From: Candidatus Adlerbacteria bacterium
Lineage (GTDB): Bacteria > Patescibacteriota > Minisyncoccia > Phycocordibacterales > SBAW01
Assembly: GCA_903878285.1 (NCBI GenBank)
Contig: CAIRHB010000015.1
Location: 1 to 55,863, forward strand
DNA: 55,863 nt
Direction: 5' to 3'
Part shown: positions 1 through 55,863 of the stretch, in pieces
How positions within the stretch are numbered: position 1 is the stretch's first letter
Layout: each line of letters opens with the position of its first letter
Program-made: the position numbers and the translations under genes
Notes under the pieces: generated by a model
Database searches by the model: none
Told to the model about the DNA's origin: nothing
Seen by the model: only the letters and a program-made list of their open reading frames with translations

Positions 1-144
1 GTATGTCTTCTGGTGTGAGCGCCATACCTGACACACAGTGTACCATTACCGCAAGGGGGTCAGGTGTGGTGGTGGGGATTGGGGGTGTGAGGGGTTACGC
101 GGCAGAGAGTACCCGCAGCTAGCAATATATGGTATAATGCAAAT

Positions 145-318
145 ATGAAAAGCGTGTCCAAAAGCTATACTATTGGTCGCAAGGCGTTCGCTAAAATCAG
201 CGCCGTAGAGGGTATTAGTTTGACCCCACAAATGCGCGAGGATTTTCGCCTGTTTGAGCAACAGAATCTCTCCCACGCAGACAGACGCCAAGCTATTTCC
301 AAAAAGTACGCTCGATAA
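145..318 (+). CDS. small conserved-looking hypothetical protein (57 aa: MKSVSKSYTIGRKAFAKISAVEGISLTPQMREDFRLFEQQNLSHADRRQAISKKYAR)
   Basis: Complete ORF below the length cutoff of the ORF track; TATAAT at 133-138, 6 nt before ATG; hydrophilic protein-like composition. Confidence 0.6.
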   Translation: MKSVSKSYTIGRKAFAKISAVEGISLTPQMREDFRLFEQQNLSHADRRQAISKKYAR

Positions 319-352
319 CTCCAGACATCGTTGAATGTCTTATAGAGAAGAT

Positions 353-736
353 ATGCTCAATCATATAACACTCCATGTAAGTAATTTGGAAAAGAGTAAA
401 ACGTTTTTTCGTGCGGCACTTGCACCACTTGGATACAAGTTGCTAATCGAGAAGGAACACTCTGCTGGATTTGGGCAGGAAGACGTTGCAGGCAAGCGCG
501 ACTTTTGGATTAGGCAGCGTGAAATTGGTGACAGTAAGTCGTTTTCTTGCTTGGCGTTCACTGCATCAAGTAAAAATGAAGTCGATATGTTCTATACTGC
601 TGCACTTGGTGCGGGCGGTACTAGCAACGGCGCTCCAGGGTATCGCGTCACGTATCACCCTGGATACTACGCGGCATATATCCTCGACCACAATGGCTAC
701 AACATCGAAGCGGTGTGGGATGATTCAGAAAAATAA
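353..736 (+). CDS. VOC family (glyoxalase/bleomycin resistance-like) protein
   Basis: MLNHITLHVSNLEKSKTFFRAALAPLGY... N-terminal pattern and DHNGYNIEAV C-terminal motif typical of VOC proteins. Confidence 0.8.
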   Translation: MLNHITLHVSNLEKSKTFFRAALAPLGYKLLIEKEHSAGFGQEDVAGKRDFWIRQREIGDSKSFSCLAFTASSKNEVDMFYTAALGAGGTSNGAPGYRVTYHPGYYAAYILDHNGYNIEAVWDDSEK

Positions 737-756
737 AAACATAACTCAACGGCAGC

Positions 757-788
757 TACTGCCCAGCAAAAAGGTGCAACTTTTGGGA
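757..788 (-). repeat. aldolase-tail repeat copy A (degenerate copy of the fba 3' end)
   Basis: tactgcccagcaaaaaggtgcaacttttggg; same layout as copies at ~1317 and ~2005; minus strand reads QKLHLFAGQ*. Confidence 0.85.
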
Positions 789-833
789 GAAACGGGTGCT
801 AGGTATCTTTTTTCTTTTCTTGAGAGCTAGAAA

Positions 834-1304
834 CTACGCGCGCCCAAGCAAGATATACAAGGATTGCCATTGTCCCATAGTCGCAAAATCCACAAGAGCC
901 GTAAGCACCAGCAAGACGAGCAGATTACACGCGATTCGCACAAAGGGAGATGCGGATTGCGCCCTACGATACAGGACACTATCACCAACAAAGAGAGCGC
1001 CGAACGCAATGACTCCTGCAACAACAGAAAAACACACCCGCATCAGTTCACCAATATCGGTACGATGGAACACATCCAAGAGAGCAAGGAAGGGAACAAA
1101 AAGGAACCATTCAATAGTGTGCGGACCAAGAGGAACAAACAAACCGAGGAAATTCACAAACACATTGCCCGAAGCGCCCGTGCCAGTGGGACCGTCGATC
1201 AAGTGCGAAGGAGACCACCCAAATCCCAACAATACCGCTACCCAATACACACATGTGAGAGCCAGATACCAGAAAGCAAATGACGTGTACCGTTTACTGT
1301 TCAT
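834..1304 (-). CDS. hypothetical multi-pass membrane protein
   Basis: 156-aa ORF with several hydrophobic segments; TATAAT (minus strand, 1311-1316) 6 nt upstream of ATG. Confidence 0.65.
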   Translation of the reverse strand: MNSKRYTSFAFWYLALTCVYWVAVLLGFGWSPSHLIDGPTGTGASGNVFVNFLGLFVPLGPHTIEWFLFVPFLALLDVFHRTDIGELMRVCFSVVAGVIAFGALFVGDSVLYRRAQSASPFVRIACNLLVLLVLTALVDFATMGQWQSLYILLGRA

Positions 1305-1316
1305 ATGTGTATTATA

Positions 1317-1348
1317 TTACTACCCAGCAAAGAGGCGCAACTTTTGGG
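1317..1348 (-). repeat. aldolase-tail repeat copy B
   Basis: ttactacccagcaaagaggcgcaacttttggg; minus strand reads QKLRLFAG*. Confidence 0.85.
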
Positions 1349-1400
1349 AAAGACCCTTATACACAATTCTTGATATTCTCGGGTCGTTCTGTTACCATAA

Positions 1401-1493
1401 GGTGGTGTCTGTGGGCGCAAGCCCCGTTCAGCTCACATCGTAAGCTGAAGACAGACACCACGAAAGGACCTCTGCAATCGCAGGGGTTTTGTC
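1401..1493 (+). ncRNA. candidate structured RNA: three-way junction followed by an intrinsic terminator
   Basis: P1 11 bp perfect (1402-1412/1451-1461), P2 GGGC-GCAA-GCCC GNRA hairpin (1413-1424), P3 7 bp (1427-1433/1443-1449), then terminator hairpin 1469-1486 plus TTTT. Confidence 0.5.
1469..1491 (+). terminator. Rho-independent terminator
   Basis: cctctgc-aatc-gcagggg then ttttg. Confidence 0.6.
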
Positions 1494-1504
1494 GTATCAT
1501 ATTG

Positions 1505-1981
1505 TTACTCCTCTGCTATGCTGGCACTAGCGAGGTGCAGATATGAATCGCCATCTTTCAGCTTTACCGTTGACATTACGCTCCAAAAGACGATATTCCC
1601 ATTTCCTACACGCCGTAAGATAATCTTTACGCGAATCGGTTTTGAGCCTTTTGTGATAGCAATCACTCCCCAATATTCAATCTCGCGCATTTCTCTTGCA
1701 CCATCAGAAAATCTTCTTTGACCGACTGGCTCCATCGTGTGACGATACTCCTGAATCGTGCCTGCATTGCGCAAGATATGAGGAACGGCGGGCAACAAGC
1801 TAAACTTTAGTAGCTGTTCCTGTTTAGAACGTTCCCGTTCGGCAGAAAACTGGAGATGATGAAAACCATCCGAGTTAAATACAATGTCTAAACCAAAATA
1901 TGGGCACCTAACTTTCCCGATACTTTTATAAAAAGCCTCGGCTTTTTCCTTTTCTCTTCTATATCGTTCCAATAGTTCCAT
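1505..1981 (-). CDS. hypothetical protein, possible BECR-fold (phage Barnase/EndoU/Colicin/RelE-like) nuclease
   Basis: 158 aa from MELLERYRREK with upstream GGGAGG ribosome-binding site; motif-like blocks FNSDGFHHLQFS, GNIVFWSVM; family call is by eye only. Confidence 0.45.
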   Translation of the reverse strand: MELLERYRREKEKAEAFYKSIGKVRCPYFGLDIVFNSDGFHHLQFSAERERSKQEQLLKFSLLPAVPHILRNAGTIQEYRHTMEPVGQRRFSDGAREMREIEYWGVIAITKGSKPIRVKIILRRVGNGNIVFWSVMSTVKLKDGDSYLHLASASIAEE

Positions 1982-2003
1982 ACCTATCGCCTCCCACCTA
2001 AGT

Positions 2004-2933
2004 TTACTGCCCAGCAAACAACCGCAACTTTTGGGCGACGTAGGCCTGCATCGCGGTGACGGACGGGGTGAGAAATTTGTAGGGGGTTGTTTCTTCGCTT
2101 GTCGTAAGCGTCTTGCGGAGCGAGTCGCGGTACGCGAGCCGCAGGTCGGTGTTGATGTGGATAATGACCACGCCCGCCTTGACCGCCGCGACAAATTCCT
2201 CGTCGGACGAGCCCGAGCCACCATGGAGCACCAGAGGCACACCAACGTGCCCCGTACTATCTGCCACGCCCGGAGTCGGGTTTACCGCCGCAGACAACGC
2301 CGCGATGCGCGAGATAGAGAGCTTCGGCTGCCCGCTGAGGACAATGCCATGGATATTGCCGACCGCAGGCGCAACGAGGTCGATACCCGTTTGGGCCACC
2401 AGCTCTTGCAGCTCTTCTGGTTTGGTCATCAACTCCTCGGTCGCGGCAGCACCCTCGGGGAGCGCGTCCATCACTGCAGACGAGGTGCCGATGTAACCGA
2501 GCTCCCCTTCGATCAACACCTTCGTGTTGATCGCTCCGAGCGCCGTCGAGGAGCTAGCGTGCTTCTCCTGTGCATACGCTACCGCCGCCTTGCATAGCGC
2601 AACATTATCAGCAAACGACAGCTTCGCACCATCAACGACGACAGAATCTACTCCTGCATCAATCGCGGCGCGCACCTTTTCGATACTGTAGGTGTGGTCG
2701 GCGTTGAGATATATCTGCGCACCCTGCGCGTTGTAGATATCCACTAATGCTCGCGCATGTGTTATTGGAAAATACTCGCGCTCGCCCTCCGACAAACCGA
2801 CCGCGACCGGCAACCCAGTCTCCATCGCCGCCTGCGCGATCGCCTTGAGCTGGTTTGAATCCGAAAAGTTAAAATGCCCCATCGCCCGCCCCGCTTTCGT
2901 ATAATTTTGAATGGTTTCTCGTAGTGTTTGCAT
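2004..2933 (-). CDS. fba: class II fructose-bisphosphate aldolase
   Basis: GHFNFSD, NADHTYS, LHGGSGSSDEEF and HINTDLR motifs. Confidence 0.93.
   Translation of the reverse strand: MQTLRETIQNYTKAGRAMGHFNFSDSNQLKAIAQAAMETGLPVAVGLSEGEREYFPITHARALVDIYNAQGAQIYLNADHTYSIEKVRAAIDAGVDSVVVDGAKLSFADNVALCKAAVAYAQEKHASSSTALGAINTKVLIEGELGYIGTSSAVMDALPEGAAATEELMTKPEELQELVAQTGIDLVAPAVGNIHGIVLSGQPKLSISRIAALSAAVNPTPGVADSTGHVGVPLVLHGGSGSSDEEFVAAVKAGVVIIHINTDLRLAYRDSLRKTLTTSEETTPYKFLTPSVTAMQAYVAQKLRLFAGQ
2005..2036 (-). repeat. aldolase-tail repeat copy C (native, the fba 3' end)
   Basis: ttactgcccagcaaacaaccgcaacttttggg; encodes QKLRLFAGQ*. Confidence 0.85.
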
Positions 2934-2956
2934 ACACTTCAGTATATACTATTTCT

Positions 2957-3955
2957 ATGCAACTAGATTTCCTCGCCATCGGCGATATTGTGACCGAACC
3001 ATTTATCCGTCTCAAAGAAGCGTCTGTGCATTGCAAGATCAATAATGAGGCATGCGAAATCTGCATGCGCTGGGGCGATAAGATCCCCTACGAGTACGAG
3101 GTGCCGATGTACGCCGTCGGCAACTCGGCGAACGCAGCTGTGTCAGCGGCACGGCTCGGGCTCAAGGCGTCGCTGCGCACCTACGTCGGCGACGACGAAG
3201 CTGGCACGCAATGTCTCGAGACATTAACAAAAGAGCATGTCGACACATCACTCATGGTGACCGAGGCGGGAAAGAAAACCAATCACCACTTTGTGTTGTG
3301 GTACGAGACCGAGCGCACTATTTTAGTTAAACATGAAGAGTACACCTACTCTGTACCACCTATAGTTGAAGGGCCAAAGTGGGTGTACCTCTCGTCACTC
3401 GCCGCAAACTCGCTTCCCTACCATCTCGCGCTTGCTGAGTGGCTGAGGACTGTTCCTGACACCAAGCTCGCGTTCCAGCCTGGTACATTTCAGATAAAGC
3501 TCGGTGTCGAAACGCTCAAGGACATCTACATGCGCACCGAGCTCTTTGTCTGCAACAAAGAAGAGGCCGAGCGTATCCTCGGCGTCGAGCCGACCACTGA
3601 GATCAAGAAACTCCTCACCGGCTTGCAAGCGCTCGGGCCAAAGATCGTCATCATTACTGACGATCGACGCGGCGCGTATGCGTTGAGTAGCGCAGGGACA
3701 GCATGGTATGTGCCGATGTACCCCGATGCGCGTGCACCGTTTGAGCGCACCGGCGCTGGCGACGCATTTGCATCGAGCGTCACGGCGGCACTCGCGATCG
3801 GTAAATCACTTGAGGAGGCTCTCTTGTGGGGCCCGATTAATGCAATGTCGGTGGTGCAAGATGTCGGTGCACAAAAAGGACTCCTCACACGGGAGCAGCT
3901 GGAGATGTATCTGCACACTGCGCCGAAAGAGTACGCGCTCTCACCACTCGCATAG
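2957..3955 (+). CDS. PfkB-family carbohydrate kinase
   Basis: VGNSANAAVSAARLGLKASL N-terminal motif and ERTGAGDAFASSV C-terminal PfkB signature. Confidence 0.9.
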   Translation: MQLDFLAIGDIVTEPFIRLKEASVHCKINNEACEICMRWGDKIPYEYEVPMYAVGNSANAAVSAARLGLKASLRTYVGDDEAGTQCLETLTKEHVDTSLMVTEAGKKTNHHFVLWYETERTILVKHEEYTYSVPPIVEGPKWVYLSSLAANSLPYHLALAEWLRTVPDTKLAFQPGTFQIKLGVETLKDIYMRTELFVCNKEEAERILGVEPTTEIKKLLTGLQALGPKIVIITDDRRGAYALSSAGTAWYVPMYPDARAPFERTGAGDAFASSVTAALAIGKSLEEALLWGPINAMSVVQDVGAQKGLLTREQLEMYLHTAPKEYALSPLA

Positions 3956-4018
3956 CCTCATATTTTTCCATTAAGCCCATCACACAAAGACAGACGGGAG
4001 ACCTGGGAAGCAGCACAA

Positions 4019-4192
4019 CTACGGTTGTTGTGTATACAAACTTGTTGCGAGAAAATCGGCGAAAGGGTTTTTGTTATATGCCGCTTTCCACACAATCAAC
4101 AGCATAGCGAATGAAAACGCGGCTACAAACGCGAGCCCAACAAACGTATTAATATTCGCCTGCCACCACCGCGCGTCGCCACTGGTCATCAT
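4019..4192 (-). CDS. small single-TM protein (57 aa: MMTSGDARWWQANINTFVGLAFVAAFSFAMLLIVWKAAYNKNPFADFLATSLYTQQP)
   Basis: ATGA overlap with the transketolase C stop codon; single hydrophobic helix; absent from the ORF track because of length. Confidence 0.6.
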   Translation of the reverse strand: MMTSGDARWWQANINTFVGLAFVAAFSFAMLLIVWKAAYNKNPFADFLATSLYTQQP

Positions 4193-5184
4193 ATACGGGT
4201 TAACTTGCGAGACTGCGCTTTTTTGATTGCTGCGACGACGTGTAAGACGCCCATGCCGTAGTGCTCGATAAGCTCGCTCGGCTCGCCCGATTGCCCAAAC
4301 TGGTCGCGCACACCAACAAACTCGATTGGTACGGGGTACTCCTGCGCAAGTAGCTCGGCGATTGCCCCACCCAGACCGCCTGCAATCTGGTGCTCCTCGA
4401 CGGTCACGACAGCACCCGCCGCACGTGCCAGAGCGACCACCGCCTCGCGGTCGAGCGGTTTAATGGTGTGGATGTTGGTGACCGAGACAGCAGTGCTCGA
4501 CCCGAGCTCTTTTGCTGCCGCGAGCGCGTTGTAGAGCAGCGGGCCAGTCGCGAAGATTGCCACCTCGGGGCGCTCGCTTGTCCACACTGTTTGCGCTTTG
4601 CCAAAGACAAACGGTGTCTCGGCGGTCGTCATCAGCGGCGTCTTCTCACGGCCAAAGCGCAAATACACAGGGCCATCATGCGCCGCCGCGGCAAGCGTCG
4701 CCTTGTATGCCTCCACCTCGTCGCAGGGCGACAACACGGTCATGTGTGGCACGACGCGCATGAGCGCGATGTCCTCCAGCGCCTGATGCGTCGCGCCGTC
4801 GGGCCCGACCGACACCCCCGCATGCATACCGCATACCTTGACGGGCAGCTGGTTGAGCGCTGTGGTGGTGCGAATCTGCTCCCAGTTGCGCCCAGGAGAA
4901 AACGCCGCGTAGGACGCGACAAAGGGGACTCTGCCATAGGCGGCAAACCCCGCGGCAAGTGTGACGAGATTCTGCTCCGCGACACCCACCTCGACAAACC
5001 GCTCGGGATATTTTTCCTTAAACGGCAGCGTGCGCGTCGACTCTGCCAAGTCGGCACAGAGCACCACAACATTCTTGTGTGTCTCTCCCAACTTGAGCAA
5101 CGCGCGACCAAACCCATCACGCGTGGGAGCCTGTTCTTTCATCTCAAACAAATCACTTCGCAGTTGTGCAGTTGGTTCTAGCAT
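4189..5184 (-). CDS. transketolase, C-terminal subunit
   Basis: Pyrimidine-binding and C-terminal transketolase motifs (GVAEQNLVTLAAGFA, GMHAGVSVGPDGATHQALEDIALMR). Confidence 0.92.
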   Translation of the reverse strand: MLEPTAQLRSDLFEMKEQAPTRDGFGRALLKLGETHKNVVVLCADLAESTRTLPFKEKYPERFVEVGVAEQNLVTLAAGFAAYGRVPFVASYAAFSPGRNWEQIRTTTALNQLPVKVCGMHAGVSVGPDGATHQALEDIALMRVVPHMTVLSPCDEVEAYKATLAAAAHDGPVYLRFGREKTPLMTTAETPFVFGKAQTVWTSERPEVAIFATGPLLYNALAAAKELGSSTAVSVTNIHTIKPLDREAVVALARAAGAVVTVEEHQIAGGLGGAIAELLAQEYPVPIEFVGVRDQFGQSGEPSELIEHYGMGVLHVVAAIKKAQSRKLTRI

Positions 5185-5185
5185 A

Positions 5186-6040
5186 TCACTGATGTTCGCT
5201 CCTAATCTTCCCGCCCATCGTTCGTAGTTCGTTCAAGAATGTTTGTGTTTCTTCTTTTGACTTGGGGTAGCCGTGGTAGTGATAGTCGCGCTCGATTTCT
5301 GGCACTCCTTTGCCAGGGATGGTGTGCGCGAGAATGAGCGTTGGCTTGTCTGCCACCTCCTTTGCCTGCTCGACCACGTCAACAAACGCGCGAACATTGT
5401 TGCCATCCACCTCGAACACCTGCCAATTAAACGCCTCGTACTTTGCGCGCAAGTTTTCAAGCGGCAGCACATCCTCGGTCGTGCCGTCGATCTGGATATG
5501 GTTGCGATCGATAATTGCGATAAGATTGCCGAGATGGTTCGCACCTGCAAACATCGCCGCCTCCCACACATTGCCCTCGTCCTGCTCGCCGTCGCCCATG
5601 ATGCAAAAAATATGGAAAGGGTCGGTGCGTGCCGCATACGCATACCCTGCCGCTTGGCTCAGCCCCTCGCCGAGCGGCCCCGAGGTCGACTCAAGGCCGG
5701 CCAGGCGCAGGCGCTCGGGATGCCCCTGCAGACGCGAGCCAAACTTGCGCAAGGTGAGACACTCCTCGAGTGGGAAGTAGCCTGCATGCGCCATCGCGGC
5801 ATAGCGCACCGGAGCGGTGTGCCCGTTTGACATAAACAGCCGATCGCGCCCCTGCCACTCGGGCTCGCTTGGTCGTTGGTTGAGAATATGAAAATAGAGC
5901 GCCGCATAGATATCCGCCAGACCAAGCGGCGACGCGATATGCCCGCTGCCTGCCGCGAGCAGCATCTCGACGATGGTCTCGCGGATTGCTTGCGCTTTCG
6001 CTTCGAGCATTTGCGCCTCGTTGTCGGTAAGTGTTGTCAT
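5186..6040 (-). CDS. transketolase, N-terminal (TPP-binding) subunit
   Basis: GSGHIASPLGLADI, GPLGEGLSQAAGYA, GDGEQDEGNVWEAAMFAG. Confidence 0.92.
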   Translation of the reverse strand: MTTLTDNEAQMLEAKAQAIRETIVEMLLAAGSGHIASPLGLADIYAALYFHILNQRPSEPEWQGRDRLFMSNGHTAPVRYAAMAHAGYFPLEECLTLRKFGSRLQGHPERLRLAGLESTSGPLGEGLSQAAGYAYAARTDPFHIFCIMGDGEQDEGNVWEAAMFAGANHLGNLIAIIDRNHIQIDGTTEDVLPLENLRAKYEAFNWQVFEVDGNNVRAFVDVVEQAKEVADKPTLILAHTIPGKGVPEIERDYHYHGYPKSKEETQTFLNELRTMGGKIRSEHQ

Positions 6041-6059
6041 ATATGGAGTGTAGCACACG

Positions 6060-6791
6060 TTAGCGCACCGCGTCGCGAAGCGCCGCGAGCGAAGCGAGCG
6101 GATCTTTTGCACCAAAGATCGCTGACCCAACGATGAGCCGGTTGGCGCCCGCATGCACCAAGGACTGTGCGTTTTCGAGCGTCACTCCGCCGTCCACCTG
6201 GAGCGGCAGCTGCGGATATCGACGACGCAATCGCTCGACCAGGAACACCGTGTGCGGATTAAACGGCTGCCCCTGTTTACCAACACGGTCAACCCCCATC
6301 ACTTGGATAAAATCAAACTGCGCCTCAAACGACTCAAGCAGGTCTGGCTGGTCGGTCGGCAACACCGCAACACCAACCGTAATCGACAGGCTACCCGTGC
6401 TGTCGTCGCGCACATCAACCAGCGACTGGAACGCCGCGAGCGCCTGCTCGCTATGTGCATGCAGTACGATGCGCGATGCACCAGCACGTACAAAGTCGCG
6501 CACATCCTCAAGTGGGTTCGCAAGCATCAGGTCAAACTCAAAGTCCAGGTCACCCCAAAACGGCAGCCCGTGTTCTTCGGCGATAATTTTATCAAACTCG
6601 GTGCGGTCGGTGTATGGCCACGTCTTCGACCCAGCAAACACGCCGTCGACAACATCAACCTGTACCCGCTTGGTAGCGGCATGGATGATGCCCAGATGCT
6701 GCTCCAAGTCGCGAAATCGCTTTGGCAGTATCGCCGGAATAATCTCCACCGCGGTTGGCAAACCAGCGGTATGTGTATACGGGTCAACCAT
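6060..6791 (-). CDS. ribulose-phosphate 3-epimerase family protein
   Basis: VDVVDGVFAGSKTWPYTD, QVDGGVTLENAQSLVHAGANRLIVGSAIF. Confidence 0.85.
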   Translation of the reverse strand: MVDPYTHTAGLPTAVEIIPAILPKRFRDLEQHLGIIHAATKRVQVDVVDGVFAGSKTWPYTDRTEFDKIIAEEHGLPFWGDLDFEFDLMLANPLEDVRDFVRAGASRIVLHAHSEQALAAFQSLVDVRDDSTGSLSITVGVAVLPTDQPDLLESFEAQFDFIQVMGVDRVGKQGQPFNPHTVFLVERLRRRYPQLPLQVDGGVTLENAQSLVHAGANRLIVGSAIFGAKDPLASLAALRDAVR

Positions 6792-7275
6792 GGTCGAGTT
6801 CTGCGATCCGTCGGATGTGTCGCGCGTCACCACTAAACGGCACTGCGAGCCAGAGCTTCACCACACGCTCTACCTCCTCCTGCGTTAAAAACTTCGCGCC
6901 AAGCGAGAGAATGTTTGCATCATTATGTTGTCGCGAGAGCACGAGCACCTCGTCGGCTTGCCCCTCCGAAACCGCAGGCGAAACGGACCCATAGTACACA
7001 GCAGCGCGCGCACCCCGTACACGGTTTGCAGCCATCGCCTCGCCCTGCCCCGAGAGACCAATCATGATTCCAAACACCGAGCCAGTGGCTGTAGCAGCTT
7101 CAGTATCTGCCGCAACTCTCTGCGCAAGCGGGATACAATAGTCGGGGTAGTCGTCACCAGGCACGAGCGTATACGGGCCCATATCCTCGACCTCGTACCC
7201 CTGCTCGCGCAGATAAGCGGCAAGCACCGCCTTGAGTTCGAACCCGTCGTGGTCTGAGGCAAGATAGATGCGCAT
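6784..7275 (-). CDS. rpiB: RpiB/LacA/LacB family sugar-phosphate isomerase
   Basis: MRIYLASDHDGFELK, DYPDYCIPLA, GQGEAMAANRVRGARAAVYYG. Confidence 0.9.
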   Translation of the reverse strand: MRIYLASDHDGFELKAVLAAYLREQGYEVEDMGPYTLVPGDDYPDYCIPLAQRVAADTEAATATGSVFGIMIGLSGQGEAMAANRVRGARAAVYYGSVSPAVSEGQADEVLVLSRQHNDANILSLGAKFLTQEEVERVVKLWLAVPFSGDARHIRRIAELDHG

Positions 7276-7278
7276 ACC

Positions 7279-8328
7279 TTATATATGCTTCGCGAGTCTA
7301 CTCACGTGCTCGACCAGCGCGTGTGTGTAGCCCATCTCGTTGTCGTACCACGCAAGCACCTTGACCAAGTTACCGCCGATCACGCGCGTGAGCGACAGGT
7401 CGGCAATCGACGCCTGTGCCGAGCCCAAGATGTCGCTCGATACGAGCGGTTCGTCGGTGACGCCAAAGACCGGCTTCCAGCGATCCTCGCCTGCTGCCTT
7501 CGTTAAAATCGCGTTCACCTCTTCGACGCTCGTGTCGCGCTTCGCGATAAAGGTGACATCGGCGATAGATCCTGCGATCACCGGCACACGCAGGCTGATG
7601 CCGTCGAACTTGCCAGCCAAGTCGGGAATGGCCTTGGTGACCGCGATCGCAGCGCCAGTCGAGGAAGGGACGATGTTGTGTGCGCCCGCGCGCCCGTCGC
7701 GGTAGTCCTCCTTCCCTTTCGCCTTCTTGACTGGACCATCAACCAAGTTCTGTGACGCGGTGTAGCCGTGCGTTGTCGAGAGCACCGCCTTTTCGATCCC
7801 GATCGCCTCGTGAAGAATTTGCATTAGCGGACTTGATGCGTTGGTGGTGCAGGATGCATTGGAGGTGATGGTACTCGTGGCAAACTTGTCGTCGTTGATG
7901 CCGACAAGAATCGTCGCACCCGTGTACCCCGCAGATCCGTCAGCGGGTGTTTCATCTTTGACGGGCGCGGTAATCACCACACGCTTGGCACCCGCGTCGA
8001 GATGTACCTTTGCTTTCTCAAAACTGGTAAAAAATCCGGTCGACTCAACCACGACGTCGATACCTAAATCCTTCCATGGCAACTTCGCTGGGTCGGCTTC
8101 GGAGAAGTGTTTGATTTCTTTTCCATCGACCACCAACGCGTTGCCCGCAGTCGCCACACTAAACGACGGCTTGCCGTAGACGCTGTCGTACTGGAGCAAG
8201 TACGCCAGCTGCGCAGCATCGCCCAAGTCGTTAATCGCTATCACCTCTAGCCCTGGTCGCTCGTGCGCGATGCGCAAAAACGCTCTGCCAATCCGCCCAA
8301 ACCCGTTTATCGCAATTTTTGTAGTCAT
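7279..8328 (-). CDS. gap: type I glyceraldehyde-3-phosphate dehydrogenase
   Basis: KIAINGFGRIGRAFLR, SNASCTTNASSPLMQILHE, WYDNEMGYTHALVEHV. Confidence 0.96.
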   Translation of the reverse strand: MTTKIAINGFGRIGRAFLRIAHERPGLEVIAINDLGDAAQLAYLLQYDSVYGKPSFSVATAGNALVVDGKEIKHFSEADPAKLPWKDLGIDVVVESTGFFTSFEKAKVHLDAGAKRVVITAPVKDETPADGSAGYTGATILVGINDDKFATSTITSNASCTTNASSPLMQILHEAIGIEKAVLSTTHGYTASQNLVDGPVKKAKGKEDYRDGRAGAHNIVPSSTGAAIAVTKAIPDLAGKFDGISLRVPVIAGSIADVTFIAKRDTSVEEVNAILTKAAGEDRWKPVFGVTDEPLVSSDILGSAQASIADLSLTRVIGGNLVKVLAWYDNEMGYTHALVEHVSRLAKHI

Positions 8329-8369
8329 ATACCCTCTAGTATATACGATTTCTCTCCCACTATCCCCAG

Positions 8370-8388
8370 TTCGAGGTCTCGCCTCGAT
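8370..8388. repeat. REP-like hairpin (left of transposase)
   Basis: ttcgaggtctcgcctcgat; same hairpin at 8579, 9082, 9107. Confidence 0.75.
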
Positions 8389-8409
8389 TTTTTATTCTAT
8401 ACTATACAC

Positions 8410-9081
8410 ATGGTACGAAAGATGACCTTCACGCCGGGAGAATTTTACCACCTCTACAACCGCGGCACAGACAAAAGGAGCATATATACAAACGCGAACG
8501 ACTACGAGCGTTTTCTATCACTTCTCTATATCGCAAACAGTACCAATCCGTTTCATCTCCAAGAGTGGCGCAAGAAAAATCGAGGCGAGACCTCGATTTT
8601 TCTGGAAGAACGTGAAGAAACGCTGGTGGATATCTGCGCATACGTACTCATGCCTAACCATTTTCATCTTCTTGTCCGAGAAAAATCTGATGGCGGCATA
8701 AGCCGCTTTATGCAGAAACTTACCACGGGGTACACGATGTACTTCAACACCGCGCACGAACGAAGCGGAGCATTGTTCCAAGGCGTGTTTAAAGCGACTC
8801 ACGCCTCGGAAGATTGCTACCTCAAATACCTCATCTCCTACATACACCTCAATCCAATAAAACTCATAGAGCCGACATGGAGGGAGACGGGCATCAAAAA
8901 TAGAGCTCGCGCAGAAAAATATCTCGCCAATTTTACCTACTCAAGTTATCAAGACTATGCACATGACAAACGACCACAAAGCGTCATCCTTCAGCGCACA
9001 GCACTACCCGACTATTTCGAATCACCAAGAGATTTTGAGGAGCACATCACCGCATGGCTAGAGTACGCAAAAGAAGTGTAG
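8410..9081 (+). mobile_element. REP-associated tyrosine transposase (RAYT, Y1_Tnp)
   Basis: FYHLYNRGTDKRSIY, AYVLMPNHFHLLVRE (HUH motif), YIHLNPIK; flanked by REP hairpins; TATACT 6 nt before ATG. Confidence 0.92.
8579..8597. repeat. REP-like hairpin inside the transposase ORF
   Basis: atcgaggcgagacctcgat, translated as NRGETSIF. Confidence 0.7.
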
Positions 9082-9125
9082 TTCGAGGCGAGACCTCGAA
9101 CCAAAAATCGAGGTCTCGCCTCGAT
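9082..9125. repeat. pair of inverted REP-like hairpins (BIME-like)
   Basis: ttcgaggcgagacctcgaa ... atcgaggtctcgcctcgat. Confidence 0.75.
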
Positions 9126-9166
9126 TTGTAGTAATGCGTAGTTGTTTTGGAGTTTTTTCATATAGG

Positions 9167-12100
9167 TTAGTTTGCTGGAGTGCTGGAGGCGACGTTGACG
9201 GTGCGGGTCGCGTAGCCAGTGAGCCCCGCTTGGTCGGTCGCACTATATATAATAGTATGCGTACCCGCCGCACTGGTGTCGATGTGGATCTGGTCGGGCG
9301 TCGTGGTCGCACCGCCGTCGACCGAGACCTGGTAACCAATATTCGGGCTCGCCGCGTCAACAATCGTCACGCCAAGGTCGCTGTAGGTATCGCCGACAGT
9401 GAGACTAGTTGGCGAATCCCCCACCACGGTCAACACCGGCGCAGTCGGCGAATTTGCTGCAGATGAACCGGAGTTGCCCGAGCCACTTGCCAAACCGGAA
9501 CTAGACGAACTGCTCAAACTACCGCCGCTTGCGCCAGAGCCACTACCTGCCACGCCAACGCCCGAGAGCATCTGCTGCAGCTGGTCGCCAGTGACACACA
9601 CCGAGCCGCCGCCCGACTTGGTCACACACAGCTTGTCGGTCGTGACCTGCTTGGAAGTAAACGACTCGGCGAACCCTGCCACCGTCGCCTCAAGCGCCGA
9701 CAATTCATGCGAGATCTCCTGTATCGCGCCAACAATCGGCGCAAACAATCCTTGGTAGTCGAGCGTAAAGTACCCACTGCTGGAGTTTTGATGCACCAAA
9801 TTCGGGAATATTTTCGCAACATCTTGCGCAATAAAGCCATACTGTGTCGAGGTTGATGCGCCGTTGCCGAGCATCCAGGCATTCCAGTCGAAGGACACCG
9901 CGTTGAGCTGGTCAATCGCCGACAAGCTGCTTGATGCGTTAAGGGATGTAATGTTGTCCTTGAGTCGCTGATCAGAGGCGGAGGAACAGTTGCTTACACT
10001 GCTACCATTACCGAGCGTACAACTAAACGGCCCATTGATAGTCACAACCCCCGTATTACTCACACTAAACAACGTCGTCGTCGCCGTCGCAGTCGACGAT
10101 GCAATTGCAAAGAGTGTTGTGTTGGTCTCGCCGTTGTTGGCGTGGACAGAGAGTTTTGCATACGGCGAGGTGGTGCCGATACCGACGTTGCTGCCGAAAT
10201 ATGCAGTATTGGTGGTCGTAGCGTAGTTCATATACGTGTTCCATGCTGCGCCAACTGTACCTAGCCCTCCCATTGCCGCATTTGGAATAAGTCCCACGCC
10301 AAATCGGATATACGACGACGCGTTAACGAGCACCTGTTGGCTGCTACCAGACTGTCCAATTGTTAGAGAGCTTGAGTTTGCTGGGAAGTTCATGCTAACC
10401 GCACCGGTATTACTCACACTAAACAATGTTGAGGTCGCCGCACCCGATACATAGTTAGTCGACGACGCAATTGCAAACAGCGTCGACTGCGAACCGTTTG
10501 CATTTGGTTGCGTTGCTACCGAAAGCTGGGCGAATGGTGAGGTGGTGCCGATACCAAAACTACCAGTCGAGATAAAGCGTCCCGCTTCAATGTTGTTGGG
10601 ATTAAAGACGATACTACCTCCACCCACTCCCCATGAGCCGCTAACAAGTCTTGTGGTGAGGTTAAGGTTTGACGCACTGTTGGAAATGCGGTTGAGCACT
10701 ATCCCTTGGGTCGCAAGACCTAGATAAGTAGACGAACTGTTTGACACGCGCGCGAGTGGGGTGCTTGCACTATCAACGCCAGTAACCTCGAACAAGGAGT
10801 TAGGCGCTGCCGTCCCAATCCCCACGTTGCCCGAGTTAGTGACGGCAAACAACGTCGAGGTCGCCGCACCCGATACATAGTTAGTCGACGACGCAATTGC
10901 AAACAGCGTCGACTGTGAGCCATTTGCATTTGGTTGCGTTGCTACCGAAAGCTGGGCATACGGTGTCGTGGTGCCAATACCAAAGTATCCGTTTTGACTC
11001 AGCACAGCACCAATCGTCCCGTTTCCACCCGCAGTGTTAGGTTGATAGGCAAAATACAGACCGCCCTGTCCACCAGCGCCCGTACGGTATGCACCAACAA
11101 CGCCCGTATAATTGGCAGACGTGGCACCAGACACATCAAAACCGATACCACTATAGTTGTTGTTTACACTGCTATTGTTTCGTATTATTTCAGATACGTT
11201 AGAGGGCGCTATACCTGAAAGGAAGTTGTTGTTGTTTGAAGCAACAACGAAAAGAGGACTGTACGGCGTTGCAGTTCCAATCCCAACATTCCCCCCAAAG
11301 TACGCGTTGCCCGTCGTCGTTGCCCCGCCAGAGACAGTGAGTCCACCCGTTTGGTTGCCGTCGCCGATGGTGGTGGAGGCGTACGAGGTGAGCCCACCAT
11401 TAAACGCCACAAGTGTTGAAGTCGCATTACCCGCGAGCGCGAATGGGTAGGCAAAGGTGTCGTAGTTTCCTGCGGGTTGTTTGTTGTTGAAGGTGTTCCA
11501 ATCGGTCGACGAGAGGTAGCCGTTTGCGCCCGTGCCTGCCTGCGTGATAGTAAACTGCCCTGTGGTGTTGTTGTACGACAGCGGTGCGGATGCAGACAGC
11601 GCCCCGAGCGCGATGTAGTTGCTCGGGTTGGTCGCGTTGTATGGCGTGTAGCCAAGCGCGGGCTGGAATGCGCTCGGCGCGTTACCCTGCCACGTGCCCG
11701 CCCAATCGCCAGCGTTGGTGAGTATGCCGGTGTTCGTAATCTGCCCTGTCGTGGTGTTGTAGGCGATGCCCGCTCCTGCCGAGAGCGAGGTGGTGCCAAA
11801 GGTTGCAGCGATGATGTTACCAACGCGAGTGAGGCCTGTGGAGAACGTCAGTGGTGATTCATACAGACCAGCGAGTGCTGCTTGTGCGCGTGCAGAGGTG
11901 AAATAGAGATTAGTCCCTTCAGCAAGGTTGCTCGTGCTCCGCTGCGAGAGAAAGTAGTCGGTCGACGTGGTGGCGAAGTATTTTGCATCATTCGTCCACT
12001 GCGAGATGTTGGGTGAGGCAAACTGTGTCGTAGTGAGCCCTGTCACATTGAACGTGTTGCCACTGTAGGCAAGCCCCGTGCCTGCGGTGGTAGTCGCTGC

Positions 12101-14521
12101 GGCGTAGACACCACCTACTGAGTTGACCGCGAGCGCCGCGTTGGTGAGTGAGGGGAGGATGAAGGCACTTGCAGTGACCGTGGCGAAGGCGTTGTTGCCC
12201 AAGAAGGTGTTTGTCCCAGAGAATGTGTTTGCACCTGAGAAGAGGTTGCTATCAGCAAAGAGTGTGGACGAAGCAGACGAGAGACAGGAGCCGTTGACCG
12301 CGAAGCAGCCCGAGGTGAGGTTGACGCCGTTGGCGATGGTTGTTGAGCCTGTATTGTCGACACTAAAGAGCGTTGTATTGGTGAGCGCGGTTGATGAAGC
12401 GATAGCAAAGAGCGTTGTTGCAGTGTCGCCGTTGTTTGTCTGTACTGCAAACTTCGCCCACGGCGAGGTGGTGCCGATGCCGATCGCCCCGGTCGTCGGC
12501 GCATGGAGCAAGATGTCAGTCGAGGTCGCCGGTATCGTGCCGTAGATCATATTGCCGATGTTGAGCTGATTGCTCGCCAAGGCGGATGGGAAGGCGGTGT
12601 TCCATCCGATGCCGATATTGTTGCTGCCGGTCGAGAGCGCGTTCGGTCCACCTGCGTTGTACTGGACACCAATCAGGATATTGTCAGACCCGGTGGTCAC
12701 GTTCCATCCAGCCGAGGTGCCAAGGAACGTGTTGTAGTCAGACCTGTTTGTGTTGTTGAATCCCGAATATGCACCGACCAGTGTCGAGCCTTTGTTGGCG
12801 TAGAAGCCGCGGCCAACCCCTGCCTCAAACCCGACAGCCGTGGTCGAGGCAGCGTTGGTGTTGTAGAACAGCGATGCATACCCGAGAGCCGTGTTCCCGC
12901 TACCGGCGTTGTTATAGACAAGCGAAGACGCACCGAGCGACGTGTTAAACGATCCGCTATCATTGTTGTTGAGCGCATTTGTTCCGACCGCAGTGTTCCA
13001 GATTCCGCTGCCATCCGACGCGAGCGCTTGATAGCCAAACGAGGAGTCCCCTGTGACATCAGTGCCCAGCTGATTTTGATTCCCTGCCCCGAGCCCAAAG
13101 GTTGTGTCCTCGCTGTTTGGTGACGCGAAGGCGAGTGAGGTGCCGTTGCTCGTGATTAGCCCGCTGCTTACGTCAAAGGTTGCTACTGCCAAGTTGCCGA
13201 ACGTGTTGTTGCCCGTAAAGGTATTGTTGGCATACGTCTTCGCTACGGTACTTGATGCGTCCAAGTAGGCGTTCACCCGGTCGTCGGTGTAGTACTTGTT
13301 TGTGGTGCCTTCGGCAAGCGCGTCCGTCGTGGTGGCATACCAGTCAGCGAGCGCGAGTTTTGTATTGAGCGCCTGCTGTAAATCTGTTTGGTTAGCAATC
13401 GAACCGGTCATGTTTCCCCATGGCACCGCGAGCGTTGTCGAGCCAGCACCGATCACACAAATACCGTTGAGGCTAAAACATCCCGAAAGCAGGTCGATGC
13501 TGCCACCAAACGTTGAGGTCGTTGTCGCAGTGTCATTGAGTGCGCTCGTGAGTGGTCCCGTGAGCGCACCACCCGATAACGGCAGATAGTCATCCGCCAC
13601 GACCGGCTGAATAGTTTGTGTGATGTTGGTCACAGCACCGCCCATCGCGACGTACCCGGTCGGGGTGGTAATGCCCGGCAGGTGCGATTGTATCGACGCA
13701 GACAACTGCTCGAGTTTCGTGTCCAACTCTGCTTCGGTGACCCCGGTGCTCGTGCCGACAACCGTCTTGAGTATCGTCCGCTCGACAACTGGGTAGGTGT
13801 TGTGTTGGATAATTTGCGGCTGCGACTGAGCAAGCGTGATACTCGGTACTGATGCACTTCGTGTAGCTGTGTTCGATATTGTTGGAGTAGTCGAGGAGTT
13901 TGTTTGAGCTGTTTTTTTTACATTGAGCGCATACTGCGAACCAGTGCCGACAAAGAGTGTCGATGCGATGTGTGCCACGGTCGAGACCACTGCGTCTTCA
14001 AGCGATGCAAGCACTGGCAATACGCTCGCTGTTTGCACACCAAACAGCGGCGAGTCAGCGGTGCCCACAGCCGAACCAAATGTTGTCGATCGCACTGAGA
14101 GCGATACCGCCGCGGTTGCCGCAGCACATACCAACGCGCCCGACACCAACGCAACACCAAACGCCACCACCGTGTGTTGTGGCACACGGTACTTCGAGAC
14201 AAACTCCGATGCGTGTATCCGTGCGCGCTCAATCGTCGGCGCGTTTTGTTTTTTATACTCGATGCCTTCGCGGCGACGCTGCTCGGAGAGCTCCTCTGCT
14301 CGCTGCTGTTTTGCAAATACGCGACTCGCCTCAAACCGTGTGACCGAGCGTTCGTCGACAAACCATGCGTTCCGCACACGGACACCCTTGAGCTTACCTT
14401 CGCGACATAATCTGCCGACATAGTCGGGAGCACAGTCGAGACGTTTCGCAACTTTGCGCGCGGAGAGCATCATCTCGCCGGATGGAGAAAGAATTTTGTT
14501 ATCGTGCTCGTGTGCGCTCAT
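9167..14521 (-). CDS. giant membrane-anchored fibre protein: N-terminal HTH, TM segment, YadA/tail-fibre-like repeats, S74 intramolecular chaperone, C-terminal Ig-like domain
   Basis: LSARKVAKRLDCAPDYVGRLCREGKLKG (excisionase/MerR-type HTH); VVAFGVALVSGALVCAAATAAVSL (TM); NTAVGTNALNNNDSGSFNTSLG-type repeats; SDQRLKDNI...YGFIAQDVAKIFPNLV (S74); GDTYSDLGVTIVDAASPN (Ig-like). Confidence 0.85.
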   Translation of the reverse strand: MSAHEHDNKILSPSGEMMLSARKVAKRLDCAPDYVGRLCREGKLKGVRVRNAWFVDERSVTRFEASRVFAKQQRAEELSEQRRREGIEYKKQNAPTIERARIHASEFVSKYRVPQHTVVAFGVALVSGALVCAAATAAVSLSVRSTTFGSAVGTADSPLFGVQTASVLPVLASLEDAVVSTVAHIASTLFVGTGSQYALNVKKTAQTNSSTTPTISNTATRSASVPSITLAQSQPQIIQHNTYPVVERTILKTVVGTSTGVTEAELDTKLEQLSASIQSHLPGITTPTGYVAMGGAVTNITQTIQPVVADDYLPLSGGALTGPLTSALNDTATTTSTFGGSIDLLSGCFSLNGICVIGAGSTTLAVPWGNMTGSIANQTDLQQALNTKLALADWYATTTDALAEGTTNKYYTDDRVNAYLDASSTVAKTYANNTFTGNNTFGNLAVATFDVSSGLITSNGTSLAFASPNSEDTTFGLGAGNQNQLGTDVTGDSSFGYQALASDGSGIWNTAVGTNALNNNDSGSFNTSLGASSLVYNNAGSGNTALGYASLFYNTNAASTTAVGFEAGVGRGFYANKGSTLVGAYSGFNNTNRSDYNTFLGTSAGWNVTTGSDNILIGVQYNAGGPNALSTGSNNIGIGWNTAFPSALASNQLNIGNMIYGTIPATSTDILLHAPTTGAIGIGTTSPWAKFAVQTNNGDTATTLFAIASSTALTNTTLFSVDNTGSTTIANGVNLTSGCFAVNGSCLSSASSTLFADSNLFSGANTFSGTNTFLGNNAFATVTASAFILPSLTNAALAVNSVGGVYAAATTTAGTGLAYSGNTFNVTGLTTTQFASPNISQWTNDAKYFATTSTDYFLSQRSTSNLAEGTNLYFTSARAQAALAGLYESPLTFSTGLTRVGNIIAATFGTTSLSAGAGIAYNTTTGQITNTGILTNAGDWAGTWQGNAPSAFQPALGYTPYNATNPSNYIALGALSASAPLSYNNTTGQFTITQAGTGANGYLSSTDWNTFNNKQPAGNYDTFAYPFALAGNATSTLVAFNGGLTSYASTTIGDGNQTGGLTVSGGATTTGNAYFGGNVGIGTATPYSPLFVVASNNNNFLSGIAPSNVSEIIRNNSSVNNNYSGIGFDVSGATSANYTGVVGAYRTGAGGQGGLYFAYQPNTAGGNGTIGAVLSQNGYFGIGTTTPYAQLSVATQPNANGSQSTLFAIASSTNYVSGAATSTLFAVTNSGNVGIGTAAPNSLFEVTGVDSASTPLARVSNSSSTYLGLATQGIVLNRISNSASNLNLTTRLVSGSWGVGGGSIVFNPNNIEAGRFISTGSFGIGTTSPFAQLSVATQPNANGSQSTLFAIASSTNYVSGAATSTLFSVSNTGAVSMNFPANSSSLTIGQSGSSQQVLVNASSYIRFGVGLIPNAAMGGLGTVGAAWNTYMNYATTTNTAYFGSNVGIGTTSPYAKLSVHANNGETNTTLFAIASSTATATTTLFSVSNTGVVTINGPFSCTLGNGSSVSNCSSASDQRLKDNITSLNASSSLSAIDQLNAVSFDWNAWMLGNGASTSTQYGFIAQDVAKIFPNLVHQNSSSGYFTLDYQGLFAPIVGAIQEISHELSALEATVAGFAESFTSKQVTTDKLCVTKSGGGSVCVTGDQLQQMLSGVGVAGSGSGASGGSLSSSSSSGLASGSGNSGSSAANSPTAPVLTVVGDSPTSLTVGDTYSDLGVTIVDAASPNIGYQVSVDGGATTTPDQIHIDTSAAGTHTIIYSATDQAGLTGYATRTVNVASSTPAN
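10431..10558 (-). repeat. 128-bp direct repeat within the fibre gene, copy 1
   Basis: gaggtcgccgcacccgatacatagttagtcgacgacgcaattgcaaacagcgtcgactg... near-identical at 10857. Confidence 0.85.
10857..10984 (-). repeat. 128-bp direct repeat within the fibre gene, copy 2
   Basis: Same sequence with scattered substitutions. Confidence 0.85.
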
Positions 14522-15065
14522 GGGAGGTGCTGGGGAGGTGTTTCAGTGGTCGATATATCTTTGTGATGCAAAGTCAGTTCGAGTGAAATCACTTACCCAA
14601 TTGTACGAGAAGAACAGCGCAGAGCGCAGCAAAAAAGAAGCGAAAACTGTGGATAAGAAATTGTTCGAGCGAGCGCACACGATGCAGCAGAATATCTTTA
14701 CAGCACAAGCGCAGATGGAGATGCGCCACCCGTCTCACCTATCACGAAATTGAGCGTAGTACGGCCAATAGCGCACCTTGCACTTCGAAAAAATGTTGTC
14801 TACCCAAAGATAGAAAAAATATGCTTTGTATGCTAGTCAGTTCGCCTACCATCAAACACATCTCGGATACTCGATACGGTGTTTTTCTCTCAAAATAGTC
14901 GGGAGAAGTCACATCCTCAGTGCCAAATAAGAACACCTTTTATAAGCTGTCGGCAAAGATACTAAGACATAGAATTGCACTTATGTAAAATATCAGGAGC
15001 ACACATCATGCTATAAGAAATGACTAGAATCAAATTCTGTTATATAATTTACCTATAGACAAAAT

Positions 15066-15722
15066 CTAGAAGTGAAGCCGGATGTTCTTGTCGAAAGAAT
15101 ACGTTGTAATAGAAGGAGATCCTATGCCTGCTGTTATCTGCGCACTGATTTGCAGTGATGCGACGAGTGCCAGTGCGCACACAATGCACGCAGCCACAAT
15201 ATTGAGTACCATTGGGAGTACAGTGCGACTTGGAGCCGATGTCTGCCATGCGCCAACCTCGTCTGTCTCGATAGACTCTGCGGGCAGCGTGGGATGCGGT
15301 CTTGGTATGCTCGGAGTCTCTACTATCCGAGAAGTTGTTATTTTTCTTCGTACCTCGGGATACAGAGGCGCATCGTCTGGCACATAGGTAAGTCCACGCT
15401 TACTGGTAAGCGGTAGCGGATGTGACGTAACAGTGGGGATCTTTGTGAGCGTTACTGTATGTTCTTGCATTGCCGCAGGAGCCGGATGTGGAGGCTCCGG
15501 TGGTACAGGAGTAGCAACAGAAATAGGTTCCTGTGTAGGAAGCTCTTTCCCAAAGTATCCAGCAAGTGACTCTACTTCGACATACCACGCCCGACCAACC
15601 TTAGTGCCGGTGACTTTTCCTCCACGAATCAGCTGTCCGATGTAGTCGCTGTGATAATTGTTCTCTTTCGCGGCACGCCGCGCCGAGATGTATCGCTTGC
15701 CCGATATATCTAGCTCATCCAT
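15066..15722 (-). CDS. HTH plus single-TM protein, paralogous to the N-terminus of the giant fibre protein
   Basis: ISARRAAKENNYHSDYIGQLIRGGKVTGTKVGRAWYVEVESLAGYF aligns with the giant protein HTH; C-terminal TM VLNIVAACIVCALALVASL; TATACT 6 nt before ATG. Confidence 0.75.
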   Translation of the reverse strand: MDELDISGKRYISARRAAKENNYHSDYIGQLIRGGKVTGTKVGRAWYVEVESLAGYFGKELPTQEPISVATPVPPEPPHPAPAAMQEHTVTLTKIPTVTSHPLPLTSKRGLTYVPDDAPLYPEVRRKITTSRIVETPSIPRPHPTLPAESIETDEVGAWQTSAPSRTVLPMVLNIVAACIVCALALVASLQISAQITAGIGSPSITTYSFDKNIRLHF

Positions 15723-15742
15723 AAATCTAGTATAGCAGATAT

Positions 15743-17155
15743 TTACTTTTTGAGGGCGAGAACAAACTGTTCGCGCAGTGTCGTCGGGTTTGCCGAGCCT
15801 TTAGACTCACGCATCGCTTGCCCGATAAGAAACTGGAGTGCAGCATCTTTTCCCGCTTGGTAGTCAGCAACCACTGCCGGGTGAGCGCTCACGATCTTCT
15901 GTACAATCGCTGCAAGCGAGCCAGCATCACTTTGCTGTACTAAGCCCTCTCGCTCGGCAATCTCTTGTGGATCTTCGCCACCGTATACCACTCTGGATAA
16001 TATATCTTTTGTTGCGCGCGAAGAGAGCTTTCCCTCGCTATTCATGTGTACCAACTTTGCGAACTGTGCCGCTTGCGGAGCAGTGTCCGAAACGGTGTTC
16101 ACGATATCGTTTGCGATGTAGTTTGCAGCAAGCAACACCAGCTTCTGCTCTTGTAGAAGCGCCGCTACCGCATCAAAAAAGGCGCCAAACTGGGGCTGCT
16201 GTACAAACATATCTGCATCATCTGGCTTAAGTCCAAGACCGAGATAGCGCTCGCGGCGTACCCAAGGGAGCTCTGGCAGCTCAGCTTGCAATCGTTCTGG
16301 CGAGAACTCGGATATCTCAGACAGTAGCAACTTGGGTAGATCTGGGTCTGGGAAGTAGCGGTAGTCGTGACTCGACTCTTTCTTTCGCTGCGAGAACGTC
16401 ACTTGTTTTGTCTCGTCCCAGCCACGCGTCTCTTGTACGACTACCCCGCCCCCCTCGAGCAACTTACTCTGGCGTGCCACCTCAAAGGCGATAGCTCGCT
16501 CGACACTGCGGAACGAGTTTAGATTCTTTACTTCGACTTTGGTGCCGAGCGTTGCGTCTGTACTTACGGAAATATTTGCCTCGACACGCATCTCGCCCTT
16601 CTCCATGTTTGCCTCGCCTGCACCAAGAGAGCGCAGTAGGAGCTGCAGCTCGCGTGCGAACGCACCAGCCGTCTGTGCATCATGGATCACCGGTTCGGTC
16701 ACCAGCTCCATCAGCGGCACACCTGCGCGGTTGTAGTCCACCAGACTCGCGCTATCTTTGTCGCCCGTTGACGAGACGTGCTGCGAACGCGCGGTGTCCT
16801 CCTCAAGATGCACCCGAGTAATCGCGACACCACAGAGCGTGCCGCCCGAGACGAGCGGGTACGCATACTGACTCAGCTGATAGCCTTTCGGGATATCGGG
16901 GTAAAAGTAGTTTTTACGATCAAACTCGGTGTAGTCGGCGAGCGAGGCACCGAGAGCCTTCCCCACCAAAAGCACCTTGTGCACCGCGTCGCGATTGGCT
17001 GCCGGCAGCGAACCAGGGTGTGCCATACACACGGGGCAAATGTTAGCGTTAGGGCGCTTTTCGTCTGGGTCGTTCTTACACGCACAGAACATCTTGGTCG
17101 CTGTCCGGAGCTCGGCGTGAATCTCAAGCCCTATAGTTGGTGAGTAGTCGCTCAT
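15743..17155 (-). CDS. gatB: Asp/Glu-tRNA amidotransferase subunit B
   Basis: GLEIHAELRTATKMFC, CPVCMAHPGSLP, DYNRAGVPLMELVTEP. Confidence 0.96.
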   Translation of the reverse strand: MSDYSPTIGLEIHAELRTATKMFCACKNDPDEKRPNANICPVCMAHPGSLPAANRDAVHKVLLVGKALGASLADYTEFDRKNYFYPDIPKGYQLSQYAYPLVSGGTLCGVAITRVHLEEDTARSQHVSSTGDKDSASLVDYNRAGVPLMELVTEPVIHDAQTAGAFARELQLLLRSLGAGEANMEKGEMRVEANISVSTDATLGTKVEVKNLNSFRSVERAIAFEVARQSKLLEGGGVVVQETRGWDETKQVTFSQRKKESSHDYRYFPDPDLPKLLLSEISEFSPERLQAELPELPWVRRERYLGLGLKPDDADMFVQQPQFGAFFDAVAALLQEQKLVLLAANYIANDIVNTVSDTAPQAAQFAKLVHMNSEGKLSSRATKDILSRVVYGGEDPQEIAEREGLVQQSDAGSLAAIVQKIVSAHPAVVADYQAGKDAALQFLIGQAMRESKGSANPTTLREQFVLALKK

Positions 17156-17166
17156 ATCACACCATT

Positions 17167-18135
17167 CTACTCCAAAGTTGCAGAAATCAAATCCCGAAGC
17201 ACCTTTACCGATGAGTCGTCCAAAATAGTCACCACCGTCGCCCGCACACCACTGGCAGCAAACATACCGAGAACCTTTTGTATTTCAATAGTATCTCGGG
17301 TATCCGATTTGGTTAAAATGACCAACTCTGGCCTCTGTGCGAGCGCCCCACCCTCGAACTGCTCAAGCTCGGTGCGCACGGTGCGATAGTCCTCAAGCGG
17401 CGTATCCGATTCAAGCGAGACGCAGTGCAGCAACAACCGCGTGCGTGCTATATGTCGCAGAAATTGCATGCCGAGCCCTTTCCCCTCCGACGCACCCTCG
17501 ATGAGCCCTGGGATGTCCGCGAGCACGTGCCCGTAGAACACGCCGAGGTTTGGGTCAAGCGTAGTGAACTCGTATGCGCCGACTTTTGCCGAGGCGCCAG
17601 TGAGCGCGTTGAGTAGCGAGCTCTTGCCAGCGTTGGGCAGGCCGATCAGCCCGCCTGCCGCGATGAGCCGCAGCTCGATGTGCAGCTTGGCACGCTCGCC
17701 GCGACCACCAACAGTACTCTCGGTTGGCGAGCGATTGACCGACGACTTAAACGCCGCGTTGCCTGCGCCGCCGCGACCACCCTTTAGTATTAGATGCTGC
17801 TCGCCCGAGATAAGCACGTCGACAACTTCGCCAGTCGACAAATTTCGCACCACGGCACCAACCGGCACGTCGATGACGAGGTCGTTGCCACTCTTGCCAT
17901 CTTTGTTGCGATTACCACCATCTTCGCCATGCTCGGCTTGAAACTTCTTCTCGCCGCGATAGCGCGCAAGCAGGTTGAGATCGTCGACACCACGGATGTA
18001 TACATCACCACCACTGCCGCCGTTGCCGCCCGAAGGGCCAGCATACTCAATCCCCTTCAGATGCAGCCAGCGCACGACGCCGTTGCCGCCATTTCCCGCC
18101 CGCGCTTCAATATGTAGCTCATCAACAAATGCCAT
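17167..18135 (-). CDS. obgE: Obg family GTPase
   Basis: Gly-rich Obg fold (GGNGVVRWLHLKG...GGNGGSGGDVYI), GLPNAGKSSLLNALT, DIPGLIEGASEGKGLG. Confidence 0.95.
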   Translation of the reverse strand: MAFVDELHIEARAGNGGNGVVRWLHLKGIEYAGPSGGNGGSGGDVYIRGVDDLNLLARYRGEKKFQAEHGEDGGNRNKDGKSGNDLVIDVPVGAVVRNLSTGEVVDVLISGEQHLILKGGRGGAGNAAFKSSVNRSPTESTVGGRGERAKLHIELRLIAAGGLIGLPNAGKSSLLNALTGASAKVGAYEFTTLDPNLGVFYGHVLADIPGLIEGASEGKGLGMQFLRHIARTRLLLHCVSLESDTPLEDYRTVRTELEQFEGGALAQRPELVILTKSDTRDTIEIQKVLGMFAASGVRATVVTILDDSSVKVLRDLISATLE

Positions 18136-18176
18136 AGTAGTGAAATTAGGACATTGGATGTCCTAGTTAGTCTTCT

Positions 18177-18512
18177 TTAGAGAACAGCGCTCACTACCCA
18201 TGATACAAGCGCAAGGACGACCGAGCCCTCAAGTGCGGGGACAAACCCAGCGACCGCGAAGCCTTTGACAAACGTTGCAAGGAGCCAAAACAGCAGCGCA
18301 TTGAGCACGAAGGAAAATAGCCCGAGTGTCAAAAGGTTTATCGGCAAGGTGAGAACCTTCAACACTGGCTTAAGCGTCACGCCGATAATCCCCCACAGGA
18401 GCGCGACCACAATTGCTGCGTACCAGCCAGAGACGACGATACCCGAAACGATGTGCGGCAAGAGAAGCAGCGTGCCAGCGATGACGAAAATGTGGAGTAG
18501 TATGCTAATCAT
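18177..18512 (-). CDS. phage holin family 4-like membrane protein
   Basis: Four hydrophobic helices; LLWGIIGVTLKPVLKVLTLPINLLTLGLFSFVLNAL typical of this family. Confidence 0.8.
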   Translation of the reverse strand: MISILLHIFVIAGTLLLLPHIVSGIVVSGWYAAIVVALLWGIIGVTLKPVLKVLTLPINLLTLGLFSFVLNALLFWLLATFVKGFAVAGFVPALEGSVVLALVSWVVSAVL

Positions 18513-18561
18513 AAAGAAACGAGAGCGGGACACGAGTGCCGTGTGCCTATATCGTACCACA

Positions 18562-19338
18562 CTAGAGGTAGTTGAGCAATCGACCGTAGCCGAGCCAGCC
18601 AAAGAGCTGGTAGCCGAGCTCGGCAAACTCCCCCATCCCGCCAAGGAGCATCACGACGCCGAGCACCACCAGACATACGCCGCCAATAGTCGAGAACACC
18701 TGCAACCGATTACTCCAACGAGCAACGACCTCGCCAGCCTCGCGCAGCAGCATCGCTATGACGAGAAACGGTATGCCGAGACCGAGTGAAAACACAGCAA
18801 GCAAGAGCGCACCTCGCAGAGCAGTCGCCGAGGTGCCCGCGAAGAGAAGTATCGTGCCGAGAATTGGCCCCACACAAGGACTCCACCCGAGCGCGAAGAG
18901 TATGCCGATGAGCAGCGAGCTCTCGGGGCGCCCGATGGTCAGGAAGTGTGGGATATGGAACCGTCGCTCAACAGACACCAAAGGGATTGTCACGACACCG
19001 AGCATCGTGAGCCCAAAGAGTATGATGATCGCCCCAGCAGCGCGAGCGAGCGCATACCGCCACGACCCAACGAGTGCGCCTAGAATGCCAGCACCCATGC
19101 CGAGTAGTATAAAAATAATCGAGAAGCCGAGCACAAACGCGAGCGCGTTCCACAGCACGCGACGGCGAGCCGTCTTGCCGAGATATGTCTCGCCTCGCCC
19201 AGATGTGCCCGCGGCAGGCACGCCCGCGATAAACGCCAAGTAGCCGGGCACGATGGGTAGTGTGCATGGCGCCAAAAACATCAACAGCCCGGCACAGAAC
19301 GCCGCTGGCAGTAGTGTGAACAGATCAGTAGAACTCAT
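18562..19338 (-). CDS. CcdA-like cytochrome c biogenesis/thiol transport membrane protein
   Basis: FLAPCTLPIVPGYLAFIAG, GWSPCVGPILGTIL paired Cys-Pro motifs. Confidence 0.9.
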   Translation of the reverse strand: MSSTDLFTLLPAAFCAGLLMFLAPCTLPIVPGYLAFIAGVPAAGTSGRGETYLGKTARRRVLWNALAFVLGFSIIFILLGMGAGILGALVGSWRYALARAAGAIIILFGLTMLGVVTIPLVSVERRFHIPHFLTIGRPESSLLIGILFALGWSPCVGPILGTILLFAGTSATALRGALLLAVFSLGLGIPFLVIAMLLREAGEVVARWSNRLQVFSTIGGVCLVVLGVVMLLGGMGEFAELGYQLFGWLGYGRLLNYL

Positions 19339-19718
19339 GCACCAACAATAGCATGTACCGTCTCTGCTATCTCGCCCGGGGTCACGCGCACTTTCTCCAT
19401 CATCTGCACCGCACCGAGCTCTTTACCAAGCGCGATATTCTCCTCCGTTGCGTCGTTTGAAAACAAAAGCACAGGAATCGTCGCTGTGTACGCATCCTTC
19501 TTTAACTGACGCAGGATGGTGAACCCATCCATGTCCGGCATGCGGATATCGAGCAGAATCATGTCTATGTGAGAATTCCTCGATAGCAGACCGAGCGCCA
19601 CCGCGCCACTTGGTGCGTACACACACTCAATACTATCGCGACGCAGGCGCTGCCCCACCACGTCAGAAAACAGGCTGTCATCGTCAATCATCAGTACCGT
19701 AAGCTGTTTTTCTGTCAT
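19335..19718 (-). CDS. stand-alone response regulator receiver domain
   Basis: VLMIDDDSLF, MILLDIRMPDMDGF, VLLFSND receiver motifs. Confidence 0.92.
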   Translation of the reverse strand: MTEKQLTVLMIDDDSLFSDVVGQRLRRDSIECVYAPSGAVALGLLSRNSHIDMILLDIRMPDMDGFTILRQLKKDAYTATIPVLLFSNDATEENIALGKELGAVQMMEKVRVTPGEIAETVHAIVGA

Positions 19719-19769
19719 ATATCGTTATGGTTAGTACCTCTCTATGGTCGCACGACCAAACCCCGCTGT

Positions 19770-21425
19770 CTAGCTTTCTGTCCCCACTCCGGCAATCGCC
19801 GCGTCTCCCACCCTCTGCAGATCAACTGTGAAGGTTGAGCCCTTCCCGGGTGTCGAGCTGACACGGATGGTGCCGTGATGCGCCCCGACAATCGACTTTG
19901 CGATGTACAACCCGTAGCCGGTTGAATGCGCGTTGATAGCGAGCGAGTCTTTGCCGCGCCCACCTTCGGTAAAGAGCTTCTTGTTGTCCTCGGGGGTGAT
20001 GCCAACTCCAGTGTCCGACACCGCAAACCGCGCCACCCCACCCTGCATCGTAATCGCCACACTGACGCTGCCTGCGGGCGTGTACTTGACAGCATTATCA
20101 ACCAAGTTGTAGAGCACGTGCTTGGCCATCTGCACCTTGTCGCCCATAACGATGCACTCGCCTACCCGAGGCGCCGCGAACGAGTACATAAGACGCTTCT
20201 CCTTCGCCGCAGGCTCAAACTCGGCGTACACCTCATGCGCCACCTTGACGAGGTCGAACGGCCGCATCGAATAGCTCACGACACCCTTCTTAAAGTTCGC
20301 TGCGCCGAGGATGTCGCTCACCATGTCGACCCCTTGCTGCATCTCGTCGCGCTCGCGCGTCGCGAGACTCTTGAGCGCGTCCGACACATGCCCGTAGCTC
20401 TCGTCGGCAATCGCGGCGAACCCAACTTGGCTTTTGGTAAAGTATCCCTTCACCTCGTGCGTAATAAAGTGTATCAAGTTCTCCTGATTCTGATTGGCGA
20501 GTTCGAGATTTGCATTAGTTTGTTCGAGTTCCTTTTTTTGCCTCTCGATAAGCTCTCGCTGCTGCTCCTCTTTGATAATACTTCGCACCAGAAAGAACCC
20601 TCCAATGATCGAAAGAGTGAGGATGCTTGCATTAACCACACGATCAGACGGTGTCGAAAATACCGTACGAAATAGGAGCACCGCTAGTAACGCAAATGTT
20701 GCTAGCTCGGCTGAAATTGCCTTAAAGTTAAATAGGTGATGACGCATCACTGCATATCCAATAACCAGCACATACAACATGACAAATATGTTTGCGTATG
20801 GGGGTATCGGGATGCCATACCACAGAAAATAGTTCGTCGAACCACTCACCGACGCAATCACCATCGCGATAAATACAAAGATGATCTGGCGACGTAATAC
20901 TATGTCAGAAGAGTTTCGATACCCAACCACCAGCAGGTAAGTAACGAAACAATTGCAAATAAGCCACATTAGCAAATAGTATGCATACAAAGGTCCTGCT
21001 TTGGGCCAAAACGGAAAAAAGAGGATATTCTTCACGCCATCTATAAACAATGGGGAGAGGGTTGGAGTAAGATCGAAAAACACAAAGACAAGCGATAGCG
21101 CATAAAATAAAAAGAGAAACGATCTTTTGCGGTGTTGTGTACCAATGAGAGAGAAGACAAAATGTAAGTATGTTGGAGCTGTAAAAATAGCACCCACCAT
21201 AAGCAACCGAGCCCAGAGCAACGCGTCCACGGCATCAGTGCTTAGTTGCCAAAGGGCGTACCCGACACTCCACACAGCAACTGCAGATGCAAAGTAGAAA
21301 AAAGATCTGTTTAAAGAAGCGCGCGGATTTTGTATCAAAATAAACAACCCGATACCCATACTTGCCGCGCAATTGATCGCGGCGGAGAGCGCATAGAAGT
21401 CTGTTGAGAAGAAGAAGGTGTTCAT
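19770..21425 (-). CDS. sensor histidine kinase with N-terminal multi-TM region
   Basis: H-box FITHEVKGYF, N-box LVDNAVKYTPAG, GYGLYIAKSIVGAHHG. Confidence 0.9.
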   Translation of the reverse strand: MNTFFFSTDFYALSAAINCAASMGIGLFILIQNPRASLNRSFFYFASAVAVWSVGYALWQLSTDAVDALLWARLLMVGAIFTAPTYLHFVFSLIGTQHRKRSFLFLFYALSLVFVFFDLTPTLSPLFIDGVKNILFFPFWPKAGPLYAYYLLMWLICNCFVTYLLVVGYRNSSDIVLRRQIIFVFIAMVIASVSGSTNYFLWYGIPIPPYANIFVMLYVLVIGYAVMRHHLFNFKAISAELATFALLAVLLFRTVFSTPSDRVVNASILTLSIIGGFFLVRSIIKEEQQRELIERQKKELEQTNANLELANQNQENLIHFITHEVKGYFTKSQVGFAAIADESYGHVSDALKSLATRERDEMQQGVDMVSDILGAANFKKGVVSYSMRPFDLVKVAHEVYAEFEPAAKEKRLMYSFAAPRVGECIVMGDKVQMAKHVLYNLVDNAVKYTPAGSVSVAITMQGGVARFAVSDTGVGITPEDNKKLFTEGGRGKDSLAINAHSTGYGLYIAKSIVGAHHGTIRVSSTPGKGSTFTVDLQRVGDAAIAGVGTES

Positions 21426-21509
21426 ACTAAACAAGACGGACGCATGACACGATATCTCTATCGTACCATGCGCCCAAAGCGAGTCCACCGTACCTTCCGC
21501 GAAAGAGCT

Positions 21510-22574
21510 CTATTTTTGTGCAGTCACCACGACAAACCCGCGGTTTGGGTCGATCGACTCTCGGAGTACAAGAAACCCCGCACCAGTGACGATGCCCTTA
21601 AACTCCGACACCGTTCGATAGTGCATCGGCATCCAACGAAAGACGTTTTCGATGAACAACCTCTGCAACCAAGAAAGCCAGCGGGGGCTCCTTAAGACAT
21701 TTCCAGTGAGCAGGAAAGAACCCGGCGGCAACGCATCATAAACCGCCGACAAGAATCTGCTAACCTGCTCGTTGGATGGGTAGTCAGGCCAGCCGATGAC
21801 CTCAACAACTACCCTCACCCCACCAGGCAGTCTTCTGACAACCGCAAGGATTGCCTCCTGGACAAGACGCGGCTCCCTTAGATCGAGTCCGTGCATCAGC
21901 TCTACGTCAGAGCGTATGCCGAGATCATTGATCATACTCTTAGCAAGTTCGAGAGGGCGTCTGTACAGATCAGTCAGAAAGACACCTGCACATACAAGAC
22001 CAGACCACCGCTCACCATCCCGCACTCCCCTAAGAAGAGGTCCTGCGGGTCCTGCAGCAAGAGCAATAAAGGCAACGGATTTGTTGCCATTACTGCTGCA
22101 ATCGTGCATGATTCTGGTCACTTCTTGACGTACGCGAGCGGCTCGATTTTGGACAGATGCAATCATGGGAAGAGTGTTCGCCACAAACCACTCAAACCAA
22201 GACAGCGAAGTGCGGATCTCTGCCGACCGAAGTCGGTAGAAAAGTTCCAGCACTTGACCACTAGCAGGGTCATCCTGGACTTGCCTAACCACGTCCGACA
22301 CTCGCCCAATTTTGGGCGGTTTGAAACGATACTTCCTTGACGCAGCTCGCACTCTCTGAGTATAACTTCTTGTGTCCCGTCTGTTTTTTGGACTCCAAGT
22401 GGTATGCTGGACGCCATAGACAAATCGAGCCACAAACGCCCAGATACCGAATATTACATAGACGGGCGCTGATAGTACCCAAACAAACCAAGGCACGGCA
22501 CGAATTTCTACATTGCTCGTTACGGGATCAACAGACCCCGCTTGGGAGCACCGAAGTGCTATCTGTTGATCCAT
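21510..22574 (-). CDS. hypothetical membrane-associated protein, possibly class I SAM methyltransferase-like
   Basis: N-terminal hydrophobic segment; VAFIALAAGPAGPLLRGVRD resembles a SAM-binding loop; weak call. Confidence 0.45.
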   Translation of the reverse strand: MDQQIALRCSQAGSVDPVTSNVEIRAVPWFVWVLSAPVYVIFGIWAFVARFVYGVQHTTWSPKNRRDTRSYTQRVRAASRKYRFKPPKIGRVSDVVRQVQDDPASGQVLELFYRLRSAEIRTSLSWFEWFVANTLPMIASVQNRAARVRQEVTRIMHDCSSNGNKSVAFIALAAGPAGPLLRGVRDGERWSGLVCAGVFLTDLYRRPLELAKSMINDLGIRSDVELMHGLDLREPRLVQEAILAVVRRLPGGVRVVVEVIGWPDYPSNEQVSRFLSAVYDALPPGSFLLTGNVLRSPRWLSWLQRLFIENVFRWMPMHYRTVSEFKGIVTGAGFLVLRESIDPNRGFVVVTAQK

Positions 22575-22648
22575 TAGATCCCCCTTATTTGTTAGATCAG
22601 TCTAACTCGCACAATAACAGAGAAAAGTAAAAAAAGAAAGGGTAGATT

Positions 22649-25198
22649 TTAACGCTGATGCTCTGGCGCGTTGATGAGGCCGCAATTTTTCCACTTTTTG
22701 CCCGAGCCGCAGGGGCACGGGTCGTTGCGCCCGATTGCCGATAGGTCGGGGGCGATGGCGGCGCCTGCCGAGGACGCAGCGAGTGTGATGGTGTTTGACG
22801 GCTGCTCTTTGACCTCGCTCGCGACGGCAGCATCTGCCGCCTGCTTGGTCATTGAGCTGAGGAGTTCGAAGACACGCGCAGCGAGCATCTGCTCCATCTC
22901 CTTATAGATATGCGTGCCCTCGCGGCGATACTCGGTGAGCGGGTCGCGCTGGCCATAGGCACGCAGATTGACCGAGCCGCGCAAGTACTCCATCGACTCG
23001 AGGTGCTCGACCCAGAGCATGTCGAGCACCTGCAGCACCACGGTGCGCGCGGCGGAGAGAAACTCCTCGCGACCAAACTCGGTTTCTTTTTGTAGCAGGA
23101 GTTGCTGGGCAGCAGACGGCTCATCGGTTGATGTCTCGTGCGGTGATACCACGCCAGGCACTGCAGGAGTGTGCGACGAAACAATCGTCGCGAGCTCGGC
23201 GAGCACATCTGCCACATCATCCACCGAGCCAACGAGCGCCTTGCGACGGCGCTCGTACACCGCGCGGCGCTGGCGATCGAGGATATTGTCAAACTCGAGC
23301 ACGTGCTTGCGTGCGTCGAAATTGAACCCTTCGATTTTTGTCTGCGCGCTCTCGAGCGCGCGAGTGACCAGCGAGTTTTGGATCGGCTCATCCTCGGGGA
23401 TGCCGAAGCGCCCCATCAATCCGCGGATGGAGTCCGGAGCAAAGACGCGCATCAGCGTGTCCTCGAGCGAGACAAAAAATTGTGTCTCGCCCGGGTCGCC
23501 CTGTCTACCCGAGCGACCGCGCAGCTGGTTGTCGATGCGGCGCGCCTCGTGTCGCTCGGTACCAAGCACAAAGAGCCCGCCGAGAGCGCGCACCTCGTCT
23601 GCCTCTACCTGTGTCGCGACGGCACCGCCAAGCTTAATGTCGACGCCGCGCCCCGCCATATTGGTCGCGACGGTCACCTTCCCTCGCTTGCCCGCGTCGG
23701 CGACAATCTCGCCCTCGCGCTCGTGGTTCTTTGCATTCAAAATCTCATGCGGCACGCCCTCGCGCTTTAAATATGCCGACAGAAGCTCGTTCTTTTCGAT
23801 CGACACCGTACCCACCAACACAGGCTGCCCTTTGGCATGCAGCTCCTTTACCCTCCGCGCGAGCGCGGCAAACTTCCCCGCCTCGGTCTGGAAGATCCAA
23901 TCAGGATGATCGAGACGCACCACGTCGCGGTTAGTCGGGATCTCGACCACCTCAAGCCCGTATACCTTGTAAAACTCCTCGGACGAGGTCTTGGCAGTAC
24001 CGGTCATGCCTGCGAGCCGCTCGTACAAGCGAAAATAATTTTGATAGGTAATCGAGGCATAGGTGCGCGACTCCTTTTGCACCGCGACTCCTTCCTTCGC
24101 CTCGACCGCCTGGTGCAGCCCCTCGCTCCAACGACGCCCCGGCTGCATGCGGCCAGTAAACTCGTCGACGATAATCACCTCGCCATTTTTAACGACATAC
24201 TCTTTGTCGCGTCGAAAGAGCGCCTGCGCGCGCACCGCGGTCTCGAGGTGGTGCACCTGCTTAATGCCCTTTTCGGTATAGATATTGTCAACGCCGAGGA
24301 TTTTTTCGGCATGTTCGATACCCGCGTCAGTCATCTGGATTGCTTTTTGCTTTTCGTCCACCGTGTAGTCGACGTCAACGTGCATCTGTGCCGCGAGCGC
24401 GGCAAACTGGCGATAGAGATCCTCAGACTCTGCCGCGGGTGCAGAGATAATCAGTGGCGTGCGCGCCTCGTCGATCAGAATAGAGTCGATCTCGTCCACC
24501 ACGGCGAAGTAATGCCCGCGCTGACGCAAGTCGCTCGCACGGTAGGAGATATTATCGCGCAAGTAGTCAAAGCCGAACTCGCTGTTGGTGCCGTAGGTGA
24601 TGTCAGCCTCGTACGCCTGCGCGCGCGTACACGGGCGCAAAAACTCGTGGAAGATGCGGAAGCTCCCCTCCTCGTCGCGGATGGCGTCGTTCTCGTTGTG
24701 TGTCTGGTCGTATAGATAGGACTGGTCGTGGTTGATAACGCCGACAGACATCCCAAGCGCGGCGTACACCTGCCCCATCCACACCGCGTCGCGGCGCGCG
24801 AGGTAGTCGTTGACGGTCACCACGTGCACGCCCTTTGCCATGAGCGCATTCAAATAAGCAGGGAGCGTCGCAACGAGTGTCTTGCCCTCGCCAGTCTTCA
24901 TTTCTGCGATGCCGCGATTATGGAGCACGATGCCGCCGATAAGCTGCACATCAAAGGGGCGCAGCTTGACGGTGCGGCGCGCGCTCTCGCGAACCGCAGC
25001 AAACGCCTCGGGCAGCAAGCTGTCGAGCACCTCGCCAGCCGCAAGTCGCGTGCGGAACTCCTGCGTCTTGCCGCGCAACGTCTCGTCCGAAAGCGCTTGA
25101 TACTCAGGCTCAAACGCGTTAATCGCGGCAACGGTTGCAGCACTCTTTTTAACCAGCGCCGCACCCGAGTCGCCAAACCATTTCGTCAGTGAAAACAT
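22649..25198 (-). CDS. secA: preprotein translocase ATPase SecA with C-terminal SEC-C zinc motif
   Basis: MKTGEGKTLVATLPAYLNAL, DEIDSILIDEARTPLIIS, NDPCPCGSGKKWKNC. Confidence 0.98.
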   Translation of the reverse strand: MFSLTKWFGDSGAALVKKSAATVAAINAFEPEYQALSDETLRGKTQEFRTRLAAGEVLDSLLPEAFAAVRESARRTVKLRPFDVQLIGGIVLHNRGIAEMKTGEGKTLVATLPAYLNALMAKGVHVVTVNDYLARRDAVWMGQVYAALGMSVGVINHDQSYLYDQTHNENDAIRDEEGSFRIFHEFLRPCTRAQAYEADITYGTNSEFGFDYLRDNISYRASDLRQRGHYFAVVDEIDSILIDEARTPLIISAPAAESEDLYRQFAALAAQMHVDVDYTVDEKQKAIQMTDAGIEHAEKILGVDNIYTEKGIKQVHHLETAVRAQALFRRDKEYVVKNGEVIIVDEFTGRMQPGRRWSEGLHQAVEAKEGVAVQKESRTYASITYQNYFRLYERLAGMTGTAKTSSEEFYKVYGLEVVEIPTNRDVVRLDHPDWIFQTEAGKFAALARRVKELHAKGQPVLVGTVSIEKNELLSAYLKREGVPHEILNAKNHEREGEIVADAGKRGKVTVATNMAGRGVDIKLGGAVATQVEADEVRALGGLFVLGTERHEARRIDNQLRGRSGRQGDPGETQFFVSLEDTLMRVFAPDSIRGLMGRFGIPEDEPIQNSLVTRALESAQTKIEGFNFDARKHVLEFDNILDRQRRAVYERRRKALVGSVDDVADVLAELATIVSSHTPAVPGVVSPHETSTDEPSAAQQLLLQKETEFGREEFLSAARTVVLQVLDMLWVEHLESMEYLRGSVNLRAYGQRDPLTEYRREGTHIYKEMEQMLAARVFELLSSMTKQAADAAVASEVKEQPSNTITLAASSAGAAIAPDLSAIGRNDPCPCGSGKKWKNCGLINAPEHQR

Positions 25199-25240
25199 GC
25201 GCGCATACTACCACAAATAGGCGTTTTTTGCTCGGTTTTG

Positions 25241-26596
25241 CTACCGCCCGTTGGCGAAGACTTTTTGGGCGATTGTGTCAAAATCGTAGGATAGTGGGAA
25301 GTGTTGCTCGAACAAATGCATCGCTGGATCAGTGGCATATTCCCCACGCTCCGAGGCAAGATGCATCGCAAGGATCATCTCCTCGGGCTCGCCGACGCAG
25401 TCGAGCGGCTTGAACCCCTCGATACCGAGAATCTGTCGGATGAGCGGCAGCAGATGCTTTTTCGCATACAGGTCAGCACCAAACATCTCGACCACTTCTT
25501 TTTTCGGCAGAAACGCCGCGAAGCAGGCAAACAAGAATACGCATTTTGGGCACTCTCGACACCAGTATGCCCGGCGGCGCAGATGCTGCTCGATGCGCGG
25601 GAGCCAAAAATAAGCGTTGCAGCTCGTGACATGGCGGAGATACTGCGGATAGCCGACAAAGCGCCGTACAATCTCGAGCTCGCTGTACTCGCGCAAGAGC
25701 GACCGCGTCGAGATGTCGGGCGTGATAGAGCACTGAATGTACTCGTTAATCATCTTCTCCGCCTCTGACGATTTGCACCATTGGTGATTGACCTCTAACC
25801 CGAGGTAGGTGAGATTGCCGAAATCGGCGCTGCGCTCGTTGGAGAAAATAATTTCGTTGTAGCCAAGCAACTCTGCGAGTAACGTTGCCACAAACGTAAA
25901 CGTCGAGACCGACGGATATGCACCCGAAATACCACGCACCACCATCCGCACACCGATACGCGGATCGCGACGACGAGTGACCCTGATCGTCTTTGCACCA
26001 ACCAGTGCCGCGATGCGCTCGTGCGCGGGCGTTGGCGCGAATGCAAAAAAGTCGAACAGCGTACCCGCTGCTTTCAGTAGCTCGGCAGAAAGGACAGAGT
26101 CCTTGCCTGCACCATTTAAGAGAAGCGCTCGCCCCCGCTTGCCCGCTGCACGCTCGAACCCATGCGGCTGCGCCCCCGCGCGTACAAGTCGAGCAGGCGT
26201 GGGCGCAACACGAGACGCATCGTAGGGAAAAGCGATCAGGTCGCGGAAATCCATCTGCATGTGGTAGAAAAACTCCCCAAGCCCATGCAGGTACATCTCG
26301 TCCCAAAAGTGCGCCTGCTCCCGCGTGAGTGTAAAGCCTTCGATGCGGATGTTGTGTGTCGGGAAAACGCACCAGTAGTTGATGCCGAGCATCAGTAGCA
26401 GCGCTTGGAGCGTCGGCTCGAGCACCGCCTTGGGCACCTGCTCCCACAACTCTGGCGATATGCCCTCAAAAAAGAGCTGGTCGGTATAGCTCTTTGTTCT
26501 CCCACTCTTGAATCCTACATGATACGTACAAGATACGATTGAACGAGCAGCATCGACTGCGTATGTACCAAACGTAAACGACGATGCTCGCGACAT
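25241..26596 (-). CDS. MurL-like UDP-MurNAc-L-Ala-L-Glu epimerase / PP-loop-like protein
   Basis: LLLNGAGKDSVLSAELLKAAG, IIFSNERSADFGN, EVNHQWCKSSEAEKMINEYI, CRECPKCVFLF; recalled MurL family features. Confidence 0.6.
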   Translation of the reverse strand: MSRASSFTFGTYAVDAARSIVSCTYHVGFKSGRTKSYTDQLFFEGISPELWEQVPKAVLEPTLQALLLMLGINYWCVFPTHNIRIEGFTLTREQAHFWDEMYLHGLGEFFYHMQMDFRDLIAFPYDASRVAPTPARLVRAGAQPHGFERAAGKRGRALLLNGAGKDSVLSAELLKAAGTLFDFFAFAPTPAHERIAALVGAKTIRVTRRRDPRIGVRMVVRGISGAYPSVSTFTFVATLLAELLGYNEIIFSNERSADFGNLTYLGLEVNHQWCKSSEAEKMINEYIQCSITPDISTRSLLREYSELEIVRRFVGYPQYLRHVTSCNAYFWLPRIEQHLRRRAYWCRECPKCVFLFACFAAFLPKKEVVEMFGADLYAKKHLLPLIRQILGIEGFKPLDCVGEPEEMILAMHLASERGEYATDPAMHLFEQHFPLSYDFDTIAQKVFANGR

Positions 26597-26620
26597 GTGC
26601 GCATCATACCATACGAAGAA

Positions 26621-26659
26621 AAAGAAAAACCTTCCGCGCGAGGCGAAAGGTTTTTCTTT
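26621..26659. terminator. bidirectional Rho-independent terminator
   Basis: aaagaaaaacctt...aaggtttttcttt, 13-bp perfect outer stem. Confidence 0.8.
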
Positions 26660-26707
26660 CGAGAGGAAATCGCTTGCTCTGGCAGAATGCCAAAGGGCGA
26701 TGCCGGG

Positions 26708-26758
26708 TTAGCGGCGCTTCTTTGCTGTCTTCTTTGCTGCTTTCTTTTTTGCTGCCAT
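26708..26758 (-). CDS. candidate 16-aa Lys/Ala-rich micropeptide MAAKKKAAKKTAKKRR
   Basis: Complete ATG-TAA mini-ORF immediately before a strong terminator; not in ORF track. Confidence 0.45.
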   Translation of the reverse strand: MAAKKKAAKKTAKKRR

Positions 26759-27018
26759 AGTAGTAGCGACTCGCGTCGCACTTAAGGTGTAGCATCGATC
26801 GACCTTGTTGTTTGAATATCGTTTGATTGATATTCATCGAACACATCTCGATGCTCTGCTATAAGTATCACGCATGCGGTCGATAGATACAATGAAAAAA
26901 AATAAAAAACTGTGGATAACTTTTTTATTTTTAGAAAATTACAAAAATTATTTTGAAAAACTTTTTATATTCTCTAATTTTATTTTTTGAAAAATATTTT
27001 TGTTTGGTTTTTGTACAC

Positions 27019-28173
27019 CTACCGCATCTCTTGCACTTCTTTTTCTAGTCTGATACCAAACGCATCAGAAACTTTTTGCTGCACCTCACTTGCAAGTGTG
27101 CGCACATCTGCGCTCGATGCGCCACGAGACGCCACCAACACCAAAGGCTGATGCTCAAACAAACGCGCCCCGCCGACCGAAAAACCGCGCAACTGCAACA
27201 CCTGATCCAGCAACCACGCTAAGGGGATTTTGACACCTGCCGCCTCGGGCAGCGCGAACGTTGGCATGTGTGGATACTTCGCCACCAGTGCCGCCGCAAC
27301 CTCCTTCGACACAATCGGGTTTTTAAAAAATGATCCCGCTGTCCCTTCGATTGCAAGATCAGGAAATTTTTCTCTGCGTATCGCGAGCACTGCATCGCGA
27401 ATGTTCGCGAGCGTTGGTTCTGTTTCTTGTTCTATTGTTACTTCAACCTCTGATGTTGTTTTCTGTTCTGTTATTTTTGATTGTTGCGCAGTAGCAAATC
27501 GCAGCGCAAGATCTTTGTATACCAAGTTTGGTTGCGCAACGCGCGACAGAGCAAACGCGACACGTGTGATGATATAGCGCGATGCGCGCTGTTTAAAAAA
27601 ACTATCGCGATAACCGAACGCACACAGGCTCGCATCGAGCCGCACCAACTCGCGCTGTACGCGATCATATGCCTCGACCCAAGCGACGCTCTGCGACGCC
27701 GATGCGCCGTATGCGCCAATGTTTCCCCACGCGGCACCCCCGACTGTGCCTGGGATGCCCGACAAGTTCTCCAACCCCCACAACCCATGCTCGACCGCAT
27801 ACTGCACCAACCCGTCCCAACTCTCGCCCGCACCAACGACCACCAGTGTTTTATTTTCTTCTGTCTCTGTTTTTGCATTCGATACAGAATCTTCGCCCTT
27901 CTTGTATCTTTCTTCTTGAATCTCGATTCCTGCAATTTCTATTTTTATCACCAACCCCTCAAAACCAGAGTCTGGCACGAGTGTATTCGACCCGCCACCA
28001 AGAATATATACAGGCGCGTTCTTGTTCTGAGCACCCTGTCCTGAGCCAGGTCGAAGGAAGTCGAGAGACTCTCTCAATCCCTCAACCGTACGCACGCGCA
28101 CAAAATATCGCGCCTCCCCACCAATCCCAAAGGTCGTGAGCGATGCGAGCGGTACGTGTTCTTCAATCTGCAT
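27019..28173 (-). CDS. murB: UDP-N-acetylmuramate dehydrogenase
   Basis: TTFGIGGEARYFV, ILGGGSNTLV, LENLSGIPGTVGGAAWGNIGAYG. Confidence 0.95.
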   Translation of the reverse strand: MQIEEHVPLASLTTFGIGGEARYFVRVRTVEGLRESLDFLRPGSGQGAQNKNAPVYILGGGSNTLVPDSGFEGLVIKIEIAGIEIQEERYKKGEDSVSNAKTETEENKTLVVVGAGESWDGLVQYAVEHGLWGLENLSGIPGTVGGAAWGNIGAYGASASQSVAWVEAYDRVQRELVRLDASLCAFGYRDSFFKQRASRYIITRVAFALSRVAQPNLVYKDLALRFATAQQSKITEQKTTSEVEVTIEQETEPTLANIRDAVLAIRREKFPDLAIEGTAGSFFKNPIVSKEVAAALVAKYPHMPTFALPEAAGVKIPLAWLLDQVLQLRGFSVGGARLFEHQPLVLVASRGASSADVRTLASEVQQKVSDAFGIRLEKEVQEMR

Positions 28174-28192
28174 AATGTAAGTAAGCAAAAAC

Positions 28193-28480
28193 CTATCTCC
28201 CATCCCACGGGTGTTGCGCAGTGTTTCGAATGCGCAGTATCAAAATCGAGTCGGATAACACTTTGTAGAATATGACGAACGGATAGCGGACAAGTGGTGC
28301 GGCACGAACTCCCGCTACCCCAGCAACTTTCTGTGCACTCTCTGGAAAGCGCGACAAACGAAATATGGTATACAAAACCCGACTCTCAACCGAGCGAACT
28401 GTTATATCGCCAAACGCGCGACTATCGACAGCAATCTTTCGGAGATCTTCGACAGCCGACTGTGACCACTCGACACGCAT
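28193..28480 (-). CDS. RelE/ParE family toxin
   Basis: VEWSQSAVEDLRKI ... VRYPFVIFYKVLSDSILILRIRNTAQHP. Confidence 0.85.
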   Translation of the reverse strand: MRVEWSQSAVEDLRKIAVDSRAFGDITVRSVESRVLYTIFRLSRFPESAQKVAGVAGVRAAPLVRYPFVIFYKVLSDSILILRIRNTAQHPWDGR

Positions 28481-28486
28481 AGTTGC

Positions 28487-28702
28487 TTACTGACGGAACG
28501 CTTTGAATGCACTCGCAACAGCGGCAATACTCGCCACACCACTGCGCTCTGCTTCGTGTATTGCGGCAATATCTTCTGGCGTTGCATAGTACACACCCGA
28601 GCGGCGATGCTCGATTTCTGCGGCATACTCGGCCAGCTCGCGTTGGTCAGAATCCGACCAGAGCTCCGCACGAGCAACAATTTCCTTTAGTTTCTCGCTC
28701 AT
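28487..28702 (-). CDS. antitoxin of the RelE/ParE pair
   Basis: Small ORF directly upstream of the toxin; TATACT 6 nt before ATG. Confidence 0.75.
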   Translation of the reverse strand: MSEKLKEIVARAELWSDSDQRELAEYAAEIEHRRSGVYYATPEDIAAIHEAERSGVASIAAVASAFKAFRQ

Positions 28703-28737
28703 ACGCCTAGTATACCATATCGCCACGTTCGAGGTGG

Positions 28738-30996
28738 CTACTTGAGCGTGCCGTTTTGGATTTGGGTGATAATCCCCTGGATCTGCCCCGCGAGAGAAGG
28801 GCTCAGCTGTGCGGCGCGCTGGAGCTCGGTAATCGCGGCAGGCTTGTTGCCCGAGGTGAAGTACGCCGACGCGAGCCCCACATGCGCCTGTGCATCAGTT
28901 GGTGTCTTTGATACGCGCAGCTGCCAGATAGCAATCACGCGAGCATACTGCTTGGTTGTAGTAAACACCTGGAGCAATCGCGCATCATCAACCGTGGTGG
29001 TGCCAAACCCTTGCTGCAAGAGTGCGTCGGCAGCAGCGTTGTCGTTGGCGTAGAACAAGCCTGCCACATAGAGAATGCGCGCGTCGGTGTAGCTGGTGTC
29101 CTCGGTAAATGCTGCTTGCAAGACAGGCAGCGCATCCTTTATATCGCCCGAGTTGAGATAGGACACGCCCTCTTCGAACATAATCTGCTGCTTCTTGGGC
29201 GAGTCGGCGAGCGCCTGCTTGAGCGCATCCTGTGCCTGTGCAGTCTGCCCCGCTGCATCGTAGAACCCGCCCATAAAGAGCTCAAGGCGCGCATCGTGCT
29301 TGCGCTGTGCAAGCAGCGTCTGCCCAGCATCCTGTGCCAAGAGGAACGCGCTCTGCTTGACGGACGGATCAACCGACGACGAGGTGAAAGCGGTGGAGGC
29401 AAACTGGAGCAGCTGCTCGGTCGCCTCCTGGCGGCCCAGCGGCGTCCCTGGCCATGCGGTTGTCCCAAGCACTGAGGCGAACTCGCTCACGTTGAGTTTT
29501 GGATCCTTCGGTGCACCTGTGATACCGCCATTACCGTTCGAGACCGGCGTCTGCGTCATCAGTGCACTCAGCAAGCCCTCGGCGCGAGCAATACCTGGCG
29601 CGTTGAGCGCCCAGCCGCCGACCACCACCACGACCGCAACAATCGGTGCGAGAACGGCAACGAGGTGATCACTGCCCTGCCGAGACAAGAACATCTTGCT
29701 TGGCAGCTTTTTACTCGATAGCCCGTGCGCGAAGGCGAGAATGGTAAAGAAATACACCGAGCTCATCAGGTCATCGAACACGAAGAGATTGTTGAATGTG
29801 TAGCCTGCGAGCAACCCCAACAGCACTGCCTGCTCGGGCACCTCCAGCGCATCGGAGCGGATAATCGCCCACGCAGCAAGCGCAAAGAACGAGATATAGA
29901 GTAGGAACGCCGGCAGCCCTGCCGCAATCAACCAATCGAGAAACTGGTTGTGTGCGCGGTCGAACCACTGCTCCTGCCCATACATCGCTGGGCTGTAGTA
30001 CTTGTTGAAGACGAAGCTAAAGTTCTCCTGCCCCCAGCCGAGCACCGGCTTATCTTTGAACCCCTCATACGCCATGTGCCAGATCTGAAAGCGCGCCATC
30101 GTCGTTGGGTCAGTCAGCGAAATCGACGCAAAGCGATTGAGCGTGTTGTTGTGCGCAACAAACGAGCTGTGGCGCACCGCAAGAAACCCTGCCACGAGTA
30201 CAACCAGCAGCGCGAGGCCGCCGATGGACACTCGGCGCAGGCTGCGCCACTCGCGCCCTGTACCACGCCAGGCAACATACACGCCTGTAATAATCAGACC
30301 GCCGAGGAGGCCGAGCAGCGCGCCGCGCGTCTCGGTATAAAAGAGTGTGACAAACTGCAGCACCAAGGCGATGCCGTAGAGCGCCTGCGCCGTGGTCGAG
30401 CGTCGCTGGCGCACCAACATAAACAGCGTAATAAAGAAGTTGAAGAGCATAAACACCGCGAGGTAGGTCGCGTTGCCAAAGGTGGTGTCGACGCGTGCGC
30501 CGCTCTGCGAGCTAATCGGCAGCTTGCCGGTCAGCTGCAGCAAACCGTAGCAACCCATCACCGCGGAGGAGAAAATCGACACTTGGAACAATCGCTCCCA
30601 CCAACCTTCGGCGGTCACGACCGCGCCAACAATCAGGAAGTAGGCGAAGAGATGCAACACCGTGAGGTAGCCCTCCATGCGCTCGAAGTTGCTCCAAAAA
30701 CTTTTGATCGGGTCAACACTACAAACAGTTGCGACCGCCACCCACGCAACAAACGCGACCACTGCCCAGAAAATGTTTGAAGTGCGCGGGCGATACGTTG
30801 GCTCGCGTACCGCCAGCAGGACATACAGCCCGAGCAGCAGCTCAATCAGGATACGAAAGACAAAATTTTTGCCCGTAATAAAAGGGAAAAACATGTTCGG
30901 CACGAACACGCTGTTGTCGGCGACAATAAACGGAACAAAAAACACCAGAGCCAAACCCGCCAACAGCACCCACCGAAGCCATTTTGTGTATTGCAT
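28738..30996 (-). CDS. O-antigen ligase/polymerase family membrane protein with C-terminal TPR region
   Basis: Many TM helices, GWGQENFSFVFNKYY...RAHNQFLDWLIAAG Wzy_C motif, TPR-like C-terminus. Confidence 0.9.
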   Translation of the reverse strand: MQYTKWLRWVLLAGLALVFFVPFIVADNSVFVPNMFFPFITGKNFVFRILIELLLGLYVLLAVREPTYRPRTSNIFWAVVAFVAWVAVATVCSVDPIKSFWSNFERMEGYLTVLHLFAYFLIVGAVVTAEGWWERLFQVSIFSSAVMGCYGLLQLTGKLPISSQSGARVDTTFGNATYLAVFMLFNFFITLFMLVRQRRSTTAQALYGIALVLQFVTLFYTETRGALLGLLGGLIITGVYVAWRGTGREWRSLRRVSIGGLALLVVLVAGFLAVRHSSFVAHNNTLNRFASISLTDPTTMARFQIWHMAYEGFKDKPVLGWGQENFSFVFNKYYSPAMYGQEQWFDRAHNQFLDWLIAAGLPAFLLYISFFALAAWAIIRSDALEVPEQAVLLGLLAGYTFNNLFVFDDLMSSVYFFTILAFAHGLSSKKLPSKMFLSRQGSDHLVAVLAPIVAVVVVVGGWALNAPGIARAEGLLSALMTQTPVSNGNGGITGAPKDPKLNVSEFASVLGTTAWPGTPLGRQEATEQLLQFASTAFTSSSVDPSVKQSAFLLAQDAGQTLLAQRKHDARLELFMGGFYDAAGQTAQAQDALKQALADSPKKQQIMFEEGVSYLNSGDIKDALPVLQAAFTEDTSYTDARILYVAGLFYANDNAAADALLQQGFGTTTVDDARLLQVFTTTKQYARVIAIWQLRVSKTPTDAQAHVGLASAYFTSGNKPAAITELQRAAQLSPSLAGQIQGIITQIQNGTLK

Positions 30997-31035
30997 AATA
31001 TTTGAAATAGTATGGTATTTTGTACGATAAGGCAA

Positions 31036-31728
31036 ATGAAATATTTCAACACCATGCATACCCTATACCAAATAGTCCGAACAAAGCTAAAATTACTGTT
31101 GCGCCGGGGAGTGAGCAAATCGTACTCGCAGTTTGGTGAAGACATGGTTGTGAAAGCCGCCCTGCGATCAGTTACGAAAGGATTTTATATCGATATCGGT
31201 GCGTTTGATCCTGTTCTCTATTCGAATACATACGCGTTTTATAAAAAAGGCTGGCATGGTTTAGTGATAGATCCGAACAGTACTCTGAAGCCGCTATACG
31301 CACTAGAACGCCCACGCGACACATTTGTACTCGCGGGCGTTGGTAAAGAAAAAGAAACGCGAGAGTACCATCGTTTTAACGACGAGTCGTATAACACATT
31401 CGATACTAACGAGGCGATGCAGTACCTCAAGACAAACAAGAATCTTAAGGAGACGCTTTGTTATCCTGTGAATATTGTGCCACTTTCTCAGATTCTAAAA
31501 GACCATCCTGTGACGAAGATAGATTTTCTAAGTATCGACGCACAAGGTATGGACTTATCAGTGCTCCAATCCCACGATTGGAACATCAAACCGACTGTTA
31601 TCGCTGTTGAGTCTGATTTTAACGCAGAATACATTACCAAGAGCGAAGTCTATATGTATCTTGCCGAAAGAGGGTATACACTTGTGGGAGTTGCGGGGCT
31701 CACATTACTCTTTAAGCTGAAACAATAG
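31036..31728 (+). CDS. FkbM family methyltransferase
   Basis: SYSQFGEDMVV...GFYIDIGAFDPVLYSNTYAFYKKGWHGLVIDPN. Confidence 0.85.
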   Translation: MKYFNTMHTLYQIVRTKLKLLLRRGVSKSYSQFGEDMVVKAALRSVTKGFYIDIGAFDPVLYSNTYAFYKKGWHGLVIDPNSTLKPLYALERPRDTFVLAGVGKEKETREYHRFNDESYNTFDTNEAMQYLKTNKNLKETLCYPVNIVPLSQILKDHPVTKIDFLSIDAQGMDLSVLQSHDWNIKPTVIAVESDFNAEYITKSEVYMYLAERGYTLVGVAGLTLLFKLKQ

Positions 31729-31787
31729 GCATATGAGAGCGAGCGTAACCTAGGCAAATATGCCGACGTTCTATACTATATAGCAAT

Positions 31788-33065
31788 ATGCATTCCCTTC
31801 GGCGAGCATTCTCGCGCGCGATTCGCTGGAGCGAGCAGTACATCAAGACTGACATGCGGTATGTCGCCTCGGGTGTATGGCTGTCGTTTGTCGGGCAAAC
31901 AGCGGTCTCGTTGTCGGGCCTCGCACTGTCGCTGGTACTCAGCCGGTATCTAACGCAGAACGCATACGGCGATTATAAATATATCCTTTCGCTCGTGGGG
32001 CTCCTATCGACCATCACGCTTACAGGGTTGGGCACAGCAGTGTTCCAATCAACTGCACGCGGCTACGACGGTGCCCTGCGCGAAGGATTTTGGCTAAACC
32101 TCCGCTGGAGCGTGCTCGCAATGCTCGGGGCAGCAGTGCTTGCAATCTATTATTTTATCATCGGCAACAACATGCTCGGGATTGGTGTGCTCATTGGCGG
32201 CGCATGTTCGCCACTGCTTGTAAGTGCAAACCTATTCACCTCGTTTCTCTCTGGCAAAAAGGCATTTGGGAAGCAGACGCTCTACGTTGCCATTATTGGC
32301 ACACCAATCACCGCAGCAGTACTCGCACTCACCGCACTCTGCTTTCCTAACCCAATCGCGATGGTCGTCGCCTACTTTGCCTCCAACACACTCCTGTGTC
32401 TCGCGTTTTACTATCGCACCCGCGCACTCTACCGTCCAGACGACACCAAGACCGACCCCGAGATGCGCACCTACAGCAAGCACTTGAGCGCGATGGGCAT
32501 ACTCGGCGGCATTGCAGGGAATATTGATCAAGTATTGCTCTTTCACTATGTCGGCGCACCAGCACTCGCGGTGTACAACTTTGCCACTGGCATACTTGAT
32601 CAAACAAAAGGACCGTTAAAGATGCTCGACTCCATGACACAGGCGCGTTTTGCCAATCGCACCACATCCGACATCGCCTCCAATATGCGAACCAAAATGC
32701 TGTGGCTATTCTTCTCTAGCCTCACGGCTGCTCTGTGCTACATCATTGCTGCGCCATACATATATGAGATTCTCTTTCCAAACTATCTCGCTGCTATTCC
32801 CTACTCACGACTGTACGCGCTGTCACTACTCAGCCTTGCCGCTGCTCCTGCCAGCTCCTACTTGATCGCGAAGAAACGAGTTTCGGAGCAGTACATCACC
32901 ACGCTGGTGGGTTCGGCCATACAGATTCTCTGCATGGCTATCGGCGTTATTTGGTGGGGATTATGGGGGCTCATCATCGCGCGTATCGCCATCCGGTTAC
33001 TTGGAGGATACACCACCTATGCGCTCTATGTGATTTCCGCGAAGCACCACGTGGGTGTAGATTAA
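31788..33065 (+). CDS. oligosaccharide flippase (Wzx-like)
   Basis: Multi-TM, GLALSLVLSRYLTQNAYGDYKYILSLVGLLS typical polysaccharide-flippase start. Confidence 0.88.
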   Translation: MHSLRRAFSRAIRWSEQYIKTDMRYVASGVWLSFVGQTAVSLSGLALSLVLSRYLTQNAYGDYKYILSLVGLLSTITLTGLGTAVFQSTARGYDGALREGFWLNLRWSVLAMLGAAVLAIYYFIIGNNMLGIGVLIGGACSPLLVSANLFTSFLSGKKAFGKQTLYVAIIGTPITAAVLALTALCFPNPIAMVVAYFASNTLLCLAFYYRTRALYRPDDTKTDPEMRTYSKHLSAMGILGGIAGNIDQVLLFHYVGAPALAVYNFATGILDQTKGPLKMLDSMTQARFANRTTSDIASNMRTKMLWLFFSSLTAALCYIIAAPYIYEILFPNYLAAIPYSRLYALSLLSLAAAPASSYLIAKKRVSEQYITTLVGSAIQILCMAIGVIWWGLWGLIIARIAIRLLGGYTTYALYVISAKHHVGVD

Positions 33066-33088
33066 GGCATCTCTCAAAACACAGCGGT

Positions 33089-34018
33089 ATGACACAGCAA
33101 CGACACGCAATCCTTGGAACAATCAAACACTACCAGTGGTGGCAGCTGGAGCCGTTTCTCACCACACTCGCCGCGACCACATACCAGGGTGCTATTATCT
33201 TCTTTTACGATCATACTGACGCAGCAACACTGCGCTTCCTGCGCGAGCGTGGCGTGCACTGTGTACCATTCTCCGAGACAGATGCCGCGTATGCGAATTA
33301 CAATTTTATGTGTCTGCGTTTTTTCTTGTATCACCTCTTTCTTGAAAAACATCCCAACGTATATGATCAAATATTTCTGACCGATGTTCGTGACGTGATC
33401 TTCCAGGGCGACCCGTTTTCGTTCACAGTCCGCGGAGTGGAGTGTTTTACCGAGTGCGAAGACATACCGCTCTCGCGCCCGAGCGCCAACCGCCGCTGGG
33501 TAGAGGAGAGTTTTGGCAGCGAGGCAATCGCACACTTTGGCGACAAACCCGTTGTCTGCGCTGGCACCATCCTCGGCACCGAACCGGCATTACGCGAATA
33601 CTTGCGTGTATTCAATGATACGTTACTGGCACAGCCACAGCCGCGCGTGGTCAACGACCAAGGGCTGCACAACTACATCATCTACACCAATCGCGTGCCG
33701 AATGTAACCATCCACGGCAACACTGGGCCCGTACTCACGCTCGGGTTGGAGGATGTGGTGCTCTCTATAGATGGCACTTTCCGGAATGCCGCAGGAGATA
33801 CCCCGCTCGTTGTGCATCAGTACGACCGGCACTACGCACTCGCGAAGCGCTACTGGGGTTGGCGGCTGCGCCTCCTACATCACTGGGACACCTGGCTCGA
33901 CCCGAGGGCTGCGGCACGAGGGCTGCGGTACCGCGCTGCTGTGTATGTGCGACATGCTTTCCCTACACTATACGCTGGTATACGGCGAGTGTTTCGTGGG
34001 CGGCCTGCTGCCAACTAA
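33089..34018 (+). CDS. glycosyltransferase-like protein
   Basis: YDQIFLTDVRDVIFQGDPF DxD-like motif; locus context. Confidence 0.65.
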   Translation: MTQQRHAILGTIKHYQWWQLEPFLTTLAATTYQGAIIFFYDHTDAATLRFLRERGVHCVPFSETDAAYANYNFMCLRFFLYHLFLEKHPNVYDQIFLTDVRDVIFQGDPFSFTVRGVECFTECEDIPLSRPSANRRWVEESFGSEAIAHFGDKPVVCAGTILGTEPALREYLRVFNDTLLAQPQPRVVNDQGLHNYIIYTNRVPNVTIHGNTGPVLTLGLEDVVLSIDGTFRNAAGDTPLVVHQYDRHYALAKRYWGWRLRLLHHWDTWLDPRAAARGLRYRAAVYVRHAFPTLYAGIRRVFRGRPAAN

Positions 34019-35099
34019 AGCGGGCAGCCTGTGGCAACGCCTCGGCAGCAAGTCTTGAGCGCAGTGCAGCATCGCCGAGCACTCGACGCAATACTTCGGC
34101 AAGCGCAGTAACGCTGTGCGGATCAAAGACCATGCCCGCGTTTCCTGCCACCTCCGGCAGCGAACTGGAATCGGCTACCACAACAGGCGCGCCACAGGCA
34201 AGCGCCTCCAACACTGGCAGACCAAACCCTTCCAGCAGCGACGGGTACACCACGCACCATGCGCCGCTATACAACTTGCGCAACATATCGGTGTCCACAT
34301 ACCCAAGCATACTGACACGATTAGCGAGACCACTATCATTGATACTGCTCACGATTCGTTGCCGCTCGAATGCATTACGTGCTCTACCTACAATCACTAG
34401 TTGCACATCAGGAAAAGAGTTCGCTATTGCGCCGAACGCAGCTATCAGTGTGGGTATATTTTTACGCGGCTGTATCTCACCAACACACAGCACATAGCGA
34501 CCGGCACCAACAAGCGCAGCAACGGCAGCACTACCAGTGTCGGGGAAAAAGTCGGCAGACGCGCCCTCGTACACCACGGTAATCTTTGCAGGATCAACAC
34601 CGAGTCGGCGCACCACATCATCCTTGGTATACCAAGAGACAGCAATGATCGCATCAGCTGCCACGATTGCGGGCAGCTTCTGTTCGAACAAGCGCCGAGA
34701 CCCCTCCTTTATCCACATAGGATTATGCAGCGGCGCCAAGTCGTGCACGGTGACGACCGTCTTACTTGCGACAGCGGTCATGTTGAGCGGATTCGTAAAA
34801 TGCACGAGGTCGAGTCGATGCAACCGCGCTGCGATACGCACTGACGCATCGTTTATGTCGCCAAGACGCGACACGGGCAGCAGCGTACGCAACAAGTGTG
34901 TGCGAACTTCGTGCCAATTACGAGCACCCTTAAGCGATGGGAACTGCGTCCTGCCAATCTCGTGCAGATAAGAAAACAGGTAGAAACAGTCTTGGGAATC
35001 AGCACGGATAAGCTGCTCGATGAGATTCCGCGCGTACGTACTAATCCCGCCCGCACCAACCGCCTCGACTGCATCAATGCCGACTCGTAACCGACTCAT
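33963..35099 (-). CDS. glycosyltransferase family 4 protein
   Basis: VGIDAVEAVGAGGISTYARNL, GEIQPRKNIPTLI, PSLLEGFGLPVLEALACGAPVV. Confidence 0.93.
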   Translation of the reverse strand: MSRLRVGIDAVEAVGAGGISTYARNLIEQLIRADSQDCFYLFSYLHEIGRTQFPSLKGARNWHEVRTHLLRTLLPVSRLGDINDASVRIAARLHRLDLVHFTNPLNMTAVASKTVVTVHDLAPLHNPMWIKEGSRRLFEQKLPAIVAADAIIAVSWYTKDDVVRRLGVDPAKITVVYEGASADFFPDTGSAAVAALVGAGRYVLCVGEIQPRKNIPTLIAAFGAIANSFPDVQLVIVGRARNAFERQRIVSSINDSGLANRVSMLGYVDTDMLRKLYSGAWCVVYPSLLEGFGLPVLEALACGAPVVVADSSSLPEVAGNAGMVFDPHSVTALAEVLRRVLGDAALRSRLAAEALPQAARFSWQQAAHETLAVYQRIV

Positions 35100-35872
35100 A
35101 TGCGCTCTGCAAGATAATTTGTTGCTCTGAGTACTTCTAGATCGTCGAAATATCCTCTGATTTCGTATAGTCCGCCTGGCAGAATGCGATAGATGCGATA
35201 CGAATCCTTGAGCAGATACCAAAAATCTTGGAAAAATGTCCGCGCATCGACGTTGGCACAACCAAATTCAAACTGGATAAAATGTATCCGTTTCTCTTTG
35301 AGCAGCGCAGCGGCACCCTGCAAACAGACGAGCTCTCCTCCCTCGGTATCTATCTTGAGAAAATCAATGTCTGTAATATGCTGCGCCTCACAAAACGCAT
35401 CAATCGTGCGCAGTTCGATTGTCTCTTGATGGCTGGTGATTTTATTCTTGAGATACTTGCGATCATAGATACTCGAGAGACCATTATTTTCTGGACTATA
35501 AAAAATAGTACTCTTCCCTGCCACATTCGAGAACCCGAAATTATATCGATGCACTGGTGCGTGCGCGATACGTTGATTTTCTTCGAGACGTCGAAATGTC
35601 TCTGGCACTGGCTCGAACGCGTACACCACTGCCGACGGCATCACGCGAAGCACCTCTTCGGTATACCCACCAACATTCGCCCCAACGTCAAACACTACCG
35701 CAGCACGGGTGCCTATCTGTGCAGCAATATATTTGAGTGCTCCGAGTTCGCCGCTCGCATGATAATCGCCATCCACACCAATACCCATACCGCGCAATAG
35801 TATGCGATCGGCGCGACGCATCGCGGCTTGTACTGGTCGCAACGCGAGCAGACGAGACATAGGATTGTCCAT
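35096..35872 (-). CDS. FkbM family methyltransferase
   Basis: VVFDVGANVGGYTEEVL, YAFEPVPETFRRL, IDFLKIDTEGGE. Confidence 0.92.
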   Translation of the reverse strand: MDNPMSRLLALRPVQAAMRRADRILLRGMGIGVDGDYHASGELGALKYIAAQIGTRAAVVFDVGANVGGYTEEVLRVMPSAVVYAFEPVPETFRRLEENQRIAHAPVHRYNFGFSNVAGKSTIFYSPENNGLSSIYDRKYLKNKITSHQETIELRTIDAFCEAQHITDIDFLKIDTEGGELVCLQGAAALLKEKRIHFIQFEFGCANVDARTFFQDFWYLLKDSYRIYRILPGGLYEIRGYFDDLEVLRATNYLAERI

Positions 35873-35925
35873 GGAGAAAGTGTACGCTTTTTTTTGTATC
35901 ACAGCAATGCTACACTCTACACATC

Positions 35926-36762
35926 ATGCAGACTACTGCGCCCACCATATCTTCTTGCACCATCGTGAAAAACGAGGAGCACAACATAGACGGGCTCCTC
36001 GACACACTGAGCGCGTTTGCAGACGAGATTATCATCGTTGACACTGGGTCGGAAGATACCACGGTCGAAATGATTACTCGGCGCATGCAGAGCTCGCCAG
36101 TGCCGATTATCCTATCCAGCTTTGTCGAGTCGCCCTTCCACTACGGCCGCGCTAAAAACGCAGCGGTGCGCCTTGCTACCAAAGAGTACATTGTGATGGT
36201 CGATGCCGACTTTCGCCTCGAGGGGGGGTTTGCCGATGGACTGCGTCCGTTCCTCGCAGCAGAGAAGCCAATAATCGCCAGCTATCGCATCATCGACGAG
36301 TACGTTCCCTCGTTGATACTGACTGACCATCCGTTTATCTGGAAGCGTAGCAGCGGTCTCCACTACTATGAAGACGATCGCGGGCGTGTCCATGAGAAAC
36401 TTGTTATGCATGCCGACCTGCCGCTTGCGCACTTTGCGGGAGCAATGATCCACTGCCAACGAGACAAACACTCGCTGGTGAATCCGCAACGCATACTGTT
36501 TCAACTCAAGTTGGATATCGACCGCCAACCAAAAACAGCTTCTCTCGCGTGGCATATACTGCGCGGCATACACGGCGCATGGTATAAGTTTTATCAGTAC
36601 TACATCATCAAGGGTACGCGGCATTCGGGATACGCTGGATTTAAATACGCTACAATTGTTGGACTTAACGAGTTTCTCAAGCAGTTGTTTATCGGACTCA
36701 AGGCAACGCCAGAGTCAATAAAAAAACTTGATGCGAGGTCACCAATTCATACCGCTCGGTGA
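35926..36762 (+). CDS. glycosyltransferase family 2 protein
   Basis: SSCTIVKNEEHNIDGLLDTLSAFADEIIIVDTGSEDTT. Confidence 0.92.
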   Translation: MQTTAPTISSCTIVKNEEHNIDGLLDTLSAFADEIIIVDTGSEDTTVEMITRRMQSSPVPIILSSFVESPFHYGRAKNAAVRLATKEYIVMVDADFRLEGGFADGLRPFLAAEKPIIASYRIIDEYVPSLILTDHPFIWKRSSGLHYYEDDRGRVHEKLVMHADLPLAHFAGAMIHCQRDKHSLVNPQRILFQLKLDIDRQPKTASLAWHILRGIHGAWYKFYQYYIIKGTRHSGYAGFKYATIVGLNEFLKQLFIGLKATPESIKKLDARSPIHTAR

Positions 36763-36771
36763 CTCACTCGT

Positions 36772-37590
36772 ATGCGATCATATGCACATATGGCTCGATG
36801 GGAAAAACTGTGGATGCGCATGATGCTGTTTAAAAATTGGTATCTTTTTGTCTTCCCCGGTACACGGATACTTAGCGAGCGCCCGCGTATAGCGCGACTG
36901 CGCAACGGTACAGTGTTTCGTATGGGCGGCACCAACTCGACTACCTACCGCGTCATGGTCGACATTCTTTGGAATGACGAGTACCGGCTTGGCGCCATTC
37001 GCGATCCGCGCTGCATTGTCGACTTGGGAGCGAACGTAGGTGTGTTTGCTCTTACGGTCGCGAAACGATTCCCCAACGCTCACATCTACGCGGTCGAACC
37101 AGTACCAGAGACGTTTGCCCAACTCGTCGAAAACATCCGACTCAGTGGCGTTACCAACGTCACTCCGCTACAAAACGCGGTGGCGCATACCTACGGCACA
37201 AGAACACTCTACCTCGGAGAGTCCTCGGTCGAGCATACCTTGTTCCCTTCGCTGCTTGGAGACCATGGCAACCCGAGCCACCATATCACCGTGGAGACGC
37301 TGCCGCTTTCACATTTTGGCACATGCGATGTCCTTAAGGTCGACGTAGAAGGTGCTGAGTACGAATTATTTGAGGATACAATCCCCGACTGCGACTACCT
37401 GATGATGGATGTGCATCGAATTGAAGGGACAGCAATGAATGCATTTCTGCAGCGTTTCGAGAAGCAGTATCATATCGACCCACAACCAGAGGATATAGCC
37501 CAGGACGCAACCAACGCAGAGTTCCGCTTTACCAAAAAAGCGCCCGAACCTACTACTGACGAATCACTCCCTCGGCACGACATGCAGTAG
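36772..37590 (+). CDS. FkbM family methyltransferase
   Basis: IVDLGANVGVFALTVAKRFPNAHIYAVEPVPETF, DVLKVDVEGAEYELF. Confidence 0.92.
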   Translation: MRSYAHMARWEKLWMRMMLFKNWYLFVFPGTRILSERPRIARLRNGTVFRMGGTNSTTYRVMVDILWNDEYRLGAIRDPRCIVDLGANVGVFALTVAKRFPNAHIYAVEPVPETFAQLVENIRLSGVTNVTPLQNAVAHTYGTRTLYLGESSVEHTLFPSLLGDHGNPSHHITVETLPLSHFGTCDVLKVDVEGAEYELFEDTIPDCDYLMMDVHRIEGTAMNAFLQRFEKQYHIDPQPEDIAQDATNAEFRFTKKAPEPTTDESLPRHDMQ

Positions 37591-38712
37591 CATCACGTCT
37601 ATTGCCGCCACAACCTCCGCGACCGTGGTCGCTGCTGCTTGGCGGTGCACTTCGGCAGCATCGTGTATACGGCTGTTGAGCGCATGCATGGCGGGGGCAT
37701 CCCGTGGTGGCGCGATGACGATGTGGCGCGGTGGATTATTTGGTGGCTGATCCCGCTCGCTCACAGGACCTACAATATCGATGGTTGGTACGCCGAGCGC
37801 TTCGGCGATATACAATGGACCTGTGTCGCCACTTATAAACAATCGCGCCCGTGCGATAAGTGCCTTGAGCTCGTCCAGCGATGTCTGCTCGCAGAAGTTG
37901 TACACGCGCGGTGACGACACATGAGCAAACATCTCCGCAACTTCCTCTTTGTCTGCAGTAGCACCAACAACAACCACTGGCATCCGTCGTGCCACATACT
38001 CAGCAACTCGTGCAAACCGCTCCGGCGGCCAACGCTTAATTTTATTACCTGCAGAAGGCGCGATGATGGCGAACGCCGTTTTGTTGGACACAGCACTCGG
38101 CAGTATCGCCACAGCACGCAACTTCTCGACAACACGCGCTGCTGCTGCGTCGGTGTAGAAGACCTGCTTGCGTGTGTCGCTCGTGTTGATGCCAATCGGC
38201 TCGAGCAGACGCAGATACTCACGCGGCGTATACGACCCGAACGTGTATGACACCACGTTCGCGAGAAGGCGCAGCAGTCGATACGCTTTGGCGTCGGTCG
38301 GACATACGCCACCAACAATGCGTGGCGCGACAATATGTGGCACGCCCGCGAGGTACAGCGCTGCAAGACCAGATGCGTTTGGATTCGTCACGCAGGCGAA
38401 ATCAAGGGCACACGCATGCAGCCGATGTGCCATCTGGATACTACTCCCCTCCCATGCGACATACTCATCGACGTGTGGATTCCCCGCGAGCACGCCGCGG
38501 TTTGCTGCAGTGCCGACAACCACAAGACGCGCTGCGGGGTAGCGTATTTTTATTGCTCGGAAGAGCGGTGTTGTGCACACCATATCACCGAGCTGTGCTA
38601 CTTGCACCACGCAGACTGTCTTCGGCTGCGCAACGAGCCGAGTAGCGCGACCATGCACGAGTGCATACGCAGCGCAGCGCATAAGTACCCAGCATTGGTA
38701 GAGGATGTCTTT
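37564..38712 (-). CDS. glycosyltransferase family 9 (heptosyltransferase-like)
   Basis: VVQVAQLGDMVCTTPLFRAIKIRYP, FISGDTGPLYIAEALGVPTIDIVGP. Confidence 0.92.
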   Translation of the reverse strand, partial: KDILYQCWVLMRCAAYALVHGRATRLVAQPKTVCVVQVAQLGDMVCTTPLFRAIKIRYPAARLVVVGTAANRGVLAGNPHVDEYVAWEGSSIQMAHRLHACALDFACVTNPNASGLAALYLAGVPHIVAPRIVGGVCPTDAKAYRLLRLLANVVSYTFGSYTPREYLRLLEPIGINTSDTRKQVFYTDAAAARVVEKLRAVAILPSAVSNKTAFAIIAPSAGNKIKRWPPERFARVAEYVARRMPVVVVGATADKEEVAEMFAHVSSPRVYNFCEQTSLDELKALIARARLFISGDTGPLYIAEALGVPTIDIVGPVSERDQPPNNPPRHIVIAPPRDAPAMHALNSRIHDAAEVHRQAAATTVAEVVAAIDVMLLHVVPRE

Positions 38713-41036
38713 CATCGAAATAGTGCGGACGAGACATACACACATACACGATGCAGCAGATAGTCGACCCGCGCATCACGACGCCCCTGCGCGTACGACC
38801 ACGTTGCATGACCATCGAGTGCCGCGAGCATAAGACGTCGCAGACCAACACGCTTGAGCTCCATCATGCGCGACACGAGCGTATCGGTCTCTTCCATATA
38901 CCCTGCGAGTGCCGATTCTTCTGGTGCGAGTGTCACCAACCGGTCTTGATACCGAAATCCGACACAGCGACCTTCGGTAACCATGAGCTCTGGCTGAATG
39001 CCATCTATGGTGAGTGTGCCATACGCGTAGTCGCGTGGTTCAATACTATCTACCGAAGTAGTACCCACCCGCAGCTTACTCATTGAACCGAAGCGCAGCG
39101 CCCAGCGGACAGCACCACCGCATAGTGCAGTAAGGAGCGCGACACCGTGGTAGCGATACACTGAGCGGTCGCAGACCACTCGACCAATAGATGCTCCGCG
39201 AAACAAAGCGAGCCACGGGAGAAACACGCTGTCCTCGGCAACATGCACACGCGACCAACGGCGCAACTGCCAGCGTAGTGCGGGCGACCATGGCACCGGT
39301 GTATCGATAATCAACTCGCTGTCGTGACACGGCTGCGGTAGCTGCGCGAGCACCGTCGCAAGCGCCTGCGGCGGGATCGCCACGTACACGAACCGCGCAC
39401 GGGAGAGTAACTCTGCCGAAAGCTCCGCAAGCGGCGCGACCGAGTACGGCTGCTGCGTACCAAACACCTCGCCCGCGTGACGCGCATACACGCCAAGGAT
39501 GACACAGCGCTCGCGCAATGACTCCAGCGCCGGCAGTACATCCTGTGCAATCCGCTTGCCCGCGCCGATAATAATGACACCCTCTCGATTATCTGACACG
39601 GAGCGCCCACTAGCACTCACCACCGCGAACTCGCGCTTGAGATGCTCTGCGAGGCGGATAGCGAGCGCAACGATGGTGTAGGTGGGGTTGGCTGAGCCAC
39701 TTGTTGGAAAAAGCGACCCACCTGCAACATAGCAGTTTGTGGTGCCGTACACGCGGCAATCGGCATCCACCACGGCTGTCCGCGAGTCGCTACCCATCCG
39801 CGTGCCGCCCAAATGATGACTCGCATCATCGACTACCGCAGCAAGCACTTCCTCTGCGGTACCTTCGACGCGCCCAAGATGCAAGCGAGTAACCTCCATA
39901 CACAGTGTTTGATGCAGCGCCTCAAGCGTTGCTTCGTCGCGCTCGCCGAGCGCGTAGGACACGACTGGCAGCGGCGTACCGTAGGCGTCGCGGGCGGCAC
40001 CGAGCGTAATGCGATTTTCGGGACGCGGCTCCATGTCGGCATACCAACGTAACCGCACTGTTCGCGGACGAAGGAGATTAAAGAGCGGCGCAGCGAACGC
40101 GGGCAGGCGACGCCAGATGCTGAGCGCGTAGCGCGCAAGGAGCGCGCTGTCTGGCTCGAGTTGGACATAACTGTTGAGCAACTGGTCGGTACGCTGGCGA
40201 GACTCGGGAAGTGCGAGCCCCGCGTATACCATCCGTCCGTCCTGCGAGCGCGGCAAGTAGGGGCAAGACGCTGCGAGCGGCTTGTGGAGCAGGAGCCGCC
40301 CAGCGTATCCTTTCGGATGATTCATAAAATAGCGGCCAACTTGATCATGCTCATCGCCAATAGCGGACACCAACAAGAGACGCGGGTTTTCGATCCCGCC
40401 AGCAGCAAGTACGAACATCGCTGCACGCACCGTAACTTCCTTCCCTGCTGCGGTACGGCAACGAGCTTCGGTGATAACTCGCTTTCCTGCCCGCCACTCA
40501 GATAGCAGCCGTGTGACGGTTGCCTGTAGATACACATCTACATTCGCACGATGAAACACCGCGCGCAGCGATGCAAAATTGAACGGAGGACGTACTGCCA
40601 GAAACAGCTTCTCACGTAGCTGCGTCACAGCAAAACCACTACGTACTGCGGACATATCGAACGCCGATGGTTTGGGAAATCGGTAGCGCTCTGCGGCAGA
40701 CCAGTACCGCACCATCTCGTCGTGCGCAATCGGCCAGCCACTACTCCATGGGCGTGATTCGAGATCAATCGCGTCAAGCGGTGCGGATAGCCCGCCCCAG
40801 ACCGTACTCGCGCCGCCGAATACTCGCTCGCGGGAATTGTGCTTGATGCGCAGATGTGTACTTTCGGCTGTCTTGAGCGCGTCAGTAAACGCTGCGCGGC
40901 GCTCTCCGCCACTTTCGAGTACACATATATGCAGACCGGTGTACGCAAGCTCTGTAGCAATCGTAAGTCCTGCAGGGCCAGCGCCGATGATGCATACATC
41001 GTACCCAGAGATGTCGTCAGTCAATTTGGTCAGCAT
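38712..41036 (-). CDS. GMC-type FAD oxidoreductase fused to a C-terminal Gfo/Idh-like Rossmann domain
   Basis: DVCIIGAGPAGLTIATEL, HHLGGTRMG...VYGTTNCYVAGGSLFPTSGSANPTYTIVALAIR; then GVIIIGAGKRIAQDVLPALESLRERCVILGVYARH. Confidence 0.85.
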   Translation of the reverse strand: MLTKLTDDISGYDVCIIGAGPAGLTIATELAYTGLHICVLESGGERRAAFTDALKTAESTHLRIKHNSRERVFGGASTVWGGLSAPLDAIDLESRPWSSGWPIAHDEMVRYWSAAERYRFPKPSAFDMSAVRSGFAVTQLREKLFLAVRPPFNFASLRAVFHRANVDVYLQATVTRLLSEWRAGKRVITEARCRTAAGKEVTVRAAMFVLAAGGIENPRLLLVSAIGDEHDQVGRYFMNHPKGYAGRLLLHKPLAASCPYLPRSQDGRMVYAGLALPESRQRTDQLLNSYVQLEPDSALLARYALSIWRRLPAFAAPLFNLLRPRTVRLRWYADMEPRPENRITLGAARDAYGTPLPVVSYALGERDEATLEALHQTLCMEVTRLHLGRVEGTAEEVLAAVVDDASHHLGGTRMGSDSRTAVVDADCRVYGTTNCYVAGGSLFPTSGSANPTYTIVALAIRLAEHLKREFAVVSASGRSVSDNREGVIIIGAGKRIAQDVLPALESLRERCVILGVYARHAGEVFGTQQPYSVAPLAELSAELLSRARFVYVAIPPQALATVLAQLPQPCHDSELIIDTPVPWSPALRWQLRRWSRVHVAEDSVFLPWLALFRGASIGRVVCDRSVYRYHGVALLTALCGGAVRWALRFGSMSKLRVGTTSVDSIEPRDYAYGTLTIDGIQPELMVTEGRCVGFRYQDRLVTLAPEESALAGYMEETDTLVSRMMELKRVGLRRLMLAALDGHATWSYAQGRRDARVDYLLHRVCVYVSSALFR

Positions 41037-42141
41037 AGTGAGTGAGAGCGCTACACACAGCAAGCGCTCGTGCATCCCAAGTATACCGCTCTACCCGAGC
41101 ACGTGCAGCATGGGCAAGAGCGGCGGCGCGTGGCGCATCCGACAAGAGTTCAGTGATTGCCTCCGCGAGCGCAGCAGGGGTATCCGCTGGAACCAGCACC
41201 GCCGAGGCGTCGTCCAACACCTCGCGGATGCTTGGTAAATCCGAGGCGACGATTGGCTTGCCAGACGCCATGTAGGCAAAGAGCTTGAGCGGCGAGGTAA
41301 ACTCGGCGGACACCTGCTGCCGCCCAGTGTTGGGTAGCACGAGCACATCAGCGACCGCAAGATTGTCGGGCAACTCGCGCATCGGCAGATAACCAAGAAA
41401 GTGCACACGCGGATACTCGCGCCCAAGTGCCGCGACCTGCGTCGGCTCGCCGCCAATGATGACGACCTGCACCGACTCGGGCAACAACTTTGAGGCTTCG
41501 CAGAGCGTGTCGACCCCTTTCCAGCCATCCACCCTGCCGACGTAGAGCACGATCGGTGTGTCGAGCGGGAGAGCAAGACGCGTGCGTGCCTCTCTGTTCG
41601 CCTGTGGATGTGCGTAGGCAGTGAGGTCGACGCCGTCCGGCGCGACCAGCAGTTTCTGCGCAGCAATACCTTTGGCAACGTACCAACGCTTGAGCCCGTG
41701 CGAAATCGTGATGATGAATGCGGAGCGATGTGCGACCACACGCGCGGCGACGTTCCATGCGCCAGTATGTGTCTCCCACACAATGCGCCGCGAACGAGCG
41801 AGCGCGAGCACTGCCAGCACGAGCTCATCTCTGCCATAGAGCACGCCCCCGGGGCGAGAACGGGTATACCAGAGTGCACGCATACCAAACAGCAGCGACT
41901 GCACAACGAATCCGAGGCGACCGAACGAGACCAAGTCTGGCGACGCGAGCGTGGTAATCGAGAATAGCGGCTTGATGCCGTAGTAGACGAACGGATCCTC
42001 GCGCAGCGCAGTGCGACGAGTCGGCACCACGAGCTCGACCTCGTGCCCCGCACGAGCAAACGCCTCGCACATTTGCATAATTTGCGCACCGTGCGCCTTC
42101 TCGGTTGGGAGGCGAATGTTGGCGATGTAGCAGATGTTCAT
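41017..42141 (-). CDS. glycosyltransferase family 4 protein
   Basis: RLPTEKAHGAQIMQMCEAFARAGHEVELVVP, VGRVDGWKGVDTL. Confidence 0.92.
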   Translation of the reverse strand: MNICYIANIRLPTEKAHGAQIMQMCEAFARAGHEVELVVPTRRTALREDPFVYYGIKPLFSITTLASPDLVSFGRLGFVVQSLLFGMRALWYTRSRPGGVLYGRDELVLAVLALARSRRIVWETHTGAWNVAARVVAHRSAFIITISHGLKRWYVAKGIAAQKLLVAPDGVDLTAYAHPQANREARTRLALPLDTPIVLYVGRVDGWKGVDTLCEASKLLPESVQVVIIGGEPTQVAALGREYPRVHFLGYLPMRELPDNLAVADVLVLPNTGRQQVSAEFTSPLKLFAYMASGKPIVASDLPSIREVLDDASAVLVPADTPAALAEAITELLSDAPRAAALAHAARARVERYTWDARALAVCSALTHYADQID

Positions 42142-42162
42142 AGCGGTGGTGTGTACAGTGTA

Positions 42163-43254
42163 TCAGGAAGTCTCGCCTACCCCGAGCGCCTGCAGCAAAT
42201 CGCCGACGATATGCTCGGGCAGCAGCTTCGAAACAAACAACGCGCGAGCTGCGGCACCAAGCGCGACGCGGCACTCTGGGTCGGCTTGCACTGCGCGAAT
42301 CGCTTCGGCAAGCTCCTGCGGATTGTTCGCTGGAATCAACACCGCAGTGTGCTCATCGAGCAACTCACGCGCGCCTGGTGTATCGGCGGTAATAATTGGC
42401 TTGCCCATCGCGAGCGCTTCGTACACTTTGTTTGGGATGACGCGCTGCGCCTTGTCGCTCGCGCCGAAAATACCGAGACAGACATGCGCGTGCGCCATCG
42501 AATCCGCGAGCTCGGCGAGCGATACCCGGTCGACAAACACCACCACGCCTGACTCGACAAGGTCACGCGCGTCTTTTTTAATGTGCGCAGAGTGTTGCCC
42601 GCTGCCGATAATACGAAACAGGATATGCTCGCCACGCAAGAGCCGCGCTGCGGCGATGATGCAGGGGATACCTTGCAGCGGCACATACGTGCCATGGAAG
42701 TGCACCACGAATGGCACAGCAGGAATAGCACCATCGCGAGGAAAGAAGGTATTCGTGTCTGACCCAACCAGCACGCGCAGACACTTGGCGCGAGAGACAG
42801 CAAAGACACGCGCCACGTACTCGATATGCGCGTTCGTATCAAGCATCATGGTGTCGGCAAGATGCATACTACTCCAATCGAGCAGATAGTCGCGCATGCC
42901 GCGGATGCTCCAACGGCGGTATCGTGCACGATCATGCACGTTGGAGTCGTAGAGCGACAGCATCGCGTCGAAGACAACGCGTGTTCGCGGGAATAGCAAT
43001 CGAGCAAGCCACACGACCGTGTGTCCAGGAAAGAGTGCCAGCACAAACACATACTGCCCGCGCAGGCGCCGCGCCGCACGAGCAAGCTGCCAGTATTTTT
43101 GTATACCCGGATACTGCTTCGCATCCACACAACACTCGGAAACCTCGTACCCAAGGCTCGCGAACCCCTCTGCCAGCATACGATTGTGCGCATACGACGG
43201 ATCGTAGATACCAAAAAAACAAACGCGAGCAATCGGCGGTGGCGTCTGTTTCAT
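42163..43254 (-). CDS. glycosyltransferase family 4 protein
   Basis: VHFHGTYVPLQGIPCIIAAARLL, IPNKVYEALAMGKPIITADTPGARELL. Confidence 0.9.
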   Translation of the reverse strand: MKQTPPPIARVCFFGIYDPSYAHNRMLAEGFASLGYEVSECCVDAKQYPGIQKYWQLARAARRLRGQYVFVLALFPGHTVVWLARLLFPRTRVVFDAMLSLYDSNVHDRARYRRWSIRGMRDYLLDWSSMHLADTMMLDTNAHIEYVARVFAVSRAKCLRVLVGSDTNTFFPRDGAIPAVPFVVHFHGTYVPLQGIPCIIAAARLLRGEHILFRIIGSGQHSAHIKKDARDLVESGVVVFVDRVSLAELADSMAHAHVCLGIFGASDKAQRVIPNKVYEALAMGKPIITADTPGARELLDEHTAVLIPANNPQELAEAIRAVQADPECRVALGAAARALFVSKLLPEHIVGDLLQALGVGETS

Positions 43255-44108
43255 GCGAGTGATGTGTCGTCGTGTGTCGCGGTAGTAGTGCTCGCGCGAC
43301 ACAGTTTGCGATATAGTATCGCCGCCATTAAACAAAACGGTGCGACCGCTCTGCCCAGCTCGCCGCGCACAGGAATCGCCTCCGAAAAGCCGTGCAACAG
43401 GTAGTTGCGCGATGATTTCCCCAAGGCGCCCAGACAGGTGCGCAGCCCACGCAGCACAATACGCCGTATAAAAAATCCCCATGACTTCGTCGCATACAGC
43501 TGCGCCTCCTGCGCACGATATCCTTTGGTGTGCAGAAGGTAGTGATGCCATTCGTCGCGTGTCGTAAACACATACCATGGATGTGACAGTGTGCCGATTG
43601 GCACACCATCTGGGTAGCGTATTTTCTCATGCACTGGTTTATGAAAGCGCGCGCCCGAGGTGCGATTAAAAAGGCGATGTTGATAGCCAGGGAAGTTCGA
43701 CGAGTAGCGGATGCGCCGACCGTCCATCATGATGCCGATGGGGACGCGATACACCAGCGGATCACCCGCGGCGAGGGGGCGGCTGACAATCTGCCGAATA
43801 TCCTCGCGCAGTTCGTCGGAGATGGTTTCGTCGGAGTCGATGTAGAGAAACCAGTCGTGTATCGCCGCATCAAGACACTGATTACGGACACCCGAGAAAT
43901 CACGCAGTGTGTTGTCTTTATTTTTATACCGCGCATCTTGTGCAATAACACGTGCGCCGAACTCATGAGCAATTGCGAGTGTATCGTCAGTCGAACCACC
44001 ATCACAAATAATACTATCGTCGAACATCTTGACCGACTCCAGTGTACGCCGGAGCGTCGCTGCCGAGTTAAAAGTGAGTATGCCGACACTGCAATGAATC
44101 TTTTCCAT
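43251..44108 (-). CDS. glycosyltransferase family 2 (WaaE-like)
   Basis: VGILTFNSAATLRRTLESVKMFDDSIICDGGSTDDT, FLYIDSDETIS. Confidence 0.92.
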   Translation of the reverse strand: MEKIHCSVGILTFNSAATLRRTLESVKMFDDSIICDGGSTDDTLAIAHEFGARVIAQDARYKNKDNTLRDFSGVRNQCLDAAIHDWFLYIDSDETISDELREDIRQIVSRPLAAGDPLVYRVPIGIMMDGRRIRYSSNFPGYQHRLFNRTSGARFHKPVHEKIRYPDGVPIGTLSHPWYVFTTRDEWHHYLLHTKGYRAQEAQLYATKSWGFFIRRIVLRGLRTCLGALGKSSRNYLLHGFSEAIPVRGELGRAVAPFCLMAAILYRKLCRASTTTATHDDTSLA

Positions 44109-44115
44109 ACAATAG

Positions 44116-44877
44116 TTATGCGCGACGACGCACCCAGCTTGTACAGGCGCGATACCATCTGGACGCTTGTGTCATCCGCGCCGCAACCTCGCGCGCGCTC
44201 ATGCTGCGCAGCACCACATGCCGCGGGATCATATACGGATCAGCACCAGGCGCAACGAGGTCGCGCTTGATAGAACACGCGGCTCGGTAGCCAAGTTTCG
44301 GCAATAGTCCAATCGCCTCGCTGCTGTATACGCCGCCTGGGTAGGCAAACAGACGCGCGCCGTGGCGCGGTGCACACGCCGCCACAAGCGCATCGCCATG
44401 CAGCTGCGACACATCGGCATGCGCCAGTGAGTGATAGCCGACCTCAACCAGCGGGTGCAGACGCAGGTGGCGAATATCCGCAGACGAAAGCAGCGGCACC
44501 TTGTTCCCCAACTGTGCGCGACTCGCCTCTGCATCACCGACCACGAACACGGTCGCTGGCGCGCGCAGACGCTCGAGTATCGGCAGCGCCGTCGTGAGAA
44601 AATCGCGGTAGCCATCATCGAACGTGAGCGCGACCGCCTTCTGTGGCAGCTCCTGCTCGCCGCGCATCCACCCTGCCACAGCAGCGAGCGAGACAAACGC
44701 ATGCCCGCGTGCATGTAGATACGCCAACTGCGCAGCAAAGGCGCTCGATGAGATCGTCGTTTCTGCCGCAGCAGCACCTATCGAGTGATAGCACAGTACG
44801 CCCACTTCTCGAAAGTTGCAGAGCGGGTCGAGCACGTTTCGGAGTGTGGAGAGAAAGAAGTAGAGTGTTTTTTTCAT
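44116..44877 (-). CDS. polysaccharide deacetylase family protein
   Basis: VALTFDDGYRDFLTTALPIL, HSLAHADVSQL, RLFAYPGGVYSSEAI. Confidence 0.92.
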   Translation of the reverse strand: MKKTLYFFLSTLRNVLDPLCNFREVGVLCYHSIGAAAAETTISSSAFAAQLAYLHARGHAFVSLAAVAGWMRGEQELPQKAVALTFDDGYRDFLTTALPILERLRAPATVFVVGDAEASRAQLGNKVPLLSSADIRHLRLHPLVEVGYHSLAHADVSQLHGDALVAACAPRHGARLFAYPGGVYSSEAIGLLPKLGYRAACSIKRDLVAPGADPYMIPRHVVLRSMSAREVAARMTQASRWYRACTSWVRRRA

Positions 44878-44910
44878 ACTATGCATGCAGCGCCGATGCG
44901 CCATCGGTAA

Positions 44911-45933
44911 CTATAGCGAAAGAATGCCAACAATACGAGCGATGAGTGCTGACAGCGAGTTTTCGGCAACAACTTTGGCGCGCAGCGCGGAGATGTCGAG
45001 CACTGCAGCGCGGACAATCGCATCCGCCAACTGCTCGGGGTTACCATCCGCAACATACAACCCGTATGGCGACAGCAGGTCGCGAAACGCCTCGTTGGAG
45101 CTCACGGGCGCAAGTCCCACACATATCGCCTCAAGCACTGCCTTGTCGAAACTGCCAGTCGCGCTCAGATTGATACATACAGTATGCTCGGAGAGCAGCA
45201 GTGGAATCTGCGCATGCGGCACTGCACCAAGTAGCTGTACCATTTCTCGATAGGGTTTTGTAGCGAGTGCGCGACGAACTTCTAGTTCGTAGGCAATATC
45301 ATCAGCTGTTGCATGAGTACCTGCAATATCGAACTGGAATGGCAGCTCGCGCGCATACAGCACGTCACACACCGCGAGCATCTCCAACACGCGCTTTGTC
45401 CGCGACATACGCCCAGTGGTAATCATACGAATACGGCCATCGTGCCGTGGCGCACCAGAGAAGAGCGTCGTGTCGATGCCATGCCCAACCACCTGCACCT
45501 TGTTGCTTGAGAGACGGAAACTTTCTTTCGATGCAGTACAAATCACGCTCGCAAAAAACGCGCCGATCCGCAGCCGCAGATTAACGCTCTTGTGCGTATA
45601 CCACAGCACAACTCTTTTGTGTGTGATGCGCCACCATCCGCCACCCATGATGAGATACTCAGGATTCATATGCACAAACACGGCGTCGTACTGCCCACGC
45701 AAGCGCCACATCTGTCGCCAAAAACGGAACGCGTACTGCACGCGCGACACCGTGCCGCGCTCCTTGCCAAGCGAGTAGACGTGCACATTCGCGGGCAACT
45801 CGTGTCGACCTTCCTCAAGACATATGACCGAAACCTGCTCGCAGTGTTTGGCAAACTCGCTGATCCAGCGATGGAACGAGCCGAGGTTCGAGTCGGTGAG
45901 TGATACTTTTTGTGTACAGATAAGCAGCTTCAT
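44911..45933 (-). CDS. glycosyltransferase family 4 protein
   Basis: TTGRMSRTKRVLEMLAVCDVL, SFDKAVLEAICVGLAPVSSN. Confidence 0.88.
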   Translation of the reverse strand: MKLLICTQKVSLTDSNLGSFHRWISEFAKHCEQVSVICLEEGRHELPANVHVYSLGKERGTVSRVQYAFRFWRQMWRLRGQYDAVFVHMNPEYLIMGGGWWRITHKRVVLWYTHKSVNLRLRIGAFFASVICTASKESFRLSSNKVQVVGHGIDTTLFSGAPRHDGRIRMITTGRMSRTKRVLEMLAVCDVLYARELPFQFDIAGTHATADDIAYELEVRRALATKPYREMVQLLGAVPHAQIPLLLSEHTVCINLSATGSFDKAVLEAICVGLAPVSSNEAFRDLLSPYGLYVADGNPEQLADAIVRAAVLDISALRAKVVAENSLSALIARIVGILSL

Positions 45934-45945
45934 GTTTTGTATAGA

Positions 45946-48237
45946 TTAGTGTCGCGTGCTCGCTCGTGCTGCACACGCGGCGATGCCCTCGCTCCAGTGT
46001 AGAGCCCACGACTCGGGCGACACGAGCGGCATTGCCAATGATCCACGCGCCCCCTGCTCGAGTATTGCGGTTGCTTGCGCGACAAACGTCTCGGGTGTGT
46101 AGATGGTTGCGCCTGCTGCGCGCGCAATGCCGACGTCGAGTGAGAGCACGGGTGCGCCTGCGAGCAGTGCCTCGACCGTCGACGCGCCGTAGCCTTCGTA
46201 GGCGGCAGTCGCCGCGAGCACGAGGTCGGCAGACTTGTAGAGCGAGTAGACATCGTGACGAAAGCCCAGAAACACCACGCGATCGGTGATGCCAAGTGAC
46301 GCCGCGAGCGCTTGCAGCGCAACTTTCTGCGAGCCATCGCCGGCGATAAACACACCCGCCTTTGGGTATGCACGCAGCAGCGGCACCAGATTACGCAGCA
46401 ATTCGTTGACGCGCTTTTCCTCCTCAAGCCGTGCCGCGATGAGTATGCGCGTTTTTATTTTTTTATATGCAGCAAACAGCTTCGACTCGGGAGCTGCAGC
46501 GACCGCCACAGCGTCGATACACACGGGCAATATCGACACCGCAATGCCCGGCACCTGTGTGCGCATCGCGGTAGCAATCTGCTCGGTCACGACGCGCACG
46601 CCCTGCGCTTTTGGTAGCAACCTCCGCGCGAGCCGTACATTGAGATGATGCTGCGCCTGATACTCGGGTACAAAGAGGTTGGTGTGGATTTGTAGCTGGA
46701 GCGCCGCGTGCACCTTCTTCGCAATACACCAGCCAATGAGCCCCAAGAGAAAGGGGTCCTGCGCCGTCACCACCTCCGGCCGCAGCCGAGCACCCTGTCG
46801 ATACATCCGCCACGCGACCACAGGCTTCGACCCAGCAAACCCACGGACGATACCATGCGACCCGAGCGGCAGCTGCCGCGACGCGCCGCGCACATACACC
46901 TCAAGCCATCCGACCTCCTGCGCCTGCAGCAGCAGACGTTTGTATACGCCGCTACCCTGCGAGAGCGCATGCGCATCACCCGAGAGCATCAGCACGCGCA
47001 ACCCTGTTGCCGAGGCGGCATCTCCAGTCTGTTGTCTGCCAACCACAACGTCTCCCGCCCTTTGGTGTATCTGTCGACGCTTTGGCGGCGGCGTAAGAAA
47101 CAGCGTATCGAGTGCGGTGAGTGACTGCTGCGGATCAAATGGCGCGAGCGCCTGTCGCGCACCACGACGCAGCCGAGTAGCAAACTTCGCATCTCGCACC
47201 ACGCGCACAATACTCGCCGCAAACACAGGCACCGCATCGGGCGCACACAAGAGGCCGCTGACTCCGTCGACAATCAGCTCACCGTTGCCACCAACCGCTG
47301 TCGTCACAATCGGCGTGCCAATCTGCATCACCTCGATGAGTTGATGCGACAGCCCTTCGTAGTGGGTATTGAGCACGAAGACATCCGCTGCCGCAACGCG
47401 ATCATGCAAATCCTGTTGCGATAACTGCCCTTCCAATAGGACACTGCTATTTAGTTTGAGCTTCGCGATTTTTTGTTCGATTGCGCGCTGCTCGGGACCG
47501 CTGCCAATAATGCGCAGTTGTGCCTCTGGATACTCGCGCACCACCAGCGCAAATGCATCGAGCAGCGCAAGAAACCCTTTCCACTTGACTAACCGCCCCG
47601 CGCTCACCAACAGCGGCGACGACCCGACACCGAGCTTTGTGCGCGCTGCCTCCTTGGTAAGATACTCGACTGGATCGAGCGTGCTGTATATCACTGAAAT
47701 CTTTTTGGGAGCAATTCCCCATCGCACAATGACTGTTTTAAAGTACTGACTCGGCACCACGACGCGCTCAGCACGCGACGCAACCACGCACTGCACCCAT
47801 TGAAAAAAACGCACTGACAGCGGATACGCACGACGCGCGCGAGATGCGGAAGTGATAGGTGCCGCGCCTGCCACACCACCAAGAAACGCCTCAAGATCGT
47901 CGGTGACACCAAACCTGCCGACCCCTTGCTCCCACGCATAGTCGCCTGCTACACGCAGGACAAATCGCTTGCGCAACAGGAACGCAGCAGCAGACGCAGG
48001 CACACCGACTGACACTGGGTCGAGCGCGTAGACCACATCGCAGCGCCATCCGCGCCACAACAGGAGGAAAAAATAGGCAATATGCCGCACCACCTTTGGG
48101 TACTTTCGCACGCGAGCAAACGGTAGCAGGTCGATAACATGTGCGCGCTTGGAAAGTTCTGCTGCTACAAACTGTGCATGCGTCGCGGGGCCGCCGATCT
48201 CGGGCGGATACAAAGGCGTCGCAAGCAATATCCTCAT
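45946..48237 (-). CDS. tandem fusion of two GT4 glycosyltransferases
   Basis: Two start-like N-domains (MRILLATPLYPPEIGGPATHAQFVAAEL and LRVLMLSGDAHALSQGSGVYKRLLLQ) each with its own GT4 C-domain. Confidence 0.88.
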   Translation of the reverse strand: MRILLATPLYPPEIGGPATHAQFVAAELSKRAHVIDLLPFARVRKYPKVVRHIAYFFLLLWRGWRCDVVYALDPVSVGVPASAAAFLLRKRFVLRVAGDYAWEQGVGRFGVTDDLEAFLGGVAGAAPITSASRARRAYPLSVRFFQWVQCVVASRAERVVVPSQYFKTVIVRWGIAPKKISVIYSTLDPVEYLTKEAARTKLGVGSSPLLVSAGRLVKWKGFLALLDAFALVVREYPEAQLRIIGSGPEQRAIEQKIAKLKLNSSVLLEGQLSQQDLHDRVAAADVFVLNTHYEGLSHQLIEVMQIGTPIVTTAVGGNGELIVDGVSGLLCAPDAVPVFAASIVRVVRDAKFATRLRRGARQALAPFDPQQSLTALDTLFLTPPPKRRQIHQRAGDVVVGRQQTGDAASATGLRVLMLSGDAHALSQGSGVYKRLLLQAQEVGWLEVYVRGASRQLPLGSHGIVRGFAGSKPVVAWRMYRQGARLRPEVVTAQDPFLLGLIGWCIAKKVHAALQLQIHTNLFVPEYQAQHHLNVRLARRLLPKAQGVRVVTEQIATAMRTQVPGIAVSILPVCIDAVAVAAAPESKLFAAYKKIKTRILIAARLEEEKRVNELLRNLVPLLRAYPKAGVFIAGDGSQKVALQALAASLGITDRVVFLGFRHDVYSLYKSADLVLAATAAYEGYGASTVEALLAGAPVLSLDVGIARAAGATIYTPETFVAQATAILEQGARGSLAMPLVSPESWALHWSEGIAACAARASTRH

Positions 48238-48277
48238 ACCCCTATATTCTACTGTAACTATCGTCACGCGCTACTGG

Positions 48278-48826
48278 TTACTCGGGCAGTGCGCGCAGCT
48301 GCTCGATGAGCGCCGCGTACTCGGCGAGCATCGGATGCTGCCAGGTCTGCGTGAGCATCGCGAGCATCTCTTCGTTAAAGCGCACTCGCCGTTCCTTACC
48401 GCGGCTAAACAGCTTCCACACTGCAGCACCAATGTCGTGATGTGCGTGGATCAAACTCTCGGCATTGTGTATTTTATCTGCGAGCGATACCGCCTTTGCC
48501 TCGACCGACCCAACGCGCACCTGCTCGATGTAGCCCTGCATCCGCTCCTCCCACGGCAGGGCTTTATCCTCCGTCACCGTCAGTACAATCGCTAGCACCT
48601 CGTCGCCAAGCTGCGCACGCAACTCGCTCTCGGGGAAGTTTGTATCCTCGAGCACATCGTGCACCAGCGCTGCGGCAATGACCTCGTTTGCAAATCCGTG
48701 CTTCGCCAACTTGAGCGCGACCATTACTGGATGTTCGACATACGGAATGTCCCCCGCCTTGCGCATCTGACCCGCATGCGCGCGCAGCGCAATCTGCAGC
48801 GCACGGTCAATCAGCTCGTCTCCCAT
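48278..48826 (-). CDS. HD-domain protein, RelA/SpoT-type hydrolase-like
   Basis: VEHPVMVALKLA, AALVHDVLEDT, AVSLADKIHNAESL. Confidence 0.85.
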   Translation of the reverse strand: MGDELIDRALQIALRAHAGQMRKAGDIPYVEHPVMVALKLAKHGFANEVIAAALVHDVLEDTNFPESELRAQLGDEVLAIVLTVTEDKALPWEERMQGYIEQVRVGSVEAKAVSLADKIHNAESLIHAHHDIGAAVWKLFSRGKERRVRFNEEMLAMLTQTWQHPMLAEYAALIEQLRALPE

Positions 48827-50108
48827 ACGGACACAGTACCACAAACACCCGCTCGCGCATCTGTTTTGCAATAGTGTCCCAATCGTATGTTTCTTCGACC
48901 ATTTTTTTGGCGGTTGCGAGTATTTGTTGTACATGCGCGGCATTGGCGGGGTTGGTGATGTCTCGCACGGCATCGGCGATTTGCTCGGGTGAGTCTTTGT
49001 CGACTGCCCACGCGGTTGGTGGATGCTGTTGGTTGCCGCCGCTTGCAGGTGATGACTTGTCTACCGGTGACGAAGTGGTGTGCGCATCAAAAATAAAATC
49101 CGAAAGTCCGCCCTCTTGCGTCGCGATGACGGGGAGCCCTGCAGCCATCGCTTCGATAAACGAGTTGCCCATCCCCTCCGAGCGGCTGGGGCGGATAAAG
49201 ATGTCGCACGCATGCAGGAACGCAGGCATCTGCTCATGACTCACGTAGCCAGCAAAGTGTACACGGTCGGCGACACCAAGTCGCTGCGCGAGATCTTTCA
49301 GCATCTGTTCATCCTGCCCGCTGCCAAGGACAAGAAAATGCACTCTCTCAAAAAAGGTGTCAGGAACCTTTTTATCTGTAGTGTTGGGAAAAGGTTCCTG
49401 ACACCTTTTTCCAAGCGCGCGAATCACATCATCGACGGCGTTTTTGTGCACCAAGCGCGAGGACGTGACGAGCCACACCTCGCCCGCTTTTGTATTGCGC
49501 AGCATGCCGAATATCTTTCGTGCAGACTCTTGCTCTGCTGCGCTTGGAGCCGTAGAAAATCTTGCTACATCAACACCGTTTGGCACGACCATGACCTCGC
49601 CGCGATAGCCACCCTGTCGCGCCCACTCGGCGAGAAAGGTGGAGATCGTCTGCACGACGCTCGCGTGGCGAAACCCTGCTCGTAGGATTGGCGAAAACAA
49701 TTTGATATACCACCGACCAAACACATGCTCGAACGGGTCGCCCTCTTGCAGCGTCAGCACATACGGGAGCGACACGCCGCAGATGCGCAGCAGCGTGAGC
49801 GGGAAGGTCATGTACGACATCATCGCCCAGGCGCCGTCGAAGTGCTCTACCTTATGTAAACGCCGCGCCGCCCACGCCGCACGTGGTATAAAAAGTATTT
49901 TTGCTAAATACGAGCTGCCGCAGCCGACGCGATGCACCTGTATATTCCCGACCCGCTCGTCTCGTGCATCACTCTGCGAGAATCGCATCGTTAGCATATG
50001 GAACTCGATGTCGGTGGGCGCGCCGCGATCAGTAATCTCTTTGATAGCAACCTCCGCCCCGCCCACGTGCGGGTAGTATGCAAGCGAAAAAATGAGAATC
50101 TTTTTCAT
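48807..50108 (-). CDS. glycosyltransferase family 4 protein with in-frame palindromic insertion
   Basis: LAYYPHVGGAEVAIKEITDRG, FIRPSRSEGMGNSFIEAMAAGLPVIAT; insertion KRCQEPFPNTTDKKVPDTFF. Confidence 0.92.
   Translation of the reverse strand: MKKILIFSLAYYPHVGGAEVAIKEITDRGAPTDIEFHMLTMRFSQSDARDERVGNIQVHRVGCGSSYLAKILFIPRAAWAARRLHKVEHFDGAWAMMSYMTFPLTLLRICGVSLPYVLTLQEGDPFEHVFGRWYIKLFSPILRAGFRHASVVQTISTFLAEWARQGGYRGEVMVVPNGVDVARFSTAPSAAEQESARKIFGMLRNTKAGEVWLVTSSRLVHKNAVDDVIRALGKRCQEPFPNTTDKKVPDTFFERVHFLVLGSGQDEQMLKDLAQRLGVADRVHFAGYVSHEQMPAFLHACDIFIRPSRSEGMGNSFIEAMAAGLPVIATQEGGLSDFIFDAHTTSSPVDKSSPASGGNQQHPPTAWAVDKDSPEQIADAVRDITNPANAAHVQQILATAKKMVEETYDWDTIAKQMRERVFVVLCPYGRRAD
49351..49410. repeat. 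22-bp perfect inverted repeat with 16-nt spacer inside a GT4 gene
   Basis: aaaaaggtgtcaggaacctttt ... aaaaggttcctgacaccttttt. Confidence 0.95.
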
Positions 50109-50124
50109 GTCTGTAGTGTGCGCG

Positions 50125-51000
50125 TTACGCACGAGCCTCGGTGATGTATGCAACAAGGGTGTGTGTCGCCTGCCAACCAATAGCACGCGACTTAGTGGTG
50201 TCGAGCGCCGCATTCATACGGTTGCCTGGCATCTCGGGGCGCATCTCGACCACGCCGCCAAACAATTGCGCCAGCTCGAGGATGCTGTACGACTCGTTAG
50301 AGCCAAGACCAAACTCGTCGCCGTCCCCTTTCTCACCCACCAAGAGCAGCCCATCGATGATATCATCCACATGTGTAAAAATGCGCCGCTGCGTGCCGGG
50401 GGCGTTGACTCCGAGCGGCTCGCCACGCAGTGCCTTTTGGCGAAAGATCTCAACCACGGTGCCATACGACCCCGCGCGCTCGCCGGGGCCATACACGTTG
50501 TAAAAATAGGTAATCGCATATGGTAGGTGATACCATTCGTGATAATTGCGCACCATCTCGGAGTTGGTCGCTTTGGTAAACGCGTAGGGGCTTTGATCGC
50601 GCCCCAGCCCGCCGTCGGCAAATTTGGTCGACGAGCCCGCGTACACGAGCTTACAGGTGCGCTGCGGGTTCTTGTTCTGCGCTCGCCAGAACTCCAGCAC
50701 GCCGAACGTGCCCGCGACATTTAAATCCCACACCACCGACGGTTCGGTCAAACTAATTTCTACGCGCGAATACTCGCCAAGATGGTAGATGAGGTCGACA
50801 GCTTCGGGCACGAGCTGTGCGATGTTTTTGGTGTGCCCCTCGCGGTACTCGACGCCTGCAACGTGGTTGTCGCGCGAGCCGGTAAAGTAGTTGTCGAGAC
50901 TGATCACGTGGTGCCCCTCGCCTACCAACCGCTCACACAGATGCGAGCCGATAAAGCCCGCGCCACCCGTAACAAGTATGGTCTTTTGTGTAACAAACAT
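50125..51000 (-). CDS. NAD-dependent epimerase/dehydratase
   Basis: ILVTGGAGFIGSHLCERLVGEGHHV, YNVYGPGERAGSYGTVVEIF. Confidence 0.93.
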   Translation of the reverse strand: MFVTQKTILVTGGAGFIGSHLCERLVGEGHHVISLDNYFTGSRDNHVAGVEYREGHTKNIAQLVPEAVDLIYHLGEYSRVEISLTEPSVVWDLNVAGTFGVLEFWRAQNKNPQRTCKLVYAGSSTKFADGGLGRDQSPYAFTKATNSEMVRNYHEWYHLPYAITYFYNVYGPGERAGSYGTVVEIFRQKALRGEPLGVNAPGTQRRIFTHVDDIIDGLLLVGEKGDGDEFGLGSNESYSILELAQLFGGVVEMRPEMPGNRMNAALDTTKSRAIGWQATHTLVAYITEARA

Positions 51001-51037
51001 GCGAGTAGTGTCCACAGCCATCACTGTAGCGCAAAAG

Positions 51038-52606
51038 CTACTCTATCTCAAACTCCTCGGCGGCGAGGTAGGTCTCGCGCGAGTTGGCAGTTGACGAAGC
51101 ACCACTCCCCGCTCGCAAGTAGAACAAACCTGCCGCACCGACCATGAGCAGTGCGAGTAGTCCGGCAAGCGAGCCCCACGATGGGAGCGAAAAGCCGCTC
51201 GCCGCGGCGGACGCCAGATGTGCGCTCGCACTCGAGCTTGCTGTAGCCATGGAAGATGTCGGAGTTGCTGCAGATGATACTGGCGTTTTGATTTTCGGCG
51301 GTATATACGACACCACCGGCACAGCCAGAGCAGGCGCACTAGAAGCAATCTGCACCAGCGGGATTATCGACGCGACTATTTTTTGGGACACGCCCGACGC
51401 AGTTGCTGCGAGCATACTATTTGGATAACGTAAGGTGACATCGGAGCTCACACGCATCCCAAGTATATCGACTGCAAGATGGAGACTCTGCAGTCCAAGC
51501 ACGATCGTATCCTTTGGCAGCACAAATGTGCTTGTCGCAGATGAGATCGTCCACAGACCAATGTTGAGATTCTGCGCTGATTGATTGACCAACACCAGCG
51601 AACCATCGGGCTCGGCGAGCATGCCGACCTGCGCCTCGGTCGCTTGCACCTTTACTTCGGCAATACCAACAGAGGTATCGCTCGACACTGTGAGCACCAC
51701 CGCGTAGGTGCCTGGGTAAGGGTAGGTATGAAAGATGTTTTGCCCCTCGGCGGTCGCGCCATCGCCAAAGTTCCAGAGGTAACGCGCACCAGCAATCAAC
51801 GTACCTTTTTCCGTGAGTGCGGTGCCGCTAAAAAATGATCCAGCGCCAGCTGTCACGACGCTCGGCACCATGATACGCGCACCGAGTGGCGCAGACACAC
51901 TACCCCCTGACTGCGCCGCCGATACATCATGTAACGAATCAACTGTGGCTGCATCATTGCTCACATCATCGGTGACCGACGTATTGTCGGAATCTGTATT
52001 AGAAGAATTATCAGAATTTGCCTCATTGGTACTCGTGTCACTTCCCGACGCGGCAATATAGCTTCCTGTGTTAACTCCTGGGTCGGGCGCTGCGGCGACC
52101 AGCGTCCCGTCGCTGAGCCGATGTAGCGAGTTACCGTCATTCTTCCCGCCCATCGCAGTCGTGTAGGTAACCGAGTCAACAGTCGCGCCAGTGTTGTCGA
52201 GCAGTGCAATCGTCGCACCCGATGTTTGGTTTGGACTAATCGCCGATTTAATCACCGAGTACGAGCCGCCATACTGCGCGATAAACCCAACAGGGTCGTT
52301 GGTGATGATAGCGAAGGTTTGTGGCGCGATCGTGAGCGACCCACGACCACCGCCGTTGCTCGCGGCTGCTGGGTCGACAAGCAAGTGCTTTGACGAGCCA
52401 CCATCATCCACACGCCAACCCTTGGTACCAGCGATCATAGTGACTGACGTACTACCAGGGTTGTACACCTCGAACCACTGCGCGGCGCTCTTTGGCGGGT
52501 CGTACATCATCTCGGTAATCTGGAGTGCAGCAAAGACGCGTGTCGGCAGCGCGGCAAGAAATAGAGCTACGAGAAAAATACTACTGTGGAGTATGTGTCT
52601 TCGCAT
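51038..52606 (-). CDS. secreted surface protein: signal peptide, lamin-tail domain, PKD domain, C-terminal TM anchor
   Basis: LQITEMMYDPP...WFEVYNPGS (LTD); YLWNFGDGATAEGQNIFHTYPYPGTY (PKD); GLLALLMVGAAGLFYL. Confidence 0.85.
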   Translation of the reverse strand: MRRHILHSSIFLVALFLAALPTRVFAALQITEMMYDPPKSAAQWFEVYNPGSTSVTMIAGTKGWRVDDGGSSKHLLVDPAAASNGGGRGSLTIAPQTFAIITNDPVGFIAQYGGSYSVIKSAISPNQTSGATIALLDNTGATVDSVTYTTAMGGKNDGNSLHRLSDGTLVAAAPDPGVNTGSYIAASGSDTSTNEANSDNSSNTDSDNTSVTDDVSNDAATVDSLHDVSAAQSGGSVSAPLGARIMVPSVVTAGAGSFFSGTALTEKGTLIAGARYLWNFGDGATAEGQNIFHTYPYPGTYAVVLTVSSDTSVGIAEVKVQATEAQVGMLAEPDGSLVLVNQSAQNLNIGLWTISSATSTFVLPKDTIVLGLQSLHLAVDILGMRVSSDVTLRYPNSMLAATASGVSQKIVASIIPLVQIASSAPALAVPVVSYIPPKIKTPVSSAATPTSSMATASSSASAHLASAAASGFSLPSWGSLAGLLALLMVGAAGLFYLRAGSGASSTANSRETYLAAEEFEIE

Positions 52607-54380
52607 CGTCGCGTATCGCACCCTCTTCGACATTTAGCATATCGCGCAGTTCTATCTCGGACAATCCTACAGCAACTTCTGTCGTGTGGATATCTTTTGG
52701 TTTTTGTGCTGGCTCCTGCTTTGACTCCTGTGTGCGTTCCTTTGTTGCGCGTGCGATTGCGTCACGCAAGCTCGTCGCACCCTCAAGCGGCGGACGAGAC
52801 GGTTCCGTCGGCTTTGGTGGTGCAGGTGGGTGGCGTACTACTGGCGGCGGAACATACTCGCGCTTGGGCGCAGCAGGCGCACTCGGAGCTACTGGTTTTA
52901 CCACTGGAACCACACCTGCTTTCGCGGGTGTGTGTGCGGGCACAGCGTTTGCTGGCACGACTTTTTGTACGACTGTTGCTCTCGACGTAGCAGCTGGCGT
53001 CAGCGGAGTTTTTGGCATAGTCGACGATACAGGCGCAGGTCTTGGTGTAATAGTGCTCGGCGTTGCGGGAGCCTTTGGTGGCGTCGCTTCAAGCGACTGC
53101 CAGTCGGTGATCATCTTCTTAATCTCTTCGCGCGGTTTGGCAAACTGCGCGCGCGACGACGCGAGCGCCTCTTTAAAGTAACTGCGCGGTGGCGGATCAA
53201 ACGGCGGCAAGGTGGTAGCAGAGAACGGCGGCGAGCCGACACCATCAATCATCAGCGTCAGATAGATTTGCGCGATGCCGAGGTTGACCAAGTCGGTCTG
53301 CGTAAACTGGGGTGCGAAGACGGTCTCCAAAACTTCGGCGTCAAAGGGACCGACACGAAACGCGACCGTGGTGCCCACGTTGCCAAACACGGCGTCGCGC
53401 ACCTCCTCCTCCATCTGCTCGACGTACTGGTGCGCAATCAGCAAGTTCAATTTATATTTACGTGCCTCGGACAAAATATCCGAGAACGACTCGTTGGCAA
53501 AGTTTTGGAACTCGTCGACGTAGAAGTAGAAGTTGGGCAACGACGCGAGCGTCGTCGCCGACACATCCGCGCGCGACATGGCCGCCAAGTAAATCTTGGT
53601 CACCAGCATCGAGCCCAAGAGTGTCGCGTTCGTCTCCCCTACGCGCCCCTTGGAGAGGTTCATCACGAAAATCTTTTTGTCATCCATCATCTGGCGGATA
53701 TCAAACGACGACTTCGGCTGCCCGACAATGTTGCGAATGAGCGGGTTGCTCGTAAACTGCCCCACCTTGTTTTGTATGGCAGGCGTCGCGTCTTGGGTGT
53801 AGCGGTCGGTGTAGTTGGCAAACTCGTCGACCCAAAAGCTTTTGACGATGGGGTCGGTGATATTCTCGACCACCTTCTTGCGAAATGGTTTTTGCACCAG
53901 CATCCGATTGACGTCGAGCAAGGTCGCGCCTGGGTACTCCAAGAGTGCGAGCAGCACGTTCGACAAGATGTACTCCATGCGCGCGCTCCATGCGTCGACC
54001 CAGATCTTGCGGAATGCCGAGAGCAGCCCCGACACAACCAAATGCCGCTTGTCGTAGCCGACATCCTCCATCACGTTAAACGCGACGGGGTAGTCCATAT
54101 CAAACGGCGCAAAGTAGACCACATCTTTGATGCGGTGCTCGGGCACGTACTCCAAGATGCGGTCGGCGGTCGAGCCGTGCGGGTCGATAAATGCCATCCC
54201 CTCGCCGTTGCGGATATCCTGGATCGCCATGTTCTCGAGCATGGTCGACTTGCCCATGCCCGTCTTGCCAATCACATACATGTGCTTTGCGCGGTCGCGC
54301 CGCTTGATCCCAAACGGGGTCTCCTTCCCCCGCGAGTTCGTCTGCGCAAAATAGGTTATCTTGTCCGGATCCTCGTGCAT
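52581..54380 (-). CDS. VirD4/TraG-like (type IV secretion DNA-binding domain) ATPase with Pro/Ala-rich C-terminal tail
   Basis: HMYVIGKTGMGKSTMLENMAIQD (Walker A), GMAFIDPHGSTADRIL, FYFYVDEFQNFANESF (Walker B). Confidence 0.9.
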   Translation of the reverse strand: MHEDPDKITYFAQTNSRGKETPFGIKRRDRAKHMYVIGKTGMGKSTMLENMAIQDIRNGEGMAFIDPHGSTADRILEYVPEHRIKDVVYFAPFDMDYPVAFNVMEDVGYDKRHLVVSGLLSAFRKIWVDAWSARMEYILSNVLLALLEYPGATLLDVNRMLVQKPFRKKVVENITDPIVKSFWVDEFANYTDRYTQDATPAIQNKVGQFTSNPLIRNIVGQPKSSFDIRQMMDDKKIFVMNLSKGRVGETNATLLGSMLVTKIYLAAMSRADVSATTLASLPNFYFYVDEFQNFANESFSDILSEARKYKLNLLIAHQYVEQMEEEVRDAVFGNVGTTVAFRVGPFDAEVLETVFAPQFTQTDLVNLGIAQIYLTLMIDGVGSPPFSATTLPPFDPPPRSYFKEALASSRAQFAKPREEIKKMITDWQSLEATPPKAPATPSTITPRPAPVSSTMPKTPLTPAATSRATVVQKVVPANAVPAHTPAKAGVVPVVKPVAPSAPAAPKREYVPPPVVRHPPAPPKPTEPSRPPLEGATSLRDAIARATKERTQESKQEPAQKPKDIHTTEVAVGLSEIELRDMLNVEEGAIRDDAKTHTPQ

Positions 54381-54399
54381 TAGGGATAGTATAGCACTC

Positions 54400-54861
54400 C
54401 TAATACCCCACGGGTGGTTTGGTTTTGGTGCCGAGATGATTGTAGGTGTGTGCTCGGAGTTGTGCGTCAATACGCTCTGCTTCTTGTGCAAGCGCCACTC
54501 TGTCCTCGGGCGTTTTGGCGTCGAGAATATATGCGAGCGTTTTGTCGAAATCATTTTTAAACTGCTGGTTGATGTCCTTCCATGCAATCCCTTTTAACTT
54601 CTCTGCAACTGCGGGCGAGTACGGCAGCTCGCCAATTTGCAACAGAAACGCAATCGCCGGATACCCCAAGTACCCTTTGTAAAACGAGCCGTTGTCATTG
54701 ACCATAATCGCCATGGCGCTTGGGTCGTACTCAACAGTATAAAATTTGTTCCCACTCGATGAGTACACCTTCGCCGAGTTGCCCGACACCTCGACGCGCC
54801 CATCCGCCACCGCTCCGAGCGCTTCGTACACCTTGATAATCGGCGGATATGTCCACTGCAT
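54400..54861 (-). CDS. hypothetical protein
   Basis: 153-aa ORF in line with the ATPase operon; no recognised motif. Confidence 0.7.
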   Translation of the reverse strand: MQWTYPPIIKVYEALGAVADGRVEVSGNSAKVYSSSGNKFYTVEYDPSAMAIMVNDNGSFYKGYLGYPAIAFLLQIGELPYSPAVAEKLKGIAWKDINQQFKNDFDKTLAYILDAKTPEDRVALAQEAERIDAQLRAHTYNHLGTKTKPPVGY

Positions 54862-54865
54862 AGTG

Positions 54866-55750
54866 TTATTTTTTCTTCGATTTCTCTGACTTTTTTCGTA
54901 AAGGAATGGTAGCGCGAGACTGTTTGGACAATTCTCTTACTTCCTTCCGGACTTCTTTAATATGCTTCTCGGGTGGTAGTCGCTCAGGCAGTTCTCCACC
55001 AATATCTTTTATCGTCTGGCGCACCTTCCCACCAACCATGAAGTGTGTTCGGCGCGCCTCGTAGTCGCTGCGCACACGATCTTTTCTCAACTTCTCATCT
55101 GTCTGGGTTATGCGAAATAGATTCGCAGCGAGCTCCGTCGAACCAGCACGGTCGAGCAACTCACCTTTTTGTATCCCCTTTTTCTTTTCAACTTCCGCAA
55201 GCGGTGCGCCGTACAGACCTTTGTATCCCGCGTCATTAAAAAGACCGAAATGAGAGACACCCGCCTGCTTCGCTGTACGAAACAACTTTTTATTTTCGCT
55301 TGACACTTCGCCACGAATAAACAAACGCTTTTCGGCATCAGACAGCGCCTCAAAAATCTCCTGTTTTCGTGTCTGTACGGCAAAATAAGTTTGAGCTAGA
55401 GCAATTTGTGGAATCTTTGGATTACCATTCTGAGCAATCAGATAACAGGCATATCTGTCCAGCTTCCAGTCCTTCACTGCCCGTACACCACCAGAACCCA
55501 CATCGACCATTTTAGTCAACTGACTAAAATGGTTATTGACTACCTGGCCACTCTGTAGTGCAGCATTTGCCGCACGACCGATAACTTCTTCAAACGCTTG
55601 CCATGTCGAATATCCAAACAAAGGGAACAGCTCACGTCCTGTCCAGAATTCGATGCCATTTTCATCCACGCGCTTGATATCCTCAAACGCCTTATGTGGA
55701 CCGTGTGTCTCTATTTTGGATGTGGCAAATTCTGTTTTGAAGTTGCCCAC
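54866..55750 (-). CDS. dinD: DNA damage-inducible protein D-like (DinD)
   Basis: WTGRELFPLFGYSTWQAFEEVIGRA, HFSQLTKMVDVGSGGVRAVKDWKLDRYACYLIAQNGNPK; GTG start. Confidence 0.88.
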   Translation of the reverse strand: MGNFKTEFATSKIETHGPHKAFEDIKRVDENGIEFWTGRELFPLFGYSTWQAFEEVIGRAANAALQSGQVVNNHFSQLTKMVDVGSGGVRAVKDWKLDRYACYLIAQNGNPKIPQIALAQTYFAVQTRKQEIFEALSDAEKRLFIRGEVSSENKKLFRTAKQAGVSHFGLFNDAGYKGLYGAPLAEVEKKKGIQKGELLDRAGSTELAANLFRITQTDEKLRKDRVRSDYEARRTHFMVGGKVRQTIKDIGGELPERLPPEKHIKEVRKEVRELSKQSRATIPLRKKSEKSKKK

Positions 55751-55772
55751 CCTTCAGTAACAATGAAGGAAT

Positions 55773-55863
55773 ATGAAAAAGAAAAAGCAGGACACGGTGC
55801 ATCCGCAGCTGTCGTTTGAAACGAGAGTCAAGATAGAAACACTTTTGGGCGAAGGAAGAAGTA
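55773..55863 (+). mobile_element. IS30-like transposase, N-terminal fragment (runs off the window)
   Basis: MKKKKQDTVHPQLSFETRVKIETLLGEGRS resembles the N-terminal HTH of IS30 transposases; GAAGGA before ATG. Confidence 0.6.

Follow-up and report, generated by a model that had tools for sequence, protein, structure and literature searches.

Copies of the fba 3' end and a predicted RNase-small RNA module downstream of the aldolase gene in a Candidatus Adlerbacteria genome

The fba locus and the copies of its 3' end

The window, i.e. the whole stretch of 55,863 nucleotides analysed here (contig CAIRHB010000015.1 of a Candidatus Adlerbacteria bacterium), shows downstream of fba a series of short genes separated by copies of the fba 3' end. 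The features of this region are the following, with the evidence for each in brackets:

82 to 106, no strand: IS end (GGGGTGTGAGGGGTTAC) with an 8-bp target duplication, link to the rplY-bearing contig C5 (sequence comparison)
335 to 736, plus strand: convergent VOC/glyoxalase-like gene, flanked by copy 1 and the IS end (Pfam Glyoxalase, 2.3e-4)
757 to 787, minus strand: copy 1, displaced fba 3' end, QKLHLFAGQ* (pattern match)
834 to 1304, minus strand: gene A, membrane protein of 156 aa with no relatives detected (ORF list; homology searches)
1311 to 1316, minus strand: TATAAT box of gene A, directly past copy 2 (sequence; in many relatives rplY, too, has such a box right behind fba)
1318 to 1348, minus strand: copy 2, displaced fba 3' end, QKLRLFAG* (pattern match; its end lies 13 bases ahead of the gene A start codon)
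1370 to 1398, plus strand: TTGATA-17-TACCAT, promoter-like, for the RNA gene (spacing kept in most of 59 loci)
1398 to 1465, plus strand: three-way-junction RNA, convergent with gene B; match to model R1 including flanks (69.7 bits; covariation)
1466 to 1490, plus strand, limits approximate: terminator-like hairpin with T-run, 3'-terminal in the RNA gene (sequence; palindrome there in most gene-B loci)
1505 to 1981, minus strand: gene B, 158 aa, LPD3/PBECR2-related, predicted BECR-fold RNase (profile matches, conserved residues, structure model)
2005 to 2035, minus strand: copy 3, native fba 3' end, QKLRLFAGQ* (pattern match; C-terminus conserved in relatives)
2004 to 2933, minus strand: fba, class II fructose-bisphosphate aldolase, whose 3' end is copy 3 (Pfam F_bP_aldolase, 3.1e-62; orthologs adjoin rplY in the genus)

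The pattern TACTGCCCAGCAAA-N5-GCAACTTTTGGG has exactly three matches in the window, with no mismatch at 757-787 and 2005-2035 and one mismatch at 1318-1348, and none in 100 dinucleotide-preserving shuffles. The three 31-bp copies claimed in the initial annotation are therefore confirmed; the starts given there (about 757, 1317 and 2005) hold for the first and third, but the second copy starts at 1318. With up to three mismatches allowed, the 26-bp core is found at these three sites alone in the 930-kb genome, so that the proposed search for the 31-mer in the genome and its relatives yielded no fourth genomic copy. Only one further core match was found in the 41 family genomes scanned: it has one mismatch and is the single fba 3' end in G024, the nearest relative. 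A core match with three mismatches in G016 was rejected as chance, on a hand estimate of the chance level. The core has no exact match in IMG/VR or in the GTDB contigs scanned. Aldolase sequence is joined to copy 3 only, in agreement with the earlier reading of the last copy as the native fba end and of the other two as lacking upstream aldolase. Comparison with relatives shows that QKxRLFAGQ* is the ordinary aldolase C-terminus, and the repeat is ordinary fba coding sequence, the variable 5-bp centre being mostly synonymous codon variation. Copy 3 and G024 encode the second leucine by TTG, copy 2 by CTC and copy 1 by CTT; CTC is also used for this leucine in several relatives, and CTY leucines are common to many relatives that lack gene B. 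The left boundary of copies 1 and 2 falls on one and the same base of the fba end. Each interval contains one minus-strand gene, as had been described: gene B (1505-1981) in one and the membrane protein gene A (834-1304) in the other.

Beyond copy 1, the window positions 82-106 and the positions 124-148 of contig C5 (L089, G000:C5) are the two ends of one IS (GGGGTGTGAGGGGTTAC) with a common 8-bp target duplication, TCTGCCGC, and the rplY gene of this genome begins 207 bp into C5. The paired IS ends and the shared 8-bp duplication give the order fba, copy 3, gene B, RNA, copy 2, gene A, copy 1, VOC gene, 57-aa ORF, IS and rplY. The C5 side of the IS encodes an apparent transposase C-terminus, and an identical 17-bp end is found in another genome next to an RNA locus (L208:124). 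Upstream of rplY, a degenerate candidate for a fourth fba end (GTTTGCGCTCTTT) was rejected as chance: its local score is only 8-9, and a similar -35 is found in another relative.

The fba and rplY genes were found near each other in 27 relatives. In 19 of them rplY comes directly after fba, with a gap of 27-77 nt, and the other eight show a gap of 409-2761 nt filled with unrelated small genes. The interval of G008, G011, G012, G015, G019, G027 and G030 contains differing lineage-specific small genes in each, and the fba flank is therefore a general insertion hotspot in the genus. Comparing the fba 3' flank across relatives, suggested earlier as a check, thus revealed different inserts in 8/27. 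The other fba-flank inserts in the genus do not carry fba-end repeats. Uninterrupted fba-rplY sites are found only in relatives with about 50-74% fba identity, and G024 shows the arrangement fba, gene B, RNA and rplY, with a gene B protein identity of 92%.

Gene B and its convergent RNA

Within the order, 54 of 398 genomes contain relatives of gene B, and in a phylum sample 35 of 384 do. The genomes compared are incomplete assemblies, reading frames at other loci were assigned by hand, and gene names at other gene-B loci are our reading of the proteins. Of 58 family members, 25 match Pfam LPD3 (best 4.2e-9) and three match PBECR2 (best 1.9e-5); the protein of the window itself falls below the LPD3 cut-off. 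In the family, His42 and Arg51 are invariant and Ser134 is present in 90% or more. The AlphaFold2 model of gene B (pLDDT 89) places His42 in helix 37-44 and Ser134 in the last strand, 131-137. BECR RNases have an active-site His in an early helix and a Ser in the last strand (PMC5512222), and the modelled placement of His and Ser corresponds to this active-site arrangement. A fold search of the PDB showed no match below an E value of 0.001, the CdiA toxin 6cp9 reaching a TM score of only 0.35/0.43; the best viral fold match is a polyvalent protein. Since the residue placement agrees but no PDB fold match is significant, a BECR fold is likely, not proven, and gene B is a predicted BECR-fold endoRNase. 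Searches with gene B or the RNA in PADLOC, PHROGs, PDB sequences, Rfam, plasmids and phages gave nothing convincing, and both together apparently constitute an undescribed family, an RNase-like protein with a matching small RNA.

Two gene-B relatives have unusual surroundings. In L113 (G006:C1) the frame of a minus-strand relative runs into an apparent zinc-ribbon part of a large serine recombinase, a continuity that may represent a fusion or an insertion. At L133, in another family, a relative is located between pfkB and fba, flanking fba on its 5' side; a second RNA copy is found upstream.

Most gene-B relatives show a palindrome downstream followed by a compact fold, and the opposite strand of this fold is a three-way junction. 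The initial annotation had placed a possible BECR nuclease plus candidate RNA in this interval; both parts are supported, but the RNA is on the plus strand, convergent with gene B. Read as the minus strand, the RNA region of the window also folds strongly (z -4.8). The promoter spacing is fixed: the -10 box is mostly 7 nt upstream of the RNA and a TTGAC-like -35 box lies another 16-17 nt upstream. Covariation is strong and supports the three-way junction: 96% of cells are paired and nine pairs show double changes, versus 3.9 in shuffles (0/500), and in slid controls the count drops to 0-2 pairs. The Rfam search with the RNA gave no match. Protein and RNA distances are correlated (Mantel r 0.706 versus a maximum permuted value of 0.141) and nearest neighbours belong to the same RNA class in 49/51 cases, a co-divergence that is partly expected from common descent. 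Gene B and the convergent RNA are one module.

The RNA is also found alone: 13 of the 29 RNA matches in 248 genomes have no adjacent gene B, and in some loci, e.g. L148, L151 and L163, the protein gene is decayed and the RNA is kept. The genome under study itself contains a second, differing RNA copy without gene B (L201, G000:C17:12908-12975), with an ABC-transporter gene on one side and a cytochrome b-like gene on the other. Other genes occur next to the RNA in some genomes. In G131 a PemK/MazF-like toxin gene (L210:1960-2379) ends 65 nt ahead of an orphan RNA, in the usual place of gene B; in G279 a DUF4258/DUF2283 gene pair (L208:426-906) adjoins an orphan RNA; and NYN-domain genes are near the RNA in three genomes (L205, L209 and L151), two of these cases being by orphan RNAs. 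In L151 a duplicated promoter region is common to the NYN-like gene and gene B.

The predicted BECR RNase, the cognate RNA, the patchy distribution, the decayed proteins with the RNA kept and the orphan RNAs resemble toxin-antitoxin biology with an RNA antitoxin. From these features we infer an RNase activity and an antitoxin role for the module, and a putative toxin/RNA-antitoxin-like function is our best guess. Gene A has no relatives other than one weak match in 298 genomes and, having neither an RNA nor known relatives, it is no further case of the gene-B module.

Source of the repeats

A scan for flanking repeats at 74 gene-B loci gave 12 loci above the maximum of 579 cross-locus control pairs, and 1 of 111 control genes exceeded the threshold (Fisher 6.6e-5, computed with 12/72); this control gene, L093, is a palindromic repeat. 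The window scores 24, between the 95% and 99% points of the null, because the repeat is only 32 bp. After inspection eight of the 12 loci were kept in addition to the window, and their duplicated sequences are the 3' ends of clpB, trmD and an scpB-like gene, the start of one gene, a segment of a gene, a promoter region and two intergenic stretches. Repeats that come from a duplicate RNA (L133), glycosyltransferase paralogs (L132) or repeated elements (L163 and L182) were not taken as host duplications. In G022 the gene-B relative is flanked by the clpB 3' end on one side and by an 82-bp copy of that end on the other, and in G010 the duplicated sequence is the 5' end of a small membrane gene. 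Beside the G010 locus, perfect inverted repeats of 44 and 23 nt surround a lysS-like gene (L114:2635-2701 and 4208-4307). The majority of gene-B loci, and the orphan RNAs, show no flanking repeats. The proposal that elements insert beside a gene 3' end and regenerate it gains support from the fba-flank inserts in 8/27 relatives and from the gene-B loci elsewhere that are flanked by host duplicates.

These loci bear on whether the 31-bp core is an att or attC-like site at which an unseen recombinase adds cassettes to fba. Such a site would account for the identical left boundaries of copies 1 and 2, for the equal internal spacing of the three copies with their variable 5-bp centre, and for the presence of one gene per interval in the same orientation. 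However, the core is found nowhere else in the genome, its centre reflects mostly synonymous codon variation, the other inserts of the genus lack fba repeats, and other gene-B loci are flanked by different sequences. Recurrent target genes are almost absent across these loci, and the duplicated sequences have nothing in common with each other; their difference from locus to locus speaks against a recombinase site. The attC cores R'' (RYYYAAC) and R' (GTTRRRY) have no match in the three repeats or the RNA region on either strand. As had been noted, no recombinase is visible in the window: the genome (97.6% complete) encodes two tyrosine recombinases, both on other contigs, and neither passes as an integron integrase, the best TIGR02249 score being 121 bits versus a cut-off of 265. 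The att-like or integron-like organisation suggested initially is not supported, in the light of the missing attC cores and integrase, the locus-specific duplications and the repeat-free inserts, the recombinase search proposed with it having returned only these two genes. Site-specific recombination is regarded as improbable.

The differences between the copies give information about their source. Over five coding loci they comprise 19 synonymous and five nonsynonymous changes, with 17/24 at third positions; the L129 copies were excluded from this test as possible paralogs. In simulations of copies that start identical and then decay, the synonymous fraction averages 0.38-0.44 (P at most 0.0007, for 24 changes with frames assigned by hand). 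The synonymous bias therefore makes the copies look like alleles from different strains. This bears on a transposition-like insertion in which the gene-B module duplicates 30-100 bp of its target. Host duplicates of variable length, different at each locus, do directly flank the module, and insertion with long target duplication has a precedent in the literature, having reportedly been proposed for Helicobacter restriction-modification genes. Copies made in this way would be identical at birth and then decay as non-coding sequence, against the mainly synonymous differences observed; moreover, neither conserved ends nor a transposase are obvious in the module, and the orphan RNAs are not flanked by duplications. 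Target duplication is for us a rather unlikely explanation.

The last 60 nt of fba match G024 in 53/60 positions, versus 0.74 for the rest of the gene, and 4-fold-site identity to G024 is 0.667 in gene B versus about 0.51 in its neighbours (P 0.027). The G024-like fba tail and gene B would fit an entry of gene B together with a donor fba end. A search for the native copy among clpB relatives showed no distinction, because the C-terminus is too variable. The leucine codons of copies 1 and 2, which are those of other species and not that of the genome's own fba gene, weigh against a local duplication, in which slippage or unequal exchange copied the fba end in this lineage and the intervals are old neighbours. 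The copies are short and every one is downstream of fba, as a local event would leave them, but gene B moves between loci and genomes and other genes show the same pattern, and we consider this explanation highly improbable.

The favoured mechanism, over a recombinase site or a simple target duplication, is homology-anchored illegitimate recombination. With moderate confidence, the fba ends are taken as scars of successive insertions by this route, and the B-RNA module most likely as a toxin with an RNA antitoxin or inhibitor. Donor DNA from a relative would pair with the recipient fba 3' end, so that the new fba end is donor-derived, and an illegitimate joint within the recipient's own fba end would connect the far side of the donor DNA. 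As a result the old end would be retained and shifted downstream together with the former neighbour of fba. In an earlier event gene A would have entered and copy 1 been displaced. In the newest, gene B and the RNA would have entered, copy 3 being the new end and copy 2 being displaced yet still directly ahead of gene A. The spacing between copy 2 and gene A (13 bases with the TATAAT box between) resembles that between fba and rplY in relatives. We infer both the recombination route and the order of events. The same start base in copies 1 and 2 counts against two independent illegitimate joints; this common boundary could come from a shared GC-rich CCC at the joint or from later exchange between fba ends. 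The rarity of flanking repeats among gene-B loci and the repeat-free orphan RNAs also count against this explanation.

Alternatively, a ribonucleoprotein of gene B and its RNA might drive its own spread, with the RNA or the protein directing insertion beside host genes and carrying the host-gene end along, a possibility we find quite improbable. On this reading the module would be a small mobile element without transposase or recombinase, and the orphan RNAs would be non-autonomous or protective derivatives.

Comparison with known systems

Should the module prove to be a toxin with its RNA antitoxin, the arrangement (convergent, with a single three-way-junction RNA and a BECR-like protein) would be new and spread across a phylum of small-genome bacteria, and RNA control of an RNase could be studied in a small system that is clonable. 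In the displaced fba ends one would have a readable record of gene gain without integrases in such genomes, and the synonymous-difference test can tell between-strain recombination from target-site duplication at repeated gene ends.

As in the Helicobacter restriction-modification insertion, a mobile unit is located between direct repeats, tens of bp or longer, that derive from local host sequence; here, however, the copies diverge like orthologs of different strains and what is carried is an RNase-like gene with an RNA. Integrons (PMC9668308) likewise are arrays in which a repeated element stands between single genes of the same orientation, but at the fba locus no integron integrase or attC motifs were found and the repeat is the end of a housekeeping gene.

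Type III toxin-antitoxin systems (ToxIN, CptIN; PMC5086642) also combine a predicted endoribonuclease with a small structured RNA of matching lineage and a terminator between them. In these systems toxin and RNA share one operon, the RNA repeats precede the toxin, and the RNA is pseudoknotted (PMC5086642), whereas the RNA described here is a single three-way junction, convergent, downstream of gene B and with its own promoter, and the protein is BECR-like, not ToxN. With an RNA that is convergent, single and not upstream of the toxin, the module is not type III as defined. The LPD3 and PBECR2 domains of phage polyvalent proteins (PMC5512222), LPD function being mostly left open there, share with gene B sequence similarity, the His in an early helix and the Ser in the last strand; they differ from the free-standing proteins of about 155 aa found here in bacterial chromosomes with a linked RNA.

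The T6SS effector/orphan-immunity arrays of Vibrio cholerae are attributed to homology-facilitated illegitimate recombination without specific integration sites, and their authors compare them to integrons (PMC5361080). In these arrays, as proposed for the fba locus, modules enter successively at one anchor gene, with the newest nearest to it and the older 3' ends shifted downstream. The anchor in V. cholerae is a secretion-system effector gene, whereas here it is the housekeeping gene fba, of which only short 3' ends are displaced.
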